This document shows positions 1 to 35,197 of a stretch of DNA of 35,197 nt, piece after piece (positions within the stretch are counted from its first letter, which is position 1; each line of letters starts with the position of its first letter). Made by a program: the position numbers and the translations under genes. The notes under the pieces are model-generated. The model was not told the origin of the DNA, made no database searches, and saw only the letters and a program-made list of their open reading frames with translations. This DNA is from Candidatus Faecimonas gallistercoris (GTDB lineage: Bacteria > Bacillota_I > Bacilli_A > RF39 > UBA660): positions 1 to 35,197 of the forward strand of contig DVGU01000065.1 in assembly GCA_018712565.1 (NCBI GenBank), in the 5' to 3' direction.

Positions 1-36
1 TTCTTTTTGTTTTATTGTATTATTATTTTCAGACAT
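1..36 (-). CDS. 5' end of a gene cut by the left window edge
   Basis: Reading leftwards from an ATG at 36-34, the minus strand stays open for all 12 available codons (MSENNNTIKQKE). It is preceded nine bases upstream by AAAGGA (46-51 on the plus strand) and by a convincing minus-strand promoter at 96-68. A hydrophilic, Asn/Lys-rich start says nothing about function. It is called as a gene because start codon, ribosome binding site and promoter line up; the product is unknown. Confidence 0.5.
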   Translation of the reverse strand, partial: MSENNNTIKQKE

Positions 37-89
37 ATGAATTTTCCTTTCTTTTTGAGCAAAAGATATTATAGATTATTCATATGTCT
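31..89. repeat. 12-bp inverted repeat across the left-edge promoter and start codon
   Basis: AGACATATGAAT at 31-42 is the exact reverse complement of ATTCATATGTCT at 78-89, separated by 35 bases. The left arm covers the ATG of the leftward gene; the right arm lies inside the spacer between its -35 and -10 boxes. Because the right arm is upstream of the expected transcript start, the pair acts at the DNA level for that gene, like two operator copies. On the plus strand the right arm is followed by a short T run, so a terminator reading is the alternative. Confidence 0.5.
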
Positions 90-96
90 TTTTCAA
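68..96 (-). promoter_or_regulatory. promoter of the leftward edge gene
   Basis: On the minus strand TTGAAA (96-91) and TATAAT (73-68) are separated by exactly 17 bases. Expected start of transcription is near 61, giving a leader of about 25 nt that carries AAAGGA before the ATG at 36. Confidence 0.6.
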
Positions 97-98
97 TG

Positions 99-117
99 TT
101 GAAGTGTTGCACTTCAA
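99..117. promoter_or_regulatory. 19-bp palindrome, candidate operator
   Basis: TTGAAGTG (99-106), spacer TTG, CACTTCAA (110-117) is a perfect 8-bp dyad. It sits two bases outside the -35 box of the leftward promoter and 26 bases upstream of the -35 box of the rightward promoter at 144. No T tract follows, so it is not an intrinsic terminator; a dimeric regulator binding site is the likeliest reading. The regulator is not identified. Confidence 0.45.
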
Positions 118-143
118 ATTTAAATTAACACATCTTCAAATAA

Positions 144-172
144 TTGAAAATTACCATTAATAATGCTATAAT
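144..172 (+). promoter_or_regulatory. promoter of the LtaS-type operon
   Basis: TTGAAA (144-149), 17-base spacer, TATAAT (167-172) with a TGC extension immediately before the -10 box. It lies about 50 bases upstream of the ATG at 223. Confidence 0.7.
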
Positions 173-222
173 ATAATAAGCAAAGTTCGAGAAACGAGGA
201 ATCAAAAAAGAGAGGTTGAACT

Positions 223-2313
223 ATGAAGAATATAAAAAACAGTTTAAATAGATTCATAAAATCGTTACGAAATACTATAAAACGAATAAGAAAAGAACAT
301 TTAATTAGAGAATATGCCAAAAATAATGTTTTATTTTTAGTATTTGTAATCACATGTGTAATAAATTCCACAATGTTAAGATTTTTTTGTATTAATTCAA
401 CAGAAAATTACTTAGCAATTGCTCCAATATTAGCGGATTTAGCAATTGTAATAGTAGTAGGGGGACTAGGATACTTATTAAAACCCAAGAATAGATTTGC
501 CTATTATTTAGGATTTAGTATCTTTTTTACTGCAATTTGTTTAATAAATTCTATTTATTATAGCTATTATACTTCTTTTGCATCTGTTTCAATGTTATCA
601 TTAACACAATATATCGGAGATGTAGGAGATGCTGTTGTAGAACAAGTGATACAAATAAAAGACGTATTATATGTGTTAGCTCCTATTATTTTAATTGTTG
701 TAAATATTAGATTAAAGAAGAAAAATTATAATAAAAAAATAGAAGTAAAATCAGAAAGAAGAAAAAAAACAATCAAAACAGTAGGAGTAGGAGCTATAGT
801 AGCTATAATATTCTTATTAACATTAACACCAACAGATATGTCTAGACTAGTAAAACAATGGAACCGTGAATATATCGTTATGAAATATGGAATATATATT
901 TATCAAGCCAATGATGCTATCGCATCTATTCAACCAAAGATAAATTCATTATTCGGCTATGACCAGGCTAAAAAGACCTTTAATGATTATTTTAAAGACA
1001 AAAAAGAGCATAAAGATAATAAATATACAAATATTTTTGAAGGTAAAAACGTGATTGTTATTCATGGAGAAAGTCTCCAGACAAATTTAATGGATTTATC
1101 CTTTAACGATCAGGAAGTAACACCAAATTTAAATAAATTAGCATCAGAAGGAATGTTCTTTTCTAATTTTTATTCACCTGTAAGCGTCGGTACAAGTAGT
1201 GATGCAGAATTAATGTTTAATACATCATTAATGCCAACAAAGAGTGGAACGGCCTTTGTATCATACTCAAATAGAACTTATAATGCAACTCCAAAATTAC
1301 TAAAAGAAAAAGGTTATTATACCTTCAGTATGCATGGAAATAATGCAGATTTTTGGAACAGACGAAATATGCATAAAAGTTTAGGATATGACAGATTTTA
1401 TAGTAAAGAAGATTATAATGTAACAGAAGAAAATACAGTTGGATTAGGAATCAATGATTACGCCTTCTTTGATCAATCAGTAGAAAAAATTAAGAAAATA
1501 TCAGAAAAGAATGACAAATGGTATGGACTATTAATGATGTTATCAAATCACACTCCATTTGCAGAGGTAGACAAGTACGGAGAATTTCCAGTAGATATTA
1601 AAGAAACAGTAACAAATGAAAATGGTCAAACAGAAGAAGTAACTTATCCATATATGGAAGGTACTAAATTAGGAAACTATTTTAAATCTGCACATTATGC
1701 AGATGGCGCCATTGGAGAATTAATGGATAGACTAGAAGAAGAAGGTCTACTAGATAATACAGTAGTAATTATCTATGGAGATCACGATGCTAGACTTCCA
1801 AGAAGTGATTATAATCGTTTATATAATTATGATAAAGAAACTGATTCTATATTAGATAAAACTGATCCAAATTATAAAGAATATGATTCCTATCAATATG
1901 AACTGGGTAGAAAAGTACCACTAATTATATGGACAAAAGATATGAAAGGTACAGATTTAAATAAAGAATATACTAATGTAATGAGTATGTACGATGTAGA
2001 ACCTACCCTTGGAAACATGTTTGGGTATTATAATGAATATGCATTAGGACACGACATATTTGATATAAAAGATCAAAATATCGTAGTATTTCCGAATGGA
2101 AACTGGTTAACCAATAAAGTATATTATAATAGTCAAAAAGAAGAATATTTATCATTAACAAACGAAGCAGTAAGTGAAGAAGAAATAAAGAAAAATAATG
2201 AATATGCAAGTAATTTACTAGACGTATCAAATGATATAATTGTATTTGACTTATTAAAAGAAGACCAAACAGATGAAAATAGAGTAATAGAAAACCAAGA
2301 GAAAGGAAACTAA
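223..2313 (+). CDS. LTA synthase family phosphoglycerol transferase (LtaS-type)
   Basis: Membrane enzyme of the LtaS/alkaline-phosphatase superfamily, which polymerises or transfers glycerol-phosphate from phosphatidylglycerol outside the membrane and leaves diacylglycerol. Five hydrophobic segments (about 34-55, 63-86, 92-116, 147-164, 186-203) match LtaS topology. The external domain has the family metal-site and nucleophile signatures: GES at 282-284 (Glu283), GTSSDAE with candidate nucleophile Thr324, the SMHGNNADFWNR and ENTVGLG blocks, and GDH at 519-521. At 696 residues it is slightly longer than typical LtaS (about 640-650). The start is the ATG after GAGAGGTTGAACT. The downstream gene begins two bases after its stop. 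Which paralogue it is (main synthase, primase or modifying enzyme) cannot be told from the sequence. Confidence 0.9.
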   Translation: MKNIKNSLNRFIKSLRNTIKRIRKEHLIREYAKNNVLFLVFVITCVINSTMLRFFCINSTENYLAIAPILADLAIVIVVGGLGYLLKPKNRFAYYLGFSIFFTAICLINSIYYSYYTSFASVSMLSLTQYIGDVGDAVVEQVIQIKDVLYVLAPIILIVVNIRLKKKNYNKKIEVKSERRKKTIKTVGVGAIVAIIFLLTLTPTDMSRLVKQWNREYIVMKYGIYIYQANDAIASIQPKINSLFGYDQAKKTFNDYFKDKKEHKDNKYTNIFEGKNVIVIHGESLQTNLMDLSFNDQEVTPNLNKLASEGMFFSNFYSPVSVGTSSDAELMFNTSLMPTKSGTAFVSYSNRTYNATPKLLKEKGYYTFSMHGNNADFWNRRNMHKSLGYDRFYSKEDYNVTEENTVGLGINDYAFFDQSVEKIKKISEKNDKWYGLLMMLSNHTPFAEVDKYGEFPVDIKETVTNENGQTEEVTYPYMEGTKLGNYFKSAHYADGAIGELMDRLEEEGLLDNTVVIIYGDHDARLPRSDYNRLYNYDKETDSILDKTDPNYKEYDSYQYELGRKVPLIIWTKDMKGTDLNKEYTNVMSMYDVEPTLGNMFGYYNEYALGHDIFDIKDQNIVVFPNGNWLTNKVYYNSQKEEYLSLTNEAVSEEEIKKNNEYASNLLDVSNDIIVFDLLKEDQTDENRVIENQEKGN

Positions 2314-2315
2314 CT

Positions 2316-2942
2316 ATGAAATTAAAAAAGAAACCAAAAAGAATTATAATTACTATTCTAGTACTAGCAGCATTTAGTGCTATTGGATTTGTAGGATATA
2401 ATGTATTTTTAAAAAAACCAGAAGTAAAAGAAGCCAAAGTTCTTAAAACAATTAAAAAGTATGGCTATACACTACGTGATAATAAAACAAAAAGATATCA
2501 AGAAATGTTTGAAGAACTAGATCAAATATTAAAAAAAGACCCTGTAAATGAAGAAGATTATGTCGAAAAAATTACAGAAATGTTTATTTATGATTTCTAT
2601 AGTTTAGATGATAAAACTGCAAAAACAGATGTAGGAGGAACAGATTTTATCTATACCACTTCATTGAAAAATTTTTTAGAAAATGCTGAGAATACATATT
2701 ATAAATATGTAGAAAGCGATGTTTATAATCAAAGAAAGCAAAAGCTTCCAGTAGTAGATAAAATAAAGATTAAAAGCATTGAACAAACAGAATTTGCCTA
2801 TGGTGATACATCCGATCCAGAAGCATATGAAGTACAAGTATCATGGAATTATACAAGTGATGATTTTGATGATTATCAAAATGAAGCAACTTTAACATTT
2901 ATTCATGATGACATCAAATTATCATTAGCTGAATTAAAATAG
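2316..2942 (+). CDS. single-pass membrane-anchored extracellular protein
   Basis: I do not recognise a named family. A lysine-rich N-terminus and one hydrophobic segment (about 10-30) anchor a roughly 175-residue hydrophilic, acidic domain that should face outside. There is no lipobox cysteine. The C-terminal third (about 140-205) looks like a compact beta-rich domain. AAGGAA inside the end of the preceding gene serves as ribosome binding site, and the two-base gap implies translational coupling to the LtaS-type enzyme. A terminator follows directly, so these two form a two-gene operon. An accessory role for the transferase is inference from position only. Confidence 0.75.
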   Translation: MKLKKKPKRIIITILVLAAFSAIGFVGYNVFLKKPEVKEAKVLKTIKKYGYTLRDNKTKRYQEMFEELDQILKKDPVNEEDYVEKITEMFIYDFYSLDDKTAKTDVGGTDFIYTTSLKNFLENAENTYYKYVESDVYNQRKQKLPVVDKIKIKSIEQTEFAYGDTSDPEAYEVQVSWNYTSDDFDDYQNEATLTFIHDDIKLSLAELK

Positions 2943-2966
2943 AAGTATTGCTTCTATTTTCTTTTT
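2938..2966 (+). terminator. intrinsic terminator of the LtaS-type operon
   Basis: ATAGAAG (2939-2945), loop TATTG, CTTCTAT (2951-2957), then TTTCTTTTT. The stem overlaps the stop codon of the preceding gene. Confidence 0.7.
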
Positions 2967-2976
2967 CATTTATAAT
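2948..2976 (+). promoter_or_regulatory. promoter of the redox operon
   Basis: TTGCTT (2948-2953), 17-base spacer, TATAAT (2971-2976). The -35 box lies in the terminator hairpin of the upstream operon. The leader to the ATG at 3052 is about 70 nt. A TTATAAT half-site overlaps the -10 box but no full PerR box can be made out. Confidence 0.5.
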
Positions 2977-3051
2977 AAAAATGGTGATAATAATGTCTAG
3001 TGATATAGAATCATAGATTGAAAATCATCAATAAAAAATAGGGAGGTCAAA

Positions 3052-3408
3052 ATGTTATTTATTGAATATCCAAAATGTTCTACTTGTAAAAGGGCAAAGA
3101 AGTATTTAGAAGAAAGAAAAATAAACTTTGAAGATAGAAACATTATAACTGAAACGCCTTCAAAAAAAGAGCTAGAAACCTGGATAAAAAAATATGATAT
3201 TAAATTAGATAAATTATATAATACCAGTGGTATGAAATATAGAGAACTAAATTTAAAAGAAAAAAGGAAAGAAATGTCAACAGAAGAACAACTAACCTTA
3301 CTATCATCAGATGGTATGTTAATAAAAAGACCAATATTGATAACAGAAAAGGCTATGTTAACAGGTTTTAAAGAACAAGAATGGAAAAATGTATTAGAGG
3401 AGGAATAA
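3052..3408 (+). CDS. ArsC/Spx-family thioredoxin-fold protein
   Basis: 118 residues, the usual length of the ArsC/Spx/YffB family. A CxxC redox pair (Cys9, Cys12, in KCSTCKRA) follows the first strand, and KRPILI near residue 95 is the family's cis-proline segment. Family members are glutaredoxin-coupled arsenate reductases or the RNA-polymerase-binding stress regulators Spx/MgsR; the sequence alone does not separate these. Ribosome binding site AGGGAGG precedes the start. It is first in an operon with a superoxide reductase and its probable electron donor, which favours a thiol or oxidative-stress role over arsenic resistance. Confidence 0.8.
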   Translation: MLFIEYPKCSTCKRAKKYLEERKINFEDRNIITETPSKKELETWIKKYDIKLDKLYNTSGMKYRELNLKEKRKEMSTEEQLTLLSSDGMLIKRPILITEKAMLTGFKEQEWKNVLEEE

Positions 3409-3410
3409 TA

Positions 3411-3779
3411 ATGAAAGAATTAATACTAAAAAAATGTAAAAAATGTAATGCTTTAGTAAAAGTATTAGAAGAAGGATCAGGAAAATATATTTGCTGTGGA
3501 GAAGTAATGGAAGAGGTAAAAGCAAACAGTGTAGATGCTGCATTTGAAAAGCATGTACCAACTTATGAAAAAGTAGGAGATAATATGCATATCAAAGTAA
3601 ATCATGTAATGGATGAAGACCATTATATTGAATGGATTTTAGTCAAAACAGAAAAAGAGAATAAAGAAGTTTTATTACAACCTGGAGATACTCCAGAAAT
3701 GATTGTACCATATGAAAAAGGAGCTTTAATTTATGCATACTGTAATAAACATGGGCTATGGAAAACAGAGGTAAAATAA
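3411..3779 (+). CDS. dfx: desulfoferrodoxin (two-iron superoxide reductase)
   Basis: Reduces superoxide to peroxide without making oxygen, typical of anaerobes. Both iron centres are complete. Cys9, Cys12, Cys28 and Cys29 form the N-terminal desulforedoxin-type Fe(SCys)4 centre; His48, His65, His71, Cys111 and His114 (in [14 protein letters not shown] and YCNKHG) form the catalytic His4-Cys centre, with the family EKH at 46-48. The length of 122 aa is normal. The ATG at 3411 is chosen because AGAGGAGG lies just upstream and gives the standard N-terminus; an in-frame start at 3381 would add a non-homologous extension inside the previous gene. The stop overlaps the next start (TAATG), so it is coupled to the rubredoxin fusion that probably supplies its electrons. 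Confidence 0.93.
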
Positions 3780-4429
3780 TGGATTTAAAAGTATTAAATG
3801 ATATTTCATATGGAATGTTTGTAATAACTACCAAAAAAGATGATAAAAATATAGGCTGTTTTATTAATACAGTAATGCAAATAACTTCAAAAAATCCAGT
3901 AATAGCAATAAGTTTAAACAAAGAAAATTATACAAATGAAATCTTAAAACAAACAAAAAGATGTGCAATATCTATTTTGTCAGAAAAAACAGATCCTGAT
4001 GTAATATCAAAATTTGGATATTTTTCATCTAAAAATATAGATAAATTTGAAAATAGAAATTATCAAAATATCGATAACTTACCAGTCATTTTAGAAGATA
4101 TTTGTGGATATATGATTGGTGAAGTAATTAATATAATAGATGTAGAAACACATGATATATTTTTAATTCGTATTAAAAAAGCAAAAAAAATATCTGATGA
4201 AATACCAATGACTTATAAGTACTATCATGAAAAATTAAAAGGAAAAGCACCTAAAAAAGCACCAACATATCAAGAAGAAAATACTGAAAGTAAAGCTAAT
4301 AGATATAAATGCAGTATTTGTGGATATATTTATGATGATAGTAAAGAAAAAATTAAATTTGAAGACCTACCAGATAATTGGACATGCCCAATGTGTGGAG
4401 TAGGTAAGGATAAATTTATAAAGCTATAA
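3779..4429 (+). CDS. hrb: flavoredoxin-rubredoxin fusion (high-molecular-weight rubredoxin)
   Basis: Residues 1 to about 160 form a flavin reductase-like split-barrel (FMN-binding) domain: the start [15 protein letters not shown], then [19 protein letters not shown], and a [10 protein letters not shown] strand. After a Lys/Glu-rich linker, residues 175-216 are a complete rubredoxin with Cys178, Cys181, Cys203 and Cys206 in [10 protein letters not shown] and CPMCG; the loop between the pairs is of the short type. Such fusions (Hrb, known from Moorella) pass NAD(P)H electrons to oxygen- or superoxide-reducing partners. The ATG at 3779 is chosen: it shares bases with the stop of the superoxide reductase gene and gives the family N-terminus. 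Last gene of the operon. Confidence 0.9.
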
Positions 4430-4452
4430 GAAGAGAAATCTTCTTTTTTTTG
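4428..4452 (+). terminator. intrinsic terminator of the redox operon
   Basis: GAAGA (4430-4434), loop GAAA, TCTTC (4439-4443), with flanking A-T pairs, followed by a run of T. Confidence 0.7.
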
Positions 4453-4453
4453 T

Positions 4454-4480
4454 AAAAAAAAGCAAGCTAATTGCTTGCCT
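4454..4480 (-). terminator. intrinsic terminator of the LCP gene
   Basis: On the minus strand GCAAGC (4478-4473), five-base loop, GCTTGC (4467-4462), then eight T. It sits four bases beyond the stop of the minus-strand gene and back to back with the plus-strand terminator. Confidence 0.8.
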
Positions 4481-4483
4481 AAA

Positions 4484-6544
4484 TTATTCATTATTTGATG
4501 TATCAGGAGGAGTGACTTCACCAGTACCATCACCAGGAGAAACACTTTCATTACTTCCTTGGCTACCACCAGGAGAACCTCCTTGACCACCTGAAGAACC
4601 TCCACTAGTACCATTTCCAGCATCACCAGTACCAGTATCAGGTTGACTTACATTTTCATCATCTTCCTCCGGCTGTGTAGTAATATTATTACTGTAGGAA
4701 TTATCCTCTTCTTCCTCTCGAGAACCAGATAGGGTTAAAATAACACTACCACTAAGTTTATCTAATCTTTTTCCCGAAGGATAATTTTGTGAAACAACAT
4801 ATCCACCACTACCACGGAAAACAACAGAAATACCTAACCGATTTGCAGTATACCTAGCTTGAGATTCACTATCTCCTGTAAAATCTGGAAGTAAATCATA
4901 TCCATAACTAGAATCATAAGGACCATATCCAATAACTTCTTTTTCATATGGTTCGTTAATAGAAAAACTAAATTTCTTAACTACTTTATGTTTTTTTAAC
5001 TCTAAATTTTCTTTCATTGCTTGAACAACATCTTTTTTACTTTCTTCATTAGGAACATAATTATATAAAACCATTCTCATTCTTTCATCATAAATCATTT
5101 GACCTTCACCTTGTAAATATAACTGTTGAATATTTACTAAGTTAGAATCGTCAGTAGCTAAACTACGTTTAACAATATCTTTACCAACATTATAGAACGA
5201 TAAGATTTGCTGAGTAGTTAAATTAGTATCTAAACTATTAGAAATAGTATCTAATATATCCATAAACTTAGATACTTTAGTGATTGTTTTCATTTTATTA
5301 ATTAAAGCCATAACAATTTCTTGTTGGTGTTGTCCACGACCAAAATCACCATTAACTAATTGTTTTCTATTTCTAGCATAAACTAAAGCTTGTTCACCAT
5401 GTAATGTCTGCTGACCAGGATAAATACAAATTTGTTCACCACGAGAAGAATCATCAGTACATAATTCTTGCTCCACATTAATATCAACACCACCAACAGC
5501 ATCTACCAACTTAACTAATCCTTTAAAGTTTATTTTTGCGTAGTAATCAATATTAATACCAAAATAATTTTCAATTGTATTCATCATACAATCTGTTCCG
5601 TATCCAGCAGCATGCGTAATTTTATTTTCAGCTTTATCACTCCAACAAGCAATCGGTACATAACTATCACGTGGAATAGAAATCATAGTAGCATTTAATG
5701 TTTTAGGATTAAAAGTAATTAATATTAACGTATCACCATTTGCTATTGCATTTTCACTTAAAACCTCATCCGTAGAATCAATACCCATAAGTAAAATAGT
5801 AAATGGTTCAGTAATAGACTTACCACTAGAAGCAGTTTCTGATTCAGAAGTATCAGCTTTTCTCATTTTTTTATCTTTAGAAAGAATAATCTTAGTATCA
5901 GATGCAATATCTTCATATCCTGTAATACCAGAAAACATAGACACATAATTATCTGTAGTAAACATAGCATCCAGTTCTCCAGCGTATAAATCTACTAACA
6001 TAGTAGAGTAATCATCATACTTTTTAATTTTATTATCATCATCTAAATTATTTTCTTTAATCATCTCTTGTGGAATAATATATCCTTCAGGAGACTTTTT
6101 ATCACTTAAAATACCAATCGTATAGTCTTTCACATCATTTACTTTATTAGCAGAATTAGAATTCATAACAACTAAATCAGATGTATAAGTAACAAATTCC
6201 TTATTAATACTATCTAGTTGACCATAAATATATGCAATCACAAGTCCTACTGCAAAACAGATAAGAGAATATAAAAGCATAAAACTAATCAAACCAATTC
6301 TCTTAGATCTTTTCTTTTTGCGTTTTTTAGATGCTCCCCGAACTTTAAAAAATAAAATAACATCAATTAATATTAAGATACCTATAATAATATATCGTAA
6401 TAACGTTTCAATAGAACTAAGTAAGAATATTTCATATATTGCAAAACCACTTGTTAAAATAGCTATAATAAAAAATATAAGTAATACAATCCTAATTTTT
6501 GGTTTTTTATCTGTAATTTCATTCTCTGATTCTCTTTTAGCCAT
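4484..6544 (-). CDS. LytR-CpsA-Psr (LCP) family glycopolymer ligase with PASTA-like domain
   Basis: LCP enzymes move undecaprenyl-phosphate-linked teichoic acid or capsule onto peptidoglycan. Three hydrophobic segments (about 17-42, 48-68, 82-110) are followed by a domain at about 120-235 that resembles a small solute-binding fold (YTIGILSDKKSPEGYI, AGELDAMFTTDNY). The LCP catalytic domain starts near 245, with Asp271 in GDTLIL, Arg292 in SIPRDSY and Arg403 in DFGRGQHQQ. Residues about 545-607 look like one PASTA domain (LPDFTG...LGISVVF...YPSGKRL...VILTLSG), then an acidic stretch and a Gly/Ser/Pro-rich tail (about 635-686). GGGAGG precedes the ATG at 6544. At 686 aa it is far longer than a minimal LCP protein (about 300 aa). 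Monocistronic, convergent with the redox operon and divergent from the polysaccharide operon, whose product it may attach. Confidence 0.9.
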   Translation of the reverse strand: MAKRESENEITDKKPKIRIVLLIFFIIAILTSGFAIYEIFLLSSIETLLRYIIIGILILIDVILFFKVRGASKKRKKKRSKRIGLISFMLLYSLICFAVGLVIAYIYGQLDSINKEFVTYTSDLVVMNSNSANKVNDVKDYTIGILSDKKSPEGYIIPQEMIKENNLDDDNKIKKYDDYSTMLVDLYAGELDAMFTTDNYVSMFSGITGYEDIASDTKIILSKDKKMRKADTSESETASSGKSITEPFTILLMGIDSTDEVLSENAIANGDTLILITFNPKTLNATMISIPRDSYVPIACWSDKAENKITHAAGYGTDCMMNTIENYFGINIDYYAKINFKGLVKLVDAVGGVDINVEQELCTDDSSRGEQICIYPGQQTLHGEQALVYARNRKQLVNGDFGRGQHQQEIVMALINKMKTITKVSKFMDILDTISNSLDTNLTTQQILSFYNVGKDIVKRSLATDDSNLVNIQQLYLQGEGQMIYDERMRMVLYNYVPNEESKKDVVQAMKENLELKKHKVVKKFSFSINEPYEKEVIGYGPYDSSYGYDLLPDFTGDSESQARYTANRLGISVVFRGSGGYVVSQNYPSGKRLDKLSGSVILTLSGSREEEEDNSYSNNITTQPEEDDENVSQPDTGTGDAGNGTSGGSSGGQGGSPGGSQGSNESVSPGDGTGEVTPPDTSNNE

Positions 6545-6584
6545 AACTACCTCCCGTATGAAATCTTATCATATAGCTTTTATT

Positions 6585-6613
6585 ATTATATCTAAAATTA
6601 ATAATTTTATCAA
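6585..6613 (-). promoter_or_regulatory. promoter of the LCP gene
   Basis: On the minus strand TTGATA (6613-6608), 17-base spacer, TATAAT (6590-6585); start codon about 40 bases downstream behind GGGAGG. Confidence 0.65.
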
Positions 6614-6874
6614 CCTAAATAAAGTAATTGATAATAAAAATATGCTAAGCAAGTCATCTATTATACATTGCATAGTAAAAAAACTTTTTCTTCTTATCCA
6701 AAAATTCAACTTCTAATAGTTAATCAAATTAATAGTTAATTATATATTTTAGTTTACACAGGATTTACATATCATAATTTAATCAGTTCCCAACACTGAC
6801 ATACATTTCACAAACTAAAATCATATATAGCAATAAATTAGTACGAAATTAATTACAAAAAATGGACAGTAAAG

Positions 6875-6903
6875 TATACAAAAAAAAAAGAGTATGATAA
6901 AAT
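6875..6903 (+). promoter_or_regulatory. tentative promoter of the polysaccharide operon
   Basis: TATACA (6875-6880) and TAAAAT (6898-6903) are 17 bases apart just before the AAAGGTGA ribosome binding site. The spacer is mostly A. The -35 match is weak (4 of 6) and TATGAT at 6893-6898 is an alternative -10 box, so the exact start is uncertain. Confidence 0.3.
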
Positions 6904-6924
6904 AAAGAAAGAAAAGGTGAAAGT

Positions 6925-9240
6925 ATGAATCAGTGGATAAAAAAGAACTTTAATATATTATTAATTATTTTTATTTTATTACAACCCATATTAGATTTAA
7001 TAACAGGAATAGACCTACATCTATGGAAAGTAAATCTTACATTTGGTATTGTGATAAGAATAGTATTTTTGTTATTTATCTTATATAGTGTTTTATTTGT
7101 ATATAAAAAGAAACAAAACTATCTATACTATAGCATGATTATTGTATATGGAATACTCTATATAATAGGTATGCTACTTTATGAAAATAAAACAGAAATA
7201 TTCTCTCAAGTACAGGGATTATGTCGAGTATTTTATTTTCCAGTTCTATTAGTATCATTATATAGTCTAAAAGACGAAATAAAAATTAGTAAAATGACAT
7301 TAATGGTTGTCTTAATAACATATTTAGTATGTATCTTAATACCAAATTGTCTAAATTTAGGGTTTGAAAGCTATGAAATAACAAAAGCAGGGACTTTAGG
7401 ATTTTTTAATTCTGCCAATGAAATAAGTGGAATTATATCAATACTGACACCAATAATGATTTTAATATTTATAAATACTAAAAAGATAATTCCTATTATT
7501 ATAATATCACTAATATATATTTTCGTAATCTTAACAATTGGTACTAAAACTCCATTACTATCCTTAGGAATTATAGTATTCTTTACTTATATATGGTTTG
7601 TATATAAAGAAATAAAAGTAAAAGAATTTAAAAAAATAGTAATTAGTTTTCTTGCTTTAACTATTTTAGTAACAGCAATTATCTTAATCTTACCTAAGAC
7701 AAACTTTTATAAAAATATAAAAACACATCTAAACTATTTAAAATTAGATAGTGTAACAGAAGTATTTAAAAAAGAAGAATTAGTAGACCATTTTATTTTC
7801 AGCCAAAGATTGACATTTTTAAGAAATAGAAAAGAAGATTATACCCAGGCAAATAATTATCAAAAACTATTTGGTATAGGATATTTAAATGGTAAAAAGC
7901 CAGCGAAAGCAGTAGAAATGGATTATTTTGATATTTATTATTCACATGGATTAATAGGATTTATTATCTACTTCGGAATATATGGATATTTTTTCTATTT
8001 AATTATGAGAAAAAGAAGAAAATTAGATTTTACTCAGTATTTAATATATATCAGTATTATATTAAGTATATTCTTATCTTTCTTTACCGGGCATATTATA
8101 ACCTCTCCAGCAGTAAGTATATTAGTAGCTATTATTTTATTAATGTTAGTAAAAGAGCAAAAGAAAAAACTATTATTTACAGCATATAATTTAAATTTAG
8201 GAGGTATAGAAACCGCACTTATTAATTTAGTAAATAGAATCAATCTTAATAAATATGATGTAGAAATTATCTTAGAGAAAAAAGAAGGTATATTTCTAGA
8301 TAAAGTAAAAAAACAAATTACCATTAAAGAATTTAAAGTATGTAATAATAAAAATATAATTCTAAGAAAGGTATTAAATTTACTAAAGCAAACTTGGTTT
8401 TACATCACGAAATATCATACTTATGATTTCAGTTGTTGCTACGCCACGTATAGTCTTAGTGGTAACAAACTAACACGTATGGCATCAACGAATACAGCTT
8501 TTTATGTTCATAATAATTATAAAGATGTATATAAGGATGATAAAAAAGAAAAACAGTTTTTTGAAAATAGAAATATTGAAAAATTTAAACATATTATCTT
8601 TGTATCAAATGAATACAAGAAAGAATTTTTAAGATTATATCCTCAATTAGAAAATAAAGTAATGGTTTTAAATAATTTTATTGATACCAAGGATATTATA
8701 GAAAAAAGTAAAGAAAAAATAAAAGAACATAAACCAAGAGGGAAAAAATTATTTGTGTTTGTTGGAAGGCTAGATGATGAAGCAAAAAAAGTAGGCAGAG
8801 CTATTGTTCTTACCAAGGAAATAAATGATATGATGTTATGGATAGTAGGAGATGGACCAGATCGAAAAATGTATGAAGATTTAGTAAAGAAAAATAAATT
8901 AGAAAATAAAGTAACTTTTCTAGGTAAGAAAAAAAACCCTTATCCTTATATGAAAAAAGCAGATTATATCCTAATGACTTCAGATTATGAAGGCTTTCCA
9001 GTAATTTACTTAGAGACAATTACCTTACAAACACCATTAATTACAACAATAGATGTTAGTGATGATAAAATAAAGATAGGAAAAGATTATGCTAAAATAA
9101 TTTCAAAAAATCAAAAGAAAATGTTAAAACAAGTAAAAGAAATATTATCTTCACCAAAACAAGTGAAAAAAATAGATATAGAAAATATTCAAAAAGAAAG
9201 AATGAAAACATTTGAAAAATTATTTGACGGGGTGATATAA
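6925..9240 (+). CDS. fusion of O-antigen ligase/polymerase-like membrane domain with GT4 glycosyltransferase
   Basis: Residues 1 to about 410 are highly hydrophobic with roughly ten to twelve membrane segments, and include FGIGYLNGKK and YSHGLIGFIIYFG, the large-loop and following-helix pattern of the Wzy/WaaL (O-antigen ligase) superfamily. From about 414 a cytoplasmic GT4 (GT-B) enzyme begins: LLFTAYNLNLGGIETALI is the N-terminal glycine loop, FVFVGRLDDEAKK opens the nucleotide-sugar domain, and EGFPVIYLE gives the E-x7-E pair Glu689/Glu697. One frame runs through both parts with no internal start likely. It is first of eight closely spaced genes; its stop overlaps the next ATG (TAATG). Inferred role: adds a sugar inside and polymerises or ligates the glycan outside. 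Confidence 0.8.
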   Translation: MNQWIKKNFNILLIIFILLQPILDLITGIDLHLWKVNLTFGIVIRIVFLLFILYSVLFVYKKKQNYLYYSMIIVYGILYIIGMLLYENKTEIFSQVQGLCRVFYFPVLLVSLYSLKDEIKISKMTLMVVLITYLVCILIPNCLNLGFESYEITKAGTLGFFNSANEISGIISILTPIMILIFINTKKIIPIIIISLIYIFVILTIGTKTPLLSLGIIVFFTYIWFVYKEIKVKEFKKIVISFLALTILVTAIILILPKTNFYKNIKTHLNYLKLDSVTEVFKKEELVDHFIFSQRLTFLRNRKEDYTQANNYQKLFGIGYLNGKKPAKAVEMDYFDIYYSHGLIGFIIYFGIYGYFFYLIMRKRRKLDFTQYLIYISIILSIFLSFFTGHIITSPAVSILVAIILLMLVKEQKKKLLFTAYNLNLGGIETALINLVNRINLNKYDVEIILEKKEGIFLDKVKKQITIKEFKVCNNKNIILRKVLNLLKQTWFYITKYHTYDFSCCYATYSLSGNKLTRMASTNTAFYVHNNYKDVYKDDKKEKQFFENRNIEKFKHIIFVSNEYKKEFLRLYPQLENKVMVLNNFIDTKDIIEKSKEKIKEHKPRGKKLFVFVGRLDDEAKKVGRAIVLTKEINDMMLWIVGDGPDRKMYEDLVKKNKLENKVTFLGKKKNPYPYMKKADYILMTSDYEGFPVIYLETITLQTPLITTIDVSDDKIKIGKDYAKIISKNQKKMLKQVKEILSSPKQVKKIDIENIQKERMKTFEKLFDGVI

Positions 9241-10160
9241 TGCCTAAATTTAGTATCATAATACCAGTATATAATGTTGAAAATTATATAAAAAGAACAC
9301 TAGATAGTGTCTTCAAGCAAACTTATAAAGACTTTGAAGTGATCATAGTAGATGATGGTTGTACAGATAATAGTATTACATTGGCAAAAGAATATGATGT
9401 AAAAATAATAAATGAAGATCATGTTGGTGTAAGTCAGGCCAGAAATATCGGACAAAAGCATGCTAAAGGAGAATATTTATTGTTTTTAGATAGTGATGAT
9501 TATTGGAATAAGGATTTATTAGCAAATATTAATAAGTCTTTAAAAAACAAACCAGATGTAGTAAGATTCCAAGTAAGAACGGTAACAGATAATAAGGAAA
9601 AAATAGATTATAAAGAAAAAAGATTTATTGGACTAAATGGAATAGATGCTTTTTCTAAAATAGTAAATTTCCATTTTATAGAAAGTATTTGGTGTTATGC
9701 AATCAGAAGAGAATATTATGAAAAGGAAAAGTTTCAATTTAAAAAAGGAAAAATACATGAAGACTTTGGACTTACTCCTCTAATTATTATGAAGGCAAAA
9801 ACCATAAATTCAATCTCATATATTGGTTATAACTATTATCGTAGATCTGGAAGTATTATGAATACACCAGATTATAGTTGGACGAAAAGGAAAGTAAAAG
9901 ATTTTTATTATCATTATCGTAATCTAAAAAAAGAAGCAAACAAAATAAAAGGCGATACTACAATATTTAAAAGTTATATTGCCAATAGTATGTTAAAAAA
10001 AATTTGTGAATTAGAAAAAGATGACTATAATAAATATAGACAGATATTAAAAAAAGAAAATGTAGAAAAGGATTTACTAACGGATACGACATCTAGAAAA
10101 ATAAAAAAATTATTAGTATCAATAAGTCCTAAATTATACTATCAAATAATAAAGAAGTAG
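9240..10160 (+). CDS. GT2 family glycosyltransferase
   Basis: GT-A fold enzyme that transfers a nucleotide-activated sugar to the growing polysaccharide. FSIIIPVYN at the N-terminus, VDDG at 38-41, and the metal-binding DSDD at 84-87 are all intact. KIHEDFGL near 175-182 supplies the acidic pair expected for the catalytic base. The C-terminal third is basic and has no membrane segment. GGGGTGA ends in the preceding gene and the ATG overlaps its stop. Donor and acceptor sugars cannot be deduced. Confidence 0.88.
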   Translation: MPKFSIIIPVYNVENYIKRTLDSVFKQTYKDFEVIIVDDGCTDNSITLAKEYDVKIINEDHVGVSQARNIGQKHAKGEYLLFLDSDDYWNKDLLANINKSLKNKPDVVRFQVRTVTDNKEKIDYKEKRFIGLNGIDAFSKIVNFHFIESIWCYAIRREYYEKEKFQFKKGKIHEDFGLTPLIIMKAKTINSISYIGYNYYRRSGSIMNTPDYSWTKRKVKDFYYHYRNLKKEANKIKGDTTIFKSYIANSMLKKICELEKDDYNKYRQILKKENVEKDLLTDTTSRKIKKLLVSISPKLYYQIIKK

Positions 10161-10170
10161 AGGTAAATAT

Positions 10171-11142
10171 ATGAAAAAGGAAAATAAGAAAACATTAGAA
10201 AAAATATCTATTGTAGTTCCATGCTACAACGAAGAAGAAACCCTACCCATTTTTTATGAAGAAATCACAAAAATAGCAACAGAAATGAAGAAGGTAGAAT
10301 TTGAATTTTTATTTATTAATGATGGTAGTAAAGATAATACATTAAATATTTTAAGAGAGTTATCCAAAAAAGATAAAAGAGTAAGATACATTTCTTTTTC
10401 AAGAAACTTTGGGAAAGAAGGAGGAATGTATGCAGGATTAGAAAATGCAACGGGAGATTATGTAGCAATAATGGATGCTGATATGCAAGATCCTCCAGAA
10501 ATGGTAAAAACCATGTATGAAGATATTAAAGAAGAAGGGTATGATTGTGTAGCTTTATGTAGTCCAAATCATAAAGGATATAGTCCAGTAAGAAAATTAT
10601 TCACCAATTGGTGGTACAAATTAATTGCTAAAATATCATCCACTCCTCAAGTACCAGGAGCAAGAGATTTTCGTTTAATGAACAGAAAAATGGTAGATGC
10701 CATTGTTAATATGAAAGAATACAATAGATATTCTAAAGGAATATTTAGTTTTGTAGGTTTTAATACAAAATGGATTGAGTATGAAGCACCAGATAGAGTA
10801 GCAGGAACATCTAAATTTAACTTTTGGAAACTCTTTAGATATGCCCTAGAAGGTATCTTGGCATTTTCTACCACGCCATTAGTAATATCAGCAATCATTG
10901 GCTTAATTTTCTGCCTAATTGCCTTTATCTTAGTTATAGTAATTATTATAAAAACCTTAATAATTGGAGACCCAGTAAGTGGCTGGCCATCCCTTGCCTG
11001 TATGATTATGTTTGTAAGTGGAGTACAACTATTCTTCTTAGGAATCATAGGAATGTATTTGTCAAAACTATATTTAGAAGTAAAGAAAAGACCAATCTAT
11101 ATTACAAAAGAAACAGAAAAAGAAAAAAAGAAAGAAAAATAG
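10171..11142 (+). CDS. GtrB/DPM1-like polyprenyl-phosphate glycosyltransferase
   Basis: Makes polyprenyl-phosphate-linked monosaccharide from a nucleotide sugar at the inner membrane face. Diagnostic are SIVVPCYNEEETLP (13-26), DADMQDPPE (102-110), GARDFRLMNR (163-172) and RVAGTSKF (209-216), then two membrane segments (about 234-263 and 273-299). Length 323 aa is standard for GtrB, CsbB and YkcC-like enzymes. The next gene is a multi-membrane GT-C candidate, the usual acceptor-side partner in such three-component glycosylation systems. No small GtrA-type flippase is encoded nearby. Gap to the preceding gene is 10 bases, with AGAGGT as binding site. Confidence 0.9.
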   Translation: MKKENKKTLEKISIVVPCYNEEETLPIFYEEITKIATEMKKVEFEFLFINDGSKDNTLNILRELSKKDKRVRYISFSRNFGKEGGMYAGLENATGDYVAIMDADMQDPPEMVKTMYEDIKEEGYDCVALCSPNHKGYSPVRKLFTNWWYKLIAKISSTPQVPGARDFRLMNRKMVDAIVNMKEYNRYSKGIFSFVGFNTKWIEYEAPDRVAGTSKFNFWKLFRYALEGILAFSTTPLVISAIIGLIFCLIAFILVIVIIIKTLIIGDPVSGWPSLACMIMFVSGVQLFFLGIIGMYLSKLYLEVKKRPIYITKETEKEKKKEK

Positions 11143-11175
11143 CATAACTAAAAAGATGAAAGGAGGTAAAAATAT

Positions 11176-12702
11176 ATGAAAAAAAAACTAACCTCCATAA
11201 TTAAAGTGATTGCAATTATAACTTTAATTCTATTATTATATATAAATATAACAAATATATCACAAGTTATTAATACTATGGAAAAAGTAGAAATATCAAA
11301 AATATCTTTCACAAATCATATTGCAACAATTATAACGATAATAATATTATTGTCAGTATTATTCCTTAATAAGAAATATAAAATTATAAATGTAAAAAAC
11401 AAAAAAACTACAGTAATTTTCTTAATAATTTATGCAATAATCTGTTACAAGTGGATAAATTATTCAGCTATAACACCAGTAGATGATGCTAAAATGGTTT
11501 ATAATTTAGCCAAAAATATAATTATAAATGGTTTTGATTTTGCGACCCAGAATAACTATTTAGAAAAATGTCCTCAACAGATATCCATGGTATTTTTCTT
11601 TGTTATAATAATGAAAATATTTTCAACAACAGACTTCTTAGTATTCCAAATATTAAATATAGTGGCAAATATTTTTATAATATTAGGTATATTTAAAGTA
11701 ACGAATATATTATTAGGAAAAGATAAATCGGATAATTTTATTAGTTTCTTTCTAACCATAACATTTTTTCCATTAATCATAATCTGCAATTTTGTATATG
11801 GTGATTACCTAGGATTAGCTTTCGCAATATGGTCGTTAACATATTTATTCAAGTATAATGAAAATAACAAGATATCTTCTTTTATTGTATCAGCGATATT
11901 ACTACTATTTGCCATTCTAATAAAAACGAATTATCTAATTGTTCTGATAGCTTATATAATATACTTTGTAATAAAACTATGGAAAAAAGAACACCTATTA
12001 TTAAAAATAGGCCTAACAATTTTATATATTATCATCAGCTTTGTACCATATTATACCATCAAACAATATGCAATAAACAGATGGAAACTAGATAAAGAAG
12101 AATCTCTACCAACCACTGCATACATATACATGGGTGCATCAGAAAGCAATCGAGAAGCAGGATGGTATGGCAATGGAATTTTACTTGCTTGGAAAGATGC
12201 TAAAAAATCAAGAAAAAAGTATCCTAAACTAATTCAAAAAAGGATAAATAAATTTATAAATAATCCAGCTTACTTTTTAGATTTTTATAAAAGAAAAATA
12301 ACATCTGGATGGGCAGATCCTACATATCAAAGTATATGGTATGGAATAAAAAAAGAAAACAAACAAACCCATCTACAGAATATTTTTAACTCCACAAAAT
12401 ATCAAGTATTAATTGTTTATACAAAAGCATTAGTAATTATCATTTATGGTTTTTCCTTATTTGAATTAATCTATAATAGAAAAGAGATAAAAGAACAAAC
12501 TTTATTATTATATATTATTTTCTTAGGAGGATTTTTCTTTCACCTATTATGGGAGATGAAAGCAAGATATACAATGCCATATGTTATGATATTAATACCA
12601 CCCGCAACAATTGGAATACATCATTTCTTTAACATAATAAATAATAAAATAAATCCTAAAAAAGTATTACCCTATAGGAAAAAAATAAAAAAGGAAGTAT
12701 GA
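11176..12702 (+). CDS. polytopic GT-C-like glycosyltransferase
   Basis: 508 residues with about a dozen hydrophobic segments and one large external loop near 305-420. PVDDAK places an Asp pair (Asp103, Asp104) in the first external loop, the position of the catalytic acid residues in the GT-C fold (PMT/ArnT-like). The C-terminal LLWEMKARYTMPYV is a common ending motif of bacterial GT-C proteins. GT-C enzymes use polyprenyl-phosphate sugars outside the membrane, so the preceding GtrB-like gene is the likely donor synthase. AGGAGG precedes the start; the gene ends with TGA, one of the stops showing the standard code. Family membership is by motif and topology only. Confidence 0.65.
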   Translation: MKKKLTSIIKVIAIITLILLLYINITNISQVINTMEKVEISKISFTNHIATIITIIILLSVLFLNKKYKIINVKNKKTTVIFLIIYAIICYKWINYSAITPVDDAKMVYNLAKNIIINGFDFATQNNYLEKCPQQISMVFFFVIIMKIFSTTDFLVFQILNIVANIFIILGIFKVTNILLGKDKSDNFISFFLTITFFPLIIICNFVYGDYLGLAFAIWSLTYLFKYNENNKISSFIVSAILLLFAILIKTNYLIVLIAYIIYFVIKLWKKEHLLLKIGLTILYIIISFVPYYTIKQYAINRWKLDKEESLPTTAYIYMGASESNREAGWYGNGILLAWKDAKKSRKKYPKLIQKRINKFINNPAYFLDFYKRKITSGWADPTYQSIWYGIKKENKQTHLQNIFNSTKYQVLIVYTKALVIIIYGFSLFELIYNRKEIKEQTLLLYIIFLGGFFFHLLWEMKARYTMPYVMILIPPATIGIHHFFNIINNKINPKKVLPYRKKIKKEV

Positions 12703-12706
12703 TAAA

Positions 12707-13669
12707 TTGAAAAAAGTAGATATTAGTATTATTGTACCAATTTATAATGCAGAAAAATATTTAAATGATTGTATAGAATCATTATTAAATCAAACAAAAA
12801 AAGAATTAGAATTTATTTTAATAAATGATGGTTCAACAGATTCTTCAGAAAAAATTATCAAAAAATATAAAGATGAAAGAATTAAATATTATAAAAACAA
12901 AAATCAAGGAATAGGTAAAACTAGAAACTTTGGTATTTCTAAAGCAACGGGTAAATACATTATGTTTTTAGATAGTGATGATTATCTAGAGAGTAATGCT
13001 TGCAAAGAATTATATCAAAAAGCAGAAAAGGAAAAGTTAGACCTAGTAATATGTAATTTTTATCGGGTAGAAAATGGCCATAAAGACGTAGTTAAAATAC
13101 CAGAATTCAAAAATACTACCTTAAGAGAAACACCCAATCTATTATTAAAGGTTAATCTAGCTCCTTGGAATAAACTATATAAAAAAGATTTACTAAAACA
13201 AAATAAAATTAAATTTGTAGAAGATTTAAAATATGAAGATGCTCCCTTTGTTGTAGAAGCAATGGATAAAGCCAAAAAAATAGGATATATTAATAAAGAA
13301 TTAAATTATTACATAATTCACAAAAATAGTGAAACAACAATAAGAGATGAAAGAATTTTTGATATTATTGATATTGTGGATAAAATTAGGAATTATTTTA
13401 AAAACAGAAAAGAATTCACAGAAACTGTGGATAAATTAACCATTAAAATATTAACAAACTACACAATTCAACAAAGGCTACAACAAGAAAAAGAAGTTGG
13501 AATGAACTTTATTGATAAGGCATTTCAATATATAAAAACCAATATTCCAGACTATAAAAACAATAAATATTATGAAAATAGAGGAATTTTACGAAGAACT
13601 ATTGAAAAAAATAAATTTTTGACTAAAATATATTGTAGCTTATACAGACGAAAAATAGACAAGAATTAA
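12707..13669 (+). CDS. GT2 family glycosyltransferase with TTG start
   Basis: A second sugar transferase of the same fold: ISIIVPIYNAEKY, INDGSTDSS (39-47) and metal-binding DSDD (89-92), plus LKYEDAPF as the acidic catalytic segment. It is 320 aa, close to the GT2 gene at 9240 and probably paralogous. The start is TTG at 12707: AAGGAAG lies nine bases upstream inside the end of the previous gene, and no ATG exists before the conserved first strand. Four-base gap to the preceding stop indicates coupling. Confidence 0.85.
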   Translation: MKKVDISIIVPIYNAEKYLNDCIESLLNQTKKELEFILINDGSTDSSEKIIKKYKDERIKYYKNKNQGIGKTRNFGISKATGKYIMFLDSDDYLESNACKELYQKAEKEKLDLVICNFYRVENGHKDVVKIPEFKNTTLRETPNLLLKVNLAPWNKLYKKDLLKQNKIKFVEDLKYEDAPFVVEAMDKAKKIGYINKELNYYIIHKNSETTIRDERIFDIIDIVDKIRNYFKNRKEFTETVDKLTIKILTNYTIQQRLQQEKEVGMNFIDKAFQYIKTNIPDYKNNKYYENRGILRRTIEKNKFLTKIYCSLYRRKIDKN

Positions 13670-13680
13670 GGAGAAATAGC

Positions 13681-15006
13681 ATGAAGTATTTAAAAAATAT
13701 AAAATTATCAAAACAAAAACAAACTATAATTATTTTAATAAGTATATTTATCATGATGTTAGTTTTAAATCTATTAACTCCTTTACTAGCAGATGATTAC
13801 TCATATTCATTAAGCTTAGATGATACTAAAATCAATAGTTTAATGGATGTAATAAATTATCAATGGTGGCATTATTTTAACTGGGGAGGAAGAACAGTTG
13901 CTCATACCATAGCCCAGCTATTTTTATTGTTTCCTAAAATAGTATTTAGCATCATCAATGCCATGATTTATGTTGCTTTAGTTTATTTAATTTATTTACA
14001 TACTAGATTGAATAGAGAAGATAAACCTTTATTTTTATTATTGATACACTTTGCTTTATGGTTTTGTCTACCAGTCTTTGGTCAAACATGTCTATGGTTA
14101 ATTGGCTCTTGTAATTACTTGTGGACAACGGTCTTAATTTTATGGTTTCTATGGATTTATAGAAATCATAACAACAAAGATTCTATCCTCAAAATAATAG
14201 GAATATTTATATTTGGAATAATAGCTGGTTGGACCAATGAAAACACCTCATTTGGATTAATTGTATTAACATTAGGAATACTATTAATAGATAAATACAA
14301 AGATAAAAAGAAAAAAATCCCCAAATATAAATGGAGTGGTCTTCTAGGAAGTATTGTAGGATTCTTAATATTAATACTAGCACCTGGTAATTATGTCCGT
14401 GCCGATGTAGCAGATGATAAATCTTTTATTTTAATAAAAATCATAAAAAGAGCAATCAATTATACGATTACTATGACTGATTATTTATTACCATTAATAA
14501 TAGTAACAGTAATAGCTTTTAGTATCTATATCTTTTATAAAAAGAAAATTCACTATCAAGTATGGCTTTTCCTATTAGCAGCTTTCTTAAGTATTTATGC
14601 AATGGTTTTATCTCCTCAATTTCCAGAAAGATCTTGGTTCGGAGTCATTATCTTTCTCTTAATAGCAAACTTAACTTTATTATATGAGATAGATAAATTC
14701 CACAAAGTATATAAAGTAATCATAATAGATACCATTATTATATTATCTTTCATCTATATAGGCGAGTATCTAACAACAACTCTAGACATTAACAATTTAA
14801 GAAATGCCTGGGAATACCGAGAAAACTATATTAAAAAGCAAAAGAAAAAAGGAAATACAAAAATAAAACTAGGACCATTTTATACAGAGAACTCAAAGAA
14901 TCCAACATATGGACTAGCAGATATTATAGAGGATAAAGATGAATGGCCAAATAATGATTTAGCACTTTATTTTAATGTAAAAAGTATCGAAGCAAAAACA
15001 GACTAG
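13681..15006 (+). CDS. polytopic membrane protein, DUF6056/GT-C-like
   Basis: 441 aa with about ten hydrophobic segments. LADDYSY puts an Asp pair (Asp38, Asp39) just after the first membrane segment, and WWHYFNWGGRTVAH follows, which I associate with the DUF6056 group of envelope-polysaccharide loci; the arrangement resembles the catalytic first loop of GT-C enzymes. The C-terminus (about 380-441) is a hydrophilic external tail. AAGGAG precedes the ATG and the gap to the GT2 gene is 11 bases. A lipid-linked-sugar transferase role is inference from topology and context. Confidence 0.6.
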   Translation: MKYLKNIKLSKQKQTIIILISIFIMMLVLNLLTPLLADDYSYSLSLDDTKINSLMDVINYQWWHYFNWGGRTVAHTIAQLFLLFPKIVFSIINAMIYVALVYLIYLHTRLNREDKPLFLLLIHFALWFCLPVFGQTCLWLIGSCNYLWTTVLILWFLWIYRNHNNKDSILKIIGIFIFGIIAGWTNENTSFGLIVLTLGILLIDKYKDKKKKIPKYKWSGLLGSIVGFLILILAPGNYVRADVADDKSFILIKIIKRAINYTITMTDYLLPLIIVTVIAFSIYIFYKKKIHYQVWLFLLAAFLSIYAMVLSPQFPERSWFGVIIFLLIANLTLLYEIDKFHKVYKVIIIDTIIILSFIYIGEYLTTTLDINNLRNAWEYRENYIKKQKKKGNTKIKLGPFYTENSKNPTYGLADIIEDKDEWPNNDLALYFNVKSIEAKTD

Positions 15007-15019
15007 AAAGGAAAATATT

Positions 15020-15709
15020 ATGAAAAACACCATAGAAAAATTATTAATAATAATAGGAATATTAAATATAATTGTCATATCTATATTTTTAACTATTCCA
15101 CAAACAAAAGCAAATTATGAACCACAACAATGCCAGTGGAAAACAGATATTAGTAAAAATGAAAACTTTGTCTTTTTAGGAGATTCTATTACTGACTGGT
15201 ATCCAATCGAAGAATTATATGAAGATATGCCAATTGTAAATAGTGGAAAGGCTGGATATAAAACGCAAGATATTTTAGAGGAAATGGATGAACTAGTTTA
15301 TCAATATAATCCTACCAAGGTTGTTATTTTAATCGGAACGAATGATTTAAATAATGATGTACCAGAAGATAAAATGTTAGAAAATATCGAAAAGATAATA
15401 AAAGATATTAAGAAAAATCGAAAAAAAGCTAAACTTTATGTACAATCAATTTATCCAATTAATAATTCAGATAATGATAAAATAAATAAAGATACTGTAG
15501 GAGTAAGAACAAATGAGACAATTCAAAGAGTAAATAAACAAATTAAAAAAATTTGCAAACAACAAAATGTAACTTATATTGATATGTATAGTGAGTTAGT
15601 AGATAATGAAGGTAATTTAATATTAAAATATACAAAAGATGGTCTTCATATTTCAGAACTAGGATATTTAAAAATAACAAGAATACTATTATCATATTTA
15701 GAGAATTAA
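15020..15709 (+). CDS. exported SGNH/GDSL hydrolase-fold protein
   Basis: A hydrophobic N-terminus (about 7-26, ending TKA before NYEPQQ) is a signal anchor or signal peptide, placing the domain outside. The four SGNH blocks are present: LGDSIT with nucleophile Ser56, NSGKAG for the Gly, GTND for the Asn, and DGLH with Asp207 and His210. Family members are esterases or O-acetyltransferases. The next gene is an acyltransferase-3 membrane protein; in OatA-type enzymes these two domains are one chain, so a split O-acetylation pair is the best reading. Binding site GAAAGGAA, 13-base gap from the previous gene. Confidence 0.85.
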   Translation: MKNTIEKLLIIIGILNIIVISIFLTIPQTKANYEPQQCQWKTDISKNENFVFLGDSITDWYPIEELYEDMPIVNSGKAGYKTQDILEEMDELVYQYNPTKVVILIGTNDLNNDVPEDKMLENIEKIIKDIKKNRKKAKLYVQSIYPINNSDNDKINKDTVGVRTNETIQRVNKQIKKICKQQNVTYIDMYSELVDNEGNLILKYTKDGLHISELGYLKITRILLSYLEN

Positions 15710-15725
15710 GTTAGGATGAAATAAA

Positions 15726-16799
15726 ATGAAACAAAAGAGAATAAAATACATCGATGCTCTAAGAGTAATTGCAATAATCTCTGTAGTCGCAATACATGTT
15801 TTTGCAGACTTTAGAGATACTTATATAAACACTAATAGATTATACTATGGATTAATAACGTTATTAGATTCATTTACCAGAATGGGAGTTCCTATATTTT
15901 TTATGATAACGGGAGCTTTTATGTTATCCAAAAAAGAAACAAAAAAATATTCACAATTTTTAAAACAACGTCTTCCTAAATTACTTATTCCATTCTTTAT
16001 AATATCTATTATTTATTTTATTTATGAAGGAATAACCCAGGATAAACCACTAACTGTGATAGAATTTATAAAACAATTTACCTCATCAGGTGGAGTAAAA
16101 TATCATTTTTGGTTTATGTATATAATAATTCTAATATATATATTTATTCCATTCATAAAAGTATTAGTTCAAAATTTAAAAAGAAATGAATTAAGAAATT
16201 TAATTATCGTAATTTTTATTTTAGGAAATGTATTAAAAACAATCAATCTATATACCTCAAAAATAGATATAACTTTATTTACAGGTATTACATTAAAAGA
16301 TATAACTATCTATTCTAATTATGTCTTATTAGGATACTATCTATATAATTATGATATAAAACAAAACACTAGAAAAAAAATATATATAATAGGTATACTC
16401 TGTATTTTACTAATTCCTATCGCAGATTTATTATTGATTGATAATATGAGAAATGATGTTATTTTAGGAAGTACTTCATGTTTCCCACTGATTCCATCTA
16501 TGGCATTATTTTTATTATTGAAATATCAATATAACAATTGGAATATTCCTAAAATAATAGATAAAATAGAACAAAAGTCTGCACCATTAATATTTTATAT
16601 ATACATGATTCATGTCTTAATAATGGAATTAATAACAAAACAATTACAAAAAATATGGATTCCTAATAGATTCATAGAAAGAGGACTATATTATTTTATA
16701 ATATTCCTATCAACAGTAATACTATCATACATAATAGCAATAATATTCCACAAGATATATAGTTTTTGTGAACATAAAATAAAAAAAATAAGAAACTAG
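15726..16799 (+). CDS. acyltransferase 3 family membrane protein
   Basis: Ten or so membrane segments in 357 aa, typical for the acyltransferase-3 family, which moves acyl (usually acetyl) groups across the membrane onto surface glycans. The N-terminal signature YIDALRVIAIISVVAIHVF has the conserved Arg13 and His24; RMGVPIFFMITGAFML is the second family motif. It lacks the extracellular SGNH domain of OatA, but an SGNH protein is encoded 16 bases upstream. Last gene of the eight-gene operon. Substrate unknown. Confidence 0.88.
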   Translation: MKQKRIKYIDALRVIAIISVVAIHVFADFRDTYINTNRLYYGLITLLDSFTRMGVPIFFMITGAFMLSKKETKKYSQFLKQRLPKLLIPFFIISIIYFIYEGITQDKPLTVIEFIKQFTSSGGVKYHFWFMYIIILIYIFIPFIKVLVQNLKRNELRNLIIVIFILGNVLKTINLYTSKIDITLFTGITLKDITIYSNYVLLGYYLYNYDIKQNTRKKIYIIGILCILLIPIADLLLIDNMRNDVILGSTSCFPLIPSMALFLLLKYQYNNWNIPKIIDKIEQKSAPLIFYIYMIHVLIMELITKQLQKIWIPNRFIERGLYYFIIFLSTVILSYIIAIIFHKIYSFCEHKIKKIRN

Positions 16800-16843
16800 T
16801 TAGTAATCTCTTAAGTAGACTCATTTTCTTATATATTACTTTG

Positions 16844-16863
16844 TTTGTGATAACTTTCACAAA
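16844..16863. repeat. 7-bp inverted repeat after the polysaccharide operon
   Basis: TTTGTGA (16844-16850), TAACTT, TCACAAA (16857-16863). No T tract follows, so it is a weak terminator candidate or an operator for the exporter promoter about 90 bases downstream. No other terminator lies between the operon end and 16951. Confidence 0.35.
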
Positions 16864-16950
16864 ATAATGCATCAAAAAAATGAAGAAAGCCATGGAAAAG
16901 TTTGCTAATAAACGTCTCAAATGTTAACCAAAACAAATAAAAGTATCAAT

Positions 16951-16979
16951 TTGTAGAAATAAGTATTCTATGATATAAT
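16951..16979 (+). promoter_or_regulatory. promoter of the ABC exporter operon
   Basis: TTGTAG (16951-16956), 17-base spacer, TATAAT (16974-16979) with a TGA extension before the -10 box. Confidence 0.6.
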
Positions 16980-17015
16980 GTATTAGCAAGAAACAATTTT
17001 ACCAAAGAAAGAGGT

Positions 17016-17765
17016 ATGAGTGTGGAAAAAGATACAGCAATAAAAGTAACACATGTATCCAAGGATTTTAAACTTTATTATGATAAAGCAAATACGTTAA
17101 AAGAAAAAATATTGTTTTTTTCTAAAAAAAATAAAAGTAAAGATTCAATTTTACATGTATTAAAAGACATAAATATAACGGTAAAAAAAGGGGAAAGTGT
17201 TGCTTTAATCGGAACAAATGGTAGTGGTAAATCAACACTACTAAAATTAATGACAAAAATAATTTATCCTAATAAAGGAAGAATCACAACTCGAGGGAAA
17301 CTAACTTCATTGTTAGAATTAGGAGCTGGATTTCATGATGATTTCACAGGTAGAGAAAATATTTATTTTAATGCATCAATCTTTGGGTTAACAAAAAAAG
17401 AAATAGATGAAAAAATAGATGAAATCATAAAATTTTCCGAGTTAGAAGATTTTATTGATAATCCAGTTAGAACATATTCATCTGGAATGTATATGCGTCT
17501 TGCATTTTCTGTTGCGATTAATGTACAAGCAGATATTCTGTTAATTGATGAAATTCTAGCAGTAGGAGATCAACATTTCCAAGAAAAATGTTTTAATAAA
17601 TTAAAAGAACTAAAAAAAGCAGGAAAAACAATTGTAATTGTTACACATAGTATGCAACAAGTAAAACAATTTTGTGATCGGGCAGTATGGCTTTACAAAG
17701 GCGAAGTTCGAATGGACGGAAAAGTTGAAGAAGTATTAAAAGAGTACTTGAAGGTTTGTGGGTGA
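17016..17765 (+). CDS. ABC transporter ATPase for polysaccharide/teichoic acid export (Wzt/TagH-like)
   Basis: Powers export of a lipid-linked glycan together with the permease that follows. Walker A GTNGSGKST (66-74), signature YSSGMYMRLAFS (SSG from 155), Walker B ILLIDE (Asp178, Glu179), D-loop AVGD and switch His in VTHSM are all present. LGAGFHDDFTGRENIYFN is characteristic of the polysaccharide-export subfamily. At 249 aa it has only the ATPase domain: no Wzt glycan-binding domain and no TagH C-terminal extension, so it should not select chain ends by itself. AGAGG precedes the ATG. Confidence 0.92.
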   Translation: MSVEKDTAIKVTHVSKDFKLYYDKANTLKEKILFFSKKNKSKDSILHVLKDINITVKKGESVALIGTNGSGKSTLLKLMTKIIYPNKGRITTRGKLTSLLELGAGFHDDFTGRENIYFNASIFGLTKKEIDEKIDEIIKFSELEDFIDNPVRTYSSGMYMRLAFSVAINVQADILLIDEILAVGDQHFQEKCFNKLKELKKAGKTIVIVTHSMQQVKQFCDRAVWLYKGEVRMDGKVEEVLKEYLKVCG

Positions 17766-17770
17766 TACGA

Positions 17771-18544
17771 ATGAAAGTATTTAAAGAATTATATAATTAT
17801 CGAGAATTATTAAAGACAAATATAAAAAAAGAAATAAGAGGAAAATATAAAGGATCATGGTTAGGAATTCTCTGGACTTTTTTAAATCCCTTATTAATGC
17901 TAGCTGTTTATTCTTTTGTATTTCCATATATCTTAAGAGTAAAAGTAGAAAACTATACAATTTTTATGATAGTAGCTTTAATTCCTTGGAATTTTTTCAC
18001 AACAGCAATTCAAATGGGTACAGGAAGTGTAGTGGCTAACGGGAACATTCTAAAGAAAGTATATTTTCCAAGAGAAATAATACCAATTTCCATTACAACA
18101 AGTCAATTAGTAAACTTTTTAATTACTTGTATTATTATGTTCGCGTTTATAATATTTAGTGGAGTAGGTTTCTCAATTCACTTATTGATATTTCCATTAT
18201 TAGTATTAATTCAATATATTATTACACTAGCATTTACTTTTGTCTTATCAGCATTAACTGTATTTGTAAGAGATATTGATCACTTTGTTAGTGTAATACT
18301 AATGTTAGGATTTTATGCAACACCAATTGTTTATCAAGCAAATATGTTACCACAAAAATTCCAATGGGTCTTAAACTTAAATCCAATGGCCCAATTAGTA
18401 GAAGCCTATCGCTCTATCCTTTATTATCATCAAATGCCAAATTGGATATCAGTAGGTATCTGGGGAAGTATTAGTATTATTTTATTAATAGCTAGTTACT
18501 TAATATTTAAGAGATTAGAAAAAAGTTTTGTAGAAGAACTTTAA
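17771..18544 (+). CDS. ABC-2 polysaccharide export permease (Wzm/TagG-like)
   Basis: 257 aa with six membrane segments; the hallmarks are the amphipathic N-terminus RELLKTNIKKEIRGKYKGSW, LGILWTFLNPLLMLAVYSFVF, and KKVYFPREIIPI. It forms the channel for the ATPase encoded five bases upstream. The ATG at 17771 is preferred over an in-frame TTG at 17756 because GGGTGA lies at the proper distance and the resulting N-terminus matches the family. A strong terminator follows, so exporter genes form a two-gene operon. Confidence 0.92.
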   Translation: MKVFKELYNYRELLKTNIKKEIRGKYKGSWLGILWTFLNPLLMLAVYSFVFPYILRVKVENYTIFMIVALIPWNFFTTAIQMGTGSVVANGNILKKVYFPREIIPISITTSQLVNFLITCIIMFAFIIFSGVGFSIHLLIFPLLVLIQYIITLAFTFVLSALTVFVRDIDHFVSVILMLGFYATPIVYQANMLPQKFQWVLNLNPMAQLVEAYRSILYYHQMPNWISVGIWGSISIILLIASYLIFKRLEKSFVEEL

Positions 18545-18574
18545 GTATATACATTTTTGTATGTACTTTTTTTT
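18543..18574 (+). terminator. intrinsic terminator of the exporter operon
   Basis: AAGTATATACA (18543-18553) pairs with TGTATGTACTT (18558-18568), one G-U pair, followed by T6. The stem starts in the stop codon. Confidence 0.8.
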
Positions 18575-18576
18575 GT

Positions 18577-18605
18577 GTGACTTTTTTTTGGACAAAAAAT
18601 ATGAT
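18577..18605 (+). promoter_or_regulatory. probable promoter of the C39 repeat-protein gene
   Basis: GTGACT (18577-18582), 17-base T/A-rich spacer, TATGAT (18600-18605). A TGGACA at 18589 is the better -35 hexamer but has no -10 box at the right distance. Confidence 0.4.
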
Positions 18606-18666
18606 AATATATCTATAGGAAAGTAGTAGTTATTTTTAATAGTATAGTAGAGAGGTAGTTGATATA

Positions 18667-20772
18667 ATGAAAAGAAAATTGATGTGGGTATTAACAGGAG
18701 TAATACTTTTTGTAATGCCCTTCATAGTAGTAAATGCAGATACACAAAATGGCTGGGTACAAGAAAATGGCAAGACTTACTATTATGAAAACGGTGAGAA
18801 AGTAAAAGGGTTTAAAGAAATCGACGGAAAAACTTACTTTTTCAGTAATGTAAATAGTGTCCTAAAAACAGGAGTTCAAAAACTAAATAATGATACATCA
18901 CAAATGTTTTATCTAAACAATGATGGAACAGTCTATCATGGTTGGAAAAAGATAGAAGGCAACACTTACTATTTTGGTGATAACCATTATGCTATAAGAG
19001 GATTTAAAGAAATTGATGGACAAATGTACTTTTTCAGCAATATAAATAATGCCCTAAAAAAAGGAGTCCAAAAACTAAATAATGATATTACTCAAATGTT
19101 TTATCTAAACAATGATGGAACAGTCTATCATGGTTGGAAAAAAATCGATGGCAACACTTACTATTTTGGTGATAATCATTATGCTGTAAGAGGGTTTAAA
19201 GACATAGGTGGAAACACTTACTTTTTCAGTATGATAAATAATACCTTAAAAACAGGAGTCCAAAAACTAAATAATGATATTACCCAAATGTTTTATTTAA
19301 ACAATGATGGAACAGTCTATCATGGTTGGAAAAAGATTGATGGCGCCACTTATTATTTTGGTGATGATTATTATGCAGTAAGAGGATTCAAAAATATTGA
19401 AGGAAAGACCTATTTTTTCAGTAATGTAAATAATGCTTTAAAAACAGGATGGCAAAAGTTATATAATGATCGTAGCAAAACATTCTATTTAACAGAAGAG
19501 GGAATTGTTTGTGATGGTTTGCAAACAATTGATAAAGATACTTACTATTTTGGAGAAGACCATTTCGCAAAAAGTGGTATTCAAACGATAGATGGAAAAA
19601 AATATTATTTCAATGAAGAAAATTATAAACTTTTAGTAGGATTACAAGAAGTAGATAATAAATTAATTTATACAAAAGATAATGGTGAAGTTCAATATGG
19701 TTGGCAAACAGTTAAAGGAAATACTTATTACTTTGGAGAAGATGGGTTCGCCGTAAAAGGCTTTCAACCAATTGATGGAAAAACTTACTTTTTTAGTAAC
19801 ATTAATTATGCTTTGAAAAAAGGACTACAACATATAGATGGAAGACCATTCTATTTAAATGATGATGGAAGTATCTATCAAGGATGGAAAACAGTAGAAG
19901 GAAATACTTATTACTTTGGAGAAGATAGCTTTGCCCTAAAAGGTTTCCAACCAATTGATGGAAAAACCTACTTTTTCAGTAATATCAACTATGCTCTAAA
20001 AAGTGGTTTTCAAACCTTAGACGGAAAGACATTCTATCTAAATAATGATGGAACATTATTTCAAGAATCAGGTTTTCAAACCATAAATAATAAAAAATAT
20101 TATTTTGAAAATAATTATGTAATAAAAGGATCGAAAGAAATAGAGGGAAAAACCTACTACTTTGATACAAAAACAGGAGAATTAAAAACAGGCGTTTATA
20201 AACAAAATGGAAATGAATATTATTATGATAATTATGGGAAATTAACTAAAATTCAATACATACCTAAATATTATAGTCAAAGAGATAGCAGATGGAGTAA
20301 TACATATTACGGTTCTGGAAATATGAAAAATTCCGGTTGTGCTCCAACAAGTATGGCCATGGCCTTCAGCAGTATCTTAGAAAGAACTATTTTACCAGTA
20401 GATGTTGCATATTATTTATATCATAAAACAACAGAATTTAATAAACCAACCTTAGGTGCAAGTGGACGCGCTGTCCAGTTAGCTGCTTCACACTTTGGAG
20501 TAAAATGGAAAGGACTAGCAAGCACAACAGAAATAGCCAATGCTTTAAGTAATGGTAAAATTGTCTTTGCCAATGTAGGACCTGGAAAATTCACCTCTCC
20601 TGGACTAACCCATGCTATTGTATTGTATAAAAATGAAAATGGAAATACCCTAGCAATGGATCCCTATAATTCAGGAAACAATGGAAAAATAAGCATAAGT
20701 ACAGTCTGGGCACAACGTAGTAAGAACTCTTACGATTTAAGAGGAGGATATGCATTTTATGCCCTAGGATAA
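18667..20772 (+). CDS. exported cell-wall-binding repeat protein with C39-like cysteine peptidase domain
   Basis: A signal peptide (1 to about 25, cleavage after VNA) is followed by about 24 choline-binding-type repeats of roughly 20 residues (about 27-530; pattern GWxxxxGxxYYF), four blocks of which form a 64-residue higher-order repeat. The C-terminal domain (about 537-701) is a papain-like C39_2-type peptidase: Cys558 in SGCAPTSMAM, His649 in THAIVLY and Asp665 in MDPYNS form the catalytic set. Such domains cleave peptides, possibly peptidoglycan cross-links or secreted proteins. Ribosome binding site GAGAGGT. Its repeats are almost the same as those of the lysozyme gene at 27158. Several repeats carry GF in place of GW, so the ligand may not be choline; no phosphocholine genes are in the window. 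Confidence 0.88.
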   Translation: MKRKLMWVLTGVILFVMPFIVVNADTQNGWVQENGKTYYYENGEKVKGFKEIDGKTYFFSNVNSVLKTGVQKLNNDTSQMFYLNNDGTVYHGWKKIEGNTYYFGDNHYAIRGFKEIDGQMYFFSNINNALKKGVQKLNNDITQMFYLNNDGTVYHGWKKIDGNTYYFGDNHYAVRGFKDIGGNTYFFSMINNTLKTGVQKLNNDITQMFYLNNDGTVYHGWKKIDGATYYFGDDYYAVRGFKNIEGKTYFFSNVNNALKTGWQKLYNDRSKTFYLTEEGIVCDGLQTIDKDTYYFGEDHFAKSGIQTIDGKKYYFNEENYKLLVGLQEVDNKLIYTKDNGEVQYGWQTVKGNTYYFGEDGFAVKGFQPIDGKTYFFSNINYALKKGLQHIDGRPFYLNDDGSIYQGWKTVEGNTYYFGEDSFALKGFQPIDGKTYFFSNINYALKSGFQTLDGKTFYLNNDGTLFQESGFQTINNKKYYFENNYVIKGSKEIEGKTYYFDTKTGELKTGVYKQNGNEYYYDNYGKLTKIQYIPKYYSQRDSRWSNTYYGSGNMKNSGCAPTSMAMAFSSILERTILPVDVAYYLYHKTTEFNKPTLGASGRAVQLAASHFGVKWKGLASTTEIANALSNGKIVFANVGPGKFTSPGLTHAIVLYKNENGNTLAMDPYNSGNNGKISISTVWAQRSKNSYDLRGGYAFYALG
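18808..19575 (+). repeat. four tandem 192-base units in the C39 repeat-protein gene
   Basis: Units start at 18808, 19000, 19192 and 19384, exactly 192 bases (64 codons) apart, each made of 21-, 23- and 20-residue wall-binding motifs. The first three are nearly identical in DNA; the fourth has diverged (FYLTEEGIVCD in place of FYLNNDGTVYH). Unit number could change by slippage or recombination without breaking the frame. Confidence 0.85.
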
Positions 20773-20799
20773 GCTATTAGAGAATAATAGCTTTTTTAT
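20771..20799 (+). terminator. intrinsic terminator of the C39 repeat-protein gene
   Basis: AAGCTATTA (20771-20779), loop GAGAA, TAATAGCTT (20785-20793), then T5. Perfect 9-bp stem beginning in the stop codon. Confidence 0.85.
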
Positions 20800-21090
20800 A
20801 TTGCTTGATTGAATAAGCAAAAAAAAGGATGTTTTTCATTGCAAAAACTCAGATAATATATCTAACTATTTCTAATTATTATCAAATTTTAGTAATCAAC
20901 TTCTATTGAAACATGTATCATTCTAATATTACAATTTTTACAAAGATATATTTTCCCTAGTAGATAAACCATTTCTTTTATCCTATGATTGTATTAAATA
21001 TCAATATTTGTTATAATGAAAATGAATTATGACAAGCTTGTAATAGGATGATAAGCAAACAAAATAGTTACATTAAAGAGGTGTCAAGAA
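20773..21090. other. 318-base intergenic region
   Basis: After the terminator there is a small dyad (TTGCTT 20801-20806 and AAGCAA 20815-20820) followed by A8, then about 160 bases of featureless AT-rich DNA before the promoter at 20989. No gene or RNA is supported. Confidence 0.6.
20989..21017 (+). promoter_or_regulatory. promoter of the second glycan module
   Basis: TTGTAT (20989-20994), 17-base spacer, TATAAT (21012-21017) with a TGT extension. The layout matches the exporter promoter at 16951. The leader to the ATG at 21091 is about 67 nt, with AAAGAGGTG near the start. Confidence 0.6.
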
Positions 21091-23499
21091 ATGAAAAAAA
21101 TATTAATATATGGAATTGGTTCATTACAAAATAGGGGATGTGAAGCTCTTGTTAACTCCACAATTGCTCAAATCGATCCTAAAGTAGATATCGTTGCTGC
21201 TACATTCGATTATGAACATGATAAAGATATGTACAAAGAGAGAATAAAATGTTTTATAGATCATCATAAGCAAAAAGAAGAAGACTTTACAGAAGAAGAA
21301 AAGAAAGAATATGAACATATTCAAAAAATCCCATTTGACTACAATAATTATGAATGGTTTTATGAACGAGATGTAATCAAAGAAATGAAAGATGCAGACT
21401 TATGCATTCATATTGGAGGAGATAATTATTGTTATGGTGTAAACGAATGGATTTATGCTATAAATACAAAGGCAAAACAACTAAATAAAAAAACAGTATT
21501 ATGGGGTGCTTCCTTATTTGATGACATAAAAGATCTAGAACTAATTAATGACTTAAAAAAATATGATTTATTAATGATTAGAGAAAAAATAAGTTATAAT
21601 GCTATCAAAAAATACATTGATGAAGATAAATTAATGCTAGTTCCAGATCCAGCATTTTCACTTGTACCACAAAAAGTAACTCTAGCAAAATGGTATAAAA
21701 ATAGAAAAGTAATAGGATTAAATCTAAGTCCTTTAACAGTAAAAACTAAAGAAAATGAAGAAGCAATAAATAATTTTATAAAATATATATTAGATGAAAC
21801 AAATTATTCTATTGCCTTATTACCCCATGTAACGGTAGAAGAATCAAGTGATTTAAGTGTCTTAAAAAAGATAAAAGAAAATTATCAAGAAGAAGATAGA
21901 ATCTTTTTAGACGAAGGAGAATACAACTGCCAAGAAATAAAATATATTATTTCAAAGTGCGACCTTTTAATAGCGGCAAGAACTCACGCCTCAATCGCAG
22001 CTTATTCAACATTAGTACCAACATTAGTAATTGGCTATAGCGTAAAGTCCCGGGGAATTGCCGAAGACTTATTTGGTAATTACCAAGACTATGTATTACC
22101 TACGGAAGAATTAAAAGAAGATCAGTTAATTACAAAATTTAAATATATAGAAAACGCCAAGGACCAAATAAAAGATACCTTAAAAGACAAAATGAAAACA
22201 GTCAAAGAAGAAGCTAAAAACTTATATAATAAAATGCTAGAAAGACTAGATTATCTAGATAAAAAGTATGTCTGTCCTAAAGATAAATGTACAGGTTGTA
22301 GCGCTTGCCTAAATATTTGTCCAGTAGATGCTATTTCATTTGTAAAAAATAAAGAAGGCTTTTTATACCCTGAAATAGATTTAGATAAATGTATTCATTG
22401 TAATCAATGTAGAAAACACTGTTGTGCCTTAGAAGGATATAAAGATAAAAAAGACCAAGTAGAGTGTTATGCAGTAAAAGCTAAGGATGATGATATCAGA
22501 AAAATAAGTTCTTCTGGTGGCATATTTCACTATTTTGCCCAACAAATTATAAAAGATAAAGGTGTTGTATATGGTGCAGAATTAAAGAATTTTAAAGTAA
22601 ACCATACAAGAATTACCAATATAAAAGACTTAAACAAAATAAAAGGATCAAAATATGCCCAGAGTAATTTAGGAAAAACTTTCCAGCAAGTACAAAAAGA
22701 TTTACAAAATAAAAAACAAGTACTATTCTCAGGTACACCATGTCAGGTGTTAGGATTAAAAAAATATTTACAAAAGAATTATGATAATTTATATACAGTA
22801 AGCGTGATTTGTCATGGAGTTATAAATGATGACTTATTGAAAAAAAGAATAACAGAATTTGAAAAACAATATGATACCAAAATGCTTGAAGTAAAATATA
22901 GATCTAAAATAAATGGTTGGGACAAATCAACAATAGAGTTCAATTCAAAAAGAATTCGCAAAGCTTTCCCATTTACCGAAGATGCTTTAATGGATTTATA
23001 TATTAATAACTATATTCTAAGAGAAAGTTGCTACCAGTGTCCAGCTAAGGGACTAGATAATAATGTTGCTGATATTATATTAGGAGATTACTGGGGAATT
23101 TATCACGTTCATCGCAATCTCTTTGATAACTTAGGAGTATCAGCTATGATATTACGAACTAGCAAAGGTAAAAAATTATATCATAAGGTTGAAAAACACT
23201 TAATATCTCAACCAACAGATATAGAAGAAATTACCAAATACAACCCATCTTTAGTAACATCTATGGAAAGACCAAATATCAGAAATACCATATTTAACGA
23301 TATAGAAAATAACGAATTAAGTTTATTATCAAAATTATGTCAATATAAGAGTCAAGCAGAAGATAAAAGCGAGCTACAAAGATTAACTTCCCAAAATATA
23401 GAGTTAAATGAAAAATTAAATCAAATTTATAATAGTAAAAGATTTAAAATGGTAGACAAACTCGGTAATATGATGAATAAAATAAGAAGAAAAAATTAA
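21091..23499 (+). CDS. fusion of polysaccharide pyruvyltransferase and FrhB/FdhB-like iron-sulfur protein
   Basis: Residues 1 to about 345 match the polysaccharide pyruvyltransferase family (ILIYGIGSLQNRGCEALV, HIGGDNYCYG, LWGAS, LVPDPAFSL, AARTHASIAAYST), which puts ketal pyruvate from PEP on glycans. Residues about 390-450 hold two 4Fe-4S motifs: Cys400/403/406/410 and Cys434/437/440/444. Residues about 455-740 match the coenzyme F420 hydrogenase/dehydrogenase beta family (SSSGGIFHYFA, SGTPCQVLGLKKYL, ILGDYWGI), a flavoprotein redox domain often found in polysaccharide loci with unclear chemistry. The C-terminus (about 755-802) is a coiled coil and a basic tail. First of three tightly spaced genes. 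Domain calls are firm; the combined reaction is unknown. Confidence 0.88.
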   Translation: MKKILIYGIGSLQNRGCEALVNSTIAQIDPKVDIVAATFDYEHDKDMYKERIKCFIDHHKQKEEDFTEEEKKEYEHIQKIPFDYNNYEWFYERDVIKEMKDADLCIHIGGDNYCYGVNEWIYAINTKAKQLNKKTVLWGASLFDDIKDLELINDLKKYDLLMIREKISYNAIKKYIDEDKLMLVPDPAFSLVPQKVTLAKWYKNRKVIGLNLSPLTVKTKENEEAINNFIKYILDETNYSIALLPHVTVEESSDLSVLKKIKENYQEEDRIFLDEGEYNCQEIKYIISKCDLLIAARTHASIAAYSTLVPTLVIGYSVKSRGIAEDLFGNYQDYVLPTEELKEDQLITKFKYIENAKDQIKDTLKDKMKTVKEEAKNLYNKMLERLDYLDKKYVCPKDKCTGCSACLNICPVDAISFVKNKEGFLYPEIDLDKCIHCNQCRKHCCALEGYKDKKDQVECYAVKAKDDDIRKISSSGGIFHYFAQQIIKDKGVVYGAELKNFKVNHTRITNIKDLNKIKGSKYAQSNLGKTFQQVQKDLQNKKQVLFSGTPCQVLGLKKYLQKNYDNLYTVSVICHGVINDDLLKKRITEFEKQYDTKMLEVKYRSKINGWDKSTIEFNSKRIRKAFPFTEDALMDLYINNYILRESCYQCPAKGLDNNVADIILGDYWGIYHVHRNLFDNLGVSAMILRTSKGKKLYHKVEKHLISQPTDIEEITKYNPSLVTSMERPNIRNTIFNDIENNELSLLSKLCQYKSQAEDKSELQRLTSQNIELNEKLNQIYNSKRFKMVDKLGNMMNKIRRKN

Positions 23500-23509
23500 G
23501 GGAGGCAAT

Positions 23510-24775
23510 ATGAAAAAGGCATTAATCTGTTTAGAACAATTAGGAATAGGAGGGGTAGAAACATTTACAATTACTCAAGTAGAAGAATTTGCTAGAAGAA
23601 AAATAAAATGTTACGTACTTGCAAGAGATGGCCTATTAAGAGAAAAGTTGAAAAACTTAAAAAATATAGAATTTGTAGAATTTGATTTTAAATTAGAAAA
23701 TAAAATAGAGAAAGAAAAAGTAGCTTGGCTTATAAATTTTGTCCAAGAAAAAAAGATAGATTTCATCTATGTACATCAGTTTTCATGTGTACCATATATC
23801 TTGCCAGTAGTTTTCAAAACAAAAATACCATACGTAGCATATTTACATAATATTGTACCGAAGACTTGTGAATGGTTTATGGATACTTATGATATATTTA
23901 AAGTATTATTTCCAATTTATTTTGAATGTGCATCTAAAATAATCGCCATTACCGATAAAGTACAGAAGGAACATACCAATCTTTTCCATTTACCAAAAGA
24001 AAAGTATTTAGTGATTAATAATAGTTTAGACTTTAGTAAATATCCCAATAAAAAGATAAAAAGTCTAAAGCGACCATATAATCATTTATTACTCTTTGGT
24101 AGAGTATCAGAACAAAAACGAACTTCTATAGAAACAGCCGTTAAATTTTATAAATTTTATAAAGAAAAATATAATCCTAATGCGATACTAACTATCGTAG
24201 GAGATGGTGAAATCTATGATGAGATGGTAAAAAAACATCAAGATAAAACTATTATCTTTAAAGGTGCAGTAGCAGATATGATTCCAGAAATGGAACAAGC
24301 AGATATTTTATTAGGAGTAGATCGTTGTATGCTAGAAGCAGTAGCTTTTAAGAAACCTGCTATCGTATGTGGCTATAAAGGAAATACAGTTTTAATCACT
24401 CCCAAAAATATAAAACAAGCAATTGAAGAAAACTTTACAGGAATAAATTTAGAAGATGATAAGGAAGAACTTTTTCAATATTCTGAAAAAGAATTAATTC
24501 AAATACTAAATGATAATTATGATTATGTTTCTACGCATTTAGCAATCACAGATAGCGTCTATTTAGAAATAGAGCCATTCCAAGGAAATAGTAATTTAGA
24601 AAGTGTATTTTCAGGATTAAATTACTACACAGAGAAAATACAAAATCTACAAAAAGAAAATAAAGAGTTATATTTACAAACACAAAAATTATATAAACAA
24701 AGAGATGAACTTCAAAAACAACTAGATAGAACTTTAGGCAGAAGAATTAAAAATAAGTTAAATAGAATGAGGTGA
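23510..24775 (+). CDS. GT4 family glycosyltransferase with coiled-coil tail
   Basis: GT-B enzyme: ALICLEQLGIGGVETFTI is the N-terminal glycine loop, YLHNIVP the acceptor-side segment, LLLFGRVSEQKR opens the donor domain, and IVGDGEIYDEM follows. The usual E-x7-E pair is incomplete: DRCMLEA keeps the second Glu, but the position eight residues before it is Leu. From about 370 a coiled coil (EKIQNLQKENKELYLQTQKL) leads to a basic C-terminus (LGRRIKNKLNRMR), similar in layout to the end of the preceding protein. GGGAGG precedes the ATG and the gap is 10 bases. Donor and linkage unknown. Confidence 0.85.
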   Translation: MKKALICLEQLGIGGVETFTITQVEEFARRKIKCYVLARDGLLREKLKNLKNIEFVEFDFKLENKIEKEKVAWLINFVQEKKIDFIYVHQFSCVPYILPVVFKTKIPYVAYLHNIVPKTCEWFMDTYDIFKVLFPIYFECASKIIAITDKVQKEHTNLFHLPKEKYLVINNSLDFSKYPNKKIKSLKRPYNHLLLFGRVSEQKRTSIETAVKFYKFYKEKYNPNAILTIVGDGEIYDEMVKKHQDKTIIFKGAVADMIPEMEQADILLGVDRCMLEAVAFKKPAIVCGYKGNTVLITPKNIKQAIEENFTGINLEDDKEELFQYSEKELIQILNDNYDYVSTHLAITDSVYLEIEPFQGNSNLESVFSGLNYYTEKIQNLQKENKELYLQTQKLYKQRDELQKQLDRTLGRRIKNKLNRMR

Positions 24776-24780
24776 AGTAA

Positions 24781-27102
24781 ATGGATTTCAGTAAGAGACC
24801 AGGAAAAAGAATAGAAAAAATAGGGGAAATAGTTAAGGAAGAAAAACCAACAATTAGTATTGTTACACCATTTTATAATGGTGGGAAAACCATAGTAGAA
24901 ACAGCAAATGGCGTATTTAGTCAAACATATCCATTTTTTGAATGGATTATAGTAGATGATGGTTCTAAGGATAAAGAATCATTACAAAAACTAGATGAAG
25001 TTGCTAAAATGGATAAAAGAGTTAGAGTTTTTCATAAGAAAAACGGTGGACCAGCGATTGCTAGAGATTTTGGAATTGATAAAGCAATTCCAGAAACAAA
25101 ATATATCTTTTTCTTAGATTGTGATGATATTCCAGAAAAGACTATGTTAGAATGCCTATACTGGACATTAGAAACACATCCTGAAGGATCATTTGCTTAT
25201 ACGACAATGGTAAATTTTGGGGAAAGAGAATTTTTATGGGAAAAGTATTTAACAGTAGATGATGAAAAAGAAGAAAATTTAATTTGCATTAGCACTATGG
25301 TAAGAAAAGAAGACCTAAAAGAAGTAGGATGCTTTGGTATCAAAGAAAAAGCTATGTATGAAGATTGGAATTTATGGCTAAAACTTTTAGCAAAAGGAAA
25401 AGTTCCAATCCGTGTAAATGCTCCTATTTTCTGGTATCGTTATACTACCTCTGGAGAGTTTTCTAGAGCCAATAAAAATAGAGAAAATGCCATGCGTTAT
25501 GTAAATGAGACAATAAGTCAAATTACAGAAGATGTAGAAATTATTCAATTTCCAAGAGAAGGTAAACAATATGATACTGTAAAACAACATCCTAATATGG
25601 TATTACCAAAATATAAAAAGAATAAAAAAACAAAGATTCTATTCATGATTCCCTGGGCTGTAACAGGTGGTGCCGACTTCTTTAATATTGATTTAATTAA
25701 ACGTCTAGATAAAGAAAAATATGAAGTAATTATCTTAATGACCACACCAAATGATAATGTAATTAGACAAAGTTATGAGGAAATTTGTACAGAAGTATTT
25801 GATATGTCAACCTTCCTAGAAAGAAGTGATTATATCAATTTTGCAGATTATATCATGGAATCTAGAAATATAGATTTAGTTCTAATTAGTGATACTCACT
25901 ATGGATATTATATGGTACCTTACCTAAAACGAAAATATCCACAAATTCCATTTATCGACTATATTCACGCAGTGGATAGAATAGATCCACGAGAAGGGTT
26001 TGGAAGATGCTCTATGGATGTAGATCCTTATTTACAAATGACTTATGTATGTAATAACTTTACCAAAAATCAATTAATCAATGACTATCACAGGAAAAAT
26101 GTAGAAACTGTATATATTGGAACAGATGATAAAAAGTATGATCCAGCTAAATATAATAAAGAAGAAATGAGAGAAAAATATCATATTCCACAAGAAAAAA
26201 CAGTAATTTCTTTTATAGCCAGATTATCTCATGAAAAAAGACCAGAAATGTTTGTAGAAATAGGAAAAAGATTAATAGAAAAAAATCCTAATCTTTACTT
26301 TGTTATGGCAGGAGATGGTTATTTATATAATGATGTAGCTAATAAAATTGATGACAATTTCGTTATGTTAGGAATGATAAAAAATACTGCTGAAATTTAT
26401 GCCCTAAGTGATATGACTATAAACTGTTCATCACTAGAAGGATTAGCTTTAACTTCTTATGAGTCATTATCTATGGGAGTACCAGTTGTATCTACAGACG
26501 TAGGAGGTCAAACAGAATTAATTGATGATAAAGTTGGTGGTATTGTACACTATCATGAAAATGGAACTGCAGAGGATTATGAAAAAGAAATAAATGATAT
26601 TATAAAAGAAACACAGAGAGTAATAGAAAATCTAGATAAAATCAAAAAGAATTGCCGTAAGAGAATCCAAGATGGATTTACATTAGATAAGATGGGAAAA
26701 AAATTCTCCCAAATATTTGATGAAGCAATCAAAAAAGAAAAAAACAATAAAACTGTGTATCCTATCAATAATTATATGGAATATAATTTAGCCTTAGAAA
26801 GTTTATTTACAGATTACTTTTACTATTGTAAAAATTATATAGAAAAGAAATATTATATATATTATGATCCAAACAAAAAACCAAGAAAAAAAGGAAGACT
26901 ATATTATTTTAAGAGAAGATTATCAAAAGTATTAGATAGGGCGCATGGTAAACAAGAAGCATTAACAATATTAAATGCTCTAAGATCGTTATATCAAGCA
27001 CTTCGTCACTTTATATATTTCTTAAAATTCTTAATTCAATCTATTCCAGCAGCATTTGTTTTATTTTACAAGTTATTGACAAGAAATAAAAACAGAGGAT
27101 AA
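24781..27102 (+). CDS. two-domain glycosyltransferase, GT2 fused to GT4
   Basis: Residues about 24-270 are a GT2 domain: ISIVTPFYN, VDDGSKD (58-64), metal-binding DCDD (113-116) and AMYEDWNLW as the acidic segment. Residues about 286-650 are a GT4 domain: ILFMIPWAVTGGADFF, FIARLSHEKRPE, MAGDGYLY and SLEGLALTSYE with the E-x7-E pair Glu553/Glu561. The last 80 residues are basic with a hydrophobic stretch (FIYFLKFLIQSIPAAFVLFY), which may bind the membrane. Two intact active sites suggest one chain adds two successive sugars. The ATG is five bases after the previous stop, behind AGGTGA. Last gene of the module. Confidence 0.88.
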   Translation: MDFSKRPGKRIEKIGEIVKEEKPTISIVTPFYNGGKTIVETANGVFSQTYPFFEWIIVDDGSKDKESLQKLDEVAKMDKRVRVFHKKNGGPAIARDFGIDKAIPETKYIFFLDCDDIPEKTMLECLYWTLETHPEGSFAYTTMVNFGEREFLWEKYLTVDDEKEENLICISTMVRKEDLKEVGCFGIKEKAMYEDWNLWLKLLAKGKVPIRVNAPIFWYRYTTSGEFSRANKNRENAMRYVNETISQITEDVEIIQFPREGKQYDTVKQHPNMVLPKYKKNKKTKILFMIPWAVTGGADFFNIDLIKRLDKEKYEVIILMTTPNDNVIRQSYEEICTEVFDMSTFLERSDYINFADYIMESRNIDLVLISDTHYGYYMVPYLKRKYPQIPFIDYIHAVDRIDPREGFGRCSMDVDPYLQMTYVCNNFTKNQLINDYHRKNVETVYIGTDDKKYDPAKYNKEEMREKYHIPQEKTVISFIARLSHEKRPEMFVEIGKRLIEKNPNLYFVMAGDGYLYNDVANKIDDNFVMLGMIKNTAEIYALSDMTINCSSLEGLALTSYESLSMGVPVVSTDVGGQTELIDDKVGGIVHYHENGTAEDYEKEINDIIKETQRVIENLDKIKKNCRKRIQDGFTLDKMGKKFSQIFDEAIKKEKNNKTVYPINNYMEYNLALESLFTDYFYYCKNYIEKKYYIYYDPNKKPRKKGRLYYFKRRLSKVLDRAHGKQEALTILNALRSLYQALRHFIYFLKFLIQSIPAAFVLFYKLLTRNKNRG

Positions 27103-27124
27103 TTTTTTAGGAATTATCCTCTTG
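27094..27124 (+). terminator. hairpin at the end of the second glycan module
   Basis: AGAGGATAATT (27094-27104), seven-base loop, AATTATCCTCT (27112-27122), an 11-bp perfect stem spanning the stop codon. Only TTGCTT follows, so the T tract is poor and termination may be leaky into the lysozyme gene. Confidence 0.55.
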
Positions 27125-27128
27125 CTTA

Positions 27129-27137
27129 TGGTATAAT
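27129..27137 (+). promoter_or_regulatory. extended -10 promoter of the GH25 repeat-protein gene
   Basis: TGG followed by TATAAT (27132-27137). No good -35 hexamer lies 17 bases upstream, where the preceding hairpin is; the TGn extension would compensate. AAAGGAGG (27145-27152) precedes the ATG at 27158. Confidence 0.5.
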
Positions 27138-27157
27138 CAAGGTAAAAGGAGGAGTGT

Positions 27158-29725
27158 ATGAAAAAGAAAATTATATTCATGTTAACAATAGTAACACTGT
27201 TTTTAGCACCGGTCATAGTAGCAAATGCAGATACACAAAATGGCTGGGTACAAGAAGATGGACAGACTTACTATTATGAAAACGGTGAGAAGGTAAAAGG
27301 ATTCAAAGACATAGGTGGTAAAACCTACTTTTTCAGTAATGTAAACAGTGCCTTAAAAACAGGAGTCCAAAAGCTAAATAATGATATCAGTCAAATGTTT
27401 TATCTAAATGCTGATGGAACAGTCTATCATGGTTGGAAAAAAATCGATGGTGCCACTTATTATTTTGGAGAAGACAATTATGCTGTAAGAGGCTTCAAAG
27501 ACATAGGTGGAAAAACGTACTTTTTCAGTATGGTAAATAATGCTTTAAAAACAGGAGTCCAAAAACTAAATAATGATATCAGTCAAATGTTTTATCTAAA
27601 CGCTGATGGAACAGTTTATCACGGTTGGAAAAAAATTGATGGTGCCACTTATTATTTTGGCGATGACCATTATGCTGTAAGAGGCTTCAAAGACATAGGT
27701 GGCAAAACTTACTTTTTCAGTATGGTAAACAACATCTTAAAAAGTGGTGTACAAAAACTAAATAATGATATTACCCAGATGTTTTTCTTAAATGATGATG
27801 GAACAGTATATCATGGTTGGAAGAAGATTGATGGTGCCACTTATTATTTTGGTGATGACCATTATGCTGCAAGAGGATTCAAAGAGATCGATGGACAAAC
27901 ATACTTTTTCAGTATGGTAAATAATATATTAAAAACAGGATGGCAAAAACTAGATAATGATAGTAGTAAAACATTCTATTTAACAGAAGATGGAGTTGTT
28001 TGTGACGGTTGGACCACCATTGATAAGGATACCTATTATTTTGGAGAAGACCATTTCGCAAAAGGTGGAATGAGGCAAATAAATGGGAAAAGTTATCACC
28101 TAGATGAAGAAAGTTATAAATTACTTACAGGATTGCATGAAAGTAATAATAAATTAATTTATTCTAATGATGTTGGAGAAATTCAATATGGTTTTCAAAC
28201 AATCAACGGGAATAAATATTATTTTGCCGATGATGGTTATGCCATAAGTGGATTTAAAGAAATAAATACAAAAGTATATTATTTTGATACCGAGACTTTC
28301 AAAATGTTGATAGGATTACAAACGGTTAATAATAAATTAATTTATACAAACGATTTAGGAGAAGTTCAAGACGGTTGGCAGACAATCGGTAAAGATACTT
28401 ATTATTTTGGAGAAGATCATTTCGCAAAAAGTGGTATTCAAACGATAAATGAAAAAAAATATTATTTCAATGAAGAAAATTATAAACTAGTAGTAGGATT
28501 ACAAAAAATAGGTGATAAATTAATCTATACCAATGCTGCTGGAGAAGTTCAATATGGCTGGCAAACAGTAGAAGGAAACAAATATTACTTTGGAGAAGAT
28601 GGTTTCGCTGTAAAAGGGTTCCAACCAATTGATGGAAAAACTTACTTCTTTAGTAACATTAACTATGCTTTGAAAAAAGGATATCAAGAAATAGATGGAA
28701 GACCATTCTATTTAAATGATGATGGAAGTATCTATCAAGGCTGGCAAACAGTTAATGGAAACAAATATTACTTTGGAGAAGATGGCTTTGCTTTAAACGG
28801 ATTCCAACCAATTGATGGAAAAACTTACTTTTTCAGTAACATCAACTATGCATTAAAAACAGGATGGCAAATGCTAAATGAAAATAAAAGTAATATATTC
28901 TATTTAAGTGATGAAGGAACAGTAACATATGGAAAAATAACACTGGAAGGAAGAGACTATATCTTTGGTGATGACGGTTTCTTAGATGGTTTTGTATATA
29001 AAAATGGTAAATGGTACTATTATAATCCAGATGGAAGCCTTGCTAAAGGAATACAACGTATGGCTGGAAGATATTTTCAATTTAATGAAATAACCGGTGC
29101 CTTTGAAAAATATGTTAATCAAAGAATAGTAATAGATGTCTCTCATCATCAAGGAGATATTGATTGGCAAAAAGTAAAAAATAGCGGCTTAGTAGATGCA
29201 GTAATCTTAAGAGCAGGATATGGAGTAAGTTGGATGGATGATAAATTTATGCGTAATGTAGCAGAATTAAATCGTCTAGGAATTCCATACTCAGTATATT
29301 TATTTAGCTATGCAGAAAGTGCGAAAGAAGCATCAATGGAAGCAGATAATTTAATTAATATTATTAAAAATAGTCAAGCTAATATCGCATCAGATATTTT
29401 CTCAATCTATTACGATTTAGAAGACTGGACTATAGGATCTACAGGAGAAAATAGTAATGGTATTAGCAAACAAACATATGAAGCAATGTATAATTCTTTT
29501 GCAAGTAAAGTAGAAAATGCATTAGGTACAGAAGTAAAAATTTACGCATCTAAAGCCTTTATAGAAGATAGATTCCCAACTTCATTAAGAGAACATGTAG
29601 GCTGGGTTGCTCAATGGGGACCTCAAAATACATATACAGGTACTTATGAAGGATGGCAATATACAAACTGTGGAAGTATTCCAGGAATATCCGGATGTGT
29701 AGACATGAGTATATTCTATTACTAA
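27158..29725 (+). CDS. exported cell-wall-binding repeat protein with GH25 lysozyme domain
   Basis: The signal peptide (cleavage near ANA, about 25) and first repeats are nearly identical to the C39 protein at 18667. About 30 wall-binding motifs (27 to about 650) include four 64-residue blocks. The C-terminal 200 residues are a GH25 muramidase that cuts the MurNAc-GlcNAc bond: IDVSHHQGDIDW with Asp660, YYDLEDW with Asp753 and Glu755, VAQWGP, and the ending WQYTNCGSIPGISGCVDMSIFYY (positions 833-855). Monocistronic between a hairpin and a terminator. Together with the C39 protein it makes a pair of wall hydrolases with a shared targeting region but different catalytic ends. Confidence 0.93.
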   Translation: MKKKIIFMLTIVTLFLAPVIVANADTQNGWVQEDGQTYYYENGEKVKGFKDIGGKTYFFSNVNSALKTGVQKLNNDISQMFYLNADGTVYHGWKKIDGATYYFGEDNYAVRGFKDIGGKTYFFSMVNNALKTGVQKLNNDISQMFYLNADGTVYHGWKKIDGATYYFGDDHYAVRGFKDIGGKTYFFSMVNNILKSGVQKLNNDITQMFFLNDDGTVYHGWKKIDGATYYFGDDHYAARGFKEIDGQTYFFSMVNNILKTGWQKLDNDSSKTFYLTEDGVVCDGWTTIDKDTYYFGEDHFAKGGMRQINGKSYHLDEESYKLLTGLHESNNKLIYSNDVGEIQYGFQTINGNKYYFADDGYAISGFKEINTKVYYFDTETFKMLIGLQTVNNKLIYTNDLGEVQDGWQTIGKDTYYFGEDHFAKSGIQTINEKKYYFNEENYKLVVGLQKIGDKLIYTNAAGEVQYGWQTVEGNKYYFGEDGFAVKGFQPIDGKTYFFSNINYALKKGYQEIDGRPFYLNDDGSIYQGWQTVNGNKYYFGEDGFALNGFQPIDGKTYFFSNINYALKTGWQMLNENKSNIFYLSDEGTVTYGKITLEGRDYIFGDDGFLDGFVYKNGKWYYYNPDGSLAKGIQRMAGRYFQFNEITGAFEKYVNQRIVIDVSHHQGDIDWQKVKNSGLVDAVILRAGYGVSWMDDKFMRNVAELNRLGIPYSVYLFSYAESAKEASMEADNLINIIKNSQANIASDIFSIYYDLEDWTIGSTGENSNGISKQTYEAMYNSFASKVENALGTEVKIYASKAFIEDRFPTSLREHVGWVAQWGPQNTYTGTYEGWQYTNCGSIPGISGCVDMSIFYY
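27299..28066 (+). repeat. four tandem 192-base units in the GH25 repeat-protein gene
   Basis: Units start at 27299, 27491, 27683 and 27875, again 192 bases apart, and are in the same register as those at 18808-19575. As in the other gene, the fourth unit diverges to the FYLTEDGVVCD form. Between the two genes these blocks give several hundred bases of near-identity in direct orientation, about 8.5 kb apart. Confidence 0.85.
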
Positions 29726-29727
29726 AA

Positions 29728-29756
29728 AAATCTCTCAATAACCGAGAGATTTTTAA
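29728..29756 (+). terminator. intrinsic terminator of the GH25 repeat-protein gene
   Basis: AAATCTCTC (29728-29736), loop AATAACC, GAGAGATTT (29744-29752), then TTAAT. The A run before the stem also permits use from the other strand. Confidence 0.75.
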
Positions 29757-29773
29757 TATACATTAAAGGAAAT

Positions 29774-29795
29774 AAAAAAGCTACCACTTGGTAGC
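29774..29795 (-). terminator. intrinsic terminator of the MdoB-like operon
   Basis: On the minus strand GCTACC (29795-29790), loop AAGT, GGTAGC (29785-29780), then T6. It sits 14 bases beyond the stop of the minus-strand gene. Confidence 0.8.
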
Positions 29796-29809
29796 CTTTA
29801 CTATTTTAA

Positions 29810-31366
29810 TTATTTACACTGATTAAAATTAATACAATTATCATAGTAAGAAGAACTTTTCTTTAATTCTTCATTAATATAATAGTTTCCATATTCTTCA
29901 CTTAAAGTTTCTTTATTACTAAATAAATTAGTACCAAGTCCTAATCGATTACCTTTAATTTTTACTCCCAGAGAAGCTAAAGTTGTAGGGTAGTAATCAA
30001 AAGTAGAAAACTCACGATTCTTATTATTATCAGTATCGACAGCTGAATTAATATAAACATTATAAACACCACGTTCATAATCATCAGGAATATCATCAAA
30101 AGAATAATTATTCATACTAACATGATCTCCTGTTAAAACAATAGTTGTATTTTCATAAAAATCTTGTTCTTGAATCCATTCTACAAATTCAGCCAATTGC
30201 ATACTAGAACAAGCAATAGAATTCATATAAGGATCATCATATTCATTAGAACAAAAATCACTAGTATAACCTTCAGAAGCATGAGTATCAACAGTTAACA
30301 TCATAAAGTTAAAAGGTTCATCCTCATCAGCTATTTTTAAAATTTCATCTTTTGCCCAGTCAAATAGTTTATCATCTTCTAATCCCCACCATACATAATA
30401 ATCTTCAGGGATAACACCATCTTCAATTGCCGTATAATAATCATAAGTATCAAAATTCCCATGTCCAGAAAAATAAGCTTTTCTTCCACCAAAATTTAAA
30501 TCAGAACCAACCATAATAGATTGATGATATCCTTCTTTAGCTAAGATATCTCCTAGACTCCAAGCGCCATTAACTAAACCACTCTCATAACTTCTCTCAT
30601 CATTAGCACCAAAGACATTTTTAATAGGAATACCTGCAGTTTCTGCAACAAGTCCTCCCATAGTCCAAGTGGTACCAGTAAACATATATCCACCACCAAC
30701 ATTATTATTAGGAGAAAAATTAATATTATTTTCTGCTAAATCAGTTAATTCTGGAATATAGTTCACATCAAAAGCTCCACCATGTTCCTTATCAGTATAA
30801 GTTGCTTCCATAGACTCCAAGAAAATATAAATTAAATTTCTTTTTTTCTCAGGAAACTTTAAATTTACCTTCTTCGGATTAACATACTCCTTTTCAAAAA
30901 AAGAAGATGTTTCCATATTAGATTTAATATAATCTTTAACATATAAACCATCCATAGCATAAGAAATAGAATATGCAAGTCCTGCCAATGGAATAAAAAT
31001 AGCTATAATCTTAATTAAAATAGAACGATTTATCTTAAGAGTAAACTTTCTCTTAAACAATTCTACATTCAACAAAATAGAACAATTTCTAAGAAAATAT
31101 TTAATAAATAAATAGGCTATTAAAAGAAAAATTACAATAACCAATGGTGGCAAAATATTAGCAAGAATAAAATTAATAATTACATCATTACTAGCAGCAG
31201 TTACAGAAGTTCCTAAAGTATATAAAATTTCATCAAAAGAAGTATAATGATAATTAGTATTAGCCCAGTCAGTACTAAGTTTTAATACTAAAGCCAGAAA
31301 AATACTAAAAAAGAATAAAAATGTAGCAACTATCTTAATGCTTTTTCTTAATATTCTTTTTATCAT
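29810..31366 (-). CDS. MdoB/OpgB-like phosphoglycerol transferase (sulfatase fold)
   Basis: Membrane enzyme of the same superfamily as the gene at 223 but of a different subgroup. After four or so N-terminal membrane segments (to about 140), the external domain has FLESMEATY (Glu184), FTGTTWTMGGLVAETAGIPI (231-235 hold the candidate nucleophile Thr), SDLNFGGRKAYF and TGDHVSM (Asp414, His415). The TxWT...GIP pattern matches E. coli MdoB/OpgB, which transfers phosphoglycerol from phosphatidylglycerol to glucans. Length 518 aa. A Gram-positive homologue would most likely decorate a surface glycan. Its start overlaps the end of the small membrane gene by 32 bases, so the two are coupled. Confidence 0.85.
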   Translation of the reverse strand: MIKRILRKSIKIVATFLFFFSIFLALVLKLSTDWANTNYHYTSFDEILYTLGTSVTAASNDVIINFILANILPPLVIVIFLLIAYLFIKYFLRNCSILLNVELFKRKFTLKINRSILIKIIAIFIPLAGLAYSISYAMDGLYVKDYIKSNMETSSFFEKEYVNPKKVNLKFPEKKRNLIYIFLESMEATYTDKEHGGAFDVNYIPELTDLAENNINFSPNNNVGGGYMFTGTTWTMGGLVAETAGIPIKNVFGANDERSYESGLVNGAWSLGDILAKEGYHQSIMVGSDLNFGGRKAYFSGHGNFDTYDYYTAIEDGVIPEDYYVWWGLEDDKLFDWAKDEILKIADEDEPFNFMMLTVDTHASEGYTSDFCSNEYDDPYMNSIACSSMQLAEFVEWIQEQDFYENTTIVLTGDHVSMNNYSFDDIPDDYERGVYNVYINSAVDTDNNKNREFSTFDYYPTTLASLGVKIKGNRLGLGTNLFSNKETLSEEYGNYYINEELKKSSSYYDNCINFNQCK

Positions 31367-31685
31367 CTCGACTACGTTCCTTTACTTCAATATTAATCTT
31401 AACTGCTTTTTGAACAATATGTAGTAAATAAGGTAAAACAATTGCTATTACAAAACTTAACCACATATATTTTAAACAGAAATCATAAGTAAATGTTTCT
31501 GTCCGATACCAAAATGATTTTTCACTACTAATAAAATATATTAATGTATTCATAATCATAGTAATAAAAAAAGTATAACTAAAATAAGATAGAATTAGAT
31601 CCCTAAGTGATTTCTTTTCTTTCTTTAGCTTTTCACTAATTAAAATAGAAAAACTAGCTGGTAATAACATACACACAAAAAACAT
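31335..31685 (-). CDS. small three-segment membrane protein
   Basis: No family recognised. About 116 aa with hydrophobic stretches near 1-16, 38-54 and 74-95 and a very basic C-terminus (ERSRDDKKNIKKKH). Two starts are possible: TTG at 31688 or ATG at 31685; both lie 7-10 bases after AAGGA, and the ATG is chosen. It is first in a two-gene minus-strand operon and overlaps the MdoB-like gene, so a partner or membrane-organising role for that enzyme is plausible but unproved. Confidence 0.7.
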   Translation of the reverse strand: MFFVCMLLPASFSILISEKLKKEKKSLRDLILSYFSYTFFITMIMNTLIYFISSEKSFWYRTETFTYDFCLKYMWLSFVIAIVLPYLLHIVQKAVKINIEVKERSRDDKKNIKKKH

Positions 31686-31747
31686 CAATACACCATCCTT
31701 TTATCAATATATATATCAGTCCCCCCTGAATAGGAAAGAACACTAAA

Positions 31748-31776
31748 ATTATAAAACAAATACCTAAAAAAATCAA
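31748..31776 (-). promoter_or_regulatory. promoter of the MdoB-like operon
   Basis: On the minus strand TTGATT (31776-31771), 17-base spacer, TATAAT (31753-31748). The roughly 55-nt leader contains G6 (31726-31721) and an alternating AT run. Confidence 0.6.
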
Positions 31777-31842
31777 ATAACTAGACTATAAATAGCAATT
31801 ATTGATAAAATATAAATAGAATCTAGAAAAAAAGAAAGAATA

Positions 31843-31851
31843 TGTTATAAT
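31843..31851 (+). promoter_or_regulatory. extended -10 promoter of the diacylglycerol kinase operon
   Basis: TGT followed by TATAAT (31846-31851), no clear -35 box. AAGGAGAG stands between it and the ATG at 31876; the very short distance implies a leader of about 15-20 nt. Confidence 0.5.
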
Positions 31852-31875
31852 ATAGCTATCAAGGAGAGATGCTCT

Positions 31876-32796
31876 ATGAAAAAGTGTATCATTATTATGA
31901 ATCCCGAAAGTGGTAAGGTAAAAAGTTTAAATAGTAAAAAAGATTTTTATGATATTTTAAGAAAGCATGGATATGATACAGAAATAAAATATACAAAAAA
32001 GAAAAAAGATGCTACTAGAATTGTAGAAGAATTAGAAAATGATGTAGATTTAGTAATAAGTGCTGGAGGAGATGGTACTTTAAATGAAGTTGTAACAGGA
32101 AATTTGCATAGAAAGAAAAAATTAGTTTTAGCAAACCTGCCAATGGGAACCACTAACGATGTAGCAAATATGTATGGATACACAAAAAATTATCAAAAAA
32201 ACTTAGAATTATTATTAAATGGAGTAAGAAAAAAAGTAGATGTTTGTTATATCGATGAGACTCCATTTGTTTATGTAGCGTGTCTTGGAGACTATATCGA
32301 TATGGCTTATAACACACCAAGAGATCTAAAGAAAAAATACGGTAAAATAGCATACATATTATATGGATTAAGACAATTACGTAATAAAATTCATCGCTAT
32401 CATGTAAAATATAAAGTAGATGGTGTAGAACATGAAGGTGAGTATTCCTTTTTCTTTATTACAAATTCATCAAGAGTAGCAGGAGTAGATGATATTTATT
32501 ATGATGTAAAAATGGATGATAATATGTTTGAAGTAGCACTAGCTAATCCTAAAACAAAACCAGATATCTTAAGAATATTAGTCCAAGTAACGATGAAAGA
32601 TGTCAAAGAAGTACCAGGTATTACATATTACCAAACCAATGATTTTGAAATAGAATTTTTAGATAAGCCAAAGACATCTTGGTGTATTGATGGAGAAGAA
32701 TACTTATCTTCTCATCCTAAATTTAAATTTAAAGTAGATCAAAAAATGAGAATGCTAATTCCTAAAACGAACGCCAAGAAATTGTTTGATAAATAA
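31876..32796 (+). CDS. dagK: diacylglycerol kinase family lipid kinase
   Basis: Phosphorylates diacylglycerol to phosphatidic acid. 306 aa, very close to B. subtilis DagK. MNPESGK opens the catalytic domain, GGDGTLNEV (from 64) is the ATP-binding signature, LPMGTTNDVA the second conserved loop, and SWCIDGEE the C-terminal motif of the YegS/DagK family. Soluble, no membrane segment. LTA-type polymerisation leaves diacylglycerol, and two phosphoglycerol transferases are in this window, so lipid recycling is a natural role. Other lipid-kinase activities (YegS-type) cannot be ruled out. Confidence 0.85.
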   Translation: MKKCIIIMNPESGKVKSLNSKKDFYDILRKHGYDTEIKYTKKKKDATRIVEELENDVDLVISAGGDGTLNEVVTGNLHRKKKLVLANLPMGTTNDVANMYGYTKNYQKNLELLLNGVRKKVDVCYIDETPFVYVACLGDYIDMAYNTPRDLKKKYGKIAYILYGLRQLRNKIHRYHVKYKVDGVEHEGEYSFFFITNSSRVAGVDDIYYDVKMDDNMFEVALANPKTKPDILRILVQVTMKDVKEVPGITYYQTNDFEIEFLDKPKTSWCIDGEEYLSSHPKFKFKVDQKMRMLIPKTNAKKLFDK

Positions 32797-32806
32797 GGAG
32801 AAATAA

Positions 32807-33589
32807 ATGCCAGTAAAAACAAAGAAAGAAAAAAGAAAAAATATCGCAGTATACTTAGTCCTAAGATTTCTAGTAATTTTATGTATGGTAGAGCAATCGC
32901 TAAAAGGTAATTGGCACAGTGTAGCTTTATGTTTTTTGACTTTAATTTTATTTACTTTACCAACTATTGCTTCCAAAACATTTAAAGTAAAATTACCAAC
33001 CACATTAGAAATTATTGTTTACTTATTTATATTCGCCGCTGAAATATTAGGAGAAATTCAAAATTTTTATGGTATCTTTAAACACTGGGATACCATGTTA
33101 CATACGTTAAATGGTTTTCTAGCCGCAGCAGTTGGATTCTCATTAATTGATATATTAAATAGAACAGAACGCTTTCATATAAAAATGACCCCCGTATTTG
33201 TAGCTTTAGTTGCCTTTTGCTTTTCTATGACAATTGGAGTATTATGGGAGTTTTGTGAATTTGCTGCAGATAGATATTTAAATTTAGATATGCAAAAAGA
33301 TAGAATTGTAGAAAAAATATCATCAGTAGAATTAAATGAAAAAAAACAAAATGAACCAGTAGTAATAGATAATATTAATAAAACTAAAATTTATAGTAAT
33401 GATAAAATAACAACCATAGAAAATGGTTATTTAGATTTAGGATTAATAGATACTATGAAAGATTTAATCGTAAACTTCATTGGAGCCTTAATATTTTCTA
33501 TTTTAGGATTTTTATATATAAAGGATAGAGATGAATATAAATTTATTGAACGCTTTGTACCAGTGTTAAAGAAATTTAAAGAAGAATAA
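32807..33589 (+). CDS. polytopic membrane protein, YjdF-like
   Basis: Six or so hydrophobic segments in 260 aa. HWDTMLHTLNGFLAAAVGF and TIGVLWEFCEFAADR contain paired His/Asp and Trp-Glu motifs inside membrane segments, reminiscent of the YjdF/DUF2238 membrane family; the assignment is by motif memory only. A hydrophilic Lys/Asn-rich insert at about 165-205 separates the last segments. AAGGAG precedes the ATG, 10 bases after the lipid kinase gene, so they are co-transcribed. Function unknown. Confidence 0.6.
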   Translation: MPVKTKKEKRKNIAVYLVLRFLVILCMVEQSLKGNWHSVALCFLTLILFTLPTIASKTFKVKLPTTLEIIVYLFIFAAEILGEIQNFYGIFKHWDTMLHTLNGFLAAAVGFSLIDILNRTERFHIKMTPVFVALVAFCFSMTIGVLWEFCEFAADRYLNLDMQKDRIVEKISSVELNEKKQNEPVVIDNINKTKIYSNDKITTIENGYLDLGLIDTMKDLIVNFIGALIFSILGFLYIKDRDEYKFIERFVPVLKKFKEE

Positions 33590-33609
33590 CCGTAGGGTTA
33601 TTTTTTTTT
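33585..33609 (+). terminator. intrinsic terminator of the lipid kinase operon
   Basis: AATAACC (33585-33591), loop GTAG, GGTTATT (33596-33602), followed by T7. Confidence 0.8.
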
Positions 33610-33700
33610 CGAATTCTGTCATATGAAAAAAATGCCATCTTTTATCGAATCACTAGCAATCTTCTATTAAAAGTTTTATAGTGCTAATAGAGGTGAGTGT

Positions 33701-34039
33701 ATGCTAGCTATGAAATTTCAAATAAAAAGGGGAATCATGTTTATTAGATTAGAAGGAGAACTGACAAACTATAATTTTTCTAAAGTAGCAGAAAAAATTA
33801 ATTATTTATTATATAGTCAGGGAATATTAGTATATGTATTTAATTTAGCAAAAGTAACCAAGATGGATAAAAGTTTATTTGAAAATATCCAAAATAAACT
33901 AACAGAAATTTTTCTAAAATGCGGAAGTGTAGCTTTTTGTGGAATATCCAATAAAGTAAGAAAAAGAATAGGAGAAAGATATGGACAACTATTCTATATC
34001 GCAAAAGAATATGAAGTATTTCAATATATTAGTATATAA
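33701..34039 (+). CDS. STAS-domain protein, SpoIIAA-like anti-sigma factor antagonist
   Basis: 112 aa with the STAS fold pattern: IKRGIMFIRLEGELTN, then ILVYVFNLAKVTKMDKSLF, a GSVAFCGIS strand, and a final helix/strand. The MDKS segment aligns with the MDSSG loop of SpoIIAA and places a Ser at 58, the position phosphorylated in SpoIIAA, although the following Gly-Leu-Gly is lost. In known systems such proteins release a sigma factor from a kinase/anti-sigma partner. A sigma factor gene follows after 15 bases. The ATG at 33701 is favoured by AGAGGTG five bases upstream; ATG at 33710 is the alternative. The family call is moderate. Confidence 0.65.
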   Translation: MLAMKFQIKRGIMFIRLEGELTNYNFSKVAEKINYLLYSQGILVYVFNLAKVTKMDKSLFENIQNKLTEIFLKCGSVAFCGISNKVRKRIGERYGQLFYIAKEYEVFQYISI

Positions 34040-34054
34040 AGGAGAGAAAAGAAA

Positions 34055-34690
34055 ATGGAAAACGTATTGGAATATGAAAATTTAATTTATAAGATGATTA
34101 GTCAATATAAAAGTTTTGATCAAGAGGACCTATATCAAGTAGCTATGATAGGTCTCATGAATGCGAAAAAAAACTATAATCCAAAGGAAAAAGCAAAATT
34201 TTCAACTTATGCTTATTACTACATCTTAGGAGAAATAAATAATTATATTTCTACAAGCAACCAAGTCAAAGTAAGTAGAGATTTACTACGACTCAATAAA
34301 AGTTTAGAACATGCAAAAGAGGTAATGAGTCAAAGATTAAAAAGAGAACCAACAACAGAAGAATTATCTGTATTTTTAGAAGTTCCTATACAAAAAATAG
34401 AAGAAGCATATCTAGCAACAAGACAAGTAGAAAGCCTAGATTATGCTTATGAAGAAGAAAATGATACGTTATATAACAATTTAGGACAAGAAGAACAAGC
34501 AATGACTGAAGAAATATTAGACTTAAAAAATGCACTAGCAACACTCCCAAAAGAAGAAAAACAATTGATTATTGCAAGATACTACAATGATATGACCCAA
34601 CAAGAAACTAGTAAAACATTAGGTATGAGTCAAGTACAAGTATCTAGAAAAGAAACAAAAATATTAAAGAAATTAAAAACGACACTGTAA
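34055..34690 (+). CDS. sigma-70 family factor of the SigF/SigB type
   Basis: 211 aa. Region 2 covers DLYQVAMIGLMNAKKNY and FSTYAYYYILGEINNYI (about 26-70); region 3 begins at KVSRDLLRLNKSLE and includes REPTTEELSVFLEVP; region 4 is LPKEEKQLIIARYYNDMTQQETSKTLGMSQVQVSR (positions about 168-202), with the helix-turn-helix near the end. FSTYA, GEI and VSR are typical of the sporulation and general-stress group 3 factors. It recognises alternative promoters on core RNA polymerase. AAAGGAGAG precedes the ATG. The STAS gene upstream points to antagonist control, but no anti-sigma kinase (SpoIIAB/RsbW) gene lies between them or elsewhere in the window. Confidence 0.88.
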   Translation: MENVLEYENLIYKMISQYKSFDQEDLYQVAMIGLMNAKKNYNPKEKAKFSTYAYYYILGEINNYISTSNQVKVSRDLLRLNKSLEHAKEVMSQRLKREPTTEELSVFLEVPIQKIEEAYLATRQVESLDYAYEEENDTLYNNLGQEEQAMTEEILDLKNALATLPKEEKQLIIARYYNDMTQQETSKTLGMSQVQVSRKETKILKKLKTTL

Positions 34691-34718
34691 AAAAACGGGT
34701 CAAATTCCTAGTTTTTTC
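34689..34718 (+). terminator. probable terminator after the sigma factor gene
   Basis: AAAAAAC (about 34690-34696) pairs with GTTTTTT (34711-34717), with GG/CC pairing inside the stem. A-T rich and with a short T run, so only moderately convincing. Confidence 0.5.
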
Positions 34719-34741
34719 ATGATAAAATAGCGTATATACTA

Positions 34742-34772
34742 TTGACAAATTTACCCCGGGGGGGAGTATAAT
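34742..34772 (+). promoter_or_regulatory. promoter with a G7 tract in its spacer
   Basis: Perfect TTGACA (34742-34747) and perfect TATAAT (34767-34772) are 19 bases apart. The spacer contains CCCC (34754-34757) followed by GGGGGGG (34758-34764), striking in AT-rich DNA. The spacer is two bases longer than the optimum used elsewhere in this window (17). An AATAG...CTATT dyad overlaps the -35 box. Confidence 0.7.
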
Positions 34773-34808
34773 TTATAAGAATAGAGAATAAAGGTAGGAG
34801 TAGTATAT

Positions 34809-35072
34809 ATGAAAAGAAATCAAATAATAATATTATTAGTATTCACTATAATGATTTCTGTTATTTCAATAATCACAAGTAATTCTGTTTATGCCCTAGG
34901 AGAAAATTATCCTGCGAATATTACCTTAACCGCAGATACAACAGAGTTAGTATTAATAGAACAAGGAAATAATAAAATAGCCATACCAGCTAATATTAAT
35001 TATAAAGAAAACACAGAATCGAATTTATCAAATCCAATATTTTTCACAATGTCAAGTGTTTTTAGCATTTGA
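34809..35072 (+). CDS. small exported protein, possibly truncated
   Basis: 87 aa: a signal peptide (hydrophobic 6-24, cleavage after VYA near 29), then about 58 residues rich in beta-type sequence (ITLTADTTELVLIEQG, IAIPANINY). No family recognised. GGTAGGAG stands eight bases before the ATG and a strong promoter lies upstream. The mature part looks like the beginning of an Ig-like or surface-protein domain that stops early; the last residues (FFTMSSVFSI) do not continue that character. It may be a genuine small secreted protein or a gene broken by a frameshift or rearrangement near 35030. Confidence 0.55.
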   Translation: MKRNQIIILLVFTIMISVISIITSNSVYALGENYPANITLTADTTELVLIEQGNNKIAIPANINYKENTESNLSNPIFFTMSSVFSI

Positions 35073-35197
35073 GTTTCGGTTTTTTACGAAAAATTTATAT
35101 AAGGTCATAATAGATTTTAAGTTTTTGATAATTTTTTTAAAATCTTATTTTAAAATTTTATATTTATCCATGCCAATATAGAACATCGTCAAAATGT
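35073..35197. other. right-edge AT-rich non-coding stretch
   Basis: Contains an inverted repeat AGATTTTAA (35112-35120) and TTAAAATCT (35137-35145) and a small TTTCG/CGAAA stem near 35074-35090. No open frame with a start and binding site is seen on either strand. Confidence 0.4.

Follow-up and report, generated by a model that had tools for sequence, protein, structure and literature searches.

Does the run of G residues that separates the -35 and -10 boxes of a promoter in an uncultured gut bacterium switch the surface-protein gene behind it? The promoter lies near the end of the window, that is, the whole 35,197-nucleotide stretch of DNA analysed here, which is an entire contig (C46) of the genome of Candidatus Faecimonas gallistercoris (G000; 1.29 Mb in 74 contigs, about 89% complete). 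A preliminary description of this DNA had reported perfect promoter boxes enclosing a G7 tract in a 19-bp spacer, and these elements were confirmed exactly, at positions 34742-34772. A homopolymer tract is thus located between recognisable -35 and -10 boxes, as G7 inside TTGACA-19-TATAAT, and the TATAAT box lies 36 bp from the start of an open reading frame for an exported protein. Judging from their sequence, the boxes are those of a primary-sigma (SigA-type) promoter, and we regard the promoter as real.

Table. Features of the promoter region and its flanks, in window coordinates.
Feature	Positions	Strand	Basis or remark
Sigma factor gene of the sporulation type (sigF-like), 5' of the promoter	34055-34690	+	
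Terminator-like sequence (ctagtttttt), between sigma gene and promoter	34691-34725	+	sequence
-35 box TTGACA, perfect consensus	34742-34747	+	pattern search and sequence
Spacer AATTTACCCCGGGGGGGAG, 19 bp (C4, then G7)	34748-34766	+	19 bp is also the mode of the class
G7 tract, with CCCC (34754-34757) before it and AG after it	34758-34764	+	sequence
-10 box TATAAT, perfect consensus	34767-34772	+	pattern search and sequence
5' part of surface-protein gene, 87 aa, signal peptide-like start	34809-35072	+	homologue match
End of insertion element, to contig end	35068-35197		88% identical to the IS end in G004:C35

The 87 residues encoded downstream of the promoter are 67% identical to the beginning of a 506-aa protein of genome G004, and a similar protein of G001 shares 44% identity. 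Both homologues have a SpaA prealbumin-like domain as well as a signal-like start, and a C-terminal membrane segment or anchor is present in the G004 protein. These features indicate that the gene encodes a cell-surface protein. The exported protein that had been proposed downstream is therefore supported by its signal-like start and its surface homologues, but the gene is truncated here, its frame ending at 35072, about codon 87 of a protein of ~506 aa. From 35068 onwards the sequence matches the end of the G004:C35 element, next to which lies an open reading frame with a DDE_Tnp_1 transposase domain; thus, the gene is either interrupted by an insertion sequence or fused to one where the contig ends. 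Elsewhere in the window, two large exported proteins (18667-20772 and 27158-29725) carry many short aromatic repeats resembling cell-wall-binding repeats; judged by eye, one of them ends in a peptidase-like domain and the other in a lysozyme-like domain.

The genes that follow the sigma factor gene differ among relatives. Genes resembling spoVAC and spoVAD, named here from a reading of their sequences rather than by a family search, are found directly after it in G002, G003, G005, G007, G008, G009 and G010, and a surface gene of the window type occupies this position in G000, G004, G011 and G014, with two surface genes followed by spoVAC in G004. Terminator-like ends similar to that in the window precede surface genes in loci L009 and L206. 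Comparison of the sequences upstream of the same-type surface gene revealed no G tract at the same position in G004, G011 or G014, and the corresponding promoters read TTGAAA-17-TACAAT in G004 and TTGACA-18-TAAAAT in G011. Consequently, the tract of G000 is either recent or has been lost elsewhere. Across loci L203-L217, the interval 3' of sigF holds spoVAC/spoVAD, surface-protein or zinc-ribbon genes depending on the genome, which makes it a variable insertion site within a sporulation locus. The usual gene order is spoIIAA-spoIIAB-sigF. At these loci (33701-34690 in the window), a STAS gene resembling spoIIAA directly precedes the sigF-like gene in every one of the 16 genomes that make up the genus here, and the anti-sigma gene spoIIAB is absent from the interval between the two in all 16.

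The perfect boxes by themselves are unremarkable: the window contains one perfect TTGACA-N14-22-TATAAT pair, the site at 34742, and at least one such pair appeared in 27 of 100 shuffled windows. The whole genome of G000 holds 24 perfect pairs 14-22 bp apart, versus 12 for the reversed control; their spacers have a mode of 17 bp (11 of the 24), and only two measure 19 bp. The preliminary description had suggested a search for other promoters with G tracts. This search was successful in relatives (see below), but among the 24 perfect pairs of G000 the window site alone has a G tract inside the spacer, and the family-wide pattern search found no promoter tract of G8 or longer in this genome. Six consecutive G residues occur at 26 positions in G000, and the longest run is 7.

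Might the G/C-rich spacer have arisen by chance or drift, or be what is left of a former poly-G promoter, with no present switching function? The tract is short, is absent from the three relatives compared above, and precedes a gene that is already disrupted; moreover, counts of G6 and G7 runs elsewhere in G000 are close to the expectation from base composition. By contrast, for the 24 perfect spacers taken together only about 0.0004 G/C runs of at least 7 are expected, and searches of the genus find promoters of this type against very few control matches. We therefore consider this explanation unlikely, although it survives better than the other alternatives.

The wider searches established promoters with a poly-G tract between TTGACA and TATAAT as a genuine class in this family of bacteria. 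The pattern TTGACA-N-G8+-N-TATAAT was found in 63 of 386 family genomes, several of which contain 10-23 copies, whereas the reversed pattern gave 0 matches in the same 386 genomes; a G5+ pattern was found in 35 of 193 family genomes. Within the genus (16 genomes, one reversed-control match), boxes enclosing a G5+ run are also present in G005 (two sites), G006, G007 and G015, to which a relaxed pattern adds G004 and a third site in G005. The poly-G promoters of G004, G005, G006 and G007 precede prepilin-like surface proteins with an N_methyl domain; the gene at the third G005 site has been lost, and no open reading frame was found behind the G015 site. The G006 promoter, CGGGGGGAGTATAAT, matches the right half of the window promoter site. 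Like the window site, promoters of G169, G407, G274, G271 and other family members combine the same boxes with a spacer G run and exported proteins downstream; unlike it, they have uninterrupted tracts of G9-G12 and many paralogues per genome.

When named genomes were scanned with one version of the pattern, at least 119 stretches matched, mainly in gut Clostridia and Bacilli, and the matches listed include some from Saccharibacteria, Streptobacillus, Streptococcus, spirochaetes and Helicobacter. Inspection of loci L083-L201 placed poly-G spacer promoters in gut Clostridia, where they accompany lipoproteins, and in Saccharibacteria, Streptobacillus notomytis and spirochaetes.

To characterize what the class drives, we called N-terminal signal or transmembrane segments with a simple hydropathy rule rather than a trained predictor. 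On this basis, such segments are present in 36 of 43 open reading frames downstream of the family promoters (about 84%), compared with 19 of 61 other open reading frames in the same loci (p about 1e-7); the 43 include two csoR genes, at which the matched site is a palindromic operator rather than a poly-G tract. Among the matches listed in named genomes, the corresponding figures are 80 of 112 downstream and 152 of 665 control frames.

Tract length differs between otherwise like promoters. We compiled by hand, from the genus and family pattern searches, a list of 177 places that excludes CsoR-type sites and a handful of irregular ones. In this list, 21 promoter skeletons recur within a single genome, and 13 of these 21 differ, among the matches listed, only in the number of G residues; the differences come from assemblies, and assembly error in G runs may contribute to them. 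Twenty places with repeated skeletons were read in four genomes, and most proved to be distinct paralogous genes rather than one locus assembled twice; some of the 20 are situated at contig ends. Tracts long enough for frequent slippage commonly comprise 8 or more residues. Those of the class are mostly G8-G12, which puts the window tract, G7 followed by AG, at the extreme short end.

The spacers of the class also differ from those of ordinary perfect promoters: in the DNA analysed, 17 bp is the commonest length of the latter, found in 29 of the 48 that measure 15-20 bp. Poly-G promoter spacers peak at 16 and at 18-19 bp, and only 12 of 126 in the family and 7 of 121 among the matches listed in named genomes measure 17 bp, paralogues being included in these counts, which are thus not independent. 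Either most copies are off the optimum, so that their genes would be OFF or expressed at a low level, or the optimal spacing is different when the spacer contains a G tract; a minimum at 17 bp flanked by two peaks favours the former.

A G/C block astride a promoter could also be a repressor operator. We considered whether a CsoR-type metal-sensing repressor might bind over the promoter and place the surface gene under metal control. G000 has a single CsoR gene, adjoining a copper ATPase, and at csoR promoters of the genus and of the family the motif ATACC..GGGTAT lies within the same pair of boxes. Of all 17-mers in the window, the one at this site is the most CsoR-like; it scores 16.8 bits (true sites, 20.6-29.0), and rises to 22.3 bits once two central bases are skipped. 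However, an AT-rich model gives high scores to C/G-rich sequence, and scores of 19 bits are attained by some poly-G promoters as well. Relative to ten aligned sites of fixed length, the arms of the 16-17-bp dyad ATACC...GGGTAT are 2 bp too far apart in the window, and the operator of G000's own csoR, ATACCTTGGTAGGGTAT, lacks a long G run. Furthermore, the gene downstream encodes a surface protein and not a function in copper handling, as expected of CsoR targets (csoR or metal-export genes), and other family promoters in which CCC directly precedes the G run (G169 and G120) have G9-G11 tracts with exported surface proteins downstream. Regulation by CsoR is accordingly improbable, more so than chance or decay. 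At the csoR loci themselves (L056, L074 and L044-L053), a clear ATACC..GGGTAT dyad in or next to the promoter likely represents the operator of a self-regulating CsoR.

Promoters controlled by MerR-type activators typically have 19-bp spacers, and the window spacer, of that length, has a central palindrome, CCCCGGGG, but this spans only 8 bp instead of an extended dyad and the 19-bp poly-G spacers of relatives have no dyad, so that activation by a MerR-type protein is very improbable.

The reading that we prefer, with a probability of roughly 0.6, is that the window site is a SigA-type promoter and a short member of the poly-G spacer class, at which slippage in the tract would alter expression of the surface protein. 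Replication slippage in the G tract would change the distance between the -35 and -10 boxes; the changed distance would change promoter strength, so that the surface protein might be expressed in an on/off or a graded manner. The phase-variable promoter envisaged in the preliminary description thus gains from the recurrence of the class in the family, its position before exported proteins and the length differences between like promoters, but loses at the window copy itself. There the case is weaker because the G7 tract is short, is broken by AG and is unshared with three relatives, and the gene is cut by the insertion sequence. The switching rate of this copy is likely to be low, and G5, which would give the 17-bp spacing favoured in the preliminary description, is no more than a candidate for its ON state.

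Comparable systems are established in other bacteria. In Neisseria meningitidis, a poly-G run in the spacer of the porA promoter causes phase variation through spacer length (van der Ende et al. 1995, as cited in PMC5084427). The porA promoter resembles the window site in that the G run between the -35 and -10 boxes sets their spacing, and so the expression of a surface protein, and differs in belonging to another phylum and in that its variation was measured, whereas the window tract is shorter and interrupted. Changes in promoter tract length also switch the surface lipoprotein genes vlp of Mycoplasma hyorhinis and vmm of M. mycoides, and the vmm repeat sits in the spacer, as the window tract does (PMC10502178); these are A-tract or dinucleotide repeats rather than G tracts, in mycoplasmas of another family. 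From the porA and vlp mechanism we infer that the tracts described here would slip in living cells and that slippage would affect expression. Among gut commensals, slippage at G tracts of sortase-pilus loci controls pilus and adhesin expression in Bifidobacterium breve, and a tract of G11 slips more than one of G10; the authors mention G tracts in promoter spacers too, but the proven cases are intragenic frameshifts at G10-G11, unlike the spacer tract of the window (PMC9187656). Since the porA, vlp and vmm repeats in promoters or their spacers and the B. breve G tracts are established, the mechanism is already known; the taxon and the scale look new, judging from a limited literature search, which turned up no study of phase variation in gut bacteria of the RF39 type.

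The best-documented cases of transcriptional phase variation through spacer homopolymers come from a few pathogens. Of more interest than the window copy is the set of poly-G surface promoters that recurs across the family. Tentatively, and with somewhat less than even confidence, we propose that the large sets, of up to 23 promoters per genome, form a surface-protein switchboard in this uncultured gut family, in which most copies are off 17 bp and their genes would be OFF or low in most cells, while one or two slips would suffice to turn each of them ON. The scarcity of 17-bp spacers yields a concrete prediction on the default state. If the proposal is true, many-copy, surface-linked switching in uncultured gut Bacilli and other gut lineages would explain cell-to-cell diversity at the surface of commensals.
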